A stretch of 64,000 nt of DNA from Candidatus Phycosocius bacilliformis. Its GTDB lineage: Bacteria > Pseudomonadota > Alphaproteobacteria > Caulobacterales > Aquidulcibacteraceae. The stretch is taken from positions 62,001 through 126,000 of the forward strand of contig NZ_BFBR01000004.1 in assembly GCF_003112735.1 (NCBI RefSeq), in the 5' to 3' direction. Position numbers and translations under genes: made by a program. The notes under the pieces were generated by a model, which was not told where the DNA came from, did no database searches, and was given only the letters and a program-made list of their open reading frames with translations. Position 1 is the stretch's first letter, and every line of letters begins with the position of its first letter. This document shows positions 1 to 64,000 of this stretch, in pieces.

Positions 1-1514
1 CCCGAGGGCGTCCCAGGCCTCCGGCTTCGATTGGCAGACACCTGCCGGACCTTCAGAACAGGATCGGCGACGATGGAGCCGACATTCATCCGCCAAGCCC
101 GCGCAGCTTCTCGGTTACGGCACCGCAAACGACCCTCTTCATCGCGGAGCAGCCGCGCAAAGCGGTCATAGGATTTCAGCGCATAGCCGCCATCAATGAC
201 AAAGCCCAAAATGCGGTCGAATTGATGACGAGACAGGTGATGATAAGGGGCTGTTGACGTGACTTCAGCAAACAAGTCGTCGGGATGGAATGCAGCCCCG
301 ACACTGCAACCCATGATGTGTTGAGCCAGAATATCAATGGCACCTTGGCGCGGCACGGGTCCGTCCAGATGCCCACCCAACACAGCTTCTTGCGCAGCCT
401 GACATTCCAACATTTCAAATCGGTTGGTGGGCACCAGAATAGCGCGCGACACATCGTCAAGTCGGTGATTTGACCGCCCGATCCGCTGGATCAGACGTGA
501 GGAGCCTTTGGGGGCACCCATCTGGATCACCAGGTCAACATTGCCCCAGTCGATACCCAGGTCGAGGGTGGAGGTACATACAATCGCCCGCAGCCGACCT
601 TGGGCCATGGCCTGCTCGACCTTTCGACGTTGGGAGACGTCCAGCGAGCCATGGTGAAGTGCAATCGGCAGATTGGCATCATTGATCTTCCACAATTCCT
701 GAAACGCAAGTTCAGCCTGGAAGCGGGTATTGACGAATACCAAGGCCATTTGGGTTGCCTGAATGGCGGCATAGACTTCGGCCATCGCGTGTCGGCCGGT
801 GTGGCCAGCCCAAGGCACGCGTTCGTCTGACAGCAGCATGGAAATGTCTGGGGCTAATCCCTGCGGACCACGCACGATACGCGCCAGATTGGACTGTGGC
901 CCTGTCTGAGGTGCCACCCACTGGGCGAGGGCTGCCTCATCGGCAACGGTGGCTGACAAGCCTGTGCGCCGCAGCTGTGGCGCCATTCGTTGCAGGGCCG
1001 CCAACCCCAAGGCCAACAAATCGCCGCGCTTGGTTGGTGCCAGGGCATGGGCCTCATCAATGATGATGCGCGAAAGGCCGGCAAACATCTGACCGGCATC
1101 GGGCATGCCGGCAAATAGAGCGACCTGTTCAGGCGTGGTCAGCAGGATGTCGGGAGGATCAAGGCGTTGGCGCTGGCGCTTGCTCGTCGGGGTATCGCCG
1201 GTGCGTGTCTCAACCCGGATCGGTAAATTCATCTCGCCGATTGGGGTCATCAGATTGCGTTCGACGTCCACCGCGAGTGCCTTCAACGGCGAAACATAAA
1301 GGGTATGCAATCGGCGCGGGCGATCTGGCTGGGCGGCCAATTCAACCAATGACGGCAGAAAGCCTGCCAAGGTCTTGCCCGCCCCGGTGGGGGCGATCAG
1401 GAGCGTATGCTGGCCGGCCTGATCTTGCGCCAACAGGTCGAGCTGATGGGCACGTGGGGCCCAGTTACGCGCTGCAAACCAATCTGAAAAGGTGTGGGGC
1501 AAGCCGAGGCTCAT
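1..1514 (-). CDS. Ligase-associated DEXH-box DNA helicase (Lhr-like), N-terminal part
   Basis: The frame is open from an ATG at 1514 to the left edge, giving about 504 residues of a protein whose family is usually near 800. Visible helicase motifs in order: Walker A APTGAGKT at about residues 41-48, YVSPLKAL, TTPEQ, Walker B DEAH at about 153-156, SATVAD, then in the second RecA domain ICTSTLDLGID and QRIGRSNH. This set is typical of Lhr-type superfamily 2 helicases, and the length and motif spelling fit the ligase-associated subgroup involved in DNA repair. The start lies 10 bases after the stop of the MFS gene, so the two are probably cotranscribed. The ligase and nuclease partners usually found nearby would lie outside the window. 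Confidence 0.88.
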   Translation of the reverse strand, partial: MSLGLPHTFSDWFAARNWAPRAHQLDLLAQDQAGQHTLLIAPTGAGKTLAGFLPSLVELAAQPDRPRRLHTLYVSPLKALAVDVERNLMTPIGEMNLPIRVETRTGDTPTSKRQRQRLDPPDILLTTPEQVALFAGMPDAGQMFAGLSRIIIDEAHALAPTKRGDLLALGLAALQRMAPQLRRTGLSATVADEAALAQWVAPQTGPQSNLARIVRGPQGLAPDISMLLSDERVPWAGHTGRHAMAEVYAAIQATQMALVFVNTRFQAELAFQELWKINDANLPIALHHGSLDVSQRRKVEQAMAQGRLRAIVCTSTLDLGIDWGNVDLVIQMGAPKGSSRLIQRIGRSNHRLDDVSRAILVPTNRFEMLECQAAQEAVLGGHLDGPVPRQGAIDILAQHIMGCSVGAAFHPDDLFAEVTSTAPYHHLSRHQFDRILGFVIDGGYALKSYDRFARLLRDEEGRLRCRNREAARAWRMNVGSIVADPVLKVRQVSANRSRRPGTPS

Positions 1515-1524
1515 GCGCAAGGCC

Positions 1525-2826
1525 TCATGGCTTAGCGGGGGGATCACCCGGCTCTGAGGATTTCCGTCCCATGGCCAAAATGTGTCCCAAGACCGAATTG
1601 GTCTGGACCGGGCGGAAACCGATCTTGTCTTCCGGGGCAGGGGCTGGACGGGCGGCGGTACGCCACAAGACCCACGGTACCATGATGGCTGAGACGATGC
1701 CCGCCTGCCAGAAGATCGACAGGGCACTGCCGCTTACCTCGACCAAGACACCGCCAATGGCAGGACCCAAAATGGTACCACCCGCCCAGACAAACAACAG
1801 GCCAGAGCTGGCCGCCGCCATTTCAGTCCGCGGGGTGCGATCTCCCAAATGGGCAACCGCAATGCCGTAATAGGACAGTGCACCCGCCCCCCAGATGCCA
1901 AACAGGATCGTGTTGGTGGTGATGGACAGGCCACTGCCCGCCAGTGCCAGCACAAAGGCTGCCACCGCTGGAATCCCGATTAAAAAGGCCAACACAATGC
2001 GCCGGTCGATGCGATCTGACAGCCTGCCAGCATGCCATTGCACCAGAAGCGAACCGATCCAGGCAGCTGCCTGAAAAGCCGCCGCCGCCTGTGCGCCACC
2101 CCGCTCGCTGGCATAAAGCGGGGCCAGTGACAGAACAGCCCCATTGACCAGTCCCGATCCAAGTGCCGCAACAAAAGCCGCCGGGGCAAGACTGAACAAC
2201 CGATTGGGCAACATGCGCAATACGGTGGCTGGCGGGGGTGGCGTGGTATCAGCAATCGAAATCGGGACCAGCGAGAGGGCAAAAAAGGCCGCCGCTGCCA
2301 TAATCGGACCCGCAGCATTGGGTTCTGGATGCGTGAAGCCAATGATGAAGGGGCCAGACACCAATCCCAGCTTGGTGCAAAGCATGTAGAAGCCCGTGAC
2401 ATCGCCGCGCCGTGCATTGGGGATTGCGGCTGCCATCCAACCCTCAGCAGCGGCAAACATCACCGCAATCGCCATCCCCGCCACCAAGCGGCTGATCGCC
2501 CACCCCCCTGCCGTATCGGTTGCATGCAGCAAAAGCGTGGTCACACACGCAATGGAGGCCGCTGCCGCATAGCTGCGGATCGCCCCAATGGCGCGCAACA
2601 TATTGGGGGCAAACCACGCTCCCGCCAAAAAGCCGACGCCAAATGCCGACGCGACCAGGCCGATCTGGCTGCCCGTGAATGCCAGCGCGTGCATCTGCAA
2701 TGGCAGCCAGACATTGAGAAGACCACCCGCGATCTGCAACAGCGTCTGGCCCGCGATCAGCGAGGCGACATCCCGCATGGGATTGGGTCGGGGACTGCCT
2801 GAGGGGTTCAGCGCCGGTTCACTCAT
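1525..2826 (-). CDS. MFS transporter, YcaD-like
   Basis: The 433-residue protein has about twelve hydrophobic segments in two halves, separated by a short central loop, as in the major facilitator superfamily. The first loop has a GxxxGxxxG-type run (IGLVASAFGVGFLAG) and the overall pattern recalls YcaD-like transporters, proton-coupled exporters or importers of unknown substrate in the inner membrane. The start is the longest in-frame ATG and no strong ribosome binding site was seen, so it could be slightly shorter. It is followed at 10 bases by the helicase gene. Substrate cannot be told from sequence. Confidence 0.82.
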   Translation of the reverse strand: MSEPALNPSGSPRPNPMRDVASLIAGQTLLQIAGGLLNVWLPLQMHALAFTGSQIGLVASAFGVGFLAGAWFAPNMLRAIGAIRSYAAAASIACVTTLLLHATDTAGGWAISRLVAGMAIAVMFAAAEGWMAAAIPNARRGDVTGFYMLCTKLGLVSGPFIIGFTHPEPNAAGPIMAAAAFFALSLVPISIADTTPPPPATVLRMLPNRLFSLAPAAFVAALGSGLVNGAVLSLAPLYASERGGAQAAAAFQAAAWIGSLLVQWHAGRLSDRIDRRIVLAFLIGIPAVAAFVLALAGSGLSITTNTILFGIWGAGALSYYGIAVAHLGDRTPRTEMAAASSGLLFVWAGGTILGPAIGGVLVEVSGSALSIFWQAGIVSAIMVPWVLWRTAARPAPAPEDKIGFRPVQTNSVLGHILAMGRKSSEPGDPPAKP

Positions 2827-3022
2827 CGTGCAAGGATAGGCTCTGGCGCGATTCAGGGCCAGAATGTTTGCGCAGGTCCGTCAGCCTCTGTGCACTGGCT
2901 GGTCGGGAGAATTTGGCGCGGCGTGTCATGATTTGTTAGGGCCAGATTTGCTAGGGCCATTGGCCGATGATGGCCGGGCCCCGCGCGGCGGACTATGGCA
3001 TGATGATTGCTGGAGCAGCCTT

Positions 3023-3559
3023 ATGTTATCTGAACGGATCACCCACATTCTATCGCAGGCAGGCTATATCGGGGCGGCGACCGCCCTCGTCTTCATGGCC
3101 ATGGCCGACCATGCTGATGCCAAGCCGCGTGAGGCCAAGGCCCTGCGGGGGAAAGCCACTGCGACGTCAACCGATCCGGGGGAGCAGGCTCAAGCCTGGC
3201 TTGGCCGTGCGGTCTGGCGGGCAGGTGCCTGTGATCGGCAAGAAAATTTCCAGACGTTTCGCTTTGGCGACAATCCCCAGGTTGAAGTAGGATCAGGTCG
3301 GCCCGGCGACGGTGAGGCGCTACAAGTGTTGCGTGTCGGCTTGAGCACAGATGGCCTGATCGAAGTCGAGACACGGGTGTGTGCGCCGGTGGGCTGCAAT
3401 CAGACGGTTGAGCGCTACCGCAGGATCGGCGCAAACCAGATGCAGGAATGGCATTTTGAAGGACGCTTGCCCGATCATGTGCCCTACGTGCTGGTACGAG
3501 ACGGCCAAGCGGTTGATGGCTCTGGACCTGGACGTCTGTTTAACCGCTGCCCCGATTAG
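3023..3559 (+). CDS. Small exported protein of unknown function
   Basis: A 178-residue product. The chosen ATG has GGAG 7 bases upstream; a longer in-frame start at 2864 would add a tail with no signal features. The N-terminus carries a hydrophobic stretch (about residues 12-28, YIGAATALVFMAMA) ending near ADA, consistent with Sec export. The mature part has four cysteines (GACDRQ, RVCAPVGC and NRC near the C-terminus) that could form disulphides in the periplasm. I do not recognise the family. It converges with proA, overlapping its end by 4 bases. Confidence 0.6.
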   Translation: MLSERITHILSQAGYIGAATALVFMAMADHADAKPREAKALRGKATATSTDPGEQAQAWLGRAVWRAGACDRQENFQTFRFGDNPQVEVGSGRPGDGEALQVLRVGLSTDGLIEVETRVCAPVGCNQTVERYRRIGANQMQEWHFEGRLPDHVPYVLVRDGQAVDGSGPGRLFNRCPD

Positions 3560-4836
3560 GGCCGGGTCTGACCAGTTCCGCGCACCACATATTTGTACGT
3601 GGTAAGGCCTTCGGCCCCAACAGGCCCGCGCGCATGCAGACGGCCCGTCCCAATGCCAATTTCGCCACCAAAGCCAAACTCGCCACCATCAGCATATTGC
3701 GTCGAGGCATTGACCAGCACGATGGCGCTATCAACCTCGTGCAGGAAACGTTCAGCCGCAACAGCATCCTCGGTCACAATGCAATCGGTATGACCAGAAC
3801 CATAGCGACCAATATGCGCCACCGCCGCGTCAATCCCTGCCACAATGGCAACCGACAGGATGGGTGCCAGATATTCCGTTGACCAATCCTGCTCATTGGC
3901 TTCGCCCATGGCCACAATGGCGCGTGCTGCAGCATCACCGCGCAATTCACAGCCCTTGGCGATTAAGGCCGCGGCCAGACGCGGCAACAGGCTGGGCGCG
4001 ATTGCCGCATCCACCAGCATGGTTTCGGTTGCCCCGCACACACCGGTGCGGCGCAGCTTCGCATTGAGGATCAAAGCCTCGGCTTTATCGGGGTCAGCAG
4101 CTTGGTGAATATACGTATGGCAGATGCCCTCTAAATGGCTCAACACGGGAACACGGGCTTCGTTCTGCACCCGCGCCACCAGACTTTTGCCGCCGCGGGG
4201 AATGATCATATCAATGGCCCCCTCAAGTCCGGCCAGCATGGCACCCACGGCCGCCCTGTCAGTGGTGGGGACCAGCTGTATGGCATCTTCCGGCAGGCCC
4301 ACCTCTGAAAGGCCCGCACGCAAAGCCTCAGTAATCGCCATCGAACTGCCGATCGCGTCGGACCCGCCGCGCAAAATGACACAATTGCCCGAGCGCAGGC
4401 ACAATGCCCCGGCATCTGCCGTCACATTTGGGCGGCTCTCGTAAATAATGCCGATGACGCCAATGGGGATCCGCACCCGCTGCATGTGCAGGCCATTCGG
4501 CCTTGTCCAATCAACCATCACCTCGCCCAAAAGATCGGCTTGCCCCGCAACATCTTCAACCGCCGCGGCCATCGCTTCCAACCGCGCCGGATCAAGCTTC
4601 AACCGGTCCAACATCGCCGGTGACAAGCCTTCGGCCTGACTGCGGGCCATATCCTCACCATTGGCGGCAAGAATTGTGGGGGCTGCAGCCCGGATATGGC
4701 GGGCCATGGCGGCAAGAGCGGCAGAGCGGGTTTCAGCCGAAGCCTCCCGCACCGCCTTGGCGGCTTGGCGGGCACGTTGGCCCAGTGCCAGCATCACGGC
4801 CTCAGGAGTTTGCGGGGTAGGGAACTGAATGGTCAT
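3556..4836 (-). CDS. proA: Glutamate-5-semialdehyde dehydrogenase (gamma-glutamyl phosphate reductase)
   Basis: ProA reduces gamma-glutamyl phosphate to glutamate-5-semialdehyde with NADPH, the second step of proline synthesis in the cytoplasm. The 426-residue product has the normal length and the expected catalytic cysteine at about residue 267 in RRTGVCGATETML, together with YESRPNVT (about 132-139) and the cofactor-binding region RSGNCVILRGGSDA (about 148-161). The ATG at 4836 (MTIQFP) is preferred over the upstream in-frame start at 4947, which would add residues not seen in the family. proB is not adjacent, so the proline genes are split here. Confidence 0.96.
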   Translation of the reverse strand: MTIQFPTPQTPEAVMLALGQRARQAAKAVREASAETRSAALAAMARHIRAAAPTILAANGEDMARSQAEGLSPAMLDRLKLDPARLEAMAAAVEDVAGQADLLGEVMVDWTRPNGLHMQRVRIPIGVIGIIYESRPNVTADAGALCLRSGNCVILRGGSDAIGSSMAITEALRAGLSEVGLPEDAIQLVPTTDRAAVGAMLAGLEGAIDMIIPRGGKSLVARVQNEARVPVLSHLEGICHTYIHQAADPDKAEALILNAKLRRTGVCGATETMLVDAAIAPSLLPRLAAALIAKGCELRGDAAARAIVAMGEANEQDWSTEYLAPILSVAIVAGIDAAVAHIGRYGSGHTDCIVTEDAVAAERFLHEVDSAIVLVNASTQYADGGEFGFGGEIGIGTGRLHARGPVGAEGLTTYKYVVRGTGQTRP

Positions 4837-4937
4837 ACGCGCAAAATGCCCATAATGAAGGCCAAACACAAGCCAGAGGATGCGGATTGGGCCGAACCTG
4901 GCCCGATTGGACCAGATTAAGGCTGGGCGAGAGTAAC

Positions 4938-5837
4938 ATGAATACACAAGACACCCCTGAGATCAGCTTTGTGGCCACCAATGGTCAAACCTTGGAGACC
5001 CGCATCGACGGACGCGGCGGCAAAAAGCTCGCTGTGCTTTTGCATGGATTTCCAGAATGCCATGCCTCCTGGCGTTTCCAGATCCCGCTCTTGGTCAAGC
5101 TGGGATATGAGGTCTGGAGCCCGAATCTGCGTGGCTATGGGCAAAGTTCAAAGCCAGCGGGTGTGGCTGCCTATCGGGTGGGTGAGCTGATCCAGGATGT
5201 GGTGGGCTTGATTGGGCAGGCCGCTGCGGGTCGGCCAGTCACCTTGATCGCCCATGATTGGGGCGCAATCATTGCCTGGGCGCTGGCCGCGGATAAGGCG
5301 GTTGAGCTTGATCGATTGATTATCCTCAATGTCCCCCATCCTGCGCGCATGGCCGAAGGCTTGCGCACGTGGCGACAATTGAAAAAGAGCTGGTACATTT
5401 TCTTTTTCCAACTCCCCATCTTGCCAGAGCTGGCTTTGCGGGCCGATGGCGCGCGCGCCATTGGTCGCGCCTTTCAGGCCCTGGCCTTGGACCAGACCCA
5501 TTTCGGGCCAGAGGTTTTACAGATTTATCGCGACAATGCGCTGATCCCCGGCGCGCTGACCGCCATGGTGAATTATTATCGCGCCGCCGCCCGGATGCCG
5601 GATTTTGCGCGCTATCGCCGCGACACAGTCGCCACCATCGACGTTCCCACTCTGATGATCTGGGGAACTGAAGATCGTGCCTTGGGTGTGGAGCTCACCG
5701 AGCCCTATGACGGGCTGGTGTCGGACTTCACCCTCAAACTCGTGCCCGGTGTCGGCCATTGGGTCCAGCAGGAGGCCCCAAACGCGGTCAATGCGCATCT
5801 TGAGGCCTGGCTGACTGCAACGCCTGTCCCAAGATGA
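4938..5837 (+). CDS. Alpha/beta-fold hydrolase, epoxide hydrolase/haloacetate dehalogenase type
   Basis: The 299-residue protein has the alpha/beta hydrolase layout with an aspartate nucleophile: HGFP oxyanion motif at 36-39, AHDWGA with D107 as nucleophile, cap-domain tyrosines in VNYYRAA (about 211-217), acid D246 in GTEDRAL and base H274 in GVGHW. An Asp nucleophile with cap tyrosines is the signature of soluble epoxide hydrolases and fluoroacetate dehalogenases rather than serine esterases. The substrate is unknown. The ATG at 4938 begins MNTQDT; the upstream in-frame start would extend into the proA leader. It is divergent from proA. Confidence 0.85.
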   Translation: MNTQDTPEISFVATNGQTLETRIDGRGGKKLAVLLHGFPECHASWRFQIPLLVKLGYEVWSPNLRGYGQSSKPAGVAAYRVGELIQDVVGLIGQAAAGRPVTLIAHDWGAIIAWALAADKAVELDRLIILNVPHPARMAEGLRTWRQLKKSWYIFFFQLPILPELALRADGARAIGRAFQALALDQTHFGPEVLQIYRDNALIPGALTAMVNYYRAAARMPDFARYRRDTVATIDVPTLMIWGTEDRALGVELTEPYDGLVSDFTLKLVPGVGHWVQQEAPNAVNAHLEAWLTATPVPR

Positions 5838-5941
5838 TTTCAATTGCAATCAATTTCGGCTAAGGCCGCCCATCACTGGCCCAGAGGGAGTTCCGGCGCG
5901 GTCGCTGGCCTTCTGACCCAGGTTGAAAGAGTGCCCAAACC

Positions 5942-6991
5942 ATGGCTGAAACCATCAACGCAAACCGCAAAGCAGAACTGCTCTCCCATGTTGTCGAGCA
6001 TGTGGACATCGCCTCCTATGATGCCCGGCCGATCATCGACAGCATGAAGAAAATGTCCTTTACCAGCCGCGACACAGGTCGCGCGGCAGAAATCTTCAAC
6101 ACCATGATCGCCGATAAGGAAGCCACCGTTTGGCTGACGCTGGCAGGTTCCACCAGTGCAGGCGGTTGCATGCATGTGTACCGCGACATGGTAAAATACG
6201 GCATGGTCGACGCCATCGTTGCCACCGGTGCCTCGATCATCGACATGGACTTCTTTGAAGCCCTCGGTTTCAAGCATTATCAAGCCTTGGAAGTGCCCGA
6301 TGATGAGACCCTGCGCAGCCTCTACATCGACCGCATCTATGACACCTATATTGATGAGGAAGAGCTGCAGGCCTGCGATCACACCATTCTGGAGATTGCT
6401 GACAGCCTTGAGCCCAAGGCCTATTCCTCGCGCGCCTTCATCGCGGCCATGGGCAAATGGTTGAGCGAAGGCAATGCCAAGAAGGAAGGCAGTCTGATCC
6501 AGACCGCCTATGAATGCGGCGTGCCGATCTTCTGCCCAGCCTTTGTCGACAGCTCGGCAGGCTTTGGTCTGGTGAAACACCAGGTCCAGCGCATGAAGGA
6601 CAAAAAGCCCTATCTGATGATCGATGCCATTGCCGACTTCCGTGAACTCACCGACATCAAGATTGCCGCAGGCCGCACTGGCCTGTTCATGGTCGGCGGT
6701 GGGGTTCCCAAGAATTTCGCGCAAGACACTGTGGTGTGCGCGGAAATCCTGGGCGTTGAAGCCGAGATGCACGCCTATGCCGTTCAAATCACTGTGGCGG
6801 ATGTACGCGATGGAGCTTGCTCATCCTCGACACTGAAAGAGGCCTGCTCATGGGGCAAAGTCTCGGTAGCGCTGGAGCAAATGGTCTTTGCGGAAGCCTC
6901 CACCGTGGTGCCGCTAATTGCCTCGGACGCCTATCACCGCGGCCATTGGAAGGATCGCAACCGTCCCCGCTGGGCCAAGCTGTTTGAGTAA
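5942..6991 (+). CDS. Deoxyhypusine synthase-like protein
   Basis: This 349-residue protein belongs to the deoxyhypusine synthase family. The catalytic lysine that carries the aminobutyl imine is present as K306 in EACSWGKVSV, and the NAD-binding glycine segment FMVGGGVPKNF is at about 236-246. In eukaryotes and archaea the enzyme transfers the aminobutyl group of spermidine to eIF5A, but bacteria lack eIF5A; characterised bacterial members make homospermidine or have unassigned roles. The agmatine pathway genes aguA and aguB lie 3-5 kb downstream, so a polyamine role such as homospermidine formation is a fair inference. A clear terminator follows. Confidence 0.88.
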   Translation: MAETINANRKAELLSHVVEHVDIASYDARPIIDSMKKMSFTSRDTGRAAEIFNTMIADKEATVWLTLAGSTSAGGCMHVYRDMVKYGMVDAIVATGASIIDMDFFEALGFKHYQALEVPDDETLRSLYIDRIYDTYIDEEELQACDHTILEIADSLEPKAYSSRAFIAAMGKWLSEGNAKKEGSLIQTAYECGVPIFCPAFVDSSAGFGLVKHQVQRMKDKKPYLMIDAIADFRELTDIKIAAGRTGLFMVGGGVPKNFAQDTVVCAEILGVEAEMHAYAVQITVADVRDGACSSSTLKEACSWGKVSVALEQMVFAEASTVVPLIASDAYHRGHWKDRNRPRWAKLFE

Positions 6992-7017
6992 GGTCTGATC
7001 GACTACGACAGAGTTTA

Positions 7018-7043
7018 GGGGCGGCGCAAGTCGCCCCTTTTTT
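7018..7043 (+). terminator. Rho-independent terminator of the DHS-like gene
   Basis: A GGGGCG/CGCCCC stem with an eight-base loop is followed by six T residues, 27 bases after the stop codon of the deoxyhypusine-synthase-like gene. Confidence 0.85.
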
Positions 7044-7090
7044 ATGGCCGCAGATTTATCGGCGCTGCGTGAAGGTTGCTGACAGAACAT

Positions 7091-7126
7091 GGAAAAAGGG
7101 CCGCTGCGCTGGCAACGGCCCTTTTC
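7091..7126 (-). terminator. Terminator of the exbB-exbD-exbD-tonB operon
   Basis: A long stem, GGAAAAAGGGCCG against CGGCCCTTTTCC with one unpaired base, sits 22 bases after the tonB stop. Read on the minus strand the hairpin is flanked by A and T runs, so it could end transcription from both sides. Confidence 0.8.
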
Positions 7127-7148
7127 CTAAAGATTGAGTCCGATCGGT

Positions 7149-7814
7149 CTATTCGTTCAGCCTGAACTGAACGTCGAGATAGAACTCGCCCGAAGTGTTC
7201 TCGCAATTGCGACGGGCTGGATCGAAACGCATCCGGCGGGCTTCCCGCTCGACAGCCGATTCAAACACGCCCGGCGGGTTTGCAGCCGTCACAATGACAC
7301 CGACAACGCTACCCGTGGCATCGATCTGCAGGGTCGCGCGGACATTGCCCTCAGTACCCCGATCAATGGCCCGCTGTGGATAGGCCCGCTCAATGTTGAA
7401 CTCACGCAGCTTGCGCGGGTTCTTCGGAGACTCCGTGCACGAAGGCGGCGGAGGTGGCGGGGGAGCCGGTGGCGGCGGTGGTGGTGCCGGTGGCTGATAA
7501 TCGGTCAAAGCCGGTGCGGGTGGCGGGGGAGCCCGCTCCTGCACCTGACGGATTTCCTCCACGGGTGGTGGGGGAATGTCCACGATCATCTTGGTCTGAC
7601 GCTCCACCAGAGGCGGTGGTGGCGGCAGCTTTTCCGGCGGTGGTGGTGGTGGTGGTGGTGGCGGAGGTGGCTTCTTGTCCTTCTCCGCCTTCACCACATT
7701 CAGATTGTCCAGGAAGTCCGTCACGATGTGTGGGCGAACCTTCGACACCCCATAGAGGATGCCGGCCCACAACACGACCGAGATCAACAGGAACAATAAG
7801 CGATATTTTGCCAT
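7149..7814 (-). CDS. tonB: Energy transducer TonB
   Basis: A 221-residue TonB: an N-terminal membrane anchor (about residues 6-24), a periplasmic linker dominated by proline runs (about residues 49-128, including a stretch of a dozen prolines and a second P/A block), and a C-terminal domain of about 80 residues with YPQRAIDRGTEGNV and VREARRMRF-like features that contacts the TonB box of receptors. It transmits proton-motive force from ExbB/ExbD to outer-membrane receptors; three such receptors are encoded within 16 kb. It is last in the exbB-exbD-exbD-tonB run, 13 bases after the second exbD. Confidence 0.93.
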   Translation of the reverse strand: MAKYRLLFLLISVVLWAGILYGVSKVRPHIVTDFLDNLNVVKAEKDKKPPPPPPPPPPPPEKLPPPPPLVERQTKMIVDIPPPPVEEIRQVQERAPPPPAPALTDYQPPAPPPPPPAPPPPPPPSCTESPKNPRKLREFNIERAYPQRAIDRGTEGNVRATLQIDATGSVVGVIVTAANPPGVFESAVEREARRMRFDPARRNCENTSGEFYLDVQFRLNE

Positions 7815-7827
7815 ATCCTATTGCCCC

Positions 7828-8310
7828 CTATCGCAACTGGTCTTGGCTGATTGCATCTTCAGCAACCAGAGAGACTTTCTGGAAATTGGCTTCCTGCAGG
7901 ATTGCCATGGTTTCCATCACCGACCGGTACGGAAGGGTCTGGTCAGCCCGGACGCGCACGGTTTCCAAAAGCCGGTTTGGAGAATCCGGCACATGGAATG
8001 TGACGCGTTCGAGAACCTTGGCAGCCAATTGGTCCGATTCCACAAGTTGAGCATCCACAAAGATCTGCGGCAGACCCGTCCCATCGTCGCGAATATCAAC
8101 GACTGTTGGGGTCTTTGGCTTCTCCTGTTGCTGTTCAGGCGGCGGAGATGGCGGTGGCAAGTCCACCTTCACGTCCGTCGTCGGAATAGGAGCTGCCACC
8201 ATGAAGATGATCAGCAACACCAAGAGAATGTCGATGAACGGAACAATATTGGGTTCCGAGCTCGGTTGCAGGCCCTTGCCTCGTCCCCCTCCAGCGAGTT
8301 TAGCACCCAT
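7828..8310 (-). CDS. exbD: Biopolymer transport protein ExbD (second copy)
   Basis: A 160-residue ExbD/TolR protein with one membrane segment (about 25-43) containing the proton-path aspartate D27 in NIVPFIDILL, then a periplasmic domain. A proline- and glutamine-rich insert (PPPSPPPEQQQEKP) follows the membrane segment and is absent from the first copy. Both copies start with the same nine residues MGAKLAGGG, indicating a tandem duplication. It lies between the first exbD and tonB. Two different ExbD subunits with one ExbB and TonB is a common arrangement in Caulobacterales and Xanthomonadales. Confidence 0.93.
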   Translation of the reverse strand: MGAKLAGGGRGKGLQPSSEPNIVPFIDILLVLLIIFMVAAPIPTTDVKVDLPPPSPPPEQQQEKPKTPTVVDIRDDGTGLPQIFVDAQLVESDQLAAKVLERVTFHVPDSPNRLLETVRVRADQTLPYRSVMETMAILQEANFQKVSLVAEDAISQDQLR

Positions 8311-8395
8311 GGTGGTATACTCCCTTCAGGTTCGAGGTCTCGCGGTTGCAAGCGCGGGTGGTATTCGTATTCAACATTAGTCCTACCTCCCTGTT

Positions 8396-8875
8396 CTAGC
8401 GGCGCTTATCTGCGCCCACGAGCGCAACTTTGTAGAAGCCTTCATCTTGAAGGCGGTTCATTGCGAACACGACGTTCCGGTACGGCGTTTCACCATCGGC
8501 ACGGATATAAATCCGCTGGTCGATGATCTTAGCCAAGTCGCCATCGAAGGTCGGATTGTCTTTGACAACCCCTTCAAAGGCTTTCTTTCCCAGAACAGCC
8601 GTATCCACGACTTCGTCATTGCCAACGAAATACCCAACCTGACCACCCTTGTCCTGAATCGTGACATAGGTCGGCTTTGGTGGACGCTTCGAGGGCAACA
8701 CTTTGGAGTCTGGCAGCGTGACATTAATGTCCACTGACGCGACCGGCGAAGCCACCATGAAGATGATCAGCAGCACCAACATCACGTCCACGAAGGGCAC
8801 GATATTTGGTTCTGCATTCACATCCAGGCGGCCTCTTTTGCCGCTACTGCCGCCTCCGGCTAGTTTAGCACCCAT
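8396..8875 (-). CDS. exbD: Biopolymer transport protein ExbD (first copy)
   Basis: A 159-residue ExbD with the membrane segment at about 26-45 and the conserved aspartate D30 in NIVPFVDVML. The periplasmic domain is closer to standard ExbD than that of the second copy and lacks the proline-rich insert. AGGAGA lies 6 bases before the ATG. It is 27 bases downstream of exbB and 85 bases upstream of the second exbD. Works in the inner membrane as the proton channel partner of ExbB. Confidence 0.94.
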   Translation of the reverse strand: MGAKLAGGGSSGKRGRLDVNAEPNIVPFVDVMLVLLIIFMVASPVASVDINVTLPDSKVLPSKRPPKPTYVTIQDKGGQVGYFVGNDEVVDTAVLGKKAFEGVVKDNPTFDGDLAKIIDQRIYIRADGETPYRNVVFAMNRLQDEGFYKVALVGADKRR

Positions 8876-8902
8876 GATCGGTCTCCTGTTCCAGAGCCCC
8901 GA

Positions 8903-9781
8903 TCAGCCCTGCTTGTCCATGTCGCGGGTCACCAGCGAGATGAAGTCCGCTTCGAAGTCTTCCAGATAGCCACCGATGGTGCCGGTTTGCTTAGCCGAGA
9001 AGTTGTAGATCAACACGGCAGGGATAGCAGCCACCAGACCAGCTGCAGTTGCGAACAATGCTTCTGCGATACCTGGTGCCACAACGGCCAGCGAGGTGGT
9101 TTGGGTGTTCGCAATCGCGATGAACGAGTTCATGATGCCCCACACGGTCCCGAACAGACCGATGAAGGGGGCGTTCGAGCCGATCGACGCGAGGAAGGTC
9201 ATGTTGGAGCCGAGCTCTTCAATGCCCTTGTTCTGCTCAGCCGTCATGGCCGCACGAATACGCTCAATCAGGTCACCGCGAGCTTCGCGCTTGTTATACA
9301 GACCCGCGTCCTTGGCCTTTTGCAGTTCGCCATAGCCAGCTGCAAACATTTTCTTGGCAAAGCCTTCTGGTTGCTTGGCCAGCAATTGAGCGGCTTCTTC
9401 AGGGGTCTTGGCCTTCTTGTAGGCGGCGACAAACTCAACCGTGCGCTTCTTGTTGCTGCGCATCACGAGGATCTTTTCGATCATCAGTGCGATGGCATAA
9501 ACGGCGCAGAGCAGCAGGATCACGAGCACGATCTTCGACACGAGTGGCGAAGCGGCGATCATGTCCATCAAGGTGATGTTTTGCTGACCGGCATTCTTTG
9601 CAGCTTCTGCAGCAGCAGCAGCAGCTTCCGCAGCGCTTGGGGCAGCAGGGGCAGCCGCAGCGACAGCGTTCACTGACTCAACAACAGCATTGGTGGTTTC
9701 AGCAGCAGCAGCAACAGTTGCGTCAGCAGCAGGGGTGGCAGCGGTGTCAGCAGCACCGGCGGCTTGCAGAAGAGCAAACAT
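8903..9781 (-). CDS. exbB: MotA/TolQ/ExbB proton channel protein
   Basis: ExbB forms the inner-membrane channel that energises TonB. The 292-residue product starts with an unusually alanine-rich segment (about residues 5-70) resembling a cleaved export signal plus linker, followed by three membrane segments: near 80-103, then the pair [17 protein letters not shown] (about 202-218) and a third near 240-262. The ATG at 9781 is preferred; a TTG at 9799 is also in frame with GAGGA closer to it. It heads the operon with exbD, exbD and tonB. The N-terminal Ala-rich extension is often seen in alphaproteobacterial ExbB. Confidence 0.93.
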
Positions 9782-9991
9782 GGTTTTGTGTATCCTCAAA
9801 AATCAGTCCCGCCGTTAATCTTTTTGTAACGAACGGGCTCATCGGGAGTCCTAGCCGCCCTTTGTCATTTGTGGAAGGGGGCTATGCGCTAAATTGCCGC
9901 TGCGAGGCAAGAAATGTCTGTAGAAGATGCCGTTGTTAAGGATTGAGTCTGGTTTTGTTACAGTTTTATAACCAGAAGGGCGAAATTTCCC

Positions 9992-10843
9992 TCAGTCCTG
10001 TGGATAAAGATCGGGTCTACGGTCCCTGAAAAAGCCCCAAGCGGCCCGATGGCGGTCCAGAAATGTCAGATCAACCTGCCCAAGTGCGATCCCTTCGCCC
10101 TCGCGCGGGAGATCTGCGATCAAATCTCCGCGATGATCGGCGATGAATGAAGAGCCATAGAAGTGCTGATCCGCACCAAGGCCTTGTTCGGTTCCAATCC
10201 GATTGGCCGCCACCACAGGGATGACATTGCTGACAGCATGGCCCTGCATTGCGCGGCGCCAGGGGTCACGGGTGTCGAGGCTACCATCATGGGGCTCTGA
10301 ACCGATCGCCGTCGGATATAGCAAGACCTCAGCACCCAAAAGGGCCATGGCGCGGGCGGCTTCTGGATACCATTGGTCCCAGCATATCCCGACGCCGATG
10401 CGGGCATAGCGCGTGTCCCACACTTTGAAACCGCTGTCGCCAGGACGGAAATAATATTTCTCCTGATAGCCAGGACCATCAGGAATATGACTCTTGCGAT
10501 AAGTCCCCAGCACGGTCCCATCTGCATCAAGGATGACCACACTATTGTAATAGCGGGGGCCATCACGCTCATAAATCGACACAGGGATAACCACGCCCAA
10601 TTCAGCAGCCAGTGGTTGCAACTGGGTGACGCAGGGATGGCTTAGGGCTGGATAGGCGGTCGCGAACCAGCGTTCATCCTGCGTGGTGCAAAAATAGGGT
10701 CCTTGGAACAGCTCAGACGGCAAAATGATTTGCGCGCCTTGCGCCGCTGCCTGCCGGATCAAGCCGATGGTGCGGTCAATATTGTCTTGGAGATCAAGCC
10801 CATAATGGGTTTGAAGTGCTGCAAGTGTGACAATTCGGGCCAT
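9992..10843 (-). CDS. aguB: N-carbamoylputrescine amidase
   Basis: A 283-residue carbon-nitrogen hydrolase of the nitrilase superfamily. The catalytic triad is visible: E44 in LPSELFQ, K117 in YRKSHIP, C154 in GICWDQWYPE. The GICWDQW spelling and the partner gene mark it as AguB, which releases putrescine, CO2 and ammonia from N-carbamoylputrescine in the cytoplasm. The ATG at 10843 comes one base after the aguA stop, showing translational coupling; an upstream in-frame start would run back into aguA. Confidence 0.94.
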   Translation of the reverse strand: MARIVTLAALQTHYGLDLQDNIDRTIGLIRQAAAQGAQIILPSELFQGPYFCTTQDERWFATAYPALSHPCVTQLQPLAAELGVVIPVSIYERDGPRYYNSVVILDADGTVLGTYRKSHIPDGPGYQEKYYFRPGDSGFKVWDTRYARIGVGICWDQWYPEAARAMALLGAEVLLYPTAIGSEPHDGSLDTRDPWRRAMQGHAVSNVIPVVAANRIGTEQGLGADQHFYGSSFIADHRGDLIADLPREGEGIALGQVDLTFLDRHRAAWGFFRDRRPDLYPQD

Positions 10844-10844
10844 T

Positions 10845-11861
10845 TCAGGCTGGCTCCTGCTGGGTGATGCAATGGAAACTGCCGCCACCGGTCAGAATGG
10901 CGTTACTTTGTATGCCGACGACCCGCCGACCCGGAAAAGCAGCCGCGAGGGCGCGCAGAGCCGCATCGGCTGACGCGGTACCATAATGAGGCATCACCAC
11001 GCTGGCGTTGCCGATAATGAAATTGAGGTGCGAGGCGGGAATCACTTCTCCATCCTCGTCCAGCACACGTCCAGGCGATGGAATACGAACCACATCGAGT
11101 ACCCGACCTTGTGCGTCGCGCATGGCTGCTAGATCAGCAGCAATTTGGTCCAGCACAGCCTGATTGGGGTCATCTTCGCCAAAGGGTTCCATACAGACAA
11201 CCCGCCCCGGCCCGATGAAGCGGGCGATATTGTCAACATGGCCGTCTGTATGATCATTGGCCAGACCGTCGCCAAGCCACAATATCTTGCGCGCACCCAA
11301 GGCCCGTTTGAGAAAGGCTTCGGCGGTGGCTTCATCCCAGCCCGGATTGCGATTGGGATTAAGCAAGCATTGGCGCGTCGTCAGCACCGTGCCGTCTCCA
11401 TCATGGTCGACAGCGCCACCTTCGAGGATAAACGGGGCCCTGACGGTCGAAACACCAGCTGCCCTTGCCACCCCGTCGCCCACACTGTCATCATGGGCCA
11501 AGTCATATTTGCCACCCCAGCCATTAAAGCCAAAGCGCAAGGCGACAATCTGGTCGCCACGCCGGGCAAAGATGGGGCCGGTATCACGTAGCCAGATGTC
11601 GCCAAAGGCGATGTCGTGCACATTGACCGCCTTCGGCAAGGCAGCGCGGGCGTTGGCGAGGGCTTCCGCACCGCAGGCCAGAACATGCACCACATCCCCT
11701 CGCCCGCCTTCGGGCGTGGTTGCGATCAAAGCCCGCACCATGGCGGCAACTTCGGCACGGGCGGGTTCAAGGTCTTCTTGCCATAGATCGGCCGCGGAGG
11801 GCCAACATGTCCAGATTGCCTTGTGCGGGGCCCATTCGGCCGGAATGGTCAGATCGGTCAA
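10845..11861 (-). CDS. aguA: Agmatine deiminase
   Basis: AguA hydrolyses agmatine to N-carbamoylputrescine and ammonia. The 338-residue protein has the family motifs WLRDTGPIF, FILEGGA, NDHTDGHVDN and the catalytic cysteine near the C-terminus in GGGSFHCITQQ (about residue 331). No ATG is available at the expected position: the frame opens with TTG codons. The TTG at 11861 has AGGAG exactly 7 bases upstream and yields MTDLTIPAEW, matching the family start; the TTG at 11882 is a less likely alternative. aguB follows at 1 base. Confidence 0.94.
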   Translation of the reverse strand: MTDLTIPAEWAPHKAIWTCWPSAADLWQEDLEPARAEVAAMVRALIATTPEGGRGDVVHVLACGAEALANARAALPKAVNVHDIAFGDIWLRDTGPIFARRGDQIVALRFGFNGWGGKYDLAHDDSVGDGVARAAGVSTVRAPFILEGGAVDHDGDGTVLTTRQCLLNPNRNPGWDEATAEAFLKRALGARKILWLGDGLANDHTDGHVDNIARFIGPGRVVCMEPFGEDDPNQAVLDQIAADLAAMRDAQGRVLDVVRIPSPGRVLDEDGEVIPASHLNFIIGNASVVMPHYGTASADAALRALAAAFPGRRVVGIQSNAILTGGGSFHCITQQEPA

Positions 11862-11943
11862 CTCAAGGCTCCTCAGGCACAATGGGCGGGGCTGCTCACA
11901 TGGCCCCCGCTGTTATCGTCCACAAGATGGGGGACTGCAGGTA

Positions 11944-13527
11944 TCAAGCCTCGTTCAGCACAGGTTTGCCGCGCTCAACCACATAGCGCTTGAGCGGGCT
12001 GAACGCCTGATTGCGCTGCCAAGTTGTCTTGGTGCTCATCAAGCGCACATCCATGGACTGTGGGGTCACATCGACGAGCCCATAGCCGCGCACGCGGTCA
12101 TCCTGCCACTTCAGATGCGGGTTGTCCGGGAATAGCCGGTTCCAGCGATCATAATTGAAGGACATGGAGGTGATTGATCCACCAACGAACTCAACCGCCA
12201 CTGTGTCGCTTTCAGGACGATTGTAATCCTGCTTCACATCGCTGGCCCAGAAGCCATGCATATCCCCACCGATCACAATGGACGACACCTCACGTCGCCG
12301 GCGTGCCATAATGTCGATGATTTTTTGGCGGGCAGGCTCAAACCCGCTCCACCCGTCTGTATAAGCAATTGGATCGCCCTGTGCGTTCTTTTGGAACAGG
12401 GTCGAGAACAAGGTTGGCTGCACCAAGACGGACCATTTGAAGGGCGCGCGCATAAAGTTTTCTGAGATAAAGCGCTCTTGGCGCGCGCCTAAAATGGTGC
12501 GCGAGGGATCTTGCAATTCGGCACAGGTCGCGCGGCTGACGCTTTCGGCTTCACGTCGACCGGGGCTCAAACACGCACCCTTGGAACGATATTGGCGCGT
12601 GTCGAGCAAGGTGAAGTCCAACAAGTCGCCCCAGCCACTCTGGCCATAAATCCGCATCCGATTGATCGCATCAAACCGCGACCGGGCCCGCATCGGATTG
12701 GCCTCGAAAAAGGCTTTGTAGGCATTAAACTTCCGAACCGGGAAATCGCGATCAGGATCTTGGCCCGGTAGGACCTTGCCAAAGTCGCCCTGATAATCAT
12801 TGGCAACCTCATGATCGTCCCAGATGTAAAGCCAAGGTGCGACGGCGTGGGCAGCCTGTAGATCGGCATCAAGCTTATGGGCTGCGTGGATCAGGCGATA
12901 ATCGCTTAGGCTGAAGGCATCTTCCACTGGCATGCGGCGCACCGCTGCCCCGTAGGAGACCTCATAAATATAATCCCCCAGCGACAAGATAACGTCGGGA
13001 TTCTGCCGCGCCAGATCGCCATAAGCGGTAAACAGGCCCTGCTCATAATGGGCGCAGGAATGCCACGCAAAGCGCAGCTTATCCAAAGGCGCGCCAAATT
13101 CTGGCGTGGTCCGGGTCCGCCCAATTGGCGAGACCGCGAGCCCGACCCGGAAGCGATAAAAGTAAGGCCGGTTCGGCTTCAGACCGCCCACTTCAACATG
13201 TACGCTGTGGGCATTGTCAGGCCGTGCAACAGCAAATTCGCGCCGAACAATCTTGGTGAAAGCCTCATCCTCAGCAATTTCACATTGGACATCGACCAAG
13301 CCGTCAATTCGGTAGTCCGGGTCCAATGGTTCAGGAGCCAAACGTGTCCACAAGACAAAGCCATCCTGGTTCGGGTCACCTGACGCGACGCCCATGGTGA
13401 AGGGATCGGACAGAAACTTCGGGGTTTGCGCCATTGCAGAACCCCGCCACGGGCTGGTCATGGATGCTGCTGCGGCACCCATGGCCCAGGCATTGAGAAA
13501 CAGGCGTCGCTTTGGATCGAATTGCAT
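11944..13527 (-). CDS. phoD: PhoD-family alkaline phosphatase/phosphodiesterase
   Basis: The 527-residue protein opens with a twin-arginine signal (KRRLFLNAW) followed by a hydrophobic Ala-rich stretch, so it is exported folded, with metals bound. Phosphatase motifs: MGVASGDP near the start of the mature domain, SLGDYIYE, YIWDDHEVANDYQ and GGDMHGFW, which provide Ca/Fe ligands in PhoD. PhoD releases phosphate from mono- and diesters. It lies downstream of a TonB receptor preceded by a Pho box, implying expression in phosphate limitation. A GC-rich hairpin between the two genes may lower its transcript relative to the receptor. Confidence 0.92.
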   Translation of the reverse strand: MQFDPKRRLFLNAWAMGAAAASMTSPWRGSAMAQTPKFLSDPFTMGVASGDPNQDGFVLWTRLAPEPLDPDYRIDGLVDVQCEIAEDEAFTKIVRREFAVARPDNAHSVHVEVGGLKPNRPYFYRFRVGLAVSPIGRTRTTPEFGAPLDKLRFAWHSCAHYEQGLFTAYGDLARQNPDVILSLGDYIYEVSYGAAVRRMPVEDAFSLSDYRLIHAAHKLDADLQAAHAVAPWLYIWDDHEVANDYQGDFGKVLPGQDPDRDFPVRKFNAYKAFFEANPMRARSRFDAINRMRIYGQSGWGDLLDFTLLDTRQYRSKGACLSPGRREAESVSRATCAELQDPSRTILGARQERFISENFMRAPFKWSVLVQPTLFSTLFQKNAQGDPIAYTDGWSGFEPARQKIIDIMARRRREVSSIVIGGDMHGFWASDVKQDYNRPESDTVAVEFVGGSITSMSFNYDRWNRLFPDNPHLKWQDDRVRGYGLVDVTPQSMDVRLMSTKTTWQRNQAFSPLKRYVVERGKPVLNEA

Positions 13528-13598
13528 AGACGTGCACCTTTGCTGAAATCAGACAGTCAGACTGCCCAAGCCTCTGAATACCTTCCCTAAACGCAAAC

Positions 13599-13622
13599 GG
13601 GGCGGCCCGAAAGGACCGCCCC
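13599..13622 (-). terminator. Intergenic stem-loop between TonB receptor and phoD
   Basis: GGGGCGG pairs with CCGCCCC around a short GAAA-type loop. The downstream minus-strand bases are only partly T-rich (GTTTGCGTTT), so it may attenuate rather than stop transcription into phoD. Confidence 0.5.
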
Positions 13623-13650
13623 GCAGATGTCACAGCGTGACCATCGTGAT

Positions 13651-16191
13651 TTAGAACTTGGTCCGCAGAGTGACCTGAACCGTGCGCGGTGCACCGAGCG
13701 AGTAGCTTGGCGCACTGCCCGAGCGGGCGACCGTGGTGCCAGTTACCGTCGACACATTGGCGATGGCCAAAGCGTTGTTGGTCGAGCTGATGTTGCCATA
13801 ATAGCCTTCATCAAACAGGTTGATGATGTTGAGCTGCAACACCGTGTTCTTCGCGCCGAGCTTTTCGAAGTCATAGCTGGCGTCAAGGTCAACCACGACA
13901 TAAGCAGGAGCTGCTTCGTCGTTGACGTCGGTCGAGAACCGCTCGCTCACTTGCTTGCCCTGCAAGCCGAGGGTCAAACCATCGATTTCATATTGCAAGC
14001 GAAGGGCGTAGGTCGAATCCGGGGTTTCCACCAGTTTCTTGCCAGCGGTTGGCAGGGCGGTGGTAGCCGACAGCGGCACATTGTTCTTCAGCTCACTGTC
14101 ATTGAACGAAGCCGAAGCATAAGCGGTGAAGTTCTTGCTCACGCGCCAGCCCAGTTCCAGATCGAGACCCTGCAGATCCACCGAACCCACGTTGCGGTCG
14201 ACGTTGATCCCGAGGGTATCGTCGAAGGCCGTCACAATGCGGTTGTCATACTTGGTGTTCCAGAGGGCAACCGACGTTGTCAGGTTTTGACCCTGATAAC
14301 GATAGCCAATGTCGAAGCTTTGCGTGGTTTCTGGCACGGCATTGTTGAGCAGGATTGCCCCGGTCACGAAGCGCAGCGGGGTGTAGAGGTTGTCGGTCCG
14401 AGGGGCCGAGAAGCCTTCTGCATAGCTGGCATAGACCGAATTGTTTGGCAGGAACTCATAGCTCGCGCTGATGTTCGGCAGAACCGCGTCATATTTGCGG
14501 GTCGCCTTGTAGGGCGCGATATATTGGGTCGAACCGGTCGACGCGAAGGTCACATTCCGGTTTGCCAAAGTGGCGTTGGGGGTTTCGGTCGTGCACAGCA
14601 CGTTCGAGGTCCCGTTTTGGCTGTAGCAGCGCTGATCGAGCTGACGCTCGAAGAACGGGGCGCGGACGCCAATATTCACCCGCAGCTTATCTTCAAAGAA
14701 CAGACCATTATAGTCGATAGCGATCTGGTTGAGCTGGGCGATCGAGAAGCGATCACGGCCGCGCAAGAAGCTGCCGTCAGCGCCAAATACTTTCGGGCCT
14801 TCGCGGCCGCCGAACACGTTCAGCGGGTTGCCATTAGCTGACAAGCGGGTGAATTCGCCGGTCTGACGGTGACGGCCATAGTCAAACGTATACGCAACAC
14901 GCAGGCGGCTATTGTCATTAATGTCCCAGATCAAGGACGCGTTGACGCCAACACGATTGGTGTTGGTGTTGTTCGGGGTGTACAGACGCACGCTGTCGAG
15001 CACATCACCGTCGCCATTGAGGTCAACACCGGCTGCGGTGGGGGTTGCACCTGGGCCACGCAGACGACGGTCGGTTTCGCTGACCACCGTGGTGCCGCCA
15101 CCATTGGCCAACACATACTGATACGTGGGGTCAACGGTCAGACGCAGATTTGGCATCAGCTGGAAGCTGGAGCTACCGCGAATATTGCCCGTGTTGGAAG
15201 GATTGATCCGCAGACCAAAGAAGTTGGTGCAGCTGCTGGCATTGGCTGGATTGTCAGCCGATGAAAGGAAGTTGGGATCGCTGGCGACTGTGGTCGAGCC
15301 CTCGTTCTGAGCAGTCCCAGCAACACCGGCAACCCGGGTACAGGAGGCGAGGTTGTCAAACTTAGGACCATAGAAAGCCCACTGCGCCAAGCTACCATTG
15401 CGGTAGAAAGCGTTGCGGTTTTCATTGTAGTGGAACGACAGGCTGACGAAGTCGGTGTCATTCAGCTTTTGGAAGATGCGAGCATTATATTGCTGCTTCT
15501 CCAGTTCGCCGGGTCCCTTAAACTTCGAATATTGCTGATAGGAACCGCCGATAAAGGCTGTCGTGTCCCAGGGACCGAACTTACCAGTATCATAGATCAA
15601 CAGGCCGCGGCCATAGGAAGACGAACCAGCCGACAATGTGGCCCGGAAAGCGCGGGTGTCATCGGGGCGGCGCATGCGCAGATTGATGGTACCACCGGTG
15701 GCCGAAGCAGACGGGCTGTCAACGTCGGTCGTGCCGGTGTTGACGGTCGTGCGGCTGATATATTCACCATCGAGCTGCTGGTTGGTGAAGATGGCGTAGT
15801 TGCCGGTGTCGTTCAGCGGAATCCCGTCAACGGTCAGCGAGATGCGGTTACCGTCAAAGCCACGCAGACGAACGTTACCACCCGACGAACCATAAGCATC
15901 CGAGTTGGTGAAGTTAAGGCCTGGAACCAGGTTCAAACTTTGGATTACGGTCTGACCGGTTGGCTGGGTTGCGATATATTCAGCCGTAATGGTCGAGCGA
16001 GTCTTCGGGGTCTTTTCGTTTTCGATCAGGCCAGCCGTGGTGCGGTTACGCTGGGCCGTCACGATGACGAGTTCGGATTCGGCCTGTTGCGAGCCGGTGG
16101 ACTGTGCGAAAGCAGCGCCACTCCAGCCAAACAAGCTGAGGGATAAGGCGGCGAGCGCAACGCCAGAAGACAAGCGCTTAACGTGAGACAT
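13651..16191 (-). CDS. TonB-dependent receptor, probable phosphate-starvation receptor
   Basis: An 846-residue outer-membrane receptor: signal peptide ending near AAFAQ (about residue 30), TonB box-like ELVIVTAQR (about 40-48), plug domain with VRLRGFDGNRISLTVDGIPLND, then a beta barrel ending in a C-terminal phenylalanine (VTLRTKF), as needed for barrel insertion. AAGGGG precedes the ATG by 7 bases. The gene is preceded by a Pho box and followed by phoD, so its ligand is probably a phosphorus-containing compound, which is inference from context. It likely cooperates with the ExbB/ExbD/TonB proteins encoded 4 kb away. Confidence 0.92.
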   Translation of the reverse strand: MSHVKRLSSGVALAALSLSLFGWSGAAFAQSTGSQQAESELVIVTAQRNRTTAGLIENEKTPKTRSTITAEYIATQPTGQTVIQSLNLVPGLNFTNSDAYGSSGGNVRLRGFDGNRISLTVDGIPLNDTGNYAIFTNQQLDGEYISRTTVNTGTTDVDSPSASATGGTINLRMRRPDDTRAFRATLSAGSSSYGRGLLIYDTGKFGPWDTTAFIGGSYQQYSKFKGPGELEKQQYNARIFQKLNDTDFVSLSFHYNENRNAFYRNGSLAQWAFYGPKFDNLASCTRVAGVAGTAQNEGSTTVASDPNFLSSADNPANASSCTNFFGLRINPSNTGNIRGSSSFQLMPNLRLTVDPTYQYVLANGGGTTVVSETDRRLRGPGATPTAAGVDLNGDGDVLDSVRLYTPNNTNTNRVGVNASLIWDINDNSRLRVAYTFDYGRHRQTGEFTRLSANGNPLNVFGGREGPKVFGADGSFLRGRDRFSIAQLNQIAIDYNGLFFEDKLRVNIGVRAPFFERQLDQRCYSQNGTSNVLCTTETPNATLANRNVTFASTGSTQYIAPYKATRKYDAVLPNISASYEFLPNNSVYASYAEGFSAPRTDNLYTPLRFVTGAILLNNAVPETTQSFDIGYRYQGQNLTTSVALWNTKYDNRIVTAFDDTLGINVDRNVGSVDLQGLDLELGWRVSKNFTAYASASFNDSELKNNVPLSATTALPTAGKKLVETPDSTYALRLQYEIDGLTLGLQGKQVSERFSTDVNDEAAPAYVVVDLDASYDFEKLGAKNTVLQLNIINLFDEGYYGNISSTNNALAIANVSTVTGTTVARSGSAPSYSLGAPRTVQVTLRTKF

Positions 16192-16294
16192 AAGTAACCC
16201 CTTGTGAAAATCATTTTCGTGCGCATTTGCATTGGGAGGCTGCGCTGTGAGTGGGCCGTCTAGCCCGCCTGAGCTACGCCTCTGCGACGTTTAT

Positions 16295-16312
16295 GTGACA
16301 CTTATATGACAG
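16295..16312 (-). promoter_or_regulatory. Pho box (PhoB binding site)
   Basis: Read on the minus strand the site is CTGTCAT-ATAA-GTGTCAC, two 7-base direct half sites separated by 4 bases, matching the PhoB consensus at nearly every position. It ends about 103 bases before the start of the TonB receptor that leads into phoD. No good -10 hexamer was identified. Confidence 0.8.
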
Positions 16313-16504
16313 CAGGCGGTCTGGGCAGTTGGCGTGCCACATCTTTGTGCCAAGCCGTTCGCACAGTGGCAACAATGTTACACATTGTTAACGGTTTGAG
16401 CAGAACCGAAGGTAATCGGGTGGCCTCGAAACAGCCAAGGCAGGTGTTAGGAGGAATCAGTCCCAATCCATTTTCTTTCCCTAAAGCCTAGAAGAATGAC
16501 CTTA
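16313..16504. other. Intergenic stretch with no recognised feature
   Basis: This part of the 626-base gap between the TonB receptor start and the msrA stop holds no convincing gene, RNA or promoter. It lies between the Pho box and the row of hairpins. Confidence 0.5.
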
Positions 16505-16641
16505 ATGGCTAAAGGCTCTCGAACACCAAACGAATAAACGGTCGAGCCAAAGGCTCCCCCGGAATTAAAAAAGAAAAAGCGGTGGAGCCAAAGGCTCCCC
16601 CACAACCCAAAAGAAAAAGCGGTGGAGCCAAAGGCTCCACC
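16505..16641 (-). repeat. Tandem ~40-bp units each carrying a GGAGCC-AAA-GGCTCC hairpin
   Basis: Hairpins lie at 16544-16556, 16584-16598 and 16621-16641, with a degenerate one near 16507, spaced about 40 bases. The last has a 9-bp perfect stem. On the minus strand the second and third hairpins are followed by CGCTTTTTCTTTT, so each reads as a rho-independent terminator. They lie 177-310 bases downstream of msrA, which is transcribed toward them. Confidence 0.75.
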
Positions 16642-16817
16642 GCAAGGCGATGCTCAGGGAGCGCCGGTCCAATTCCGCGCTCACGAAGAGCGCAACGAAC
16701 CATTCCGGACACCAAAGCCGAGCCAAAGACCCGACTTGCCCTTACGTTAGCCTGTTGCTGCCGGGTTTGTAAATGCCGTGCGCAGCATTTGCCACAAAAT
16801 GCCGCATGTTTGCGCCA

Positions 16818-17489
16818 TTACTGCCCCCAGACGGCGCGCAAACGGGCATCCCGACCGCAGCCATTGCGATAATAGGCGTAGCGAAGCGGATTTTTCTGAT
16901 AATAATCCTGATGATAGTCCTCCGCATCATAGAAGGGCTTTGCCGGCAGGATTTGGACAGCAATTGGTTGCTGGAAGCGGGCAAATACCTTTTGCTTGGA
17001 GGCTTCTGCGGCGGCTTGTTCTTGGCTGGTCGCCACAAAAATCGCCGGACGATAGGTTTCACCCTTGTCACAGAATTGGCCGGACGCATCAAACGGGTCG
17101 ACCTGCAGCCAATATGTGTCCAAGAGCTGCTGATAGGTCACTTTCGTAGGGTCATACGTGACTTTGACTGCCTCAAAATGACCCGTGCCGCCGCGCCCGA
17201 CTTGCTGATACGTGGGATTGGCCAACGTGCCACCCGTATAGCCTGAGGTGGTCGCCACCACGCCGGGGATTTGATCGAATGGCTTTTCCATGCACCAGAA
17301 GCACCCACCAGCAAAGATGGCTGTCGCAAGATTTGCCGCAGCGGGCGCTGACGCTGATGCGGGTGTAGGTGCGGGTGCAGGTTTTGGCCCGTCCGCTTGG
17401 GCGCGTGATTGAGTTCCACAGGCTGTCAGCAGAGCCAGACTAACCAAAGTGACAGCGATCGAAACGGGGCGATGAAAGGCGTGTGTCAT
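16818..17489 (-). CDS. msrA: Peptide-methionine (S)-S-oxide reductase, lipoprotein form
   Basis: MsrA repairs oxidised methionine (S-epimer) in proteins. The catalytic cysteine is C63 in GGCFWC, and the SGYTGG and [11 protein letters not shown] motifs are present. Unlike the cytoplasmic enzyme, this 223-residue form has a signal peptide with a lipobox LLTAC (C24) and a Pro/Ala linker (about 34-52), so it should be anchored to a membrane facing the periplasm. The C-terminus has the resolving cysteine candidate NGCGRD. The upstream TBDR gene is separated from it by a strong terminator, so it should have its own promoter. Confidence 0.94.
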
Positions 17490-17575
17490 GAGGACCTATA
17501 CGCAAGTCAACGCTGGCTGGTTTCGCCAGCGTGCGATTTTACCAAGCCCATGGATCAGTCGGACAGGCCAATATG

Positions 17576-17605
17576 AAAAAGGGGCGCAGCTTGCGCCGCG
17601 CCCCC
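17576..17605 (-). terminator. Terminator of the 17.6-20.3 kb TonB receptor gene
   Basis: A GGGGCGC/GCGCCCC stem followed on the minus strand by five T residues, 28 bases after the receptor stop codon. Confidence 0.85.
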
Positions 17606-17632
17606 TCCGCCTAAAGAGCTTCAGGTGAAAGC

Positions 17633-20266
17633 TTAGTAGCTCCACCGCAGGGTCAGACCATAGGTGCGGGGTTCACCCACAAACGCATTGATCTGGCTGT
17701 TGATTGGGCGTGGCGCAAAGCCGCCCACGGCAGGCTGATTGGTCAGCGCTGGCGCATCACCCTGCAATGGCGCGTCGAAGGTGATCTGTGCATAACGCTC
17801 ATCGGTCAGGTTGCGACCCCACAATTCAACAGTCCAACGCTCATCCGCCGTGCTCAAAGCCAGACGGGCGTTGAACAACGTGTAGCCAGGTTGGGTTTTA
17901 CGTGGGTCGAGGTTCGAGCCGGTAATGGTGTCGGTGATGGTGCGGAAGTCGGCATAGGCCTTGAACAAAGCCTTGTCGGACAGGACCGAGCGCTCATAAT
18001 TGAGGGCCGAGCCATAGGTCCACACCGGCGAGCTGGTCAGCTGGGCACCGGGCAACAAATACAAGTTCGGGTTCTGACCGAGGAATGTGCTGGGCTGCGA
18101 AGCCGCACCCAAATTCTTCGTATACTCCGTCAACGAATAGGCGGCACCACCCGTGAGAGTCAGACCATCAACTGGGGTACGCAGCACGTAGTCGAACTCC
18201 ACCCCTTGCGACACCACTTCAGGAACCGCCGTCACGACGAAGGAGATGCCGGTGAAGGTGTTGAGCTGGAAGTTTTCGAAGGTCTGGTGATAGGCGGCGA
18301 AGTTAGCAGTCAACGCACGGTTGAACCACTGGGTCTTCAGGCCGACTTCATAAGCATCGACGGTCTCTGCTGCGAATGAGGTGTCGGGCTGACGCACGGT
18401 GCGGTTGCCAACACCAGGCGACACGATGGAGGTGACCAGATTGTTCTGGAGGTCCGAGAAGGCGCGGTCGAGGTTGAAACCACCGGCCTTATAGCCACGC
18501 GAATAGGACACGTAGGAATTGATGTTCGGGGCAAAACGATATGCCGCCGACACAATGCCTGACCATTCGTTCTCAGACTTCTTTTGACGATGGTCCATGC
18601 CATCAAGGGCAGAGCGCATCCAAGGTGCGCAGATCGCACCAACCACACCAGCCAGAGCACCCGCATTACGGGCTGCATCCAGCCCTAAGCGATTTTCAAT
18701 GGCAGTACAGCCAGTGTTGCCCAAGGTGCGATAGCTGGCCCGGAAATTCTTGTCTTCCGAGGTATAACGCAGACCCAACGTAACGCTGAAATCATCGTTG
18801 AACTGGTAGATGTTGTGGGTGAACAGGGCCAATGATTCTGACTCTTGGACATAGTCGTCAAACTGACCACCGCCGCCAGCAAGTGTGCCGATATTGGCCG
18901 GGGTCACGCCCAGAATCGATTGCCAGGTCGACACCACACCAGCCAATTGGGTGTTGGTGACAGCAGGGTTCAGCGGGTTGACCGCCAACGATGGGCTGGC
19001 CAAAGCCAATGCGGGGCCGAGCAAGGCACCAATATAGGCTTGGTAATCATTGCCCGTGCGGAACCGCACATGGTTGTTGAGGGTTTCCTTGGCATAGATG
19101 GTGCCAACCAGCCAGTCGAGCTTGCCGACTGTGCCAGCATAACGGAATTCCTGGCTGAAGGTATCGAACTCAGCCCCGGCCCCTTCGGACTTCAAGCTGT
19201 AAAGAATGTCGGCACCGGTATAATCAGAATCCGCCCCGGCCACGCGCTTCCAATTGCGCTTGGCAGTGATGGAGGTGAGCTTGCCGAAGCCGACATCCCA
19301 GTTGGCTTCCAAGCTGAAACCTTGATCATCAATGTCCTGATCATAGGTGCGGTTGGCGCTGGCCAGATAGCTATTCAGATTGCGGCTGGTTTGCAGGCCA
19401 TTGGGCGAGATCTTGTTGATGATGTCGGTGGTGGAAGGCACCCGGACATCACGCAACCAAACTGCGGCGGCGCAGCAGGCTTCTGCGCGTGAAGCAACAT
19501 CGACGATCAGACGCGCATCAAAGGTCTCGCTGGGGGTGTAGAGCAATTGCCCGCGGACTGCGTAATAATTGGTGTCATTGGACTCAGTCCGCGCCGTGCC
19601 ATTATTGACATTCATATAGCCGTCACGGGCACGGGCCGTAACATAGAGACGGCCCGCCAGCTTGTCTTCAATCAGCGGACCAGTGATGCCCAAACCAATC
19701 CCACCCAGGCCATAATTGCCAAAGGTCGCATCACCCGAGGTGCCAAATTCGAAGCTAGGCTTCTTGGTGGTGACATTGATCAGGCCCGCCGAGGTGTTGC
19801 GGCCGAACAACGTACCTTGAGGGCCACGCAACACTTCGATGGCGCGGATTTCACCCAGATCGCCGAATGCGACGCTGTTACGTGCACGGAATACGCCGTC
19901 AATCACCACACCGACCGAGGATTCAAGGCCGGGGTTCGACCCTTGGGTCCCTACGCCGCGAATACGGGCCGTCACCGAACCAGAGTTTTCCGACACAGGC
20001 ACCTGCAGTGATGGGGCCAATTGGGTCAGGTCGCGAATGTCCTTCACGCCAGCCGATTGGATTGCTTCAGCACCGATCGCGGTCACCGCAACGGCCACGC
20101 TTTGCAGCGCGGTCTCACGACGGGTTGCCGTCACAATCACTTCTTCAACTGGTTGCTCTTCAGCCGCAGCAGGTGCTTGCTGCTGTGCAAAGGCGGGTGC
20201 GGCATAAATGGAGGTTGCACATGCTGCCAAAAGCAGGCCGCGATAACCGAGGCGGTTCATCTTCAT
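17633..20266 (-). CDS. TonB-dependent receptor
   Basis: An 877-residue receptor with signal peptide (cleavage near PAFAQ), TonB box EEVIVTATRRE at about 40-50, plug motifs VTARIRGVGTQG and VEVLRGPQGTLFGRNTSAG, and a barrel ending LTLRWSY with a terminal aromatic residue. The second ATG-proximal start MKMNRL at 20266 has GGGAGA 5 bases upstream and is preferred over the longer frame starting at 20380. A CC pair (EACCAAAVW) in an extracellular loop region is unusual. A GTCACA operator cluster lies between this gene and the divergent FAH-family gene. The VxVTATRRE type is common for Caulobacter and Sphingomonas receptors for complex organic ligands. Confidence 0.93.
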   Translation of the reverse strand: MKMNRLGYRGLLLAACATSIYAAPAFAQQQAPAAAEEQPVEEVIVTATRRETALQSVAVAVTAIGAEAIQSAGVKDIRDLTQLAPSLQVPVSENSGSVTARIRGVGTQGSNPGLESSVGVVIDGVFRARNSVAFGDLGEIRAIEVLRGPQGTLFGRNTSAGLINVTTKKPSFEFGTSGDATFGNYGLGGIGLGITGPLIEDKLAGRLYVTARARDGYMNVNNGTARTESNDTNYYAVRGQLLYTPSETFDARLIVDVASRAEACCAAAVWLRDVRVPSTTDIINKISPNGLQTSRNLNSYLASANRTYDQDIDDQGFSLEANWDVGFGKLTSITAKRNWKRVAGADSDYTGADILYSLKSEGAGAEFDTFSQEFRYAGTVGKLDWLVGTIYAKETLNNHVRFRTGNDYQAYIGALLGPALALASPSLAVNPLNPAVTNTQLAGVVSTWQSILGVTPANIGTLAGGGGQFDDYVQESESLALFTHNIYQFNDDFSVTLGLRYTSEDKNFRASYRTLGNTGCTAIENRLGLDAARNAGALAGVVGAICAPWMRSALDGMDHRQKKSENEWSGIVSAAYRFAPNINSYVSYSRGYKAGGFNLDRAFSDLQNNLVTSIVSPGVGNRTVRQPDTSFAAETVDAYEVGLKTQWFNRALTANFAAYHQTFENFQLNTFTGISFVVTAVPEVVSQGVEFDYVLRTPVDGLTLTGGAAYSLTEYTKNLGAASQPSTFLGQNPNLYLLPGAQLTSSPVWTYGSALNYERSVLSDKALFKAYADFRTITDTITGSNLDPRKTQPGYTLFNARLALSTADERWTVELWGRNLTDERYAQITFDAPLQGDAPALTNQPAVGGFAPRPINSQINAFVGEPRTYGLTLRWSY

Positions 20267-20419
20267 CTTTCTCTCCCAGAGAAGTATCTTCGTTGTTTCC
20301 AGACCCAGTCGGACCCAGCTTGCGCCGCCAAGGCCCAAAATTGACACTTGGCGGCATAATGATGGGCGGACCATACGCATGGTTGACGTAGGGGTCGAGG
20401 GTGAAATACTGCAAATTCA

Positions 20420-20453
20420 GGTCACAATGCCGTGCTGTGACCAAATCGTCACA
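20420..20453. promoter_or_regulatory. GTCACA/TGTGAC operator cluster
   Basis: Three half sites occur in alternating orientation: GTCACA at 20421-20426, TGTGAC at 20436-20441, GTCACA at 20448-20453. The first two form GGTCACA-N9-TGTGACC; the last two form TGTGAC-N6-GTCACA. The cluster sits between the divergent TonB receptor and the FAH-family gene and is probably bound by a dimeric regulator controlling both. Confidence 0.55.
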
Positions 20454-20501
20454 ATATTGGCCAACACGACAGAGTCTGATCCGTGAAAGGATAATAAGCG
20501 C

Positions 20502-21347
20502 ATGAAACTTGCCACGATTTTGTACAAGGACGTTCAGCGCATCGCGCAAATCGAAGGCAAGGTGGCGCAACTTTTGGCAGCCCCGGCGGACGGGCTGGGC
20601 GTGGTATCGGCCTTGCGCGGGCCAGCAGAAGGACGCGCCGTGTCCGAAGAAGTCCCCCTGCAGGATATCCAGTTTCTCGCCCCCGTGCCTCAGCCCCCCC
20701 GCATCTTCGGCATTGGCCTTAATTACGCCGACCATGCCGCAGAAACTGGCCGGGAGCCACCGGCGATCCAGACGTGGTTTATGAAGCAGATGACGGCGGT
20801 CAACGCCCCCTATGGCGATGTGGAAAAGCCTGTGGTGTCTGACAAGCTCGACTTCGAGGTTGAGCTTGTCGTGGTGATCGGGGCCAAAGCGCGGCATGTC
20901 CCGGTTGAGCGGGCCGGAGACGTGATCGCGGGCTATTGTGTGGGCTGTGATTATTCGGTGCGCGACTGGCAACGCGCCACACCCACGATGATCATGGGCA
21001 AGGGCTTTGACACCCATGCCCCGTTCGGCCCCTATCTTGTGACCCCCGACGAGATTGACAATCTGGACGCCCTGCGGCTGCGCTGCTTTGTCAATGATCA
21101 ATTGATGCAGGATGGCTGCGTGGCGGATTTGATCTTCAAAGTGCCCGAGATGATCCATCACCTCAGCACCGCCTTTACCCTCTTGCCCGGCGACATCATT
21201 TTCACCGGCACACCCGCTGGCGTTGGGATTGCCCGCACACCGCCGCGCTTTCTGTTTGCAGGCGACCGGGTCCGCTGCGAGATCGACGGGCTGGGCCATA
21301 TCGACAATCGCATTGTCGATGAAGTCAAAGCGACCCTTATCGCGTGA
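20502..21347 (+). CDS. Fumarylacetoacetate hydrolase family protein
   Basis: A 281-residue FAH-fold enzyme. Metal ligands and catalytic motifs are visible: GIGLNYADHAAE at about 70-81, DFEVELVVVIG (acidic metal ligands, about 117-127), CDYSVRDWQ, GKGFDTHAPFGPYLVTPDE and the end motif IFTGTPAGVG. Members hydrolyse or decarboxylate acylpyruvates, 2-oxo-hept-3-ene-1,7-dioates or related ring-cleavage products, so it is a catabolic enzyme of unknown exact substrate. It is divergent from a TonB receptor with which it shares an operator-like site, and overlaps the next convergent receptor gene by 11 bases. Confidence 0.9.
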   Translation: MKLATILYKDVQRIAQIEGKVAQLLAAPADGLGVVSALRGPAEGRAVSEEVPLQDIQFLAPVPQPPRIFGIGLNYADHAAETGREPPAIQTWFMKQMTAVNAPYGDVEKPVVSDKLDFEVELVVVIGAKARHVPVERAGDVIAGYCVGCDYSVRDWQRATPTMIMGKGFDTHAPFGPYLVTPDEIDNLDALRLRCFVNDQLMQDGCVADLIFKVPEMIHHLSTAFTLLPGDIIFTGTPAGVGIARTPPRFLFAGDRVRCEIDGLGHIDNRIVDEVKATLIA

Positions 21348-23412
21348 TCGTCACGCTGATGCGCCAGATCGGTTCATCGGTGGCCGAGATAATCCCCGCA
21401 CCTGTGACAGTGGTGGCAATCAGGCTGCGCGTCAGGTTTTCGCCACGCACGGAAAGCTCGACATCCGGTTTCAAATTCCACGTCAGGCGCGCGTCGAGAG
21501 CCTGAAAGGACTTGAGCTTGCGCGTGTTGAGGTCATCTTCAAACCGGGGGCCTTCCCCGCGCACGCCAAGGCCTAGACGCACATCACGCACGGGGGAAAT
21601 CTCAAGACCCAAATAGCTTGACCATGGCGCGGATTGGGATGGGCGCAGACCGGTCAGGGCAGGCAGTTTGGCCCCGCCCTTAACCTGACTGTCCACCAGG
21701 CTGATACGGGCTTCAAGGCGCGGGCTTGCCGGGCCATCACCGACCCAATTGAGACCGGCTTCTAAACCCGCCGCGTCGATGCGTCCGGCATTTTGGCGCT
21801 GGCGCAACGTGCCACCCGCTGGCAAGAAGCCGACCCGTGGCAGAAGCCCTGGCCCCGTCCCGATCGTTACATTGGTGATCGGATCGGACAGCCGGTTGAG
21901 ATAGAGGCTAAGGTCCGCCGACACGCGCCCAGGCAAAGGCCACACGGCAGACTGCCATTGGTGGCGCACATCAAGATCCAGCCCATCCAAAACTTCCGGC
22001 ACCAGATCAGCATTGGCTTCGGTCACATCATTGCCGACGCGGAACGGGCGATGCAACTCATTGAGGCTGGGCGGGCGGAACGTGCGATAAAGGCTCAACC
22101 GAACCCATCCGTCGCGCCCGTAAGCTGATAGCCGCCCTGTCCATACCTGACCATCTCGGGCGGATGGGCGTTCGGCCAAGGTGACAAGACCCGTGACCCG
22201 ATCGGTTTCAAGGCGCATGGCATCGCGATTGGCCCAATGATCGAGGCGCACACTGGCATCCAATCCAATCGCCCCGTCCGGGGTGCGCAACAGGCGCGGC
22301 ACATCCAGACCCACACCGATCAGGTCTTGCTGTCCCCCGGCGACGCGTAACCGGGTGAAAGCACCGCTTTGGAAGCGAAACAGCTCCCGTGTCTCACCCT
22401 CGCTGCGCCGCCAGTCGAGGGTCCAGCGCTGCGCCCGCCCGGCCAGATCAAGGCCCAAGACGACAGATCCCCCCAATGCCGAGGCCGGGGTTTCAAACTG
22501 ATCCAAGGCCGGGACCACGCTGGCCCGATCGGGGCTGACCGATACGGTCTGATTGGCAAAGTCGCGGTCTTGGGAAAACACGATGATGCGGCCACGACCC
22601 CAATCACCGGCAAAGCTGCGCGCTGCGCTGATATCAAAGCCCTCCGCGCGGCTGGCTGCACCCACTGTGCCAGCCCCCTTGACTTCCTCAAAACCTGATA
22701 GCCGCCAGGACCACAATCCTGCCTCAGCAGGCATCTCGCCTACCAGCGTCCATGTGGTTGCCGACAGATCGACAGGTCGGTCAATGGCCCCGCGTTGGCT
22801 CGGTTGAACGGGAATGAGGCCGTCGCCCACCTCATGGGAGGCCATCATCGTCACCTCGGCGGGGCCGATTCGCAGGCCCGTTCGCGCCGCAATCTGTGCC
22901 GCACCTTGCCCCCCACCGCTAAGCCGCACCCGCGTCGGACCGCCGCGCCCTTCATAGAGATCCAAAGTCCCGGTGAGGGCCAAAGGACCAAAGCCTGCCC
23001 CTGCAGCACCACGGCGCACATCCACTCGGTCCAAGAACAGCGGGTCATGGCGAACCCAGAATACCCAACTGCCGAATGGATCATTTTGCGGCACGCCATC
23101 GAGACTGATGAGCGCGCGACCTGCGCCATTGGGGGCAATCGGCCGTAAGGACAGTCCTTGAATGGTGGCATTTGCAACAGGGCTGGCTGTTCGGCGAAAC
23201 AGACCAACGCCGGGCAGGTCGCGAAAAACTTCATCCAATCTTTGGCCGCCACCTGCCTGCAGATCGGATGCCTGCAGCACGATCTGGGCTGGCATCGCGC
23301 GGTCGGGCGGGAGGCGTTCAGCGCGCACCACCACCACCTCGGCCGGGAAGTCAGTGGTCCCGGCTTCCGCGACGGGCGGAGCCGGCATCAAGAGCATGGC
23401 AAACAGAAACAT
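21337..23412 (-). CDS. TonB-dependent receptor
   Basis: A 691-residue receptor. The ATG at 23412 has a perfect AGGAGGA 8 bases upstream, ruling out the longer frame from 23517; it gives a short signal peptide MFLFAMLLMPAPPVAEA. TonB-box-like EVVVVRAERLP follows, then plug motif NATIQGLSLRPIAPNGAGRA and a barrel ending ISVTITR. The barrel lacks the usual terminal aromatic residue, ending in arginine, which is less common. Organisation is of the compact siderophore/vitamin type, but the ligand is not evident. It converges on and overlaps the FAH gene. Confidence 0.88.
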   Translation of the reverse strand: MFLFAMLLMPAPPVAEAGTTDFPAEVVVVRAERLPPDRAMPAQIVLQASDLQAGGGQRLDEVFRDLPGVGLFRRTASPVANATIQGLSLRPIAPNGAGRALISLDGVPQNDPFGSWVFWVRHDPLFLDRVDVRRGAAGAGFGPLALTGTLDLYEGRGGPTRVRLSGGGQGAAQIAARTGLRIGPAEVTMMASHEVGDGLIPVQPSQRGAIDRPVDLSATTWTLVGEMPAEAGLWSWRLSGFEEVKGAGTVGAASRAEGFDISAARSFAGDWGRGRIIVFSQDRDFANQTVSVSPDRASVVPALDQFETPASALGGSVVLGLDLAGRAQRWTLDWRRSEGETRELFRFQSGAFTRLRVAGGQQDLIGVGLDVPRLLRTPDGAIGLDASVRLDHWANRDAMRLETDRVTGLVTLAERPSARDGQVWTGRLSAYGRDGWVRLSLYRTFRPPSLNELHRPFRVGNDVTEANADLVPEVLDGLDLDVRHQWQSAVWPLPGRVSADLSLYLNRLSDPITNVTIGTGPGLLPRVGFLPAGGTLRQRQNAGRIDAAGLEAGLNWVGDGPASPRLEARISLVDSQVKGGAKLPALTGLRPSQSAPWSSYLGLEISPVRDVRLGLGVRGEGPRFEDDLNTRKLKSFQALDARLTWNLKPDVELSVRGENLTRSLIATTVTGAGIISATDEPIWRISVTITR

Positions 23413-23537
23413 CTTGGCATTCCTCCTAACCCAAGCCGGCGGGCATAGGATAGCGCCCTCACACAGGGGTGGGATTGGCAAGATTTCAGCAGCGACGCGT
23501 TTTGACCCCGCGCCCATCCTCTTTTAAGGCCAGATCT

Positions 23538-24017
23538 ATGGGTGAGCTCATCAAATCCATCGGCTTAAGCCATGATGGCGAGACACGTGCCTTGGGTGCG
23601 CGTCTGGCCAAAGTCCTGCGTCCGGGTGATTGTCTGGCGCTGCGTGGCGACCTGGGAGCGGGCAAAACAAGCCTTGCCCGTGGCCTGATCCAGAGCGTGA
23701 TGGGGGCGGACGTCGAAGTCCCCAGCCCCACCTTTACCTTGGTCCAGCGCTATCAGCCCGATCCTGCGATCTGGCCCGACATCGGCGAAATTCTGCACTT
23801 TGATCTCTACCGCCTTGAAGCCCCCGACGAGGTTTGGGAATTGGGTTGGGAGGAGTTGGACGAGACAATCAGCTTGGTCGAATGGCCTGACAAAGCCGGA
23901 GATCTTCTGCCACCCATGCGGCTGGATATTGACATCACCTTCATAGGGGATCATCGCCGCGCGCATCTCTCCGCTGTACCGCGTTCTAACTGGAAAAGCC
24001 GCCTGCATGATGTGTGA
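23538..24017 (+). CDS. tsaE: tRNA threonylcarbamoyladenosine biosynthesis ATPase TsaE
   Basis: TsaE is the ATPase that resets the TsaD-TsaB complex making the t6A37 modification of ANN-decoding tRNAs. The 159-residue protein has Walker A GDLGAGKTS at about 37-45, the SPTFTLVQRY motif and the ILHFDLYRLE motif. The ATG at 23538 is chosen (MGELIKSIGLS); an upstream in-frame start adds 23 residues atypical of the family. It is divergent from the TonB receptor and overlaps the next gene by 11 bases, forming a tsaE-amgK-murU operon. Confidence 0.93.
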   Translation: MGELIKSIGLSHDGETRALGARLAKVLRPGDCLALRGDLGAGKTSLARGLIQSVMGADVEVPSPTFTLVQRYQPDPAIWPDIGEILHFDLYRLEAPDEVWELGWEELDETISLVEWPDKAGDLLPPMRLDIDITFIGDHRRAHLSAVPRSNWKSRLHDV

Positions 24018-25131
24018 ACCCTCCTTGTCCGGAGCATCGGCTTTCGAGGCCGCGATTGACACTGTGCTGTCCGCCTCGGGCTTTGGCACGGCGCGTCGTC
24101 AGAAGTTTGAGCAGGACGCCTCAACCCGTTCCTATGAACGGCTGCATCTGGATGGGCGCACCGCCATTCTGATGAAGGCCCCGCCGGGCAATGAAGATGG
24201 CCCCTGCCCGCCGCATGCCGATGAAGCAACGCGGCACGCGCTTGGCTGGAATGCTTTGTCTCGGCTGGCGGCCTCGCGCGTGGAGGCATTTGTCGCGGTA
24301 TCGGCCCATCTGCGGGCGCACGGATTTTCCGCCCCCGCGATTCTGGCTGAAGATGCCAGAATTGGCGTAGCTGTGGTGGAAGACTTGGGCGATGATTTGT
24401 TTGCCCGGGTGATTGGCGAGAATCGCGCCGATGAAGTTGGCCTATATCGCGTGGCCGGCCAAGTGCTGGCTGCCCTGCATCAGATCCCAGTCCCTTCAGA
24501 ATTACCCTCCCCACTTGGACCCTGGCCAATTCTGGATTTTGACCGCATTGCGTTGCGCGAGAATGCCAATCTATTTGTGGAGTGGACACCGCGGTTCTTG
24601 GACCAAGATGGCTTCTCAGCCAGTGCACGGGCAGACTGGGACGATATTCGTGACAGCCTGATCCAAGAGATTTTAGGCCATCACCGCGCCTTCACCTTGC
24701 GCGACTATCATGCCGAGAACATCCTATGGCTGCCAGAGCGGGCCGGGATCGGGCGGGTTGGCCTGCTTGATTTTCAAGACGCCGTGCATGGCTACCGGGC
24801 TTGGGACTTTGCCATGCTGTTGCATGATGCCCGCCGTGATGTGAGCCCTGAGGCCCATGAGGCGGCAATCAGTGCGTATCTGGATGCCATCGGGGCAGAG
24901 CGCGCGGCCTTTGAGGAAGAACTTGCCATCCAGGGGGCGATCAATGCGCTGCGCATTCTGGGGATTTTCTCTCGCCTTGTCGGTCGAGACGGCAAGCAAC
25001 GCTATCGCCAATTCATGCCGCGCGAGGCGGGGCATTTGGCTCGGGTGCTGGACCATCCCCGCCTGAAGGATTTGCGGGCCTGGGTTAAGGCCCATGTTCC
25101 TCTGGATGCCTTTGATCGGGCCACCGGCTAA
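24007..25131 (+). CDS. amgK: Anomeric MurNAc/GlcNAc kinase (aminoglycoside phosphotransferase family)
   Basis: A 374-residue APH/choline-kinase-fold protein with catalytic loop LRDYHAENILW (about 234-244) and metal-binding LLDFQDAVHGY. These spellings and the position between tsaE and murU identify AmgK, which phosphorylates MurNAc at C1 in the cell-wall recycling route described in Pseudomonas and Caulobacter. It starts inside tsaE and its TAA stop overlaps the murU start by one base, so all three are translationally coupled. The N-terminus has an extra ATG immediately before the second methionine; either could be used. Confidence 0.87.
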   Translation: MMCEPSLSGASAFEAAIDTVLSASGFGTARRQKFEQDASTRSYERLHLDGRTAILMKAPPGNEDGPCPPHADEATRHALGWNALSRLAASRVEAFVAVSAHLRAHGFSAPAILAEDARIGVAVVEDLGDDLFARVIGENRADEVGLYRVAGQVLAALHQIPVPSELPSPLGPWPILDFDRIALRENANLFVEWTPRFLDQDGFSASARADWDDIRDSLIQEILGHHRAFTLRDYHAENILWLPERAGIGRVGLLDFQDAVHGYRAWDFAMLLHDARRDVSPEAHEAAISAYLDAIGAERAAFEEELAIQGAINALRILGIFSRLVGRDGKQRYRQFMPREAGHLARVLDHPRLKDLRAWVKAHVPLDAFDRATG

Positions 25132-25868
25132 TGGTGCAGGTGCCAAGCCACGCCATGGTATTTGCCGCCGGTCTGGGGACCCGCATGCGGCCCTTGACCG
25201 ATGATCGCCCCAAGGCACTGGTTGAGGTCAATGGTCGCTGCCTGATTGATTACATGCTGGACCGTTTGGCAAAAGCCGGCGTGGAAACAGCTGTTGTCAA
25301 CGGCTTTCACTTTGCCGACAAACTGGTCGCCCATCTGGCCAGCCGCACACAAAAGGCTCCCACAATCATCCTCTCGCGCGAAGATGATCTGCCAGAGCCC
25401 CTCGAAACCGAGGGCGGTCTTATCCATGCGCTGGGTCATTTCCCCGATGGCCCGCTTCTGACGTGCAATACCGATGCAATCTGGGTGGAGGGCCACGTGA
25501 TTGAACGTATGGCCGCTGCCTTTGATCCCGCACGCATGGATGGGCTGTTGCTGCTGGCCCGGCTGGATCAGGCCCTTGGGTTTGATGGACCCGGTGACTT
25601 TTTCATGGATGGGGATGGGCGGCTGACACGCCGAGGCGAGGCTGTGGCCGCCCCATTTGCCTATGCTGGTGTACAGATCACAACGCGGGACAAATTCATC
25701 GGCAAGCCTGAAGTCAAGCGATCTTTGGCCCGAACCTGGTTTGATGAATGGGGGCCACAGGGGCGGCTCTTTGGTTTGGCGCTTGATGGGCCTTGGCTGC
25801 ATGTTGGCGACCCGCAAGCCCGCATGGATGCCGAGGCGCGCTTGATCAGCCTTGGGACATTCTCCTAA
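25131..25868 (+). CDS. murU: N-acetylmuramate-1-phosphate uridylyltransferase
   Basis: A 245-residue nucleotidyltransferase with the signature GLGTRMRPLTDDRPKAL (about 14-30) including the catalytic RxxxxxxxxK pattern, a nucleotide-binding TEGGLIHAL segment and metal-binding CNTDAIW. MurU converts MurNAc-1-P and UTP to UDP-MurNAc, bypassing the fosfomycin-sensitive de novo route. Cotranscribed with amgK. Its end overlaps the convergent serine hydrolase gene by 4 bases. Confidence 0.88.
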   Translation: MVQVPSHAMVFAAGLGTRMRPLTDDRPKALVEVNGRCLIDYMLDRLAKAGVETAVVNGFHFADKLVAHLASRTQKAPTIILSREDDLPEPLETEGGLIHALGHFPDGPLLTCNTDAIWVEGHVIERMAAAFDPARMDGLLLLARLDQALGFDGPGDFFMDGDGRLTRRGEAVAAPFAYAGVQITTRDKFIGKPEVKRSLARTWFDEWGPQGRLFGLALDGPWLHVGDPQARMDAEARLISLGTFS

Positions 25869-27001
25869 GCCCGGTCGACACAGGCATAGAGCGCCTGGAT
25901 CAGACGGCCGGCACGTTCATCCCCCAACAATGCCGGTGTTTGCTTGTTCATGACATAGGCCGCCGACAAACGTCGTGACGGATCGCCAAAACCGCCCGAC
26001 CCACCCCAGCCCGAATGGCCCAAAGTGTCAGGATTTGGTCCATAACGCAGATTGGAATTGCGCATGACCCCAGCTGCCCACGCAATCTCATAAGGCAGAA
26101 CCAGATCGACAGTGCGGATACGCTCTTGGGTAAAGGCCGTCATCGTCTCAGGCGAGATGATCTCGTGCGAGCCAATCCGGCCATTATTGGCAAACACGCC
26201 ATATAAAGTGGCAACCGAACGGGCTGTGCCGTGACCATTGGCGGAGGGGATTTCCACGCTTCGCCACACTGCCCCGCCGCGATTGGGCGAGGACCATGGC
26301 GTGAGGAAAGCAATTCTGCGGGCTTCTGACACCGGCCCGAGTTCCGGCATCGCTTTGGGTCGGCTCATCTCGGCACAACGATCATGATGGGCTTCGGGCA
26401 GACCGATCCAGAAGTCGATATCGAGTGGCCCACAAATGTCTTTGCGCAATTGCGTGCCAAGACTGGTGCCATGGGCGCGCTGGGCCAATTCACCGGCAAT
26501 ATAGCCATAAGTCAGCGGGTGATAGCCGCTGGCCGTGCCCGGTTGCCAAAGCGGAGCCAGAGCGGCCAAAGCCTCGGCCAGAGCGGGCGGGTTCAGCCAC
26601 AGATCGGGATCAATCGGCTCGGCAAAGCCCGGCACACCGGCTTGATGCGACAAAGCCTGCGCAATCGACACAGTCTTGCCATGGGCGGTAAACTCAGGCC
26701 ACAGCCAAGCGATTGGATCATCAAATCCCAGCAAGCCTTGATCCTGCAAACGGGCGATCACCATGGCAGCGATCGGCTTGGTGGTCGAATAGACCGGTAC
26801 CAGTGTCTGGCGAGTCCAAGGCCGGGTCTTGGCCCTGTCCATGTGGCCACCGACCAGATCAACCACCACTTCCCCGTCCAGAATAGCGCAAAAGCCTGCC
26901 CCCAGTTCGAGACCTTCGGCAAAATTGGCGTTGAAAGCATCCAGAACCGGCTCAAAACCCGGCGCGACATAAGGGGAAACCAGATCCGTCATACACACCA
27001 T
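25865..27001 (-). CDS. Serine hydrolase, beta-lactamase/EstB family (PF00144)
   Basis: A 378-residue cytoplasmic-looking member of the class C beta-lactamase fold: S72-x-x-K75 in VYSTTKPIAA, a YGYIAGEL segment in the place of the YxN motif, and the C-terminal HSGWGGSGGFGDP (HxG-type) motif. Family members are esterases, D-aminopeptidases or lactamases; the exact substrate is unknown. No signal peptide is seen. The start is 9 bases after the pdxY stop, so the two are probably one operon; an ATG 9 bases further in (26992) is possible. Confidence 0.85.
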   Translation of the reverse strand: MVCMTDLVSPYVAPGFEPVLDAFNANFAEGLELGAGFCAILDGEVVVDLVGGHMDRAKTRPWTRQTLVPVYSTTKPIAAMVIARLQDQGLLGFDDPIAWLWPEFTAHGKTVSIAQALSHQAGVPGFAEPIDPDLWLNPPALAEALAALAPLWQPGTASGYHPLTYGYIAGELAQRAHGTSLGTQLRKDICGPLDIDFWIGLPEAHHDRCAEMSRPKAMPELGPVSEARRIAFLTPWSSPNRGGAVWRSVEIPSANGHGTARSVATLYGVFANNGRIGSHEIISPETMTAFTQERIRTVDLVLPYEIAWAAGVMRNSNLRYGPNPDTLGHSGWGGSGGFGDPSRRLSAAYVMNKQTPALLGDERAGRLIQALYACVDRA

Positions 27002-27010
27002 CTGGCCTGA

Positions 27011-27844
27011 TCAGCTTAGCTGGGTCAAGGCTAAAGGCTTTGCAGTCCAAGCCTGAGGTCCTGCTGCAATGATCGGCAGTTCAGGAGCACGCCAAGCCTG
27101 GGCACAAGCCACCACATAAGAAACCCCAGCCAAGGCCGCCGCCATGGCGTCAGGGGCCGGTCTTGCCTGCAGCAGATAGCCGAGAAACAATGTCGCCATC
27201 AGGTCGCCAGTCCCCTTTGGCGGATGATCCAAACACGGGTGCGTGGCCAGCCAACGGCTTGCCCCGTCCACGAACAGGCCACCGATCTGATCGTCCACCA
27301 TGACCGATGAAACAAGACCGGGTTTTCCCAGACTGGCTGCAGCCTGCGCGATGGCATCAAGCCCAAGGGGCGAGGTGCCGGTCAGATATCCCAGCTCCCA
27401 CAAATTGGGCGTAAGATAATCGGCGCGCGGCACCAAATGTGTCATCAGCGCCTCGGCAACATCGGGGGCAACATACAGGCCGCCTGGCGCATCACCCATC
27501 ACTGGATCCACCAACACAATCGCACGCGGATTGGCGGCCTTGACCGAATCGATGGCGCGGGCCGCCACACTAATCTGTTCCGGGCTTGCCAAATAATCGG
27601 TCAGCACAGCATCGACCAAAGCAAAAAGGCCGTTGGCAGCAATGCCTTCCAGCATGCCCGCGAACACATCGGCCGGCACCGGCCCGCCACCGGGTGGACC
27701 CCAACCGGGATGGCGGCCCAAAAGTGTGGTCGGCACATGGACCGGATCGATCTGATAAGGACTGACGGCCAATGTCAGACTGGCCAAGGTACCCCCGACC
27801 CGGCTTCCTGCAACATGTGATCCCAATATGAGCAGCAAAGACAT
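27011..27844 (-). CDS. pdxY: Pyridoxal kinase
   Basis: A 277-residue ribokinase-fold enzyme that phosphorylates pyridoxal, salvaging vitamin B6. The catalytic GTGD motif is at about 211-214 (PKGTGDLMAT); LVDPVMGD and LTPNLWELGYLTG are the standard PdxK/PdxY neighbours. Length matches PdxY. It is divergent from the CitE-like gene and followed at 9 bases by the serine hydrolase. Confidence 0.88.
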   Translation of the reverse strand: MSLLLILGSHVAGSRVGGTLASLTLAVSPYQIDPVHVPTTLLGRHPGWGPPGGGPVPADVFAGMLEGIAANGLFALVDAVLTDYLASPEQISVAARAIDSVKAANPRAIVLVDPVMGDAPGGLYVAPDVAEALMTHLVPRADYLTPNLWELGYLTGTSPLGLDAIAQAAASLGKPGLVSSVMVDDQIGGLFVDGASRWLATHPCLDHPPKGTGDLMATLFLGYLLQARPAPDAMAAALAGVSYVVACAQAWRAPELPIIAAGPQAWTAKPLALTQLS

Positions 27845-27912
27845 GCCAGACCCTTTACGCCACCGGCCCGCCTGTGGCTAGAAGAGCCAGATCAGACCGC
27901 GAAAGGCTTATT

Positions 27913-28806
27913 ATGACCGCAGCTCAGGCCCGTCCCCGTCGAAGCGTCCTTTACATGCCCGGTGCCAATAGCAAGGCATTGGAAAAGGCCAAGAGCCTGG
28001 CCGCAGATGCTGTCATCCTCGACCTGGAGGATGCTGTTGCACCTGATGCCAAGAGCGAGGCGCGCGACGCCGTCGTCCAAGCCGTCAAGGCGGGTGGCTA
28101 TGGCAAGCGCGAGGTCATCATCCGCGTCAATAGCCTGACTTCTCCCTGGGGCGCGGCGGACCTTGAAGCTGCCGTCCATGCCGGACCTGATGCCATCTTG
28201 TTTCCGAAAATCTCGTCTGCCGATGAGGTGCGCACTGCCAGCGAGGCGATGGACGCCCTAGGCGCTGCCCCACTGATGGGCTTATGGGCGATGATCGAGA
28301 CCCCACGCGCCATTCTTGAGATCGCGCAGATCGCAGCGGCCAGCACATCGACCCGATTGGCGGGCTTTGTGATGGGAACAAATGATCTGGCCAAAGAGAC
28401 ACGCGCGCGCCAGACCGCCGACCGCGCGCCCTTCCATTTTGCCTTGGCCGCCAGTGTCACCGCCGCCCGCCTCTATCATCTGGCCATCATTGATGGGGTC
28501 TATAATGACATTGCCAATAGCGAGGGCTTTGAGGCGATTTGCTGGCAGGGCGTGGAGTTTGGCTTTGATGGCAAAACCCTGATCCATCCGAGCCAGATTG
28601 AGATTTGCAATCGCGTGTTTGCGCCCGATGCTGCCGAGGTGGCCCATGCGCGGGCCGTGATCGCCGCCTTCAACGACCCGGCCAATGCGGGCAAAGGCGT
28701 GTTGAAGGTCGACGGAAAAATGACCGAACTGCTCCACCGCGACATGGCCGAACAGACGGTGGCCATCGCCGATGCAATCGCGGCCATGTCTTCAGATGGT
28801 ATGTAG
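27913..28806 (+). CDS. HpcH/HpaI aldolase family, CitE-like CoA ester lyase
   Basis: A 297-residue TIM-barrel protein. Motifs: RSVLYMPGANSKALEKA at the N-terminus, LDLEDAV (about 42-48), AMIETPRAI with the Mg-binding glutamate, and GTNDLAKE. These are typical of CitE-like stand-alone lyases, such as malyl-CoA or citramalyl-CoA lyase, which cleave or make beta-hydroxyacyl-CoA esters. No CitF, CitD or Mcl partner genes are adjacent, so it is not part of a citrate lyase complex. The ATG at 27913 is preferred over the longer frame from 27874. Confidence 0.88.
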   Translation: MTAAQARPRRSVLYMPGANSKALEKAKSLAADAVILDLEDAVAPDAKSEARDAVVQAVKAGGYGKREVIIRVNSLTSPWGAADLEAAVHAGPDAILFPKISSADEVRTASEAMDALGAAPLMGLWAMIETPRAILEIAQIAAASTSTRLAGFVMGTNDLAKETRARQTADRAPFHFALAASVTAARLYHLAIIDGVYNDIANSEGFEAICWQGVEFGFDGKTLIHPSQIEICNRVFAPDAAEVAHARAVIAAFNDPANAGKGVLKVDGKMTELLHRDMAEQTVAIADAIAAMSSDGM

Positions 28807-28813
28807 GCGCAAG

Positions 28814-29380
28814 CTAGGTTTTCAAACCCGCAAGCCAGTCGGTGAACTGAGCCGCCAGCGCTGTTGAAAGCTCTGGCACCTGTCGGCGACCGCCCTCGAG
28901 GAGGAAAATCTGAGCGCCACTCAACAGCATGACCCGGGCACCTGAAGCCGCGAGACGGGCTGATTCCACACCCTTGGGCAGGCCTGGGTGTGTGACCTCG
29001 CGCTCCATCCATAGACCACCGGCACCTTCCTCGACAAAGCGCAAATGCGTGGTGACCGATGGCCCCACTCGGACGGCCTGTCCTTCAATCTGCAAGAGGT
29101 CAAACACATGGGTGGTGGCCCGCACTGCCCCCGCAGCGGCCACACGAACAAGCGCGCGGGTCAAGGAGGCGGGCTTGAGGTCGCGGGCAAAATCACTGGT
29201 GCGGACACTGCCCTTAAAGCCAAACCAGACCGCTTCCCCCTCACGCGGCAACAAGTCTGTCAGCGCCGCAGATGAGGCAATCCCCGCATCCGTGTTGGCG
29301 GTCGGGACAGCCTCGGCGCGAGAACAGGCGGCCAGAAAGGCGAAGGGTGCGGATAAAAGCAGGGTGCGACGTTGGATCAT
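28814..29380 (-). CDS. Small lipoprotein of unknown function
   Basis: A 188-residue product. The start MIQRRTLLL at 29380 gives a typical lipoprotein signal with lipobox LAAC; the upstream in-frame start would bury it. The mature part has no motif I recognise. It contains only short hydrophobic patches and is probably periplasmic or anchored to a membrane. It follows the GST gene in the same direction (45 bases apart). Confidence 0.6.
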   Translation of the reverse strand: MIQRRTLLLSAPFAFLAACSRAEAVPTANTDAGIASSAALTDLLPREGEAVWFGFKGSVRTSDFARDLKPASLTRALVRVAAAGAVRATTHVFDLLQIEGQAVRVGPSVTTHLRFVEEGAGGLWMEREVTHPGLPKGVESARLAASGARVMLLSGAQIFLLEGGRRQVPELSTALAAQFTDWLAGLKT

Positions 29381-29425
29381 AGTGGTGATACGCACACCTC
29401 CCGCCAGCGGTTTCACATGCCTGCC

Positions 29426-30094
29426 TTAAGCAATGTCGGTTTCCTCAATCGTCCAACTTTCCATGCGAGCCGCCTGATCCCAAGCCGCAAAGTCCGGGTC
29501 CGCAAAAATGGTCTCGCACCAGGCTTGCAAACGGCTGGAAACTGGCACCTGATAGGTGCGGAACCTTGTGGCAACCGGGGCATAAAAAGCATCCACAATG
29601 GAGCGTTGCCCCAGCACATACGCCCCACCCGGCTGACCTGATGCATCCATCAAGCCACACAAAAGTGCATCAATGCGTGCGACCTGGAACTGCACCGCCT
29701 CGGACCACACATGGCCCGTCTTCACACGCTTCAGATTCATCGGCAGGCCCTGACGCAAAGCGGCAAAGCCCGCATGCATTTCACAAACCGCCGAGCGCGC
29801 CTGTGCCCGCAAGCCCGCATCATGTGGCCAAAGCCCGGCATCGGGGACACGCTCATGGGCCCATTCGCAGATCGACAGCGAATCCCAGATGCGCAAGCCA
29901 TCTTCCAATTCCAACACAGGCACAGTCCCTGATGGACTCACTGCCAGAATGTCAGGATTGGGTCCCAGACCACGCGGGCCGAGCGGCACAATCCTTTCCT
30001 CAAAATCAATCCCGGCCCAGGACAAAGCCAGCCATGGCCGCATCGACCAGCTGGAATAATTCTTGTTGCCAATGGTGAGAACGGGCAAAGCCAT
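29426..30094 (-). CDS. Glutathione S-transferase family protein
   Basis: A 222-residue GST: thioredoxin-like N-terminal domain with LTIGNKNYSSWSMRPWL (the YSSWS start is typical of the YfcF/YghU-like bacterial class), SPSGTVPVLE with the cis-proline, and WDSLSICEWAHE; helical C-terminal domain follows. It conjugates or reduces electrophiles with glutathione. The ATG at 30094 has GGAG 8 bases upstream; an overlapping TTG at 30124 inside ilvA is unlikely. It follows ilvA by 26 bases. Confidence 0.9.
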   Translation of the reverse strand: MALPVLTIGNKNYSSWSMRPWLALSWAGIDFEERIVPLGPRGLGPNPDILAVSPSGTVPVLELEDGLRIWDSLSICEWAHERVPDAGLWPHDAGLRAQARSAVCEMHAGFAALRQGLPMNLKRVKTGHVWSEAVQFQVARIDALLCGLMDASGQPGGAYVLGQRSIVDAFYAPVATRFRTYQVPVSSRLQAWCETIFADPDFAAWDQAARMESWTIEETDIA

Positions 30095-30120
30095 GGCGGC
30101 AACTCCGATCAGGATAAGGG

Positions 30121-31329
30121 TCAAATGGTGCGGGGTGGATAGCCTGCTGCAACCAACGCATCGATGATTTCTTGCGTATGGCGCGAGTCGCGTGTTTCCA
30201 TCAGAATATCGAACTCTGCCCCTTTGGCTGGGACGTCCAATGCCAAGCGGTTGTGGGCCACCTCAAGAATATTGCCACCCAGATCGCCAATCACCTTGGA
30301 AACCACAGCCAACAGACCTGGCCGGTCATCGCCAATGATCCGCAGGCTCACGATCCGCTTTTCGCGCACCAGCGCCCGGGTCAGCACCGAGGCCAATAAG
30401 CGGGAGTCAATGTTACCACCGCACAGCACAATGCCCACTTTCTTGCCGCTAAAGCGCTGGGGATGGGCCAGAAGGGCCGCCAGACCTGCAGCACCTGCGC
30501 CCTCTGCGACCGTCTTTTCGACGTTGCAGAACAATGTGATGGCTTGCTCAAGATCATCCTCATCAACCAGGACGACATCGCGCACCAATTCCTTGACGAT
30601 TTCAAAGCCCAATCGTCCAGCTTGTTTGACCGCGATGCCTTCAGCAATTGTCTGCCCGCCACACAAGGGGCCGGGTTCTTTCCCGGCAAGCTCTGCATGC
30701 ATGGAGGGGAACATGCGGGTTTGCACACCCACCACTTCAATGTCGTTTTTCATGGCCCGCGCGGCCACGGCGATGCCGCTGATCAGGCCGCCCCCGCCAA
30801 TGGGCACGATCAGGGTTTCAAGTTGGGGGGCCTCTTCCAGCATTTCGATGCCGATGGTGCCTTGGCCTGAAATCACGTCGGCATCATCATAGGGATGGAC
30901 GAAGGTCAGGCCTTCGCGATCCTTGAGCTGATAGGCAAAAGTGGTCGCCTCCGACAGGTTTTCCCCGTGCAGCACGACCCGCGCACCATGTTTGCGTGTG
31001 TGCTCTACTTTGGTGAACGGCGTACCCAAAGGCATGACAATGGTGGCCGGAATACCGAGGCGCGCCGCATGATAGGCCACACCTTGGGCGTGATTGCCTG
31101 CCGACATGGCGATCACGCCATTGCGCCGCTCAGCCTCAGTCAACAGCAACAACTTGTTGAGGGCACCGCGCTCTTTAAAGGCGGCGGTGAATTGGAAGTT
31201 CTCGAACTTCACCCACACCTCGGCCCCGGTAATGTCCGACAGCGTCTTCGACATCAGAAGTGGCGTGCGGATAATACGGCCTTCAATGCGGGCAGCAGCC
31301 GCGCGGATGGAATCCAATGTAACGCGCAT
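30121..31329 (-). CDS. ilvA: Threonine ammonia-lyase with ACT domain
   Basis: A 402-residue PLP enzyme that deaminates threonine to 2-oxobutyrate, the entry to isoleucine synthesis or threonine catabolism. The PLP lysine is K52 in FTAAFKERGAL, the phosphate-binding loop is PIGGGGLISG, and SAGNHAQGVA is conserved. Residues from about 325 form one ACT domain (IVSLRIIGDDRPGLLAVV), as in the short IlvA/TdcB-type enzyme common in alphaproteobacteria, rather than the two ACT-like domains of the E. coli biosynthetic form. GST and lipoprotein genes follow it. Confidence 0.94.
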   Translation of the reverse strand: MRVTLDSIRAAAARIEGRIIRTPLLMSKTLSDITGAEVWVKFENFQFTAAFKERGALNKLLLLTEAERRNGVIAMSAGNHAQGVAYHAARLGIPATIVMPLGTPFTKVEHTRKHGARVVLHGENLSEATTFAYQLKDREGLTFVHPYDDADVISGQGTIGIEMLEEAPQLETLIVPIGGGGLISGIAVAARAMKNDIEVVGVQTRMFPSMHAELAGKEPGPLCGGQTIAEGIAVKQAGRLGFEIVKELVRDVVLVDEDDLEQAITLFCNVEKTVAEGAGAAGLAALLAHPQRFSGKKVGIVLCGGNIDSRLLASVLTRALVREKRIVSLRIIGDDRPGLLAVVSKVIGDLGGNILEVAHNRLALDVPAKGAEFDILMETRDSRHTQEIIDALVAAGYPPRTI

Positions 31330-31402
31330 CAGTGAGAAAATCCCTATATTCAGTCCCGTCGGAGCGAAACCTCCGCGTCTTTAGGCCGGACGCCAGCCCG
31401 GA

Positions 31403-33307
31403 TCAATCAGGCTTTGCTCTTTCCGCCAGACGGCGCTCAAAAGCCTCGCGCTCCAACGTCTCTTCGCCCCACTCATCGCCATCGCTTTTGCCGACCAAGG
31501 CGATCATGTCACGTTTCAGCAATTCTTCTTCCAGTGCGGTACGGTCGCGCACAATGCGCTGGTAATCGGCGAACTCAACCCGCTGCCAATCCTCAAACAT
31601 GGCGAGAAGCGCGCGTTCATCATAGCGGGTGAAAATCATCCCGGCCCGCTCAGCCGCAAAGGCGGGCTTGCCCATCAGTTTGAGAGACTTCACCCCCAAG
31701 CGCACAGCCGCGGCAAATGTCTCCCGTTCCAGACCGTCCACCTGGGCAGCCATGAGTTGATAGGCGTGGCGACGATCGATGGCGCGGGCAAGGATTTTGA
31801 GATTGGGGAAAGCCTCACGCGCGGTCTTGACCAATTCCAAGGCCTTTTCATCATCATCAATCGCCACAATCAGCAAGCGCGCCTCAGCGGCACCGGCCAA
31901 ACGCAACAAATCCAACCGCGTGGCGTCGCCATAATTCACTTTACGGCCAAAGCCGCGCAGCACATCAACCTGGTCGGCATCATGATCCAGCACGCTGATC
32001 TTATAGCCATAGGTCGACAACATACGGCCGACGATTTGCCCGAACCGGCCATAGCCCGCCACAATGATATCGTGATGACCTTCCTCGACCTCTGGTGCCC
32101 GATCTTCGCCGGGGCTGGTCTCAAACCGGCGCATCGCCCAGTCGCCCGCCATGAGAAGCAAGGGGGTGAGCGCCATGGATAAAGCCACTGCCACCACCAG
32201 CGGTGCGGTCACGCTGGCAGGGATCACCCCGGCCCCTTGGGCAAAGGCAAACAAAACAAAAGCAAATTCTCCACCTTGGGCAAGACCCAAGCCAATCAGG
32301 GCGGCTTCCCCCTTTTTGCGGCCAAAGGCGCGCGCGATGACATAAAGCGTCACTGCTTTGACAAGGATCAGGCCGACAACCAGCCCGAGGATTAGAAAAG
32401 GCTGGGCGACCAGCAGCGCGAAATTGATGCCCGCGCCAACCGATATGAAAAACAGGCCCAGAAGAAGGCCCCGAAATGGGTCAATATCGCTTTCAATCTG
32501 GTGGCGGAACTCACTGTCGGCCAAAACAACCCCAGCCACAAACGCCCCCAATGCCGGACTGATACCGACAAATTGCATCAACAATGCCACCCCAACGACC
32601 AGCAACAAGGCAAAAGCGGTGAGGATTTCATGCAGGCCTGAGGCGGCCACCCAGCGGAACATCGGGCGCAACAGGACTCTTCCGGCCAGCACAATCGCAC
32701 CGACCGCCAGAACCACAGCAATGCCCTGCGCCCAGCCGGGATAGCCCGCCAACGCCCCGGCCTTGGCCGCAGCCCCATCTGCCACCTGCAATGTGGCCAA
32801 GAAGGGGAAAAGTGCCAGCATCGGGATGATGGCAATGTCCTGGAACAACAGGACGGCGAAAGTCGTGCGCCCCGCCTCAGTCCCCGCAATCCCCTTTTCG
32901 CGCAGCGATTGCAGGACGATGGCCGTTGAGGAGAGCGACAAGGTAAGCCCGACGGCCAAAGCCACTTGCCAGCTCAAGCCCAGTGCCATGCCGATGGCTG
33001 TGGCGATCGCCCCGGTTCCCACGACTTGCAGGCCACCCATGCCAACAATGGCCGTCCGCAAACGCCACAACAGGGCCGGCTGCAATTCCAATCCGATGAG
33101 GAACAGCATGATGACGACACCGAATTCAGCGGTGTGCATAACATTCTCAGGATCGCCGACCAGATTGAGCACATAAGGTCCGATCAAGGCCCCAGCGATG
33201 AGATAACCCAGCACCGAGCCCAATCCCAATCGCTTGGCCACCGGTACGGAAACGACGGTCGCCGTCAGATAGACAAAGGCGGATTCCAGAAGATTGGCTT
33301 CAGCCAT
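31403..33307 (-). CDS. Monovalent cation:proton antiporter, KefB/KefC type (CPA2)
   Basis: A 634-residue protein: about twelve membrane segments (residues 5-385) with LTLSLSSTAIVLQSL and ALLLVVGVALLMQFVGISPALGAFVAGVVLADSE-like CPA2 features, then a TrkA-N Rossmann domain opening DIIVAGYGRFGQIVGRML near residue 407, and an acidic/basic C-terminal tail. KefC-type proteins exchange potassium for protons, gated by glutathione conjugates. The preceding gene encodes a KefF-like quinone reductase overlapping by 8 bases, supporting a real Kef system. Confidence 0.9.
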   Translation of the reverse strand: MAEANLLESAFVYLTATVVSVPVAKRLGLGSVLGYLIAGALIGPYVLNLVGDPENVMHTAEFGVVIMLFLIGLELQPALLWRLRTAIVGMGGLQVVGTGAIATAIGMALGLSWQVALAVGLTLSLSSTAIVLQSLREKGIAGTEAGRTTFAVLLFQDIAIIPMLALFPFLATLQVADGAAAKAGALAGYPGWAQGIAVVLAVGAIVLAGRVLLRPMFRWVAASGLHEILTAFALLLVVGVALLMQFVGISPALGAFVAGVVLADSEFRHQIESDIDPFRGLLLGLFFISVGAGINFALLVAQPFLILGLVVGLILVKAVTLYVIARAFGRKKGEAALIGLGLAQGGEFAFVLFAFAQGAGVIPASVTAPLVVAVALSMALTPLLLMAGDWAMRRFETSPGEDRAPEVEEGHHDIIVAGYGRFGQIVGRMLSTYGYKISVLDHDADQVDVLRGFGRKVNYGDATRLDLLRLAGAAEARLLIVAIDDDEKALELVKTAREAFPNLKILARAIDRRHAYQLMAAQVDGLERETFAAAVRLGVKSLKLMGKPAFAAERAGMIFTRYDERALLAMFEDWQRVEFADYQRIVRDRTALEEELLKRDMIALVGKSDGDEWGEETLEREAFERRLAERAKPD

Positions 33308-33821
33308 GGATCAGCCCCTCCAGCATGGCGGCGAAATCATGGGCCGCATCGGCTAATGCGTCGGGTGTCATTTGGCGGCTGGAATGGACCACAAATGGCG
33401 GCTGCCAGCGGCATTGGCACAAATGGGCCGTGGCCTCAAATGGGCGCAAAAGCTCCTCCATCGTGAAGCGGTTAGAGCCTTCAGGGCCATAAGTGTGGGC
33501 GGCACTGCCGGTGGTGACCGCTTGGGTCCAGGTTTTGCCCGCCATTGCTGTCCCGCCCTCGCCATAGGCCCAGCCATAATCCAGCACGACATCCAGCCAT
33601 TCCTTGATCAAGGGGGGGGCCGAATACCAGAAGAAAGGATGCATCAGCACGATGTGATCATGGTCCAAAAGCAGGCGCTGTTCGGCCTCCACATCAATCA
33701 GAAAGTCCGCATAAGTCTCATAGAGGTCATGAATTGTGACGTGATCCATCCGCTCTGCCACTGCCCGCAGTGCCCGATTGGCACGCGAGCGCAGATAGGA
33801 GGGATGGGCGAAAATGATCAT
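33300..33821 (-). CDS. KefF-like NAD(P)H oxidoreductase, antiporter regulatory subunit
   Basis: A 173-residue flavodoxin-like quinone reductase. MIIFAHPSYLRSRANRAL is the N-terminal FMN-site motif of the KefF/MdaB family; MHPFFWYSAPPLIKEWLDVVL and GSAAHTYGPEG are also typical. It is the cytosolic subunit that activates KefC. The ATG at 33821 opens directly with the family start, whereas the longer frame has unrelated sequence. Its stop overlaps the kefC start by 8 bases. Confidence 0.88.
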   Translation of the reverse strand: MIIFAHPSYLRSRANRALRAVAERMDHVTIHDLYETYADFLIDVEAEQRLLLDHDHIVLMHPFFWYSAPPLIKEWLDVVLDYGWAYGEGGTAMAGKTWTQAVTTGSAAHTYGPEGSNRFTMEELLRPFEATAHLCQCRWQPPFVVHSSRQMTPDALADAAHDFAAMLEGLIHG

Positions 33822-34040
33822 AACAGATGCTGGCACGAGTCTGGATAACCTCTTTCCTTCAGACCGGAACAAGGTCGCGCTTGCGATCTGATGCCAATCA
33901 TTCACCCAAATGATCCCCAGCTTATCCGGCCAAAGGGCTCGGTGGCAATGGGGCGGATGGACGGCAGCCCACCCTGTGGCATCTTGCTTCAGACGGCACA
34001 AACCCTTATCGATACCGGCGAGTATAGGCGCGGAACAGCT

Positions 34041-34496
34041 ATGTTGGTGCACGTCAGTCAGGAAAGTCCCGCACAGACACAGGCGCGCTTAGCCATGGTA
34101 CTGGCTCAGGCCAGATGGTGGGTCGCGCCGCAGCTCTACCGATTTGAAGAATTTCCCGATACCGAGTTCGCACATCGGATCAATCATCAGGCGCTGGCTT
34201 TGGTACGCGATGGCCATGTCTGGTCTCAATTGGTGCCCTGCGGCGACGGCCAGCAAGATGACGCTTTCACCATCTTCAGCTTTCACTTCCCCGAAGGTCT
34301 CGACAATAGCGGCTTCGTCGGCTGGCTGGCGAGCTTGATCAAACAGCAGGTCGGCACAGGTGTTTTGGTCATATGTGGCCAGAACCGGGCGGCAGGTGGC
34401 ATATATGATTATTGGGCTTGCCCGCCGCAGTGCCGTGACGCGGTCTTGGATCTGATCACGCGCCTTCGGCTTGCCCATGTCGCGGGGGAGGCATGA
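34041..34496 (+). CDS. DUF6196-like protein
   Basis: A 151-residue soluble protein with LVHVSQESPAQTQARL at the N-terminus and a well-conserved core FSFHFPEGLDNSGFVGWLAS, followed by GQNRAAGGIYDYW. I recall this pattern from an uncharacterised alphaproteobacterial family (DUF6196); the name should be checked. The ATG at 34041 has GGAA 5 bases upstream and begins the conserved part. It is followed at 1 base by the DUF3667 gene. Function unknown. Confidence 0.6.
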   Translation: MLVHVSQESPAQTQARLAMVLAQARWWVAPQLYRFEEFPDTEFAHRINHQALALVRDGHVWSQLVPCGDGQQDDAFTIFSFHFPEGLDNSGFVGWLASLIKQQVGTGVLVICGQNRAAGGIYDYWACPPQCRDAVLDLITRLRLAHVAGEA

Positions 34497-34497
34497 C

Positions 34498-35763
34498 ATG
34501 ACTGGATCAACTCCCGCTACAGCTCCACCCGCGACCTGTCAGAATTGCGGGCGGGTCCTGATGGGCAGCCACTGCCACGGCTGTGGTCAGGCCGCCGATG
34601 TCCACCGCTCCTTTGCCAAGGAGATGATTGCGATCCTGCGCAGCATGATCAACGTCGACTCCCGCGCGCTGCGCACCATTGTCAGTCTGGTCTTCCGGCC
34701 CGGCAAGCTCACGCGGGACTTTGTCTATGGCAAGCGGGTAGGGCTCTTACCGCCTTTTACCCTTTTCATCACGTCGGTCTTTTTCCTCTTCACCTTCTTC
34801 AACCTATTCGTGGGGCCGACCTATTTTGCTCAGAAGCAATATTCCAAGGCAGAGCTGCTGGTTGAAGCCGAAGACTCCCTCCAAGATGCGCTGGAAATGC
34901 AGGGAGAGACCCTCGAGCGCTTGCAGCAATTGAGGAAAAACACAGCGCAAGATCAAACCCCTGCGGCAGAGCACCGCCTCATGCACTTCAACAAGGACAT
35001 GCAGTCAGATCAGGCACGCGTCGATCGCGCGCGCCAACGTCTGGCTCTCGTACAGGCTTTGCCGGACGGCAAGCTGGTTGGCACTGGTGATCCATTCGGC
35101 ATGTCCTATTCCTACAAGGGTGAGAGCCTGCTGGGCGGAGACGCACAAGATCTTCTGTTTGAAATCGATGCGGTCGCCGATAACTCAGCCGACCCCATCG
35201 TCGAGCAGCGCGTCGATCTGGCGCGCAAGTTTGTTAGGATCGCCATGGCCACCGGCCAACATGGGACGATTTGGGACAAGGTCACCCAGATCGTAACTTT
35301 GTTTGCGCCCCATGGCTTTACGGCAACCACACCGTGGCCGGCCCTGAATGAACGCATGACACCCAATCTCAAGGACCCGGCAGTCTTCGTCCATAAATTT
35401 GCGTCCTCCGCACAGAATTTTGCCATCCTCATTGTGCCGGCCAGCCTACCCTTCATTTGCCTTCTGCTGGCTTGGAAGCGCGAAGCAAGACTCTATGATC
35501 ACGTGGTCTTTACCCTCTATGCATCTGCCTTTTTGGTCCTGGCCTTCATCTGCTTTGCCATTTTGGCCCATTGGATCGCCTGGGCTGACCTTCTGGACTA
35601 TATGATCATTGCCTATGTGGTGCATTTATTTGTCCATTTGAAAGGGGCCTATCAGTTGCGATTTGGCACTGCATTGGGTCTGACAGGCGTGTTTGGGATC
35701 TTCTTTGCGCCAATTGCGATTTTGCTCTTCTTTTCCGGTGTTGTCTTCTTCACTGCCATCTAG
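34498..35763 (+). CDS. DUF3667 domain membrane protein
   Basis: A 421-residue protein. A short zinc-ribbon-like motif CxxC...CxxC (CQNCGRVLMGSHCHGCG, about 15-31) is followed by a DUF3667-type segment RTIVSLVFRPGKLTRDFVYGKRVGLLPPF and a first membrane helix (about 88-105), a long soluble acidic/coiled region (about 110-290), then four helices near the C-terminus. The ATG has GGGGGAGG 6 bases upstream, 1 base after the DUF6196-like stop. Members sit in the inner membrane; no function is known. Confidence 0.78.
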   Translation: MTGSTPATAPPATCQNCGRVLMGSHCHGCGQAADVHRSFAKEMIAILRSMINVDSRALRTIVSLVFRPGKLTRDFVYGKRVGLLPPFTLFITSVFFLFTFFNLFVGPTYFAQKQYSKAELLVEAEDSLQDALEMQGETLERLQQLRKNTAQDQTPAAEHRLMHFNKDMQSDQARVDRARQRLALVQALPDGKLVGTGDPFGMSYSYKGESLLGGDAQDLLFEIDAVADNSADPIVEQRVDLARKFVRIAMATGQHGTIWDKVTQIVTLFAPHGFTATTPWPALNERMTPNLKDPAVFVHKFASSAQNFAILIVPASLPFICLLLAWKREARLYDHVVFTLYASAFLVLAFICFAILAHWIAWADLLDYMIIAYVVHLFVHLKGAYQLRFGTALGLTGVFGIFFAPIAILLFFSGVVFFTAI

Positions 35764-35845
35764 GCGTCAGGCAGCCGCCCATCATGAAAATACAGGTTTA
35801 AGCCTGCTGTGGCGGCCTGTGTTGCCCTAAACCCAACACCCCCAG

Positions 35846-35869
35846 CCCCGCTTGAACATCAAAGCGGGG
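35846..35869. terminator. Stem-loop between convergent genes
   Basis: CCCCGCTT pairs with AAGCGGGG around an eight-base loop, between the convergent DUF3667 gene and the 35.9-36.5 kb gene. There is no T run, so termination is only suggested. Confidence 0.4.
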
Positions 35870-35875
35870 TCACAG

Positions 35876-36547
35876 CTATAACAAGGTGATCATCGGTACT
35901 GGCCAGCGGCGCGGCGGGGGTAAGGGCGGGGGACGACTTCGGCTTTTCTGGGTGATCTGAAAACCCATGGCATCGAAGGTGGCGCTGATTTCATGGCCGC
36001 GTCGGGCCATGATGCGGGGGCGCTCTTCAGGGGCGAGCATGGGGCCGGGACGGCGGCGGGCGAGGGAGTAGGCCAAGCGTTTGGCCTTGGCCTCGGGGTC
36101 GGCTGCGATGGCCTGCAGCAAGTCCAAGCGCCGCAACCAGTGGCCGATGGGTACAGGGGCGGGGGCAAAGTTAAAGGGCCGGGCTTGGCCTGTGACAGCA
36201 GCAGATAGCGCCTCAAACCGCTGCGCGAGCGTGTCAGGATGGGGCAGAAACGGGGCCGGAAACACCCGAAAGCCTGGCGTGCGAACAGAAGGCTTGCGCG
36301 CCTTCTTGCGGCGCAGGTTTTCAACCTGCGGCTTGGCGATCAATTCATGCTCCAGATCAAGCGCCATCAGGATCAATATCCGGCGCAAGAAGGCCTCAAG
36401 CGCCCGCACACCCGCCCGCAGACGGGCCGCCACCGCCTTGCGCACAAAGTGCGGCCGTTCCCACAAATTATCCTTTGCCAAGACATGGCTATGCAGCCGC
36501 AAGGCCAGGGACAGCACAAAGGCAAAGGGGGCAAGTGAGAAGGCCAT
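35876..36547 (-). CDS. Conserved hypothetical protein with basic, proline-rich C-terminus
   Basis: A 223-residue product beginning MAFSLAPFAFVLSLAL at 36547. A longer in-frame start at 36850 must be rejected, because the extra residues are translated palindromic repeat DNA. The N-terminal hydrophobic segment is followed by an Arg/Lys-rich region (RRILILMALDLEHEL, LRRKKARKPS), a region with LRRLDLLQAIAADPEAKAKRLAYSLARRRPG, and a C-terminal run of proline and arginine. I do not recognise the family; the pattern is reminiscent of a DNA- or membrane-associated protein. It borders the repeat island. Confidence 0.55.
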   Translation of the reverse strand: MAFSLAPFAFVLSLALRLHSHVLAKDNLWERPHFVRKAVAARLRAGVRALEAFLRRILILMALDLEHELIAKPQVENLRRKKARKPSVRTPGFRVFPAPFLPHPDTLAQRFEALSAAVTGQARPFNFAPAPVPIGHWLRRLDLLQAIAADPEAKAKRLAYSLARRRPGPMLAPEERPRIMARRGHEISATFDAMGFQITQKSRSRPPPLPPPRRWPVPMITLL

Positions 36548-36617
36548 GACACTATCATGGCGGGGGAAGCTATGCTGTGGGATAGATTGGGATGGCCCCC
36601 CCCACCCACACCACGTT

Positions 36618-36707
36618 GTCATCCCGGACGGCGAAGCCGATCCGGGACCTTGTGGTGCACATGCGCGAGCAGGTCCCCGCTCTGCGCTGCGCTCCGGCGG
36701 GGATGAC
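36618..36707. repeat. Palindromic ~90-bp element, copy 1
   Basis: Begins GTCATCCCGGA and ends GGGGATGAC, so its ends are inverted repeats. The left arm folds into TCCCGGA-CGGC-GAA-GCCG-A-TCCGGGA; the right arm has a CCCCGC/GCGGGG stem. Six related copies lie between 36.6 and 37.9 kb. Confidence 0.85.
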
Positions 36708-36739
36708 ATCGTTAAAAAAGTTAAATTATACATAGCGGT

Positions 36740-36829
36740 GTCATCCCGGACGGCGAAGCCGATCCGGGATCTTGTGCCGCAAAAGCGTAAGCAGGTCCCC
36801 GCTCTCCGCTTCGCTTCGGCGGGGATGAC
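36740..36829. repeat. Palindromic ~90-bp element, copy 2
   Basis: Same structure as the copy at 36618 with a CCGCAAAAGCG centre. Orientation is the same as the other copies. Confidence 0.85.
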
Positions 36830-36862
36830 ATCGTTTAGAGTTGGTTGCATTTATAAATGGGT

Positions 36863-36953
36863 GTCATCCCGGACGGCGAAGCCGATCCGGGACCTTGTGC
36901 CGCACGTGCGCATGGAGGTCCCCGCTCTCCGCTATCGCTCCGGCGGGGATGAC
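36863..36953. repeat. Palindromic ~91-bp element, copy 3
   Basis: Its left flank (GAGTTGGTTGCATTTATAAA) recurs before the copy at 37466, so a unit larger than one element has been duplicated. It ends 6 bases before the stop codon end of the GIY-YIG gene. Confidence 0.85.
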
Positions 36954-36959
36954 ATATGG

Positions 36960-37271
36960 TTAGAAACGAAAGTCTTCCCACAAATCGCGCCAATCCGGGT
37001 TGCTCCTTTCCACCAACTCAATCTTCCACGCGCGCCGCCAACGCTTGATCCGCTTCTCGCGCTGGATTGCGACGGTGACTTCACGATAATTTTCGACCCA
37101 GACCAGCCGTTCCAAATTGTATCGGTCGGTGAAGCTGTTCTTGAGCTGGTGAGTTCGGTGTTGCCAAACACGCTTAATGAGGTCGCTTGTGAACCCGACA
37201 TAAAAAGTCCCTCTCGGACGATTAGTCATGATGTATACGAAGTATTTGTCCTCTATCCCCGACGCGCCCAT
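36960..37271 (-). CDS. GIY-YIG nuclease family protein
   Basis: A 103-residue single-domain GIY-YIG protein: FVYIM (about 11-15) and FYVGFT (about 23-28) form the two halves of the motif, the catalytic arginine region is LIKRVWQHRTH (about 31-41), and REKRIKRWRRAWKIELVE (about 71-88) holds the metal-binding glutamate/asparagine region. Such small proteins (UPF0213-like) cut DNA in a few characterised cases, but most are uncharacterised. It lies between copies 3 and 4 of a palindromic element, which suggests either insertion of the repeats around it or a role in their spread. The start is the longest ATG; MTNRP at residue 15 is not a likely alternative. Confidence 0.85.
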   Translation of the reverse strand: MGASGIEDKYFVYIMTNRPRGTFYVGFTSDLIKRVWQHRTHQLKNSFTDRYNLERLVWVENYREVTVAIQREKRIKRWRRAWKIELVERSNPDWRDLWEDFRF

Positions 37272-37341
37272 CTCTCATATCCCGGGTAGAATTTTTTGCT
37301 ATTTTAAATAAGCAAAATCCAAAGTCTACTTATGAGTTTGT

Positions 37342-37432
37342 GTCATCCCGGACGGCGTAGCCGATCCGGGATCTTGTGGAGCACATGCACGAGGGGGTCC
37401 CCGCTCTGCGCTATCGCTCCGGCGGGGATGAC
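37342..37432. repeat. Palindromic ~91-bp element, copy 4
   Basis: Same terminal inverted repeats and internal hairpins as the others; the left arm has one change (CGGCGTAGCCG instead of CGGCGAAGCCG), which keeps the stem. Lies upstream of the GIY-YIG gene. Confidence 0.85.
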
Positions 37433-37465
37433 GTCGTTTGGAGTTGGTTGCATTTATAAATGGGT

Positions 37466-37556
37466 GTCATCCCGGACGGCGAAGCCGATCCGGGACCTTG
37501 TGACGCACATGCTCATAGAGGTCCCCGCTCTGCGCTATCGCTCCGGCGGGGATGAC
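37466..37556. repeat. Palindromic ~91-bp element, copy 5
   Basis: Shares its left flank with copy 3, showing that the pair copy 4-copy 5 and the pair copy 2-copy 3 derive from one dimeric unit. Confidence 0.85.
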
Positions 37557-37642
37557 ATCGTTTGGAGAAGATTTTTGTCTGGAAGCACTTTGGTGCCCAG
37601 TCTGGTCACCAAACCGCAACCTCAATTGTTTCTGCGACGCCT

Positions 37643-37715
37643 GGGTGGTCAAGTGTCGGTTTTCTCTGAAAACCGATCGCACCGCGACGCAGCAAAGCTG
37701 CGCACTTGACGACCC
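37643..37715. repeat. 73-bp cloverleaf-like inverted repeat
   Basis: The ends GGGTGGTCAAGTG and CACTTGACGACCC pair at 12 of 13 positions. Inside are two perfect hairpins: CGGTTTTC-TCT-GAAAACCG (37657-37675) and CGCAG-CAAAG-CTGCG (37688-37702). It is unrelated in sequence to the 90-bp elements beside it. Confidence 0.7.
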
Positions 37716-37740
37716 AGATGTCGCGCTCAAACTTGACCAT

Positions 37741-37774
37741 CCGTTTTGGTGAAACACAGGTTTCACCAAAGCGG
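37741..37774. repeat. Long perfect hairpin
   Basis: CCGTTTTGGTGAAAC pairs with GTTTCACCAAAGCGG over 15 positions (one T-G pair) around the loop ACAG, 26 bases after the cloverleaf-like repeat. The 357-base gap 37558-37914 holds this, the cloverleaf and a partial 90-bp element, and no credible gene. Confidence 0.75.
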
Positions 37775-37807
37775 TTCTAGGTAGAAAGGCCAAATCAATA
37801 AACCGCT

Positions 37808-37845
37808 GTCATCCCGGACGGCGAAGCCGATCCGGGATCACATGA
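37808..37845. repeat. Partial palindromic element, copy 6
   Basis: Only the left arm (GTCATCCCGGACGGCGAAGCCG to ATCCGGGATC) is conserved; the right arm has been replaced by unrelated sequence near the end of grpE. Confidence 0.75.
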
Positions 37846-37914
37846 CGCACACCCGCAAAGGAGTCCCCCACCACATTGGTGGGGATTGCACACTTGGGTG
37901 GGCCAAGACCCGGC

Positions 37915-38598
37915 TTAGGTGGCAGCGGGATCGCTGGGGGCGGGTTCGGCGGCGGGTTGGCCGGCCGAGACTGCCACCATGGCGGCGCGCAAGGTGCGCC
38001 CTGCAAGCACATAGCCCGGCTGGAAGACCTCGGCGACATCGCCTGCGGCTTGATCAGAGGGAATCTGCGCCACGGCCTGATGCACCGCCGGGTCGAACTT
38101 ATCGCCCTTGGCCCCGACTTGGGCGAGGCCATGGCGCTCAAACGCGGTCAATAATTCCTTCAGCGTCATTTCAACGCCGGTGAGAAAGCCATCAAACGCC
38201 GCATCGCCTTTAAGCGCCTCGGGCGCAGTTGCCAGCGCACGGCCCAGATTATCCGCCACCGGCAAAAGGTCGCGGGCGAATTTGTCGATGGCATAGAGAC
38301 GGGCTTCAGACTTTTCCCGTTCCGCGCGCCGCCTGACATTTTCTGATTCCGCCAAAGCGCGCAGACCAGCGTCTTTCAAGGTGTCGATTTCAGCCAGTGC
38401 CGCCTGCAACCGCTCAACCAAAAGGCCGCCCATATCTTCGGGTGCTGCATCCTCACCCACCAGCGCGCGCGCCGCGGCCAGCGCCGCTGCCGGGTCAGTG
38501 GCAGTGGTAGCGGTGGCGTCTGCTGTGTCATTTTCCGCCGTTGGGGTCTGGACGTCTGGTTCTTCACCAGAATTGGGGGCACCTGTTTGTGTACTCAT
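37915..38598 (-). CDS. grpE: Nucleotide exchange factor GrpE
   Basis: GrpE drives ADP release from DnaK. The 227-residue protein has an acidic disordered N-terminus, a coiled-coil region with ALAESENVRRRAEREK (about 82-97), and the signature FDPAVHQAVAQIPS (about 173-186) followed by the beta-wing ending GYVLAGRTLRAAMVAVS. The C-terminus has an extra Ala/Pro tail. It follows hrcA by 10 bases, the usual alphaproteobacterial order. Confidence 0.96.
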   Translation of the reverse strand: MSTQTGAPNSGEEPDVQTPTAENDTADATATTATDPAAALAAARALVGEDAAPEDMGGLLVERLQAALAEIDTLKDAGLRALAESENVRRRAEREKSEARLYAIDKFARDLLPVADNLGRALATAPEALKGDAAFDGFLTGVEMTLKELLTAFERHGLAQVGAKGDKFDPAVHQAVAQIPSDQAAGDVAEVFQPGYVLAGRTLRAAMVAVSAGQPAAEPAPSDPAAT

Positions 38599-38608
38599 CT
38601 GTGTCGTC

Positions 38609-39697
38609 TCATTCTGTTAAGTTGAGGCCGCGCCGCTCAATCAGGCGACCAACGACCTTGGCTGTGTAATCTACCATTGGGATGACGCGGGCATAATTCA
38701 AGCGCGTCGGCCCGATGACACCCAGTGCGCCCAGCACCCGGCGCTGGCTGTCCATATAAGGGGCCGCGACAAGAGCCGAACCTGACATGGAGAACAAGGG
38801 GTTTTCTGCACCAATGAACAATTTGACCGCAGAGGCTTCGCGGGCAGCATCCAGCACCTGAATGAGGTCGCGCTTGCGCTCAAGGTCATCAAACAGCACC
38901 CGCACGCGCTCCAGATCACCGGCGGCCTTGCTGTCGGCCAGAAGATTGGCCCGCCCCCGCACGATGAGTTTGCGCCCAGCCAGAGGGTCTTCACCCGACC
39001 ATTCAGCAAAGCCAGCCTCGATCAAATGGGCGGCCATTTTGTCCAGCGTCGCCTCGGCATGGCGGGCGTCTTCCACCGCTTGGCTCAAGGCCTCTGACAG
39101 GGTGCGGCCCTTCAGGCGATAATTGAGGAAATTGGTGCTTTCCTGCAATTGCGATTGGGTGAGCCCGACAGGCATTTGCACCAATCGATTTTCCACTTGG
39201 CCGTCGTCAAACACCAAGACAACCAAGATTTGGCCCGGCCCGACCAGCACAAACTCCACATGTTTGACCGGGCTTTCCCGCGTCGGGGTGGTGACAAGAC
39301 CTGCCCCTCCAGCGAGCCCCGACAGCAAGAGCGAGGCTTCTGACAGCGCGCTTGACAGATCAGAGCCCGCAGCCGCCAGACGTGCATCAATCTCAGCCTT
39401 TTCATCGCGGCCGAGATCGCCAATCTCCAACAAGCCATCGACAAACAGACGCAATCCCATATGGGTCGGCGCCCGTCCGGCACTTAAATGGGGGGCATCC
39501 AAAAGGCCCAGACTGGCCAGATCGGCCATGGTATTGCGGATCGAGGCCGGCGACAGGCCAATGCCGCGCTTGGACAAGGTGCGCGACCCGACAGGTTCAC
39601 CTGTTTCCAGATAGGCCTCGACAATGTCGCGAAAAATATCGCGCGCGCGGGCATCAAGATCTGCAAGCGTCGTCGGGCGGGGCGAACTTGGGTTCAT
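38609..39697 (-). CDS. hrcA: Heat-inducible transcription repressor HrcA
   Basis: HrcA represses groESL and related genes at CIRCE operators. The 362-residue protein has an N-terminal winged helix with [25 protein letters not shown]-like core (about 37-59), the [13 protein letters not shown] motif and a C-terminal GAF-like domain ending with [19 protein letters not shown]. No CIRCE inverted repeat was found upstream of hrcA or grpE in the window. It precedes grpE and follows the VOC gene. Confidence 0.95.
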
Positions 39698-39742
39698 GGT
39701 CTGTGATCTACCTCAAAGCCCGGTCAAAGGCCAAGAGGGGTT

Positions 39743-40132
39743 TCACGCTGCCATGACTTGCGTGAGGCTGAGAAGATTGCCGTCTGGATCCTCAAACCAC
39801 GCGATTTTGGCAGCCCCGTCGGGGGCAGTCCACACGCCCTGCGCATCCTGACCAAAGCCATCATAGATTTTGAAGCTGACACCACGCCCGGCCAGAGCCG
39901 CGATGCTGGCGTAAATGTCGCTGACCTGCCAGCCCAGTGCCGGGTGCGGCGCGGGTGTGTAGCCGTCAATCTGGGTAATGCGCAGCCCGGTGCCATTCTG
40001 GTCAAACACGCTGCCAAAGGGATCGTCAGCGACAAAATGCAGACCGACGATATCGCGATAAAAGGCCACCGCACGTGGGCGATCAACCGTCTGGATAAAA
40101 TTAATGACTTTGAAATTGGGTCCCAGCACCAT
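39743..40132 (-). CDS. VOC (glyoxalase/bleomycin resistance) family protein
   Basis: A 129-residue single VOC domain: INFIQTVDRPRAVAFYRDIVGL at the start and KIAWFEDPDGNLLSLTQV at the end are the classic first and last strand motifs; the glutamate/aspartate FEDPDGN end marks a metal-binding VOC fold, though which residue binds metal is not certain. Substrate unknown. The ATG at 40132 (MVLGPNF) is chosen over the longer frame at 40183, which lacks family similarity. Confidence 0.82.
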   Translation of the reverse strand: MVLGPNFKVINFIQTVDRPRAVAFYRDIVGLHFVADDPFGSVFDQNGTGLRITQIDGYTPAPHPALGWQVSDIYASIAALAGRGVSFKIYDGFGQDAQGVWTAPDGAAKIAWFEDPDGNLLSLTQVMAA

Positions 40133-40169
40133 GACACACCCCTTTGAAGGGCCTGACACTAACCCAAAC

Positions 40170-41390
40170 TCAGGCCGCCACAAGGCCTAAATCGGCCGCC
40201 GCAGCCTGCATCATGTCCTCTTCAACCCGATAGATTCCTGAGTGGGTTCCAGGGGCGGGGTCATAAGGGCTGCCGGTGATGAACCAGGCAAAGCCGCGCG
40301 TGGAGATTGGATCGACCCACAGCCCGGCCAACAGGCCATAGGCCTCACCATAATGGCCAATCATCTCAGTCGTCAGCCCGATCACCGGACAGCGATCACC
40401 GGGGATCAAGCGGTGCACGCCCAAGCCAAAACCTTGGAACGCCCCACCTGACGTATCGCCATTGGCGGGGCTGGCCTGATGAGCCTCCCGATACGTCCAA
40501 TGGGGTTTGAGAAGCTGGGCATGGGTTGCGGGCTCCAACAGCCCGACAACGCCGCTCAAGGCCATGCCGATCCGGGCGAGGTCTTGCACGCTGGCCCGCA
40601 GACCGCCTTGTGGCGAGAACAAAAGCCCATTGCTGCCAAGCTGATAGTCCTGCAGGCCGAGACCTAGGGCATATGCCAGATTGGGCCGGGGCAAAGCGGC
40701 AGGCGCGCCGTCGACCTGCACCTGCCAATCGCCATCGGTGCCTGCTTTATCGACATGGCGGCGATAGAGCGTGGCGGCCTCTTGAGCGGCCTGATCCGTA
40801 ATGCCCGACCAGTTGAACCCACACTTTATACCCAAGGGCGTGAAAACAAGTTTCTGCGCCAGTTGGTCGAACCTTTGCCCGCCTGCATGTTCACAGGCCT
40901 GCGCCAGAAGGCCCATGGCGAGGTTGGAATAGGTGAAATAGCCAAAGGGCTGAGGCAGATCAGCCCAATGACGGCCTTGGTTCCAATTCTGCCCACCGGG
41001 CCGGAAAAAGCCTTCCAAAGTCTCGCCCACCACGCCGCGATAATTCTCGCCGTCGCGGATGCCAGCCGTATGGCACAGGATCATGCGTGGGGTGATCGGG
41101 CTGTCTGGAAAGGCAGGGTGGCGCAGGGCAAAGCCCAGATGGCGTGAAATATCCTGATCCAAGTCGATCCGGTCAGCCTCAACCAGCTTGAGAAGCGTCA
41201 AGGCGGTCGCAACTTTCGAGATTGAGGCGACACGGGCCTTACTGCTCACCAAGAGCGGCTTGTCCGGCGTTTCACGAACACCAACAGCCCCCGACCACAC
41301 AATGTCTTGGCCGGAAAATAGAATGGCGGCTCCGCCGGGGGCTTCCCGGCGGGCCACCACAGCACCCAGCGTTTCAGCGAGGCGCTTCAT
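40170..41390 (-). CDS. Serine hydrolase, beta-lactamase family (PF00144)
   Basis: A 406-residue protein: S56-x-x-K59 in ASISKVAT, the FTYSNLAMG YxN motif, and a C-terminal HYGEAYG in the HxG position. Unlike the other PF00144 members here it lacks a signal peptide. The start at 41390 opens MKRLAETLG; the longer in-frame start at 41591 would overlap rpsP in another frame. It lies 7 bases after the rpsP stop, probably cotranscribed with ffh-rpsP. Substrate unknown. Confidence 0.85.
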   Translation of the reverse strand: MKRLAETLGAVVARREAPGGAAILFSGQDIVWSGAVGVRETPDKPLLVSSKARVASISKVATALTLLKLVEADRIDLDQDISRHLGFALRHPAFPDSPITPRMILCHTAGIRDGENYRGVVGETLEGFFRPGGQNWNQGRHWADLPQPFGYFTYSNLAMGLLAQACEHAGGQRFDQLAQKLVFTPLGIKCGFNWSGITDQAAQEAATLYRRHVDKAGTDGDWQVQVDGAPAALPRPNLAYALGLGLQDYQLGSNGLLFSPQGGLRASVQDLARIGMALSGVVGLLEPATHAQLLKPHWTYREAHQASPANGDTSGGAFQGFGLGVHRLIPGDRCPVIGLTTEMIGHYGEAYGLLAGLWVDPISTRGFAWFITGSPYDPAPGTHSGIYRVEEDMMQAAAADLGLVAA

Positions 41391-41397
41391 AATGGGC

Positions 41398-41787
41398 TTA
41401 TTCAGCCGCGGCTTCTTCAGCCTTGGCTTGTTCGGCAGCTTCTGCAGCATCCAGAGCCGCTTGGGCCTTTTCAGCCGCACGCTCGGTTGCCTTTTGGCCG
41501 GGCTTGCCCTTGTTCGGATTATTGCCGGCAACCCAGGTGCCAACGCCTTCAGCGGCGAGGAAGCGGGCCACACGATCCGTCGGTTGGGCACCCTTCTTCA
41601 TCCACTCAGCCGCCTTAGCGGCATCAATGACCAGACGGCCAGGATTGCCGTCGGCCAGCGTTGGGTTGTAGCTGCCGATCTTTTCAAGGAAACGGCCATC
41701 GCGGGGTGAACGGGCTTCGGCCACCACGATGCGATAGACAGGCTTCTTCTTGGAACCACCACGGGCCAGACGGATTTTCAAGGACAT
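41398..41787 (-). CDS. rpsP: 30S ribosomal protein S16
   Basis: S16 binds 16S rRNA in the small subunit body. The first ~85 residues match the family: [29 protein letters not shown], and the [12 protein letters not shown] segment. The 129-residue product carries an extra C-terminal tail rich in Ala, Glu and Lys (about residues 100-129), as in many alphaproteobacteria. It follows ffh by 41 bases; the usual rimM and trmD genes are not next, a serine hydrolase gene follows instead. Confidence 0.96.
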
Positions 41788-41828
41788 GGGACTTACCTTT
41801 CAGTGTTTTTCGTGTTGCTGTGTGAGGA

Positions 41829-43358
41829 TTATTTCTTCCCGAACGGGAGACCCGGCAGACCTGTAAAGCCACCGGGATTTTGCGTAGTGCCCAAGCCGGG
41901 CAAACCTTGTTGCGGGCCTTGACCCGGCAGGCCGGGCAGGCCTTGACCTGTGCCTGCAGCCTTCTGGCCGAGGCGTTGCAGGGCGGCGGGGTCCATCGGC
42001 GGCATTTTGCCACCGAACATACCACCCATTTTGCCCATCAGACCTTTCATGCCACCCTTGCCCATGGCCTTGACCATATCGGCCATGGAGCGGTGCATTT
42101 TGAGAACCTTATTGACTTCAGAGACATCAACCCCGGCACCGGCGGCGATGCGCTTGCGGCGGCTGGCGTTGAGGACGTCGGGCTTGGCCCGCTCTTGCTT
42201 GGTCATGGATTGGATGATGGCGATTTGGCGCTTGACGGTCTTGTCGCTGACCGCACCTGACTCCATGGCCTTCTTGGCAGCTTGGGCACCCGGCAGCATG
42301 CCCATCACCCCGCCCAGACCCCCCATGGCCTGAATCTGGCGCAATTGCGTGGCCAGATCATCCAGGTCAAACTTACCCTTGGCCATTTTGGCGGCCAGCT
42401 TTTCAGCCTCATCCTGCTTGACGCTCTCAACAGCGCGTTCAACCAGACTGACGACATCGCCCTGGCCCAGAATGCGACCGGCAATCCGGCTGGCATCAAA
42501 GGCATCAAGCCCGTCAATCTTTTCACCAATGCCTAAGAATTTGATCGGCAGACCGGTCACAGCCCGCATGGACAAGGCGGCCCCGCCACGGCCATCGCCG
42601 TCGGCCCGGGTCAACACAATGCCGGTCAGTGGCAAACGCTCATGGAAGCGGCGGGCAGTTTCCACCGCATCCTGACCTGTCAGACTATCGGCAACCAGCA
42701 GGGTTTCGACTGGATTGGCGATGCGGGCGATCTCAGCCGCCTCGGTCATCATGTCCTCGTCGATCGAGGTCCGACCGGCGGTGTCGAGGAACACCACATC
42801 ATACCCGCCCAAGCGCCCGGCCGTGATGGCCCGCCGCGCGATTTCGGCCGGCAATTGCCCGGCAATGATGGGCAGGCTGTCGACTTCAGCCTGTGTCGCC
42901 AGAACTGCCAATTGTTCCATGGCAGCCGGGCGGCGGACGTCGAGCGACGCCACAAGCACTTTCTTGCGCTGGCGGGTGCGCAGGCGAAGCGCGAGCTTTG
43001 CGGTCGTGGTGGTTTTGCCAGAGCCTTGCAGACCGGCCATCATGATGACAGCAGGCGGGCCTTGGTTCAGCGACAGATCGACCGGCCCATCGCTGCCACC
43101 CAGCGTATCGACCAAGGCATCATAAACGATTTTGACAACTTGCTGGCCGGGCTTGACCGCGCGGATCACCCGCTCGCCGACAGCCTCTTCCTTCACCTTG
43201 GCGATAAAGGCCTTGACCACGGGCAGGGCAACATCGGCCTCCAACAGCGCGACGCGCACCTCGCGCAGGGCGGTTTCCACGTCTTTCTCCGACAACGCGC
43301 CCCGTCCGGTCAGCGTATCGAAGACACCCGTCAATCTTTCTGTCAGCGCGTCAAACAT
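41829..43358 (-). CDS. ffh: Signal recognition particle protein Ffh
   Basis: Ffh, the protein part of the SRP, recognises signal sequences of nascent membrane proteins. The ~509-residue protein has the N domain, G1 GLQGSGKTTTTAKL, DVRRPAAMEQL, DTAGRTSIDEDM, TRADGDGRGGAALS in the GTPase domain, and a Met-rich M domain with a long Met/Gly tail (GKGGMKGLMGKMGGMFGG). The start at about 43358 opens MFDALTERLTG. Its receptor FtsY is encoded 3 kb upstream on the other strand. No 4.5S RNA was seen nearby. Confidence 0.95.
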   Translation of the reverse strand: MFDALTERLTGVFDTLTGRGALSEKDVETALREVRVALLEADVALPVVKAFIAKVKEEAVGERVIRAVKPGQQVVKIVYDALVDTLGGSDGPVDLSLNQGPPAVIMMAGLQGSGKTTTTAKLALRLRTRQRKKVLVASLDVRRPAAMEQLAVLATQAEVDSLPIIAGQLPAEIARRAITAGRLGGYDVVFLDTAGRTSIDEDMMTEAAEIARIANPVETLLVADSLTGQDAVETARRFHERLPLTGIVLTRADGDGRGGAALSMRAVTGLPIKFLGIGEKIDGLDAFDASRIAGRILGQGDVVSLVERAVESVKQDEAEKLAAKMAKGKFDLDDLATQLRQIQAMGGLGGVMGMLPGAQAAKKAMESGAVSDKTVKRQIAIIQSMTKQERAKPDVLNASRRKRIAAGAGVDVSEVNKVLKMHRSMADMVKAMGKGGMKGLMGKMGGMFGGKMPPMDPAALQRLGQKAAGTGQGLPGLPGQGPQQGLPGLGTTQNPGGFTGLPGLPFGKK

Positions 43359-43385
43359 GCGTGGTTCCACAAGCAATCACGCAAC

Positions 43386-43421
43386 GCAAAACGCCCCGCC
43401 GGACGATCACATCGGGCGGGG
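43386..43421 (-). terminator. Terminator downstream of ptsH
   Basis: CCCCGCC pairs with GGCGGGG around a long loop; on the minus strand it is followed by CGTTTTGCG. It separates ptsH from ffh. Confidence 0.7.
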
Positions 43422-43567
43422 AAACCCTGTCCACCCCATCTGCTTGTCCTCCAGCATGCTGGATTGTGCAGGACCGTGTGGCTCAGAGCGCGCGTTTTGA
43501 GTGCGCGGAAGAGGGCGGGCTATAGCCGAGACAGGGACAAAGAGCAAGGGCTGGGGACCTTTGCCCC

Positions 43568-43849
43568 CTATTCACCCTCACCAAACCGATTGGCGACCAG
43601 CTCGCACAGGGCATCCAGCGCTGCCTCGGCGCGGGGGCCCTCGGCAGACACGGTGATTTCAGAACCCAAGCCCGCAGCCAGCATCATCAGGTCCATGATG
43701 CTTTCACCGTCCACTTCCTGGTCTTCGCGGCCCACCATCACCCGGGCATCGGCATAGTCACCAGCCAGAAGCGCGAATTTAGACGAGGCACGCGCATGCA
43801 GCCCGCGCTTGTTGACGATCTCAATGGTCCGCGACACACGCTCACTCAT
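43568..43849 (-). CDS. ptsH: Phosphocarrier protein HPr (PTS)
   Basis: A 93-residue HPr with the phosphorylation site H18 in KRGLHARAS and the regulatory serine motif DGESIMDLMML (S50). In alphaproteobacteria HPr is part of an incomplete PTS that regulates metabolism and nitrogen responses rather than transporting sugars. The ATG at 43849 is one base past the EIIA stop, giving coupling; MADM at 43858 is an overlapping alternative. HPr kinase and EI are not in the window. Confidence 0.94.
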   Translation of the reverse strand: MSERVSRTIEIVNKRGLHARASSKFALLAGDYADARVMVGREDQEVDGESIMDLMMLAAGLGSEITVSAEGPRAEAALDALCELVANRFGEGE

Positions 43850-43850
43850 G

Positions 43851-44252
43851 TCAGCCACTCGCTAAGAGGGAAGATGCCACCGCAATATATTTACGCGCTG
43901 CATCTTGGGCTGCAAACACCGCACGTGGCAAGTTTTCCCGCCCGCGCACTTCGGCCAGTTTGATCAACATGGGCAGATTGGCCCCGGCAATCACTTCATA
44001 CTCACCCCGGTTCATGATGGAGATGGCCAGATTGGACGGGGTACCGCCAAACATATCGGTGAGAATTATCACCCCAGCCCCGGTATCAACCTTTCGGCAC
44101 GCATCGAGAATATCATCCCGGCGGGTCTGCATGTCATCATCCGGGCCAATGCAGATCGCCTGCATATGGGTTTGCGGCCCAACCACATGTTCAGCGGCGA
44201 GGATAAGCTCTCGCGCTAAAAATCCGTGGCTGACCACGACAACACCGATCAT
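43851..44252 (-). CDS. PTS mannose-type EIIA protein
   Basis: A 133-residue EIIA(Man) domain protein: H9 in VVSHGFLA is the phosphorylation site and LTDMFGGTPSN is the second conserved motif. It accepts phosphate from HPr in the regulatory PTS branch. The start MIGVVVVSHG at 44252 is the usual one; an ATG at 44261 (MDRMIG) is equally possible. Directly followed by ptsH. Confidence 0.9.
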   Translation of the reverse strand: MIGVVVVSHGFLARELILAAEHVVGPQTHMQAICIGPDDDMQTRRDDILDACRKVDTGAGVIILTDMFGGTPSNLAISIMNRGEYEVIAGANLPMLIKLAEVRGRENLPRAVFAAQDAARKYIAVASSLLASG

Positions 44253-44430
44253 GCGGTCCATATCCCGTTTCGCTGGCACAGCGCATCCCACGATGCCCGG
44301 CGCAGTGTGAGGAAAACTATAGAGAGGTCACCGGATTTGGCGAGGCCATCACAGCCCAACGCCCCATGTGTGTGCGCATAGTGGCCATGCGCAAAATCAT
44401 GAAATGGTCCGGACATCACCCCGGTACGGA

Positions 44431-44751
44431 TTAGTGCTGGGCTGCGGGCAGTCGGACGACGATCCCGTCGAGCTCTGCAGTCACGGCAATCTGGCAAGAC
44501 AGACGCGACAGTGGCGTCACGCCTTCGGCAAAGTCCAACATGCTTTCTTCCATGCTGCCAGGCTTGCCCGTCTTGGCGATCCAGGCCTCATCAACGAATA
44601 CATGGCAGGTGGCACATGCACAGGCCCCACCGCAATCTGCGTCAATGCCGGGCACCCGGTTCTTCACCGCGCCTTCCATAATGGTGGTGCCGACAGGCAC
44701 GTCGATGACATGCTCGGTGCCGTTGTGTTCAATATAAGTGACCTTAGCCAT
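44431..44751 (-). CDS. 2Fe-2S ferredoxin
   Basis: A 106-residue adrenodoxin-type ferredoxin. Cluster cysteines are C40, C46 and C49 (CX5CX2C in [13 protein letters not shown]) and C86 in RLSCQ. It carries electrons to oxygenases or biosynthetic enzymes. The ferredoxin reductase gene lies just upstream on the same strand, so both form an electron-transfer pair; no P450 or other partner is in the window. Confidence 0.93.
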
Positions 44752-44793
44752 GACGCGTTGAGTTCCCTTTGAGCTGACAGTCGGGGTCGGGGT

Positions 44794-46023
44794 TCAGCCC
44801 CTTGCCCCAATCTCTTTCATCGACACAGACATATCAGCCAAACGCGCAGGCGCAAGCTGTCCATGCCGTGCGATCACTTGTTTGGCGACGATAAATTCAG
44901 GTGGCGCATTGATTGCATCCACCGCCAAGAGCCGGTTGTCGGCATCCAAATGGAAGACCGCAAACTTCTTCTGCGACGGATCGCCGCGCACCACGGTCTG
45001 GGTGGCACCGGCCGACAGCCCGGCGATCTGCAGTTTGATGTCATATTGATCCGACCAGAACCAAGGCGCTTCTTCCACCGGACGCGGCTGGCCCAAAATA
45101 GCGGCTGCGGCGAGCTTGGCTTGTTCAAGGGCATTATGCACGCTCTCCAGCCGCCCGCGACGATGGCCGTAGTGAACCAAGGGGCGGCTCGCACAATCAC
45201 CAATGGCGAAAATCGCAGGGTCAGAGGTGCGGGCATCGGCATCGGTTTCAATCCCGTCAGCAGCCGCAAGACCTGCTGCTTGGGCAAGCTCTGAATTAGG
45301 CAGAATGCCGATACCCACCAGCACCACATCGGCAGGCAGGGTCTGCCCATCTGCAAGCTGAACCCCGGTGACGTGATCTTCGCCCACAATGGCTGAAAGC
45401 TTGGCCCCGGTCACAATGCGCACGCCAGCTTCGGCATGCAGGCCTTCAAAAAAGGTCGATATCACCGGTGGTGCCACCCGCGCCAACACGCGCGGTGCTG
45501 CTTCCAGAATGGTCACATCAAGACCGGCCTTGCGCGCAACGGCAGCCACTTCGAGGCCAATATAGCCCCCACCAATCACAACCAAACGACGTCCTGGCTG
45601 CAGTTCTGCCCCCAAACCATCAGCATCTGCAATGCCGCGCAAATAATGCACACCCTTGAGGTCGGCCCCCTGAGCATTCAGCACCCGCACACGTGATCCA
45701 GTGGCAAGGATCAGCGCGTCATAGGGATGAACAGCCCCTGATTGGGTGACCACGGTCTTGGCAGACCGGTCGAGCTTGATGGCAGGATCATTCAAAAACA
45801 GCTCAACTTTTTCGTCCACCAAGGCCTCAACCGGCTTCAGGATCACCCGGTCCAACCCCATCGCACCCGACAGATAGGCTTTCGACAAAGGGGGGCGCTG
45901 ATAGGGCGGCAAGGCCTCATTGCCCAACATCACCAGCTGGCCGTCAAAACCGCCGGCCCGCAAGCTGGCAGCAGCCTGAGCGGCAGCCTGACCGGCCCCG
46001 ACGATGACGATGCGGCTAACCAT
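44794..46023 (-). CDS. FAD-dependent ferredoxin/rubredoxin-type NAD(P)H reductase
   Basis: A 409-residue flavoprotein: FAD site RIVIVGAGQAAAQAA (about 4-18), NAD site VVIGGGYIGLEVAAVAR (about 147-163), TSDPAIFAIGDCA third FAD motif, and a reductase C-terminal domain with WFWSDQYDIKLQIAGL. This is the putidaredoxin-reductase/BphA4 class that reduces a 2Fe-2S ferredoxin. The ATG at 46023 has AGGAGC 7 bases before it, settling the start against the longer frame. The ferredoxin gene follows at 42 bases. Confidence 0.92.
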   Translation of the reverse strand: MVSRIVIVGAGQAAAQAAASLRAGGFDGQLVMLGNEALPPYQRPPLSKAYLSGAMGLDRVILKPVEALVDEKVELFLNDPAIKLDRSAKTVVTQSGAVHPYDALILATGSRVRVLNAQGADLKGVHYLRGIADADGLGAELQPGRRLVVIGGGYIGLEVAAVARKAGLDVTILEAAPRVLARVAPPVISTFFEGLHAEAGVRIVTGAKLSAIVGEDHVTGVQLADGQTLPADVVLVGIGILPNSELAQAAGLAAADGIETDADARTSDPAIFAIGDCASRPLVHYGHRRGRLESVHNALEQAKLAAAAILGQPRPVEEAPWFWSDQYDIKLQIAGLSAGATQTVVRGDPSQKKFAVFHLDADNRLLAVDAINAPPEFIVAKQVIARHGQLAPARLADMSVSMKEIGARG

Positions 46024-46226
46024 ATCTGTGCTCCTAGCGCGCAAAACTGGATGACGCACCCGTCATAGATTGTCTTGGACGGGCTGTGAAGCGGGCATGT
46101 GTGCAGACACAAACCGCCAACCAAGCGCAGGGAAAGACTTCCGTCCGGCCCTTGCCTCCGCTAAGTCACAGGCAGGATCGGGGTTGATCCCATGTGGATC
46201 GCCCGCGCGCAACAGGATGACGTGCC

Positions 46227-47582
46227 ATGTTTGGCTGGGGCAAAAAGAAAACCCAAACACAAACAGATGTGTCTGAAGCCCCTCTGTCTGGCTCTGTGTC
46301 AGCAGGCGCTGACGCCGGCCGCCCCATTGCTTGCCTAATTGCCACCGCCCATGACCCGGCACGATTGGAGGCCGAGATTGGCCCGCTGGTGGAAGCGGCA
46401 GGGGCGCGTTTTACCGGGGTTATCGCCACCCGCACCACCTATGAAGCTGGGGCAGTGCGTGTCACTTTGTTGGCTGATCCCAAAGCCGATGCCGAACTGG
46501 TTTTCATCACAGCCCGTGCTGGCGGCCTGCCACTGGCCGGGCGCTTGGACGGCTTGGCGGATCTGGCGATTGAGGAATTGGCAGCCGACGGGCAGGTGCG
46601 GCAGTATTTTGCCATTGCCGCCCCGGCACCCGAGCCAGAGCCCCAGCCTGCCGATGTGCTGGACAAATTGGTCGATGGCCTGCAGCGCTCGTCGGCCAGA
46701 TTGGCAGAAGGTGTGGCCGCGGTCTTTACCAAGGCCAAGCTCGATCAGGATACGCTCGATGAGCTTGAAGAATTGCTGATCACCGCGGATCTGGGGGCCA
46801 GTGCGGCTGCCCGCATCCGGGCCAATCTGGCGCGCGACCGCTTTGGCAAAGACATAAGCGAGGAAGAAATTCGCCAGATATTGGCGCAAGAAATCGCTGA
46901 TATCTTGCATCCTTTTGAAACCAGTGCCTCGCCCTTTGAGACCCCACCGGGGGCATCAGGGCCACGTGTCATCCTGTTTGTTGGGGTCAATGGCTCTGGC
47001 AAGACCACCACCATTGGCAAGATCGCCCATAATCTGGCCCAAGCTGGCCATAAGGTCATGCTGGCAGCGGGCGACACGTTCCGGGCCGCCGCGGTGGACC
47101 AATTGAAAGTCTGGGGCGAACGGGCCGGCGTGCCCGTGGTGGCGCGCGAAACAGGTGCTGATGCGGCGGGCTTGGCTTTTGACGCTTTGACCCGCGCCAA
47201 AGCCGAAGGGGCTGATGTGCTGTTGATCGACACGGCCGGGCGGTTGCAAAACAAATCCGAACTGATGAACGAGCTGGCCAAAGTTGTCCGCGTCATCGGC
47301 AAAGTCGATCCCGATGCCCCGCATGAGACCTGGTTGGTGCTGGACGCCACAGTGGGCCAAAACGCCATTTCCCAAACCGAAGCCTTCCGGCAAGCCGCTG
47401 GGATTACCGGTCTTGTCATGACCAAGCTCGACGGCACCGCCAAAGGCGGCGTGCTGGTGGCGGTCAGTGAAAAGCACAAATTGCCCATCCGATTTGTGGG
47501 TGTCGGTGAGCGCGCCGAAGACCTACAACCTTTTTCAGCCACTGCCTTTGCCCATGCCCTTGTAGGCCTGAGGAATTTTTAA
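46227..47582 (+). CDS. ftsY: Signal recognition particle receptor FtsY
   Basis: The 451-residue FtsY docks the SRP-ribosome complex at the membrane. An acidic N-terminal A region (about 1-130, with basic GWGKKK start) is followed by the NG domain: GVNGSGKTTTIGKIA, DTFRAAAVDQL, DTAGRLQNKSELMNEL, TKLDGTAKGG and the C-terminal GVGERAEDLQPF. It precedes metZ by 1 base. Confidence 0.96.
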   Translation: MFGWGKKKTQTQTDVSEAPLSGSVSAGADAGRPIACLIATAHDPARLEAEIGPLVEAAGARFTGVIATRTTYEAGAVRVTLLADPKADAELVFITARAGGLPLAGRLDGLADLAIEELAADGQVRQYFAIAAPAPEPEPQPADVLDKLVDGLQRSSARLAEGVAAVFTKAKLDQDTLDELEELLITADLGASAAARIRANLARDRFGKDISEEEIRQILAQEIADILHPFETSASPFETPPGASGPRVILFVGVNGSGKTTTIGKIAHNLAQAGHKVMLAAGDTFRAAAVDQLKVWGERAGVPVVARETGADAAGLAFDALTRAKAEGADVLLIDTAGRLQNKSELMNELAKVVRVIGKVDPDAPHETWLVLDATVGQNAISQTEAFRQAAGITGLVMTKLDGTAKGGVLVAVSEKHKLPIRFVGVGERAEDLQPFSATAFAHALVGLRNF

Positions 47583-47583
47583 C

Positions 47584-48792
47584 ATGAGCGACGAGACCCC
47601 CGCATCCAACCACCCACCTTTGAGCCCCGATACGATTTTGGTGCGCGGCGGGCTGACCCGGTCACAACACAAAGAGACCAGCGAAGCCATTTTCCTGACT
47701 TCTGGCTTTGTTTATGACACTGCGGCAGAGGCTGAGGCCCGCTTCAAAGGCGAATTGCCGGGCTATCTTTATGGCCGCTATGCCAACCCAACCAATCGCA
47801 TGCTGGAAGAGCGCTTGGCTGCTATTGATGGTGCTGAAACCTGCCGCCTGACCGCCAGCGGCATGGCAGCCGTGACAGCCGCCCTTCTGGCCCCGTTGCG
47901 GGCCGGTGATCATGTGGTCGCGGGAAAGGCTTTGTTTTCCTCCTGTCGCTGGGTGATTGAAACCTTCATGCCGCGCTATGGCATCGAGTTCACCTTGGTA
48001 GATGCCACCGATATCTCAGCTTGGCAGGCTGCGATCAGGCCCAATACCAAGAGCCTGTTTCTGGAAAGCCCGACCAACCCGACCCTTGATCTGACCGATA
48101 TTGCCGCGGTCGCCACCGTCGCCAAATCCTGTGGCGCGCGCTTGATCGTGGACAATATCTTCGCCTCACCCATCCTGCAGCGCCCGTTTGAATTGGGGGC
48201 CGATGTGGTGGTGTATTCGACCACCAAGCATATGGACGGGTCCGGGCGCACCCTTGGCGGGGCAATTCTGGGTTCGCTGGCCTTCATGGAAGAGCATATC
48301 GATCCCTATTTGCGCCATACAGGACCTGCCATGTCGCCCTTTGTGGCATGGAATGTTCTTAAAGGCCTTGAGACGCTCTCCATGCGGGTGGAACGGGCCA
48401 GCGCCAATGCCGCCCGTCTTGCCGATGTGATTGCAGCCCATCCTGCGACCGCCCAAGTGCGCTATCCGCACCGGAGTGATCATCCCCAATATGACCTTGC
48501 CAAGCGGCAGATGAAGCGCGGGGGAACTTTGTTGGCGTTTGAGTTGCGCGGCGGCAAACAGGCAGCCTTTGCCTTCCTCAATGCCCTCAGAATCGTGGAC
48601 ATCTCGAATAATCTTGGGGATTCCAAGAGCTTGGCCACCCATCCAGCAACCACGACCCATTCTTCCTTCACCGATGAAGTCAAGTTGGAACTGGGTGTGA
48701 CGGACGGACTAATCCGCCTGTCTGTGGGGATTGAGGATGGCGATGATTTGGTCGGCGACGTCACCGCCGCGCTTGAGGCCGCCCAAGCCTAG
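47584..48792 (+). CDS. metZ: O-succinylhomoserine sulfhydrylase
   Basis: A 402-residue Cys/Met metabolism PLP enzyme; the PLP lysine is K215 in YSTTKHMDG. The start TILVRGGLTRSQHKETSEAIFLTSGF and the end GDSKSLATHPATTTHS are typical of MetZ, which makes homocysteine from O-succinylhomoserine and sulfide. MetX or MetA is not in the window. It begins one base after the ftsY stop, so it is expressed with ftsY. It converges with the phosphorelay pair. Confidence 0.92.
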   Translation: MSDETPASNHPPLSPDTILVRGGLTRSQHKETSEAIFLTSGFVYDTAAEAEARFKGELPGYLYGRYANPTNRMLEERLAAIDGAETCRLTASGMAAVTAALLAPLRAGDHVVAGKALFSSCRWVIETFMPRYGIEFTLVDATDISAWQAAIRPNTKSLFLESPTNPTLDLTDIAAVATVAKSCGARLIVDNIFASPILQRPFELGADVVVYSTTKHMDGSGRTLGGAILGSLAFMEEHIDPYLRHTGPAMSPFVAWNVLKGLETLSMRVERASANAARLADVIAAHPATAQVRYPHRSDHPQYDLAKRQMKRGGTLLAFELRGGKQAAFAFLNALRIVDISNNLGDSKSLATHPATTTHSSFTDEVKLELGVTDGLIRLSVGIEDGDDLVGDVTAALEAAQA

Positions 48793-48818
48793 GCCGAGCC
48801 GACGCCGCGCTGACCGCT

Positions 48819-49298
48819 TTAATCGCGGCCTTCGCGGTGACGTTGCGCAATCACCGCGCGCGCACCATCTTGGACCAGGACCTGGATCATCGGATCTGTA
48901 TCGGCATCATCACGCAATGCTTGGAAGGCCACCACAACAATGGTCTGCATGACGCCCAAGTCCGGTTGAAAGTCAGAATCAGTGTCATTGAGATAATGGC
49001 AGATCAGATTGGCCGCCTGACCCAGACAGGTTTTGCGAACAGTGCCAGCAAGGCCGCGAATCTCATGAGCATTGTTCCACATAATGTCGCGACCACCCGG
49101 TGCCCGCGCCATCAGAACTTGCTGCAACTCATCCAACAAGCGTTTGACCTCGACATCCACCGGCGGAATGACCGCTTCTAGCGCGGCATTGGCCTTGCGA
49201 TAGGCCTCGGGTGTGAGCATGCGCGAGGCAGGGCCGCCCATCTTGCGCTGCAAGCGGAAGCTGGGGGCGATAATGTCTACTTGGGCCTCGGCTTTCAT
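48819..49298 (-). CDS. HPt-like phosphotransfer protein
   Basis: A 159-residue protein whose middle resembles an HPt domain: MWNNAHEIRGLAGTV (about 73-87) has a phospho-accepting histidine H78 context AHEIRGLAG, close to the AHxLKGxA consensus, and is followed by helices. It starts 4 bases inside the upstream response regulator stop, showing translational coupling. A similar HPt/receiver pairing may relay signals to another regulator. Assignment rests on the His motif and gene order; it is moderate. Confidence 0.6.
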   Translation of the reverse strand: MKAEAQVDIIAPSFRLQRKMGGPASRMLTPEAYRKANAALEAVIPPVDVEVKRLLDELQQVLMARAPGGRDIMWNNAHEIRGLAGTVRKTCLGQAANLICHYLNDTDSDFQPDLGVMQTIVVVAFQALRDDADTDPMIQVLVQDGARAVIAQRHREGRD

Positions 49299-49828
49299 GC
49301 TGTTTCTTCTTTCGGTTGGCTGGATTGTTCAGCTTTCGCCTCTTTGTCGGACTTGCGACGCATCGCACCGATATAGTCCTTGCCCGAGCCACGCCGTCGG
49401 CAAGGGCCCGTATAGGATCCGGTCTTCACAAAGGCTCGCGGTCGGTCAATCACAGCCACAATGCGATCGAGAAGGGTTTTGGCCGAGATTGGCTTGGCCA
49501 CCAATTCATTGACGCCTGAATCACGCGCCGCCATCACTTTGGTTCGCTCCGTATGCCCCGTCATCATGATGATGGGCACGAAAGGAAACGGGCTGTCGAC
49601 TGCGGTCCGGATCATCTGGGTGAACTCCAGCCCATCAATCGGAAACATGTTCAGGTCCACGATCACGATGTCGGGTACACCAGCCCGCATGACTTCCATC
49701 GCGTCAGCGCCGTCGCTGGCTTCCTTCACAATCCCGATCCCAACGCCGCGCAGAATCGCCACCACAATCGAGCGCATGTGTGGATTGTCATCCACCACAA
49801 GCACATGAAGTGAGTTGAGTCCGGGCAT
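49295..49828 (-). CDS. Response regulator with a C-terminal tail
   Basis: A 177-residue CheY-like receiver: acidic pair D13 D14 in VVDDN, phospho-acceptor D58 in IVIVDLNM, T90 in MMTGHT and K112 in VAKPIS. After the domain (about residue 125) comes a 50-residue Arg/Lys-rich tail. There is no DNA-binding domain, so it likely acts by protein contact. It overlaps the HPt-like gene by 4 bases. Confidence 0.88.
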   Translation of the reverse strand: MPGLNSLHVLVVDDNPHMRSIVVAILRGVGIGIVKEASDGADAMEVMRAGVPDIVIVDLNMFPIDGLEFTQMIRTAVDSPFPFVPIIMMTGHTERTKVMAARDSGVNELVAKPISAKTLLDRIVAVIDRPRAFVKTGSYTGPCRRRGSGKDYIGAMRRKSDKEAKAEQSSQPKEETA

Positions 49829-49987
49829 ACAGACGGTTTCCAGCTTACCAAATATGGTAAAAAACGCGCTGTTTGTCGCAGAAGAGAGTTAAGTCGATGT
49901 TACCAACCTTCGATATCTCAGCTGATCCACGCAATAAGCAAGTGGATTGGGCTGCAAATCGGCAGGTTTGTTTTGGTCACATTTACC

Positions 49988-50644
49988 TTAGCGGGTGAAG
50001 GCTGCCTTACTCGGCACAGCTGGAAACTCCAGCGTGGCGGCTCCGCGCATGGCCGCCTGTGCTGGCCGAAACACGGGATTGCCGTCCTCCAAAGGTAAGT
50101 TGAGGCGCCGTCCGTCGCCAAAAACGACTTGGCCACTCGGCACGCCTTTGAACACAAGCCCGCCCAATTTCGGAATGGCCAATGACAGAGGCCCTGCCCG
50201 TGAAATTGCTTTGGCATAATCCTGCACCGGATTGGCGGCTGCGGTGGCCGGGATTGTGCGGGCAAGCGGCACGACAGGCTCTAGGTTCAATGTGATGCTG
50301 CCAGACTGTCCGCCCCCAGCGATTTCCACCTTGCCAGCCCGAATAAGATTTTGATCGGGCAGATTGAGGACTTTGCCACTTCTGTCCAATTGGATGGGGA
50401 TGCGCTGAGTGCCGTTCACATAGGTCAGGCGCGGTCTGGGCTGACCTTCTTTGACGCCAATCAGATAGTCGAGCCGAAAGCCGTCACGGTCAGTCGGCGC
50501 AAGCTGCAGATAAAGGTCATAATAGGGCAAGAGCTTTTTGATGGGCACTTGCCGATTGGCCTGATCGTCAGCCTGCACTGTGCCGGCTAGGCCAAACCCG
50601 ATCACAAGGGCGAGGGTCGCAAAGAAGTCTGGGCGCATAGACAT
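49988..50644 (-). CDS. Exported protein of unknown function
   Basis: A 218-residue protein. The start MSMRPDFFATLALVIGFGLAGTVQA gives a clear signal peptide; a start at 50659 (MPDKAM) is also possible. The mature part looks like an all-beta protein with repeated short strands, e.g. LDYLIGVKEG, GKVEIAGGGQSGSITL, and no cysteine. No family recognised. It stands alone between the response regulator and the methyltransferase-like genes. Confidence 0.6.
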   Translation of the reverse strand: MSMRPDFFATLALVIGFGLAGTVQADDQANRQVPIKKLLPYYDLYLQLAPTDRDGFRLDYLIGVKEGQPRPRLTYVNGTQRIPIQLDRSGKVLNLPDQNLIRAGKVEIAGGGQSGSITLNLEPVVPLARTIPATAAANPVQDYAKAISRAGPLSLAIPKLGGLVFKGVPSGQVVFGDGRRLNLPLEDGNPVFRPAQAAMRGAATLEFPAVPSKAAFTR

Positions 50645-50763
50645 AGCTTTGTCTGGCATCAGGTCTGCGCTCTGTCACCTGAAACATTGGTAAGCTTGCC
50701 CTGAAAGCTGCAACGTGGCGTCTTTCAGGGCAAAGCTGTCTGAGCCAAGCAGCCCTTGCTGAT

Positions 50764-51642
50764 TTAACGCGCAGGCTTGCGGAACAATAAGGTCATCCGG
50801 TCGCTCTCGCCGATTTCCTTGTATTTCGCATTGTCAAAATTGGGGTTGGCTGGCTGGCCGCTGGGTGCGGTCTGCAACGTGGGGGGCAGGGTCCATACGC
50901 CAAACGGATGGTCCTTGGTGTCCTTGGGATTGGCATTGAGTTCAGAGGCCGTGACGAATTCAAAGCCTGCCTGCCGCATCTGGGCGATCACCCAGTCCTG
51001 GCGGAGATAGCCCGTCGACGGATTTTGCGGCTTTGTTGGGTCGGCGCGATGCTGTTCAATGGCAACGAGACCACCAGGCTTGAGCGCATCATACATCGAC
51101 TTCAAGGCATAATCCTTGATGTTTTGGAGCACAAATCCATGGAAGTTCCGTGAGCTGATGATCAAATCGACGCTGCCGGGCGCAGCCAGTGGTTTGTCGG
51201 AATTGGCCGCAAAAACCCCAACTTCAAGACTGCCATAAAGGCCTGGATTGTCCTGATAGCGCTTGAGGAACCGATCCCGGTTGGCCTTTTGTGCGTCGGT
51301 CATTTTGTCAGGATCGCCCGAGGTCACGATCAGCTTGCCACCGCCAGCGGCCAGATAGGGGGCCAGAAGGTCGGTCCAATAGCCCGCCCCGGGGCGGATT
51401 TCTGCCACGGTCATATTGGGCTTGATGCCCCAGAAGGCAAACGACTGAACCGGATGGCGTGCACCATCACGGGCGCGATCCTCCGGTGTCCGCCAAGCCC
51501 CATCAACCACCGCTTGCGCACTCAACGCCTTGGGCTTGGCCGTCTGGGCGGGCTTGGCATGGGCAGAAGTGAACGTCATCGGAAGTGCCAAGGCGGCCGC
51601 GGCGAGGATCATCGGCAGGAAGGGTTTGGACTGTTTGGACAT
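50764..51642 (-). CDS. Exported class I methyltransferase-like protein (short paralogue)
   Basis: A 292-residue protein with a signal peptide (LAAAALALPMTFTSAHA) followed by a methyltransferase-like Rossmann domain: TVAEIRPGAGYWTDLLAPYL (about 77-96) resembles motif I, and DLIISSRNFHGF and KPGGLVAIEQHR later motifs. AGGAG precedes the ATG by about 9 bases. The next gene upstream encodes a paralogue sharing DTKDHPFGVWTLPP and GESDRMTL. Whether an exported SAM-methyltransferase fold is active outside the cytoplasm is unclear. Confidence 0.75.
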   Translation of the reverse strand: MSKQSKPFLPMILAAAALALPMTFTSAHAKPAQTAKPKALSAQAVVDGAWRTPEDRARDGARHPVQSFAFWGIKPNMTVAEIRPGAGYWTDLLAPYLAAGGGKLIVTSGDPDKMTDAQKANRDRFLKRYQDNPGLYGSLEVGVFAANSDKPLAAPGSVDLIISSRNFHGFVLQNIKDYALKSMYDALKPGGLVAIEQHRADPTKPQNPSTGYLRQDWVIAQMRQAGFEFVTASELNANPKDTKDHPFGVWTLPPTLQTAPSGQPANPNFDNAKYKEIGESDRMTLLFRKPAR

Positions 51643-51805
51643 GAGATCATCTCCTGTTGGACGAAGAAGGACAGGCAAAATTAGGCGCGTCAGAGAAGGC
51701 GCGACTGCGCGTTCGCCAGAGCCGCGACATGTCGCTGAACCCGCTGCAAAAGTCGAGCCCTATTGGGCGGGGTCACGGACAAGTGAGACACGGCTTCACC
51801 CGGCG

Positions 51806-53749
51806 CTAGTTCTTTTTCTTCTTTGGCGGCAAAATCCAGTCTGGCTTATTGGGATCCGGCTTAGCAGGTGCCGAGCCTTTGCGGGCGGGGCTTGCCTTTT
51901 TGGCCTTATCCTTGGGCTCAGCCTGCTTGCGCCGGGCGGCCTCAGAACGTTCCTGATTGGCCTGACGGGTGTTGTTGCGTGTACGGCTTGGGGCCTCGTC
52001 GGCCTTGGCTTTGGTCTTGGACTTAGACTTTGTCTTTGGCTCTGGCGTTGCAGGTTCGGCCGCCGCGCGACGGGACGCGCGGGTTGAATTTGGCCGGGCT
52101 TCCGTGTCTTCAGCCTTGGTCGTCTTGCCCGCTTTGGTGCGCGCAGCTCGCTCGGTGGTCGCTGGGGTCTCAGCCGGGGCAGACCGGTCTTTCGCAGGCT
52201 CGGCCTGAGGTGGGCGCGCACTGCCGGATTTGCCAGTCGGTGCGGGCTCTGCCGTGGCGTTTGCCCGCTCATTAGACCCAGCTTTGGGCGCACCACCTGC
52301 CGCAGGATTTTGGCCCCGCGTGCTTGCCCCAGAGGCCGTGGTGTCGCGCGCCCGATCCCGGGTTGAGGCCGATGCAGGCGCGGCAGTGTCTGACTTTGCA
52401 GCCGCCTCAGGTGGCGGTGTCGCCCGACCATCCTTGCTTGTTGCGGGTGGCTGACGTCGACCGCTTGATGGGGGTGTGCGGCCTGCAGGACTTGTTTCTG
52501 TCGCGGGCTTTAAGGCTGTCGCTGGTGCAGCCGTTGCAGGCTTGGCAGCCTCGCCCGTCGGCGCTGTGGCATTTGCTGGCGTCGCAGACGTCGCCGCAGC
52601 CGGTGGTGTGACGGTGCCGGTTCGCGCTGTTGGCTCAGCCGAGGCCACTTGTGTCCCAGATGTTGCGGCCGGGGTTACAGGTGGCGGCGGGGGTGGCGAC
52701 CCGCGCCGTCCGCGCCGAGGAGCTGGCGGAGGTGGAGGTGGACCCGGAATAATGGTGACAGGCACATCGGCAGCGGCCATGCGCCGTGATGGTGGTCCAA
52801 CCCCGGTCGCATCCAAAGGCTTGCGGAACCGCAGGGTCATCCGGTCGCTTTCGCCAATGGCGTCATAGCGCGCCCGATCAAAGCCCGGGTCATCAGGCTC
52901 GCCAATCGGGGATGTGCGCGAGACGGGCGGCAGCGTCCAGACGCCAAAGGGATGATCCTTGGTATCGGCAGGATTGGCATTGATCTCCGCGCTGCCAATA
53001 TATTCAAAACCCGCCTCACGGGCCATTTGAATCACATAATCCTCGCGCACATAGCCATCGCGCGCCAGCGGGTCTTGCGGTTCATCGGTGCGACCACGAT
53101 GCTCCTCAATGCCGAGAATGCCGCCGGGCTTCAGCACAGTGTAGAAATCGGCAAAAGCCTTTTCCACCCATCCCTGCGCCATCCAATTATGCACATTGCG
53201 GAAGGTCAGAACCTTGTCGACGCTGTTGGGTGGGGCCAGCAAAGCCGACTGCGGACCAAAGGGCACAACGGTCACCGAGCCATAAACCGCCGGATTGCCT
53301 GCAAAGCGGGCCCGATACGCCTCCACAACTTGGCGCACGAATCTTGAGTCAGAGGATGCCGCGTCAAAATGGCCGACGATCAGCTTGCCGTCGCCCTGCT
53401 TGAGATAGGGCCCGATCACCGACGTGTACCAACCTGCCCCCGGCCAGATTTCCACCACCGTATCGGAAGGACGAACGCCAAAGAATTGCAGCGTGGCATC
53501 GGGATTGCGCCAGCGGTCACGCTGGCTTTCAATGCGCTGGTCGCCATTGACCGCCCGCCGCAGGGCGGCACGTGCCCGGTCATCCAGCGGCGGCACGGGG
53601 TTGACGGGCGGCATGAAAACAGATGCCGGGGTCACCTCCGGTGCTGCAGGCATGGCTTGAGGGTCTGCCACTTGGGCGTGGGCCGCCAATGTGGAACTCA
53701 AAGCCATCAAACTGGCCGTTCCGGCGAGTGCCCAAGCGCGTAATGTCAT
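51806..53749 (-). CDS. Exported methyltransferase-like protein with long disordered tail
   Basis: A 647-residue protein with signal peptide (MTLRAWALAGTASLMALSS, cleavage near AHAQ). Residues about 60-330 form a methyltransferase-like domain with VVEIWPGAGWYTSVIGPYL and KPGGILGIEEHRG, paralogous to the shorter gene downstream. From about residue 330 comes a Pro-rich segment (PPPPPPAPRRGRRG) and then more than 250 residues of Ala, Pro, Thr, Lys and Arg with no fold, ending in a lysine cluster (PPKKKKN). AGGA with AAGG precede the ATG. The tail may bind the cell envelope or nucleic acid; this is inference. Confidence 0.78.
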   Translation of the reverse strand: MTLRAWALAGTASLMALSSTLAAHAQVADPQAMPAAPEVTPASVFMPPVNPVPPLDDRARAALRRAVNGDQRIESQRDRWRNPDATLQFFGVRPSDTVVEIWPGAGWYTSVIGPYLKQGDGKLIVGHFDAASSDSRFVRQVVEAYRARFAGNPAVYGSVTVVPFGPQSALLAPPNSVDKVLTFRNVHNWMAQGWVEKAFADFYTVLKPGGILGIEEHRGRTDEPQDPLARDGYVREDYVIQMAREAGFEYIGSAEINANPADTKDHPFGVWTLPPVSRTSPIGEPDDPGFDRARYDAIGESDRMTLRFRKPLDATGVGPPSRRMAAADVPVTIIPGPPPPPPAPRRGRRGSPPPPPPVTPAATSGTQVASAEPTARTGTVTPPAAATSATPANATAPTGEAAKPATAAPATALKPATETSPAGRTPPSSGRRQPPATSKDGRATPPPEAAAKSDTAAPASASTRDRARDTTASGASTRGQNPAAGGAPKAGSNERANATAEPAPTGKSGSARPPQAEPAKDRSAPAETPATTERAARTKAGKTTKAEDTEARPNSTRASRRAAAEPATPEPKTKSKSKTKAKADEAPSRTRNNTRQANQERSEAARRKQAEPKDKAKKASPARKGSAPAKPDPNKPDWILPPKKKKN

Positions 53750-54009
53750 GCGCCTTATTTCCTCTCGATGACCGCCGGCAAACTTAACGGAAAGCCGGAT
53801 CGGCCCCCAGACCCACACCCAGAGCCAAGACTGGGAGGCAAAACCTATCCCAGTTTCTAAGCAAGGCTCAAGCCTTCAGGACATGAAACTCCTGTCAGAA
53901 AGTCTACACCCCCCCTTGCGAGCCACAAAATGGCTTCCCAACTGTATCTTGCGACGCCGAAACCGGGTCGCCAGGATCGCCAAAATCCTGTGGTTGCTGC
54001 CGCCTCTGG
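53750..54009. other. Intergenic stretch with no recognised feature
   Basis: Part of the 353-base gap before hsp20. No gene, RNA or clear promoter found; a possible sigma-32 promoter could not be assigned with confidence. Confidence 0.4.
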
Positions 54010-54102
54010 CTTGCTGAGCAGAGCGTCGGAATCACAGGTCAAGCCTTCCTGCGGGTGCACGGCCCGCTGTCCGTGTGAACTTGTCGCTTCTCGGAGGACA
54101 CG
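54010..54102 (+). promoter_or_regulatory. ROSE-like RNA thermometer in the hsp20 leader
   Basis: The sequence GTCGCT (54083-54088) can pair with GGAGGAC (54093-54099), covering the Shine-Dalgarno, with G86 left bulged. This UCGCU with a bulged G is the hallmark of ROSE thermometers found ahead of small heat-shock genes. GC-rich stems lie just upstream (GCGGG/CCCGC at 54052-54068). Upstream limit is approximate. Confidence 0.55.
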
Positions 54103-54600
54103 ATGCGTACCATTGATCTTACCCCCCTTTATCGCACCATTGTCGGCTTTGACCGCATGGCCCATTTGATTGAAACCGGTGCCCGGCTGGATAGTGCAAC
54201 TGGTTGGCCCCCTTACAATATCGAACAAACCGGCGAAGATGCTTACCGCATCGAACTGGCCGTTGCCGGCTTTGGTCCCGATGACCTTTCGATCGAACTG
54301 AAAGAAGGTCTGTTGACCGTCACCGGCAAGAAGGTGGCCAGCGAGGAAGGCCGCTCCTTCCTGCACCGTGGCATTGCCGAGCGCGGTTTTGAGCGCCGGT
54401 TCCAATTGGCCGACCATGTCCGTGTAACCGGTGCCAATCTGGAGCATGGCATGTTGAGCTTGCTCTTGGTGCGTGAAGTGCCTGAGGCACTGAAACCCCG
54501 CAAAATCGCCATCAATGTGGGCTCGGCCAGTGCAAGCGCCAATGATGCCCCGCTGATCGAAGGCGAAGCCAAGTCTGGCAAGTCCGACAAGGCAGCCTAA
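54103..54600 (+). CDS. Small heat shock protein, Hsp20 family
   Basis: A 165-residue alpha-crystallin-domain chaperone. YNIEQTGEDAYRIELAVAGF (about 38-57) opens the domain; LTVTGKK, the FERRFQLADHV segment, and GANLEHGMLSLLL mark strands and the final conserved element. IbpA-like proteins hold unfolded proteins for DnaK (whose partner GrpE is encoded nearby). A ROSE-like leader precedes it, implying heat control of translation. Confidence 0.93.
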   Translation: MRTIDLTPLYRTIVGFDRMAHLIETGARLDSATGWPPYNIEQTGEDAYRIELAVAGFGPDDLSIELKEGLLTVTGKKVASEEGRSFLHRGIAERGFERRFQLADHVRVTGANLEHGMLSLLLVREVPEALKPRKIAINVGSASASANDAPLIEGEAKSGKSDKAA

Positions 54601-54606
54601 CGGTCG

Positions 54607-54623
54607 CAGACGGCAGCCGTCTG
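54607..54623. terminator. Hairpin after hsp20
   Basis: CAGACGGC-A-GCCGTCTG, an 8-bp perfect stem 6 bases after the hsp20 stop, preceding a second longer hairpin. Confidence 0.5.
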
Positions 54624-54640
54624 ACATCTGATGCAATCCA

Positions 54641-54669
54641 GAGCCTGATCGGCAATGCCGGTCAGGCTC
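54641..54669 (+). terminator. Terminator of hsp20
   Basis: A 13-bp stem with one T-G pair, GAGCCTGATCGGC against GCCGGTCAGGCTC with loop AAT, followed by TTCT. It lies between hsp20 and the convergent NamZ-like gene. Confidence 0.75.
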
Positions 54670-54689
54670 TTCTGATTGTGGGCTGACCC

Positions 54690-55952
54690 TTAATTATAGA
54701 GCAAGAAGGGGCGGCGCTCGGTCTCAAAGGCGGTTAGGCTGGATGCCCAGTCTGTGACCAAATCCTGCCAGGATGCGTCGGTCGTAAGGGTCTGCCACAG
54801 GGCTTGGCTGCCATAGACTTTATCAAACAGGCTGCGGGTTGAGGCGGGGCTTGCGGTCAAAGGCGCTTTGCCCGACCGGGCCACTACCTCGGCACATAAG
54901 GCCATGGCTGCGGGCATTAAGTCAGGCGTGTCATTGGGATTAATCAGCACCTCAACCCCGCCAAAGCCGCGCTTGGTCCGGCTGCGATAGGGCCGGAATT
55001 TGAGACCCCGCAAACCCAGCCGAGTGAGGTCAGAAGCCATGGTGCGGCCATTGATTCCCGGCCCGGCCGCAAAATGAAACGGCTTGCGTGTGCCAATGCC
55101 GATATCGACTTGCTTCAATTCCCCCAAAATGCCGGTGGTGGCGCAATAATAAGGCGATTGCCAATGGGGAATATTCGGGCTTGTCGGCACCCAGCCAAGG
55201 CCGGTCGCGGCCCAATTCATCGCGCGCTGCCAGCCCGCCATCTCCACCACGGTCAGCTTTGGGGCTGGCGTCACCCAAGATTTAGCGATTGCCATCTGTG
55301 CCAATTCACCAATGGTCAGACCATGCAGATACGGAACCGGGACTTGGCTGACGAAAGACTGAAAGCCCGGCAGCAAGGGCGGGCCCTGCACCAATGCGCC
55401 GCCCATTGGATTAGGCCGATCCAAGACCACAAATTCCTTACCCGCCTCACCACACGCCTCCATCGCGAGGATCATGGTGGAGATATAGGTGTAACTGCGC
55501 ACGCCGATGTCTTGGATGTCGAACACCAGAACATCGACATTGCTCAGCATGTCTGGCGTCGGTTTACGATGCTGCCCATAAAGCGAGAAAGCCGTCAGGC
55601 CGGTCACGGGGTCGCGGGCATTATCAACATGATCACCCGCCTTCGCGCGCGTATCCAGACCATGTTCTGGCCCGAACAAAGCGGTGAGATTGCTGCCCAA
55701 CCCACGCTGGAGCACAACCCGCGACATGGCACCTGACTGGTCCACACTGGTTTGATTGGTGATGAAGCCGACCCGCTTGCCCGCAAGCAGGGTGAAATTC
55801 TCTGCGGCCAGCCGGTCGATACCCAGCATGACATGTGGTTTGCGTGCCAGCGGCCAAGCACGGGCAGGTGTCGCAGCGCCTACCAAGCCCCCCGCCATGC
55901 AGACTTTAGCCGCGCCGACAGCCCCGACCTGAAGAAAGCTGCGACGATCCAT
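54690..55952 (-). CDS. Exo-beta-N-acetylmuramidase NamZ-like (DUF1343, GH171)
   Basis: A 420-residue exported protein with a Tat-like signal (MDRRSFLQVGAVGAAKV). Conserved DUF1343 segments: GIDRLAAENFTLLAGKRVGFITNQTSVDQSG, ALFGPEHGLDTRAKAGDHV, DIQDIGVRSYTYISTMILAMEAC, RPNPMGG, and GVEVLINPND. NamZ removes MurNAc from the non-reducing ends of peptidoglycan fragments. In Bacillus the enzyme is encoded beside AmiE, a PF00144-fold amidase; here a PF00144 gene is divergent 166 bases away. Together with amgK-murU elsewhere in the window this points to MurNAc salvage. Confidence 0.85.
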   Translation of the reverse strand: MDRRSFLQVGAVGAAKVCMAGGLVGAATPARAWPLARKPHVMLGIDRLAAENFTLLAGKRVGFITNQTSVDQSGAMSRVVLQRGLGSNLTALFGPEHGLDTRAKAGDHVDNARDPVTGLTAFSLYGQHRKPTPDMLSNVDVLVFDIQDIGVRSYTYISTMILAMEACGEAGKEFVVLDRPNPMGGALVQGPPLLPGFQSFVSQVPVPYLHGLTIGELAQMAIAKSWVTPAPKLTVVEMAGWQRAMNWAATGLGWVPTSPNIPHWQSPYYCATTGILGELKQVDIGIGTRKPFHFAAGPGINGRTMASDLTRLGLRGLKFRPYRSRTKRGFGGVEVLINPNDTPDLMPAAMALCAEVVARSGKAPLTASPASTRSLFDKVYGSQALWQTLTTDASWQDLVTDWASSLTAFETERRPFLLYN

Positions 55953-56117
55953 GGTTCGACCCCCTGTCTTGAGCCCTTGGCCCGATCTGCCTGTGTTGAA
56001 ATCGTTCGGACGACGCGCTTGCCCTTGACCTGTGGGTCAGATTAAACCGATGATTGGCAAAACAAAACAAGGCCTGCCATCAGGCAAAACAGACACGATT
56101 TTGGGAGTTGTTGGTTC

Positions 56118-57476
56118 ATGGTCAAAATTAAGCATGTTTTCGCGGCACTGATCGTCTCGACTGCCTTGATGTCTCCTGGCTTGATTGCTGCCAAAGAGAC
56201 GGCCAAGGCAACCGCCACCAGCCCCACACCCTCTGTTTTGCCAGAGCGGATCGCGGCCATCCGCACTGTGCTGCAGGATGGCGTGGACAAACAAGTCGCC
56301 TCAGGTTTCTCCGCCGCCTTGGTGGATTCCCAAGGCCGTATGGAAACCACCTTTGTTGGTCTGGCCGATATTGAAACTGGTAAGCCCATCACCAAGGATA
56401 CGGTGTTCCGCATCTATTCCATGACCAAGCCAATCACTGCCGTGGCCATCATGATGCTGGTTGAAGAAGGCAAGGTGAATTTGGATGCCCCGGTATCAAC
56501 CTATATTCCCTCTTTTGCCGGTGCGAAGGTCTATGAGAGTGGTGACAGCTTGGAGACGTTGAAGACGGTTCCGGTCAATCGCCCCCTCACCGTCCGCGAC
56601 CTGATGCGTCAGTCGGCTGGGATTGCCTGGTGGGGGAACAAAACCCCGGTTGAGAAACTCTATGCGCTTAATGGGATCGAACGGGCACCCGCCGAGCTTG
56701 TCCCCGGCTATACCGGCCCGCGCGCGGCCAATCTGCAAGAATGGGCGGACAGGGTGGCTGCAACCCCCTTGGCCAACCAACCCGGCGAAGCCTGGACTTA
56801 TGGGGTTGCCATTGATGTGCTGGGCCGGATTGTGGAAGTTGCCTCGGGCCAAAGCTTGGGCACTTTCTTCAAGAACCGCATCTTCACACCTCTGGGCATG
56901 ACCCATACGGGCTTCCAGGTTCAGCCCGGTGATGAGGCCAATTTGGCCAATGCCTATTACGCCTCGGCGTCGAGTAAGCCACCAACCATGACCAGCCATT
57001 TTGTGGACCTGAAAGAAGTGCCCAAGCATGATGCGCTGCGGCCCGCCGATCCCCCGGCCAAAAGCCCGTTTCTGAGCCCACCGCTTCTTGAACTCGGTGG
57101 TGCTGGTCTGGTCAGCACGCTCGAAGATTATGTGCGCTTTGCCCGCATGGTTGCGGGCAAAGGCCAAGTCGATGGTGTGCGCCTGTTATCAGAGGCCTCG
57201 ATTGCAGAAATGGGCCGCGACCAATTGGACGCCAAGGCGAGCACTGTTCTGACCAAGCAAGGCTTTAGCTATGGTCTGGGCTTTGGCGTCGTGCTGGACT
57301 CCAACCTCTATATGACCCGCGCACCGGTCGGGACGATGCTGTGGGGCGGGGCAGCCGGGACGCAATTCTGGGCCAATCCGCAAACCGGAGAGGTCGGCGT
57401 GCTGATGACACAAAGCGTAGGGGGCTATCTGGGTGCCTATCATACCGGCTTTGGCCGCGCCTCACACGGCAAATGA
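56118..57476 (+). CDS. Exported serine hydrolase, beta-lactamase family (AmiE/EstB-like)
   Basis: A 452-residue PF00144 protein with a signal peptide (HVFAALIVSTALMSPGLIAA). The nucleophile motif is S-x-x-K in IYSMTKPITAV (near 100), the YxN-like WTYGVAIDVLG lies in the middle, and GGAAGTQFW near residue 412 is the HxG-like position. A ~40-residue linker precedes the catalytic domain. Context with NamZ suggests an amidase acting on wall fragments, but members are also esterases. The permease gene follows 31 bases later. Confidence 0.85.
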   Translation: MVKIKHVFAALIVSTALMSPGLIAAKETAKATATSPTPSVLPERIAAIRTVLQDGVDKQVASGFSAALVDSQGRMETTFVGLADIETGKPITKDTVFRIYSMTKPITAVAIMMLVEEGKVNLDAPVSTYIPSFAGAKVYESGDSLETLKTVPVNRPLTVRDLMRQSAGIAWWGNKTPVEKLYALNGIERAPAELVPGYTGPRAANLQEWADRVAATPLANQPGEAWTYGVAIDVLGRIVEVASGQSLGTFFKNRIFTPLGMTHTGFQVQPGDEANLANAYYASASSKPPTMTSHFVDLKEVPKHDALRPADPPAKSPFLSPPLLELGGAGLVSTLEDYVRFARMVAGKGQVDGVRLLSEASIAEMGRDQLDAKASTVLTKQGFSYGLGFGVVLDSNLYMTRAPVGTMLWGGAAGTQFWANPQTGEVGVLMTQSVGGYLGAYHTGFGRASHGK

Positions 57477-57507
57477 GGACTGATCCGACCCTTCTGGGGA
57501 CAGCCCA

Positions 57508-58827
57508 ATGACGGATCAGGCCGCACCCACGCGCCATTTATCGGTCGCCTATGTGATCATGATTGCCGTGGGGATGGTTGTCGGGGCGGGCATTTTCAAA
57601 TCGCCCGCTCTGGTCGCCGACAATGCTGGTACGGCATGGGCGATATATGGAGTCTGGCTGGTCGGGGGGCTTATCTCCCTGATCGGAGCCCTGTGTTATA
57701 GCGAGCTTGCAACAGCCTATCCCAGCGCAGGCGGCGACTATCATTTTCTCACCAAAGCCTATGGGCGCGAGTTCGGCTTTGCCTTTGCCTGGGCCCGGTT
57801 TTCGGTGATCAACACAGGCTCGATCGCACTGTTGGGCTTTGTGATTGGGGATTACCTCAATCTGGTATGGGATCTGGGTCCACATGGCCCGGCCCTCTAT
57901 GCTCTGATCAGCGTCGTGGTGATGACACTTTTCAATTTGCGCGGCACCAGCGGGGGTGCGACAGCCGATTATGCCATCACCAGCCTCGAAGTTTTGGGCC
58001 TTTTGGCGCTGACAGCCGCCTCCGCTTGGCTGATCATGTCTGGCACCCCGCCTTTGACATCTGGGGCCGGTGCCGCGCCATCCCCGGCGGGTGTCGGCTA
58101 TGCTTTGGTGTTTGTCCTCTTGGCCTTTGGGGGGTGGAGCGAGATGGCAACCCTGTCGGCTGAGGTCAAAAATCCCCGCCGTGGCATGTTGCAGGCTTTG
58201 GTGGGGGCGGTCGTCATCATCACCTTACTCTATCTGCTTGCCAATTGGGCGTTGATCCGTGGGCTGGGTGTTGAGGGGCTTGCCCAGTCCAAAGCCCCGG
58301 CAGCAGATTTAATGGCACGCGCCTTTGGCCCCCATGCCGGCGTGGTTTTGGCGATTGCGGTCGCCGCCGCTGCCATCACATCAATCAATGGCACCATTAT
58401 TGTCGGTGCGCGCACCACATTTGCGGCCGCGCGCGAGCGGGCAGGTCTGGATTGGATCGGGCAATGGGATGGGCGACGCGACAGTCCCGCCCACGCCATC
58501 TTGGCCCAAGGCGCAGTCTCGGTCGTCCTCGTCGGTCTGGGTGCGGTCTATCAGGGCTTTGAGACATTGGTGGATTATACCGCCCCGGTCTATTGGGCAT
58601 TTCTGACGGCAAGCGGACTGGCTGTTATTGTTCTGCGGCAGCGCTTCAAGGACCATGCGCGACCTTTTGAGGTGCCACTCTATCCACTCTTGCCCTTGGT
58701 CTTTTCCGCCTCAAGCGCCCTGATGCTGTGGTCATCACTCAATTATGTGAAGCAAGGCGCGCTCTTTGGTTTGGCTGTTGTGGTCATCGGCTTGGCGATC
58801 GGGCGGCTGACCAAGCCGAAACTCTAG
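57508..58827 (+). CDS. APC family amino acid permease
   Basis: A 439-residue inner-membrane protein with about twelve helices. The first helix MVVGAGIFKSPAL contains the GAGIF substrate-binding motif, and CYSELATAYPSAGGDYHFLTKAYG is the conserved second region of the amino acid-polyamine-organocation superfamily. It may import amino acids or short peptides released by the upstream hydrolase. Substrate not predictable. Confidence 0.88.
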   Translation: MTDQAAPTRHLSVAYVIMIAVGMVVGAGIFKSPALVADNAGTAWAIYGVWLVGGLISLIGALCYSELATAYPSAGGDYHFLTKAYGREFGFAFAWARFSVINTGSIALLGFVIGDYLNLVWDLGPHGPALYALISVVVMTLFNLRGTSGGATADYAITSLEVLGLLALTAASAWLIMSGTPPLTSGAGAAPSPAGVGYALVFVLLAFGGWSEMATLSAEVKNPRRGMLQALVGAVVIITLLYLLANWALIRGLGVEGLAQSKAPAADLMARAFGPHAGVVLAIAVAAAAITSINGTIIVGARTTFAAARERAGLDWIGQWDGRRDSPAHAILAQGAVSVVLVGLGAVYQGFETLVDYTAPVYWAFLTASGLAVIVLRQRFKDHARPFEVPLYPLLPLVFSASSALMLWSSLNYVKQGALFGLAVVVIGLAIGRLTKPKL

Positions 58828-58876
58828 ATCACCACCGCCTTGGCCGGGCGAGGCGCTCTCTCAACCAAGACCGTGC

Positions 58877-59617
58877 TTAGAACGGCAACAGATGCCAAAC
58901 ATCACCGGCCACACCCAAAAGCCAGTTCAGCCCGGCTATCGCCATGCCGATGCCCAAAGGCGCCACTGCCAGGCTGACCAGGAAGAAGCCGAACGAGACC
59001 AGCGCCATCAGGCCATCGCGTTGCAATAACCCAATCGCCAAGGCAGCAATGCTCATGCCCGGCGGCCAATTTCCCAACGGAATGGGCAGGGTCAGAATAC
59101 CGGCGAGGATCAGGGTCTGCACCCCGAACCAGATGGTGGCAGGCTTTTGGGTCAGAAACTGAAAGCGCGGCTGCACCAGTTTTTCGATCCGCAGCAAAGT
59201 CGGCAAAGAGACGTCAATCACTTTGCGGAATGTCACAGAATCAATCTTCAGGTCGCCAACCCGTTTGGGGATCCACGGCGTGCCAGCCCCGAAAATCATC
59301 TGCAAGGCCGGGGCAACCAGCAAAATGCCAAAAATCGTCGAAATGCCCGGTACATTGGGAATGCAATTGGGCAGCGCCAAGATCAAAAGCAACAGGCCAA
59401 AGGCCCGCCCGTCGAGGCGCTTGAGGACATCGCGCACCGAGACCTGCTCATCGCCGGGGAAGGCGTCATGCAGCTCGCGCAGGAGGTCAGAGGTTTTTGG
59501 CGGCAGGGCAGCTCGCAAATTCTTATTTCCATTCGGCGGCCCGCTTGGCGCACGGCCGGCTATGTCGGGCGCAATTTGGGCAGAACAAGGGCCGGACCTG
59601 AACAAAATCTCTGACAT
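58877..59617 (-). CDS. ExoD family membrane protein
   Basis: A 246-residue ExoD-type protein. The conserved parts are VSVRDVLKRLDGRAFGLLLLILALPNCIPNVPGIS (about 60-95) and LPIPLGNWPPGMSIAALAIGLLQRDGL, with four to five membrane segments. ExoD was linked to exopolysaccharide and alkaline tolerance in Sinorhizobium but the biochemical role is unknown. The long start (MSEILF) may be an over-extension; a later start is possible. Confidence 0.82.
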   Translation of the reverse strand: MSEILFRSGPCSAQIAPDIAGRAPSGPPNGNKNLRAALPPKTSDLLRELHDAFPGDEQVSVRDVLKRLDGRAFGLLLLILALPNCIPNVPGISTIFGILLVAPALQMIFGAGTPWIPKRVGDLKIDSVTFRKVIDVSLPTLLRIEKLVQPRFQFLTQKPATIWFGVQTLILAGILTLPIPLGNWPPGMSIAALAIGLLQRDGLMALVSFGFFLVSLAVAPLGIGMAIAGLNWLLGVAGDVWHLLPF

Positions 59618-59666
59618 GGTGCCGGATTATCCACGCCAGGCTTCACGTTTGCGTTAGGAAGAATGG

Positions 59667-60263
59667 TTAAGTGCGTGTTTTCAATCTCGCAACATTTCGA
59701 GCCTTTGTCAGAAGCCCTTGCACCCCAATGCCCGAACCCGCTTTGAGGTCGGTTGTAAAGTCCCGGATGATGCCATCAGGACCAACAATTACAAAACTCG
59801 GCACCCATTTGATGTTCCACGCCCGATAGGCCGCACTGTCATCATCAATGGCAACCGGAAAGCGATATCCTTTTTCGGCAAAGAACTCAGCCAGACCACC
59901 CCACCGGCCATAACGACCGCGCGTGTGAATACCAATGAAGCGCAGCGCCCGATCCCGTTCAATCAATCGGTTGAGCTCAGCCACATCATCGGCGTCTGCC
60001 AGACAGTCCGGGCACCAAATCCCCCAGAACTGCACAATCGTGGTTTTGCCCTTAAAGTCTGCCTCGGTCAGACGCCCACCACCAAAGCGGGGCAGATTGG
60101 TTGCCGGGGCGGCTTGCCCAATCAAATCATAAGAGCGCGGACGGCGGTCCACGGCTGGCGGGGTTTGCGCGTCAGCCTCGAGAGGGAGTGCGGAGGCCGC
60201 ACCAACCCCGGCTGCCAAGCTGATCAGTGTATCGCGACGTGTCATCACATTCATCGGGCTCAT
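59667..60263 (-). CDS. TlpA-like thioredoxin-fold protein, exported
   Basis: A 198-residue protein with a Tat-type signal (TRRDTLISLAAGVGAASALPLEA) and a TlpA/ResA-like domain with WCPDC (C84 and C87). DRALRFIGIHTRGRYGRWGG and WVPSFVIVGPDGIIRDFTT fit the TlpA family, which reduces disulphides in cytochrome c maturation or copper delivery to oxidase. Starts at 60254 or 60245 are also possible; none has a strong ribosome binding site. Confidence 0.8.
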   Translation of the reverse strand: MSPMNVMTRRDTLISLAAGVGAASALPLEADAQTPPAVDRRPRSYDLIGQAAPATNLPRFGGGRLTEADFKGKTTIVQFWGIWCPDCLADADDVAELNRLIERDRALRFIGIHTRGRYGRWGGLAEFFAEKGYRFPVAIDDDSAAYRAWNIKWVPSFVIVGPDGIIRDFTTDLKAGSGIGVQGLLTKARNVARLKTRT

Positions 60264-60463
60264 GTGGTCGATGTGGCGTCCATTGCCAAGGCCTATGGCT
60301 AAGCATCAGCCACAAACCGGGGCAGGTGAGTACCAGTTTTTGCAGCAACGTGCGCATTCAACCACGCCCCTTAACGCCCCAGCTTCCACCTTAAGACTTT
60401 TCGGTGGCTTGATACGGCAGGGTACATTCCAAAGGCATGCACGTTACAGCTAAGGCACGAAGT

Positions 60464-60678
60464 GCCATGATGGTGGGTGTGGAGCCAGTTGAGCGTGCCA
60501 GTTTGGCCGACGGCCGTGGCCAACGGCATATAACCGCCCAAGCCATCATCGCCACCTGTTGGCCCTGCCGCCCCCACTTCCGGCATCAGCCAAATATATT
60601 CAGCCTTGATGTCAGCGGTGCCTGTAGCCCCATATTCACCCACGATGCGATGATCGAGGTCATAGAGATGGCAGCGAG
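60464..60678 (-). pseudogene. Rhs core remnant, copy D
   Basis: Read on the minus strand this starts directly after the third immunity-candidate stop with HLYDLDHRIVGEYGATGTAD, runs through IWLMPEVGAAGPTGGDD and LGGYMPLATAVG, and breaks off after LNWLHTHHHG, where other copies continue GAPILTT. No tip follows. It is the last fragment of the array. Confidence 0.7.
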
Positions 60679-60903
60679 CTACTCAGCTTCCGCCAACGTT
60701 TTACCCTCATTGAGCAACTCTTGAAGACGATCCCAGGACAAAAGTAGACCGCCAGCAGTTGGATTGAACGAGACCTCCAATATCCCGTCGTCATTAAATC
60801 CTAAATCGAGGAATGAGGTGTCTCCAATTAAAAGTTCGAACAAAGGATACTCGCGGGCGATATCTGTTGTCTTACGCCATCTATAGCTTTCAAAGTTCGC
60901 CAC
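60679..60903 (-). CDS. Candidate immunity protein for Rhs tip 3
   Basis: A 74-residue acidic protein (MANFESYRWRKTTDIAREYP, with LFELLIGDTSFLDLGF). It lies 49 bases after Rhs tip 3 on the same strand, the typical place for an immunity gene. It resembles small hypothetical proteins that I recall behind Rhs tips carrying TKHPE-type ends. Assignment rests on position and size. Confidence 0.6.
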   Translation of the reverse strand: MANFESYRWRKTTDIAREYPLFELLIGDTSFLDLGFNDDGILEVSFNPTAGGLLLSWDRLQELLNEGKTLAEAE

Positions 60904-60952
60904 TTCTTCATCCTTATGGGTCTATGAAGCCAATGAAATTTCCATCCGATGA

Positions 60953-61560
60953 CTAGCGTGCTCCAAATCCTCCGGGGACTTGCACCTGAATGACCGGGCC
61001 ATACCTTCCGATCGTTGGAGTCGTTGTTGTGCCATTTCGCATAATGTTCCGTAACGCACCATGAGCAGCGGCATTTACGGAATCATTTGAGCGTAACGCT
61101 TGCCTCAGGTTATCTTTTGTCATCCCAAGTATTTCAGGATGCTTGGTTAGTGCCCGGCCAGCGTTTGTCAATGGCCCATCCTTGAAACTCTTAACCGCTG
61201 CTCTGTAAAGAGGGTTTTGATGGCCTAAGCCCTTAGCTCCCCGAACAGCCAGCCCGCCACCCGTGAAGCCCGGAATGAAGGCGCTTGCGAGATCTGCACC
61301 GAGGGCGGTTAGGTTTGTGCCGAGTGTATCTGGGCAATTGCGGCCAAAGACATTGTCCTTCATCGGCCTGTATAGGTCATAGCCAATGAAACCAACGTCA
61401 GCGACTGTGTCTAGCCACAGCCCTTCAGGGTCCTTGTACTTGAGCGGATTCCCACCCGCATAAGCATAAGGATTATCATCCCCGGCGAGCCCAATCGGAT
61501 AGGCTTGGATGTAGCGCCCGGTGTTGACGTCATAATCGCGGTAGCGGTTGTAATGGTGCT
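60953..61560 (-). pseudogene. Displaced Rhs C-terminal tip 3 (core copy C plus toxin-like end)
   Basis: The frame opens after an in-frame TGA near 61564 with QHHYNRYRDYDVNTGRY, GLAGDDNPYAYAGGNPLKY and DPEGL, the end of an Rhs core; the tip follows (about 150 residues), ending GRYGPVIQVQVPGGFGAR. The tip contains GRALTKHPEILG and a stretch NAAAHGALRNIMRNGT. No ATG starts the core part; the first ATG (61363, MKDNVF) is inside the tip. The unit is a silent orphan unless reconnected to a full rhs gene. No toxin class assigned. Confidence 0.65.
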
Positions 61561-61580
61561 GTGATCAAAATATAAAGTAA

Positions 61581-62024
61581 CTATTTGCCCGTCTGCAAAT
61601 ATGATTCATAATAATAGGTTATTTCTTTGGAATATTTCTTTACGAATGGGATTGATATTTGCGACGAATTGAAATATTCTATTCCATTTTCATATAAATA
61701 AAATGTCTCCGATGAGCGAATATTTAGAAAGCTGCGCGAAATTATAACAATTTCTCCAGATACAATAGATGTTATCATTTTGTAAAAATCGTAGTCATCA
61801 TGTAATAAATCGCTCTCACCTATCTTTCCGTCAATATTCAAATCAAAAGCGTGTTCTGTTATGGATACCTCTAATGAACAAAAGCGGTTGGACGATACTT
61901 CAATCCTTAGGTCTATTGACTCATCGCCGTGGATTGCCATGCTGCATCTAGCAGCCCCGTGAATGAATTTCTTTTCAAGCTTGCTTATTCGATCAGCAAG
62001 ATTTTGAAGTCCAAAATAAGTCAC
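61581..62024 (-). CDS. Candidate immunity protein for Rhs tip 2
   Basis: A 147-residue protein, visibly AT-rich compared with the neighbouring DNA. The GTG start at 62024 overlaps the tip 2 stop (GTGA), with AGGA about 9 bases upstream, so the two are translationally coupled as in toxin/immunity pairs. The sequence is acidic, with FGLQNLADRISKLEKKF near its start. No family recognised. Confidence 0.65.
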   Translation of the reverse strand: MTYFGLQNLADRISKLEKKFIHGAARCSMAIHGDESIDLRIEVSSNRFCSLEVSITEHAFDLNIDGKIGESDLLHDDYDFYKMITSIVSGEIVIISRSFLNIRSSETFYLYENGIEYFNSSQISIPFVKKYSKEITYYYESYLQTGK

Positions 62025-62836
62025 CAACGAGATCCTTTCTTCGGGCCGGGTATAGGTGTAATGTGCCAGTGACTTGGAGTTTTTGGCACTCCGCCATGAA
62101 CTCCGAAATAGTTTCTCGCACCAAGCCATCCTTGCGGATTCCAGCTCCATCCTAATCTGAAGTTTCCACTATTGAACAATGACGGAACGCCGTTTCTAAG
62201 CCGCGACCGTCCAAACAAAGCCCCGGCCGGTCCAGCTTCTTCCGCAAACTTTCTACCAAAACTACCGGGCGAAATTAGTCCTGCAATTGCGGATCCCAGA
62301 TAATAGGGATTACAAGGATCAACGTCTTTATTTGCACCGATTAAGTTACGCAGTCCATATGTTACGCCAAATGTATAAGTATCAGACCATCCCGCAAGGA
62401 CATTGATGGTGTTGACCCGATATGAATCCGGTAGTCCCGTGTAATGCTCCCAGATGGTCTCCAACCCCAATGGATCCATGAACCGCAACGGGTTCCCACC
62501 AGCATAAGCATAAGGATTATCATCCCCCGCCAACCCAATCGGGTCGGCTTGGATGTAGCGGCCGGTGTTGACGTCATAATCGCGGTAGCGGTTGTAAGAG
62601 TGCTGTGCGCCTGCAAGCTGCTGGGAGTTGGCGAACTGGCCAGGAAAGCCCAGCACCGCATGGGCCGGATAGGGGACCACGGTGCCCGCCGCATTGGTGG
62701 TTAGGATGGGCGCGCCATGATGGTGGGTGTGGAGCCAGTTGAGCGTGCCAGCTTGGCCGACGGCGGTGGCCAGCGGCATATAGCCACCCAAGCCATCATC
62801 GCCCCCTGTTGGCCCTGTCGCCCCCACTTCCGGCAT
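62021..62836 (-). CDS. Displaced Rhs C-terminal tip 2 (core copy B plus toxin-like end)
   Basis: A 271-residue frame from an internal ATG (MPEVGATGPTGGDDGLGGY). The core part includes LNWLHTHHHGAPILTT, GFPGQFANSQQLAGAQ, YRDYDVNTGRYIQADPIGL, ending at DPLGL, the usual tip boundary. The remaining ~150 residues are unique to this copy, with LFGRSRLRNGVPSLFNSG and a His-rich end VPKTPSHWHITPIP. Upstream the core frame has no start and hits a stop near 62880, so this is a displaced cassette rather than a full rhs gene. The toxin type is unknown. Confidence 0.7.
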   Translation of the reverse strand: MPEVGATGPTGGDDGLGGYMPLATAVGQAGTLNWLHTHHHGAPILTTNAAGTVVPYPAHAVLGFPGQFANSQQLAGAQHSYNRYRDYDVNTGRYIQADPIGLAGDDNPYAYAGGNPLRFMDPLGLETIWEHYTGLPDSYRVNTINVLAGWSDTYTFGVTYGLRNLIGANKDVDPCNPYYLGSAIAGLISPGSFGRKFAEEAGPAGALFGRSRLRNGVPSLFNSGNFRLGWSWNPQGWLGARNYFGVHGGVPKTPSHWHITPIPGPKKGSRW

Positions 62837-62936
62837 CAGCCAGATAAATTCACCAACAATGTGGTGATCAAGACTCCCGCATTATAACCAACCAGCAATC
62901 AGGAGGATGGCCCTAAGGGCTATAACCTTATTGGAG

Positions 62937-63185
62937 TTAAACGCTGCGTGAAATAAGAGACAAGTCGGGCTCTTCGCTTGGGTCCGGATAGTGATGAAGT
63001 CCGTATTTTTCGAATTCTATCATTACACCTCTTTCGAGATAGTCCCATGAACCAGGCGGATTATTCTCGTCCCCTTCTCCAGTGCCAATTACGTATACGA
63101 CCACACCGCTTGGATCATCCGCAAGGCGAACGCTGTCACCTAAGCGAACATCCTTCCCATCAAAATACTTGGCTTGTTCTGTCAT
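62937..63185 (-). CDS. Candidate immunity protein for Rhs tip 1
   Basis: An 82-residue acidic protein starting MTEQAKYFDGKDVRLGDSVR, with a predicted small beta fold (VVVYVIGTGEGDENNP). It starts 10 bases after the stop of Rhs tip 1. Assignment is by position and size. Confidence 0.65.
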   Translation of the reverse strand: MTEQAKYFDGKDVRLGDSVRLADDPSGVVVYVIGTGEGDENNPPGSWDYLERGVMIEFEKYGLHHYPDPSEEPDLSLISRSV

Positions 63186-63195
63186 TTATCCACCT

Positions 63196-63957
63196 TCAAT
63201 TCGGGAATGGCTCCACAGGAATAGCACCGACCGGAAGATTACCGGGAGCGACAGCGCCAGCTGGCCGCCAGAAACATTTACAGGGTCTGGGAGAGTTGAT
63301 CGGTGCTTGGTGTGCGATAAGTAGGTTATAATGAGCGCCAACGATACCATGCTGTGGCCGTTTTGGATTATCAAGTGGTCGAAGTACAATGGTTCCCAAT
63401 GGCACGATCCGACCAATAACTGTGCGACAAGGCGGGCACTTGCCATTTTTGCTAACAGGGCAATCCGTTTTTTGAAGGGGTATGGGAAGTGGGGCAACAT
63501 TGTCCGGCTTGCCCATCGGATGTAAAGCTGTCCACGCAATTGCCCCACCTATAAGTGCGCCTGTTGCAGCTACCGCAGCCTGACAACCGCCGCCAACACA
63601 AGCCGCAGGAACAAAGAGAAAAGCAAACTCTCCCGAGGGGTCTTTGTATCTAAGCGGATTTCCCCTCGCATAAGCATAAGGATTATCATCCCCAGCGAGC
63701 CCAATGGGGTGGGCTTGGATGTAGCGCCCGGTGTTGACGTCATAATCGCGGTAGCGGTTGTAATAGTGCTGTGCGCCCGCAAGCTGTTGGGAGTTGGCAA
63801 ATTGGCCGGGGAAGCCCAGCACCGCATGGGCCGGATAGGGGACCACACTGCCCGCCGCATTGGTGGTGAGGATGGGTGCGCCATGATGGTGGGTGTGGAG
63901 CCAGTTGAGCGTGCCAGTTTGGCCGACGGCGGTGGCCAGCGGCATATAACCGCCCAA
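63196..63957 (-). CDS. Displaced Rhs C-terminal tip 1 (core copy A plus toxin-like end)
   Basis: A 253-residue frame. The core part has GGYMPLATAVG, LNWLHTHHHGAPILTT, AGAQHYYNRYRDYDVNT, GNPLRYKDPSG; the start is only a TTG at 63957 or an internal ATG at 63945, and the core similarity begins at about 63971 after an in-frame stop. The tip of ~145 residues has a hydrophobic stretch (GALIGGAIAWTAL), six cysteines in CPVSKNGKCPPC and CKCFW contexts, and HYNLLIAHQAP. I recall similar HYN..CFW ends in other polymorphic toxins but cannot name the class. The displaced unit is probably silent on its own. Confidence 0.7.
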   Translation of the reverse strand: MGGYMPLATAVGQTGTLNWLHTHHHGAPILTTNAAGSVVPYPAHAVLGFPGQFANSQQLAGAQHYYNRYRDYDVNTGRYIQAHPIGLAGDDNPYAYARGNPLRYKDPSGEFAFLFVPAACVGGGCQAAVAATGALIGGAIAWTALHPMGKPDNVAPLPIPLQKTDCPVSKNGKCPPCRTVIGRIVPLGTIVLRPLDNPKRPQHGIVGAHYNLLIAHQAPINSPRPCKCFWRPAGAVAPGNLPVGAIPVEPFPN

Positions 63958-63971
63958 GCCGTCATCCCTCT

Positions 63972-64000
63972 AGCAGTCAAGATCAGGCCTAGTCCGCCAT
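63972..64000. other. Non-Rhs sequence at the window edge
   Basis: From 63972 rightwards the sequence no longer resembles the Rhs core copies. It may be the end of another immunity gene or unrelated DNA; the window ends here. Confidence 0.4.

Follow-up and report, generated by a model that had tools for sequence, protein, structure and literature searches.

A small GIY-YIG nuclease encoded between palindromic elements as a candidate partner in the spread of CGTC-tagged REPs

Organization of the locus

The window, meaning the whole stretch of 64,000 nucleotides analyzed here, carries an intact gene for a 103-residue GIY-YIG protein on the minus strand (36960–37271), as the first-pass annotation had proposed. 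The five complete palindromic elements and one partial element described around this gene are all located, on the plus strand between 36618 and 37868, the complete copies being about 91 bp long each. Copies 1 (36618–36707), 2 (36740–36829) and 3 (36863–36953) lie on the side of the stop codon, the last of them ending 6 bp from it, and copies 4 (37342–37432) and 5 (37466–37556) lie on the other side. These are followed by a palindromic repeat of another family, about 219 bp in length (37569–37787, plus strand), and by partial copy 6 (37808–37868), which comprises the first hairpin and the middle part of the element. The second repeat, represented by 57 matching pieces in the genome, has ends reading ..GGAAGC.CTTTGGTG / CACCAAAGCGGTTCTA and a fixed orientation, and many arrays of the 91-bp element have one directly after them. 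The longest frame of the neighbor gene (35876–36850, minus strand) begins within the elements, which gives it a spurious N-terminus and sets a trap for annotation.

Every complete copy contains outward-facing tags (GTCA) and two internal hairpins, together with the terminal GTCATCC/GGATGAC repeats reported at first reading, and all five consist of two units in inverted orientation whose tags lie at the outer ends, i.e., head-to-head dimers of the CGTC type of REP. CGTC-tagged REPs were defined by Di Nocera et al. (2013; PMC3733652), occur mostly in Alphaproteobacteria and include dRS3 of Neisseria and RPE-4/6 of Rickettsia. Their marks are a CGTC or TGTC tag, a stem of 8–9 bp starting from AT, a loop of 4–5 nt, a CCA tail and the arrangement into head-to-head dimers (Di Nocera et al., 2013). 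The tag of the window copies is TGTC, which fits (C/T)GTC, and their tail reads CCT or TCT. Hairpin 1 consists of 7+4 bp with a bulge and shows compensatory changes among 26 elements of four congeners, both sides being altered in 8 cells as against 1.6 in shuffles.

A 33-bp linker of type A joins copies 2 and 3 (36830–36862, plus strand) and is found again between copies 4 and 5 (37433–37465, plus strand). The two pairs do share their flanks, which had been attributed to duplication of dimers, but the linker types recur in many clusters across the genome; the shared flanks therefore belong to a mosaic that extends over the whole genome, and a purely local duplication is rejected as their source. 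The gene itself occupies a linker between elements. The ends of this gene-bearing spacer (36954–36973 and 37320–37341) resemble linker type D (ACGTGGTTAGAAACATCAACTTATACAACAACTT, plus a second variant), and the short linkers look as if they were derived from the gene-bearing unit by internal deletion. The descent of linker D from the GIY-YIG spacer is suggested by this likeness of the ends only, and is not counted as evidence here.

The host genome (3.33 Mb), whose closest relatives in a scan of GTDB belong to Aquidulcibacter (Caulobacterales), contains about 85 BLAST matches of the element in about 30 clusters, and 145 matches to its covariance model, so that chance does not account for the copies in the window. 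The period inside the clusters is constant at 122–124 bp, because each copy is joined to the next by a linker of 32–34 bp drawn from a small set of recurring types; the type shared by copies 2–3 and 4–5 is among those present in many clusters. The element arrays are BIME-like mosaics. Only two GIY-YIG genes are found in this genome, the window gene and one in a frame of 696 residues, which we take to be UvrC.

The GIY-YIG protein

The window protein matches Pfam PF01541 with 44.9 bits (cut-off 22.6) and retains the catalytic residues Y13, Y24, R34, H38, E72 and N91. In an alignment of 41 homologues, the tyrosines of the GIY and YIG motifs, the arginine, the histidine, the glutamate and the asparagine are conserved. 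The closest structural match of the AlphaFold2 model (pLDDT 91) is UPF0213 protein BH0048, followed by Slx1 nucleases, and UvrC is matched only weakly. The protein shows the marks of the GIY-YIG superfamily in its domain, fold and catalytic residues; its match to TIGR01453 is weak and below the family cut-off, and a Pfam search found no NUMOD DNA-binding domain in it. A survey of the superfamily from 2006 recognizes an Slx1-like cluster among prokaryotic proteins, and REPs are unmentioned in its accessible part. In the orthologous gene of genome G006 (L135, 4442–4750), a TGA lies in frame nine codons ahead of the normal end, and this genome retains 88 elements despite the early TGA.

Association of the gene with repeats

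Homologous GIY-YIG loci from related genomes, together with those from a scan of GTDB genomes, provide 145 distinct genes, and the other genes in the same loci serve as controls (n = 680; small genes, n = 238). The flanking test is blind to the tag and asks whether a given repeat recurs on each side of the gene at no more than 400 bp from it. The homologues were chosen for their closeness to the query, and within this subfamily 92 of 145 genes (63%) have such a repeat on both sides. The same holds for 5 of 680 control genes (Fisher P = 8e-77) and, among the small controls, for 2 of 238 (Fisher P = 2e-47). Whether GIY-YIG genes of related genomes are flanked above chance, a question raised in the first-pass annotation, thus receives a strongly positive answer. 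The median gap is about 45 bp in the flanked genes; the other 53 of the 145 do not have repeats on both sides by this test. The GTDB-wide set alone, which covers Alpha-, Beta- and Gammaproteobacteria, Desulfobulbus and one Myxococcales bacterium, gives 45 of 72 genes flanked against 8 of 1454 control positions, and repeats on both sides are absent at two Planctomycetota loci and one Binatia locus of this set.

The association is specific for the GTCAT or CTCAT tag. Hairpins tagged with GTCAT lie on both sides of 40 of the 145 genes (28%) and of one of the 680 controls (0.1%), and scrambled tags give about zero in the same test. The tagged hairpins beside genes number 183, of which 119 have a 4-nt loop (the stem was selected for, the loop was not), 114 a CCA tail and 141 a CGTC (96) or TGTC (45) tag, neither of the latter two features being a selection criterion. 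Since the short loop, the CCA tail and the CGTC/TGTC tags are published marks (Di Nocera et al., 2013), these hairpins resemble CGTC REPs. Covariation counts in the hairpin alignment (A4) are not evidence, as its sequences were chosen for having a hairpin.

Element number and presence of the gene

Elements were counted in nine genomes of the window's genus, Aquidulcibacter, with a covariance model derived from the elements found in four of the species. Members with the gene contain 88, 117, 122 and 145 elements (145 in the window's genome) and members without it 0, 24, 30, 35 and 40 (exact P = 0.008), a contrast that is weak as independent evidence because the species with the gene represent two lineages at most. 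A general CGTC-REP model (R3) was run over 150 related genomes. Among the matches listed (at most 50 per genome), the median number of CGTC REPs is 10 in gene-positive and 1 in gene-negative genomes (P = 1e-8) and REP number rises with the number of gene copies (Spearman 0.55), both figures being drawn from genomes that are not phylogenetically independent and from assemblies of which the drafts undercount repeats. In 12 of 104 gene-positive genomes, R3 detects no REP.

Genomes with many elements and no such gene, which the first-pass annotation had named as contrary to a role of the nuclease, do occur: G087, a genome rated 100% complete, has at least 40 CGTC REPs and no detectable GIY-YIG homologue, and four congeners keep 24–40 elements; yet copy number tracks the gene. 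Elements can therefore persist without it, which speaks against a strict need of the elements for the gene, and G087 is a useful test case for such persistence or for another enzyme. Decay of elements in gene-free genomes fits G003 only (element identity 0.806) and not G004, in which identity (0.851) stands at the level of gene-positive genomes (0.855–0.861), and was set aside. None of the nine congeners gives a match to PF01797 (RAYT), while control genomes did match, and RAYT was dropped as a mobilizer in this genus for that reason.

Pairing of repeat and protein, and change of site

Between genomes, the flanking repeats resemble each other where the proteins are close but not where they are distant, a pattern that is partly due to the shared ancestry of the loci, so that the comparison within genomes weighs more. 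Across 59 pairs of paralogues from the same genome, similarity of the flanks drops as the proteins grow more distant (rho = -0.42, permutation P = 0.005); matching repeats tend to be confined to those paralogues of one genome whose proteins are close. In one genome (G098), two paralogues are 80% identical and a flanking repeat is 98% identical, and the repeats were therefore exchanged or copied after the genes had split. A variant of the REP dimer with a GCTCAT tag and a CTC tail is seen at five loci (L082, L083, L085, L088 and L090, in G131, G072, G068, G135 and G107, respectively). The GCTCAT-tagged elements adjoin related GIY-YIG genes of one genus, with several dispersed copies per genome, and possibly represent a tag switch that is matched to the enzyme.

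The surroundings of the gene differ among congeners. In G006 and G008 it is located beside an Hsp70-like gene, with elements on both sides, and in G007 beside the same neighbor gene as in the window, in the opposite orientation and on a contig that ends shortly past the adjacent element. Eight congeners have neither element nor gene in the stretch examined beyond grpE. Because the sites differ, the gene has changed place.

A proposed role for the nuclease

CGTC-tagged REP dimers probably have their enzyme partner in the small GIY-YIG protein, which would act for them as RAYT does for GTAG REPs and which, on the evidence of sequence comparison, is the leading candidate for spreading them. We infer that the nuclease helps the elements to spread in the following manner. 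It would recognize the tagged hairpin once the palindrome is extruded, either from DNA that is single-stranded in replication or as a cruciform, and would nick at or beside the tag (GTC|AT). The break may then be mended by copying another REP or a whole array, through which the elements would be spread and homogenized, the arrays lengthened, and the gene sometimes moved along with its flanking REPs. Such spread by breaking and copying is favored because DNA hydrolysis is what GIY-YIG enzymes do, and they are not known to transfer strands.

The main rival to this proposal is a tolerance factor, i.e., an Slx1-like structure-specific nuclease. By resolving the cruciforms or hairpins into which REP dimers fold, it would let the palindromes persist and amplify passively and would not move them. 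Slx1 nucleases, which act on branched DNA, are the closest confident solved structures after the uncharacterized UPF0213 protein, palindromes are reported to stall replication (Di Nocera et al., 2013), and the correlation with copy number would be accounted for in the absence of transposition. Tolerance nevertheless leaves unexplained the seat of the gene between REPs and their joint change of site, as well as the tendency of paralogues to match particular repeat subtypes, and we regard it as possible, if unlikely.

GIY-YIG homing endonucleases are selfish, and the gene could be a free-standing passenger of this kind, inserting into REP arrays as abundant neutral targets while the REPs are independent of it. 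Its position in place of a 33-bp linker between intact elements, with ends like those of linker D, is consistent with such an origin, as is the persistence of REPs in gene-free genomes. A passenger becomes quite improbable, however, when it is considered that REP number correlates with both the presence and the copy number of the gene, that REP subtype tends to match protein clade, and that no interrupted single element, the classic homing site, is seen in the window. A coincidence of neutral sites, with REPs and horizontally acquired small genes gathering in the same permissive intergenic regions, would suit the intergenic and between-species variable nature of both, but is highly improbable and already nearly refuted by the flanking of fewer than 1% of the other genes in the same loci, small ones included (5/680; 2/238), and by the specificity for the GTCAT or CTCAT tag.

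It is somewhat more likely than not that single-domain GIY-YIG nucleases recognize and spread CGTC REPs and so constitute a second, non-homologous kind of REPtron, distributed over Pseudomonadota and some neighboring phyla. The puzzle of how CGTC REPs spread, dating from 2013, would then be solved, and partnerships between REPs and enzymes would have evolved twice with unrelated nucleases, a case of convergent evolution. Few repeats of bacteria are as widespread as the CGTC REPs, and their strong, tag-specific association with a defined nuclease family provides a directly testable candidate, as well as a probable role for a very common protein usually annotated just as "GIY-YIG nuclease." A literature search, with bioRxiv and most subscription papers outside it, found no publication linking GIY-YIG proteins to REPs.

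Comparison with known systems

The repeats beside the genes share with published CGTC REPs the tag and the dimeric arrangement and, for the most part, the short loop and the CCA tail, on a stem starting from AT that was itself selected for. The window elements differ in their longer, bulged first hairpin and in the CCT or TCT tail that replaces CCA. CGTC REPs are reported to have no dedicated transposase, and none was found adjacent to them (Di Nocera et al., 2013), whereas a nuclease gene lies between such REPs here. In enterobacterial BIMEs, too, palindromes and linkers of fixed length form mosaics in tandem, but the window repeats belong to a different palindrome superfamily and have a period of about 123 bp.

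Among GIY-YIG nucleases, Slx1, UPF0213 and UvrC have the same fold and catalytic residues as the window protein. The window protein has no RING or UvrB-binding domain, and its gene is flanked by repeats and has no fixed place among congeners. Homing endonucleases of the I-TevI type have the catalytic domain in common with it, and the weak TIGR01453 match counts as a further likeness, but the window gene is free-standing, with no intron seen.

The RAYT/REPtron system (TnpA-REP with GTAG REPs) is alike in that a single-domain nuclease gene lies between REPs of which further copies are dispersed over the genome, in the pairing of subtypes, and in the link between copy number and the gene. It differs in the enzyme, RAYT being an HUH tyrosine transposase (PF01797) and the window protein a GIY-YIG nuclease (PF01541), and in the tag, which is GTC followed by AT (CGTC type) in the window and GTAG in the REPs of RAYT. 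The locus is thus best read as a RAYT-like arrangement with an unrelated enzyme and a different superfamily of REPs.
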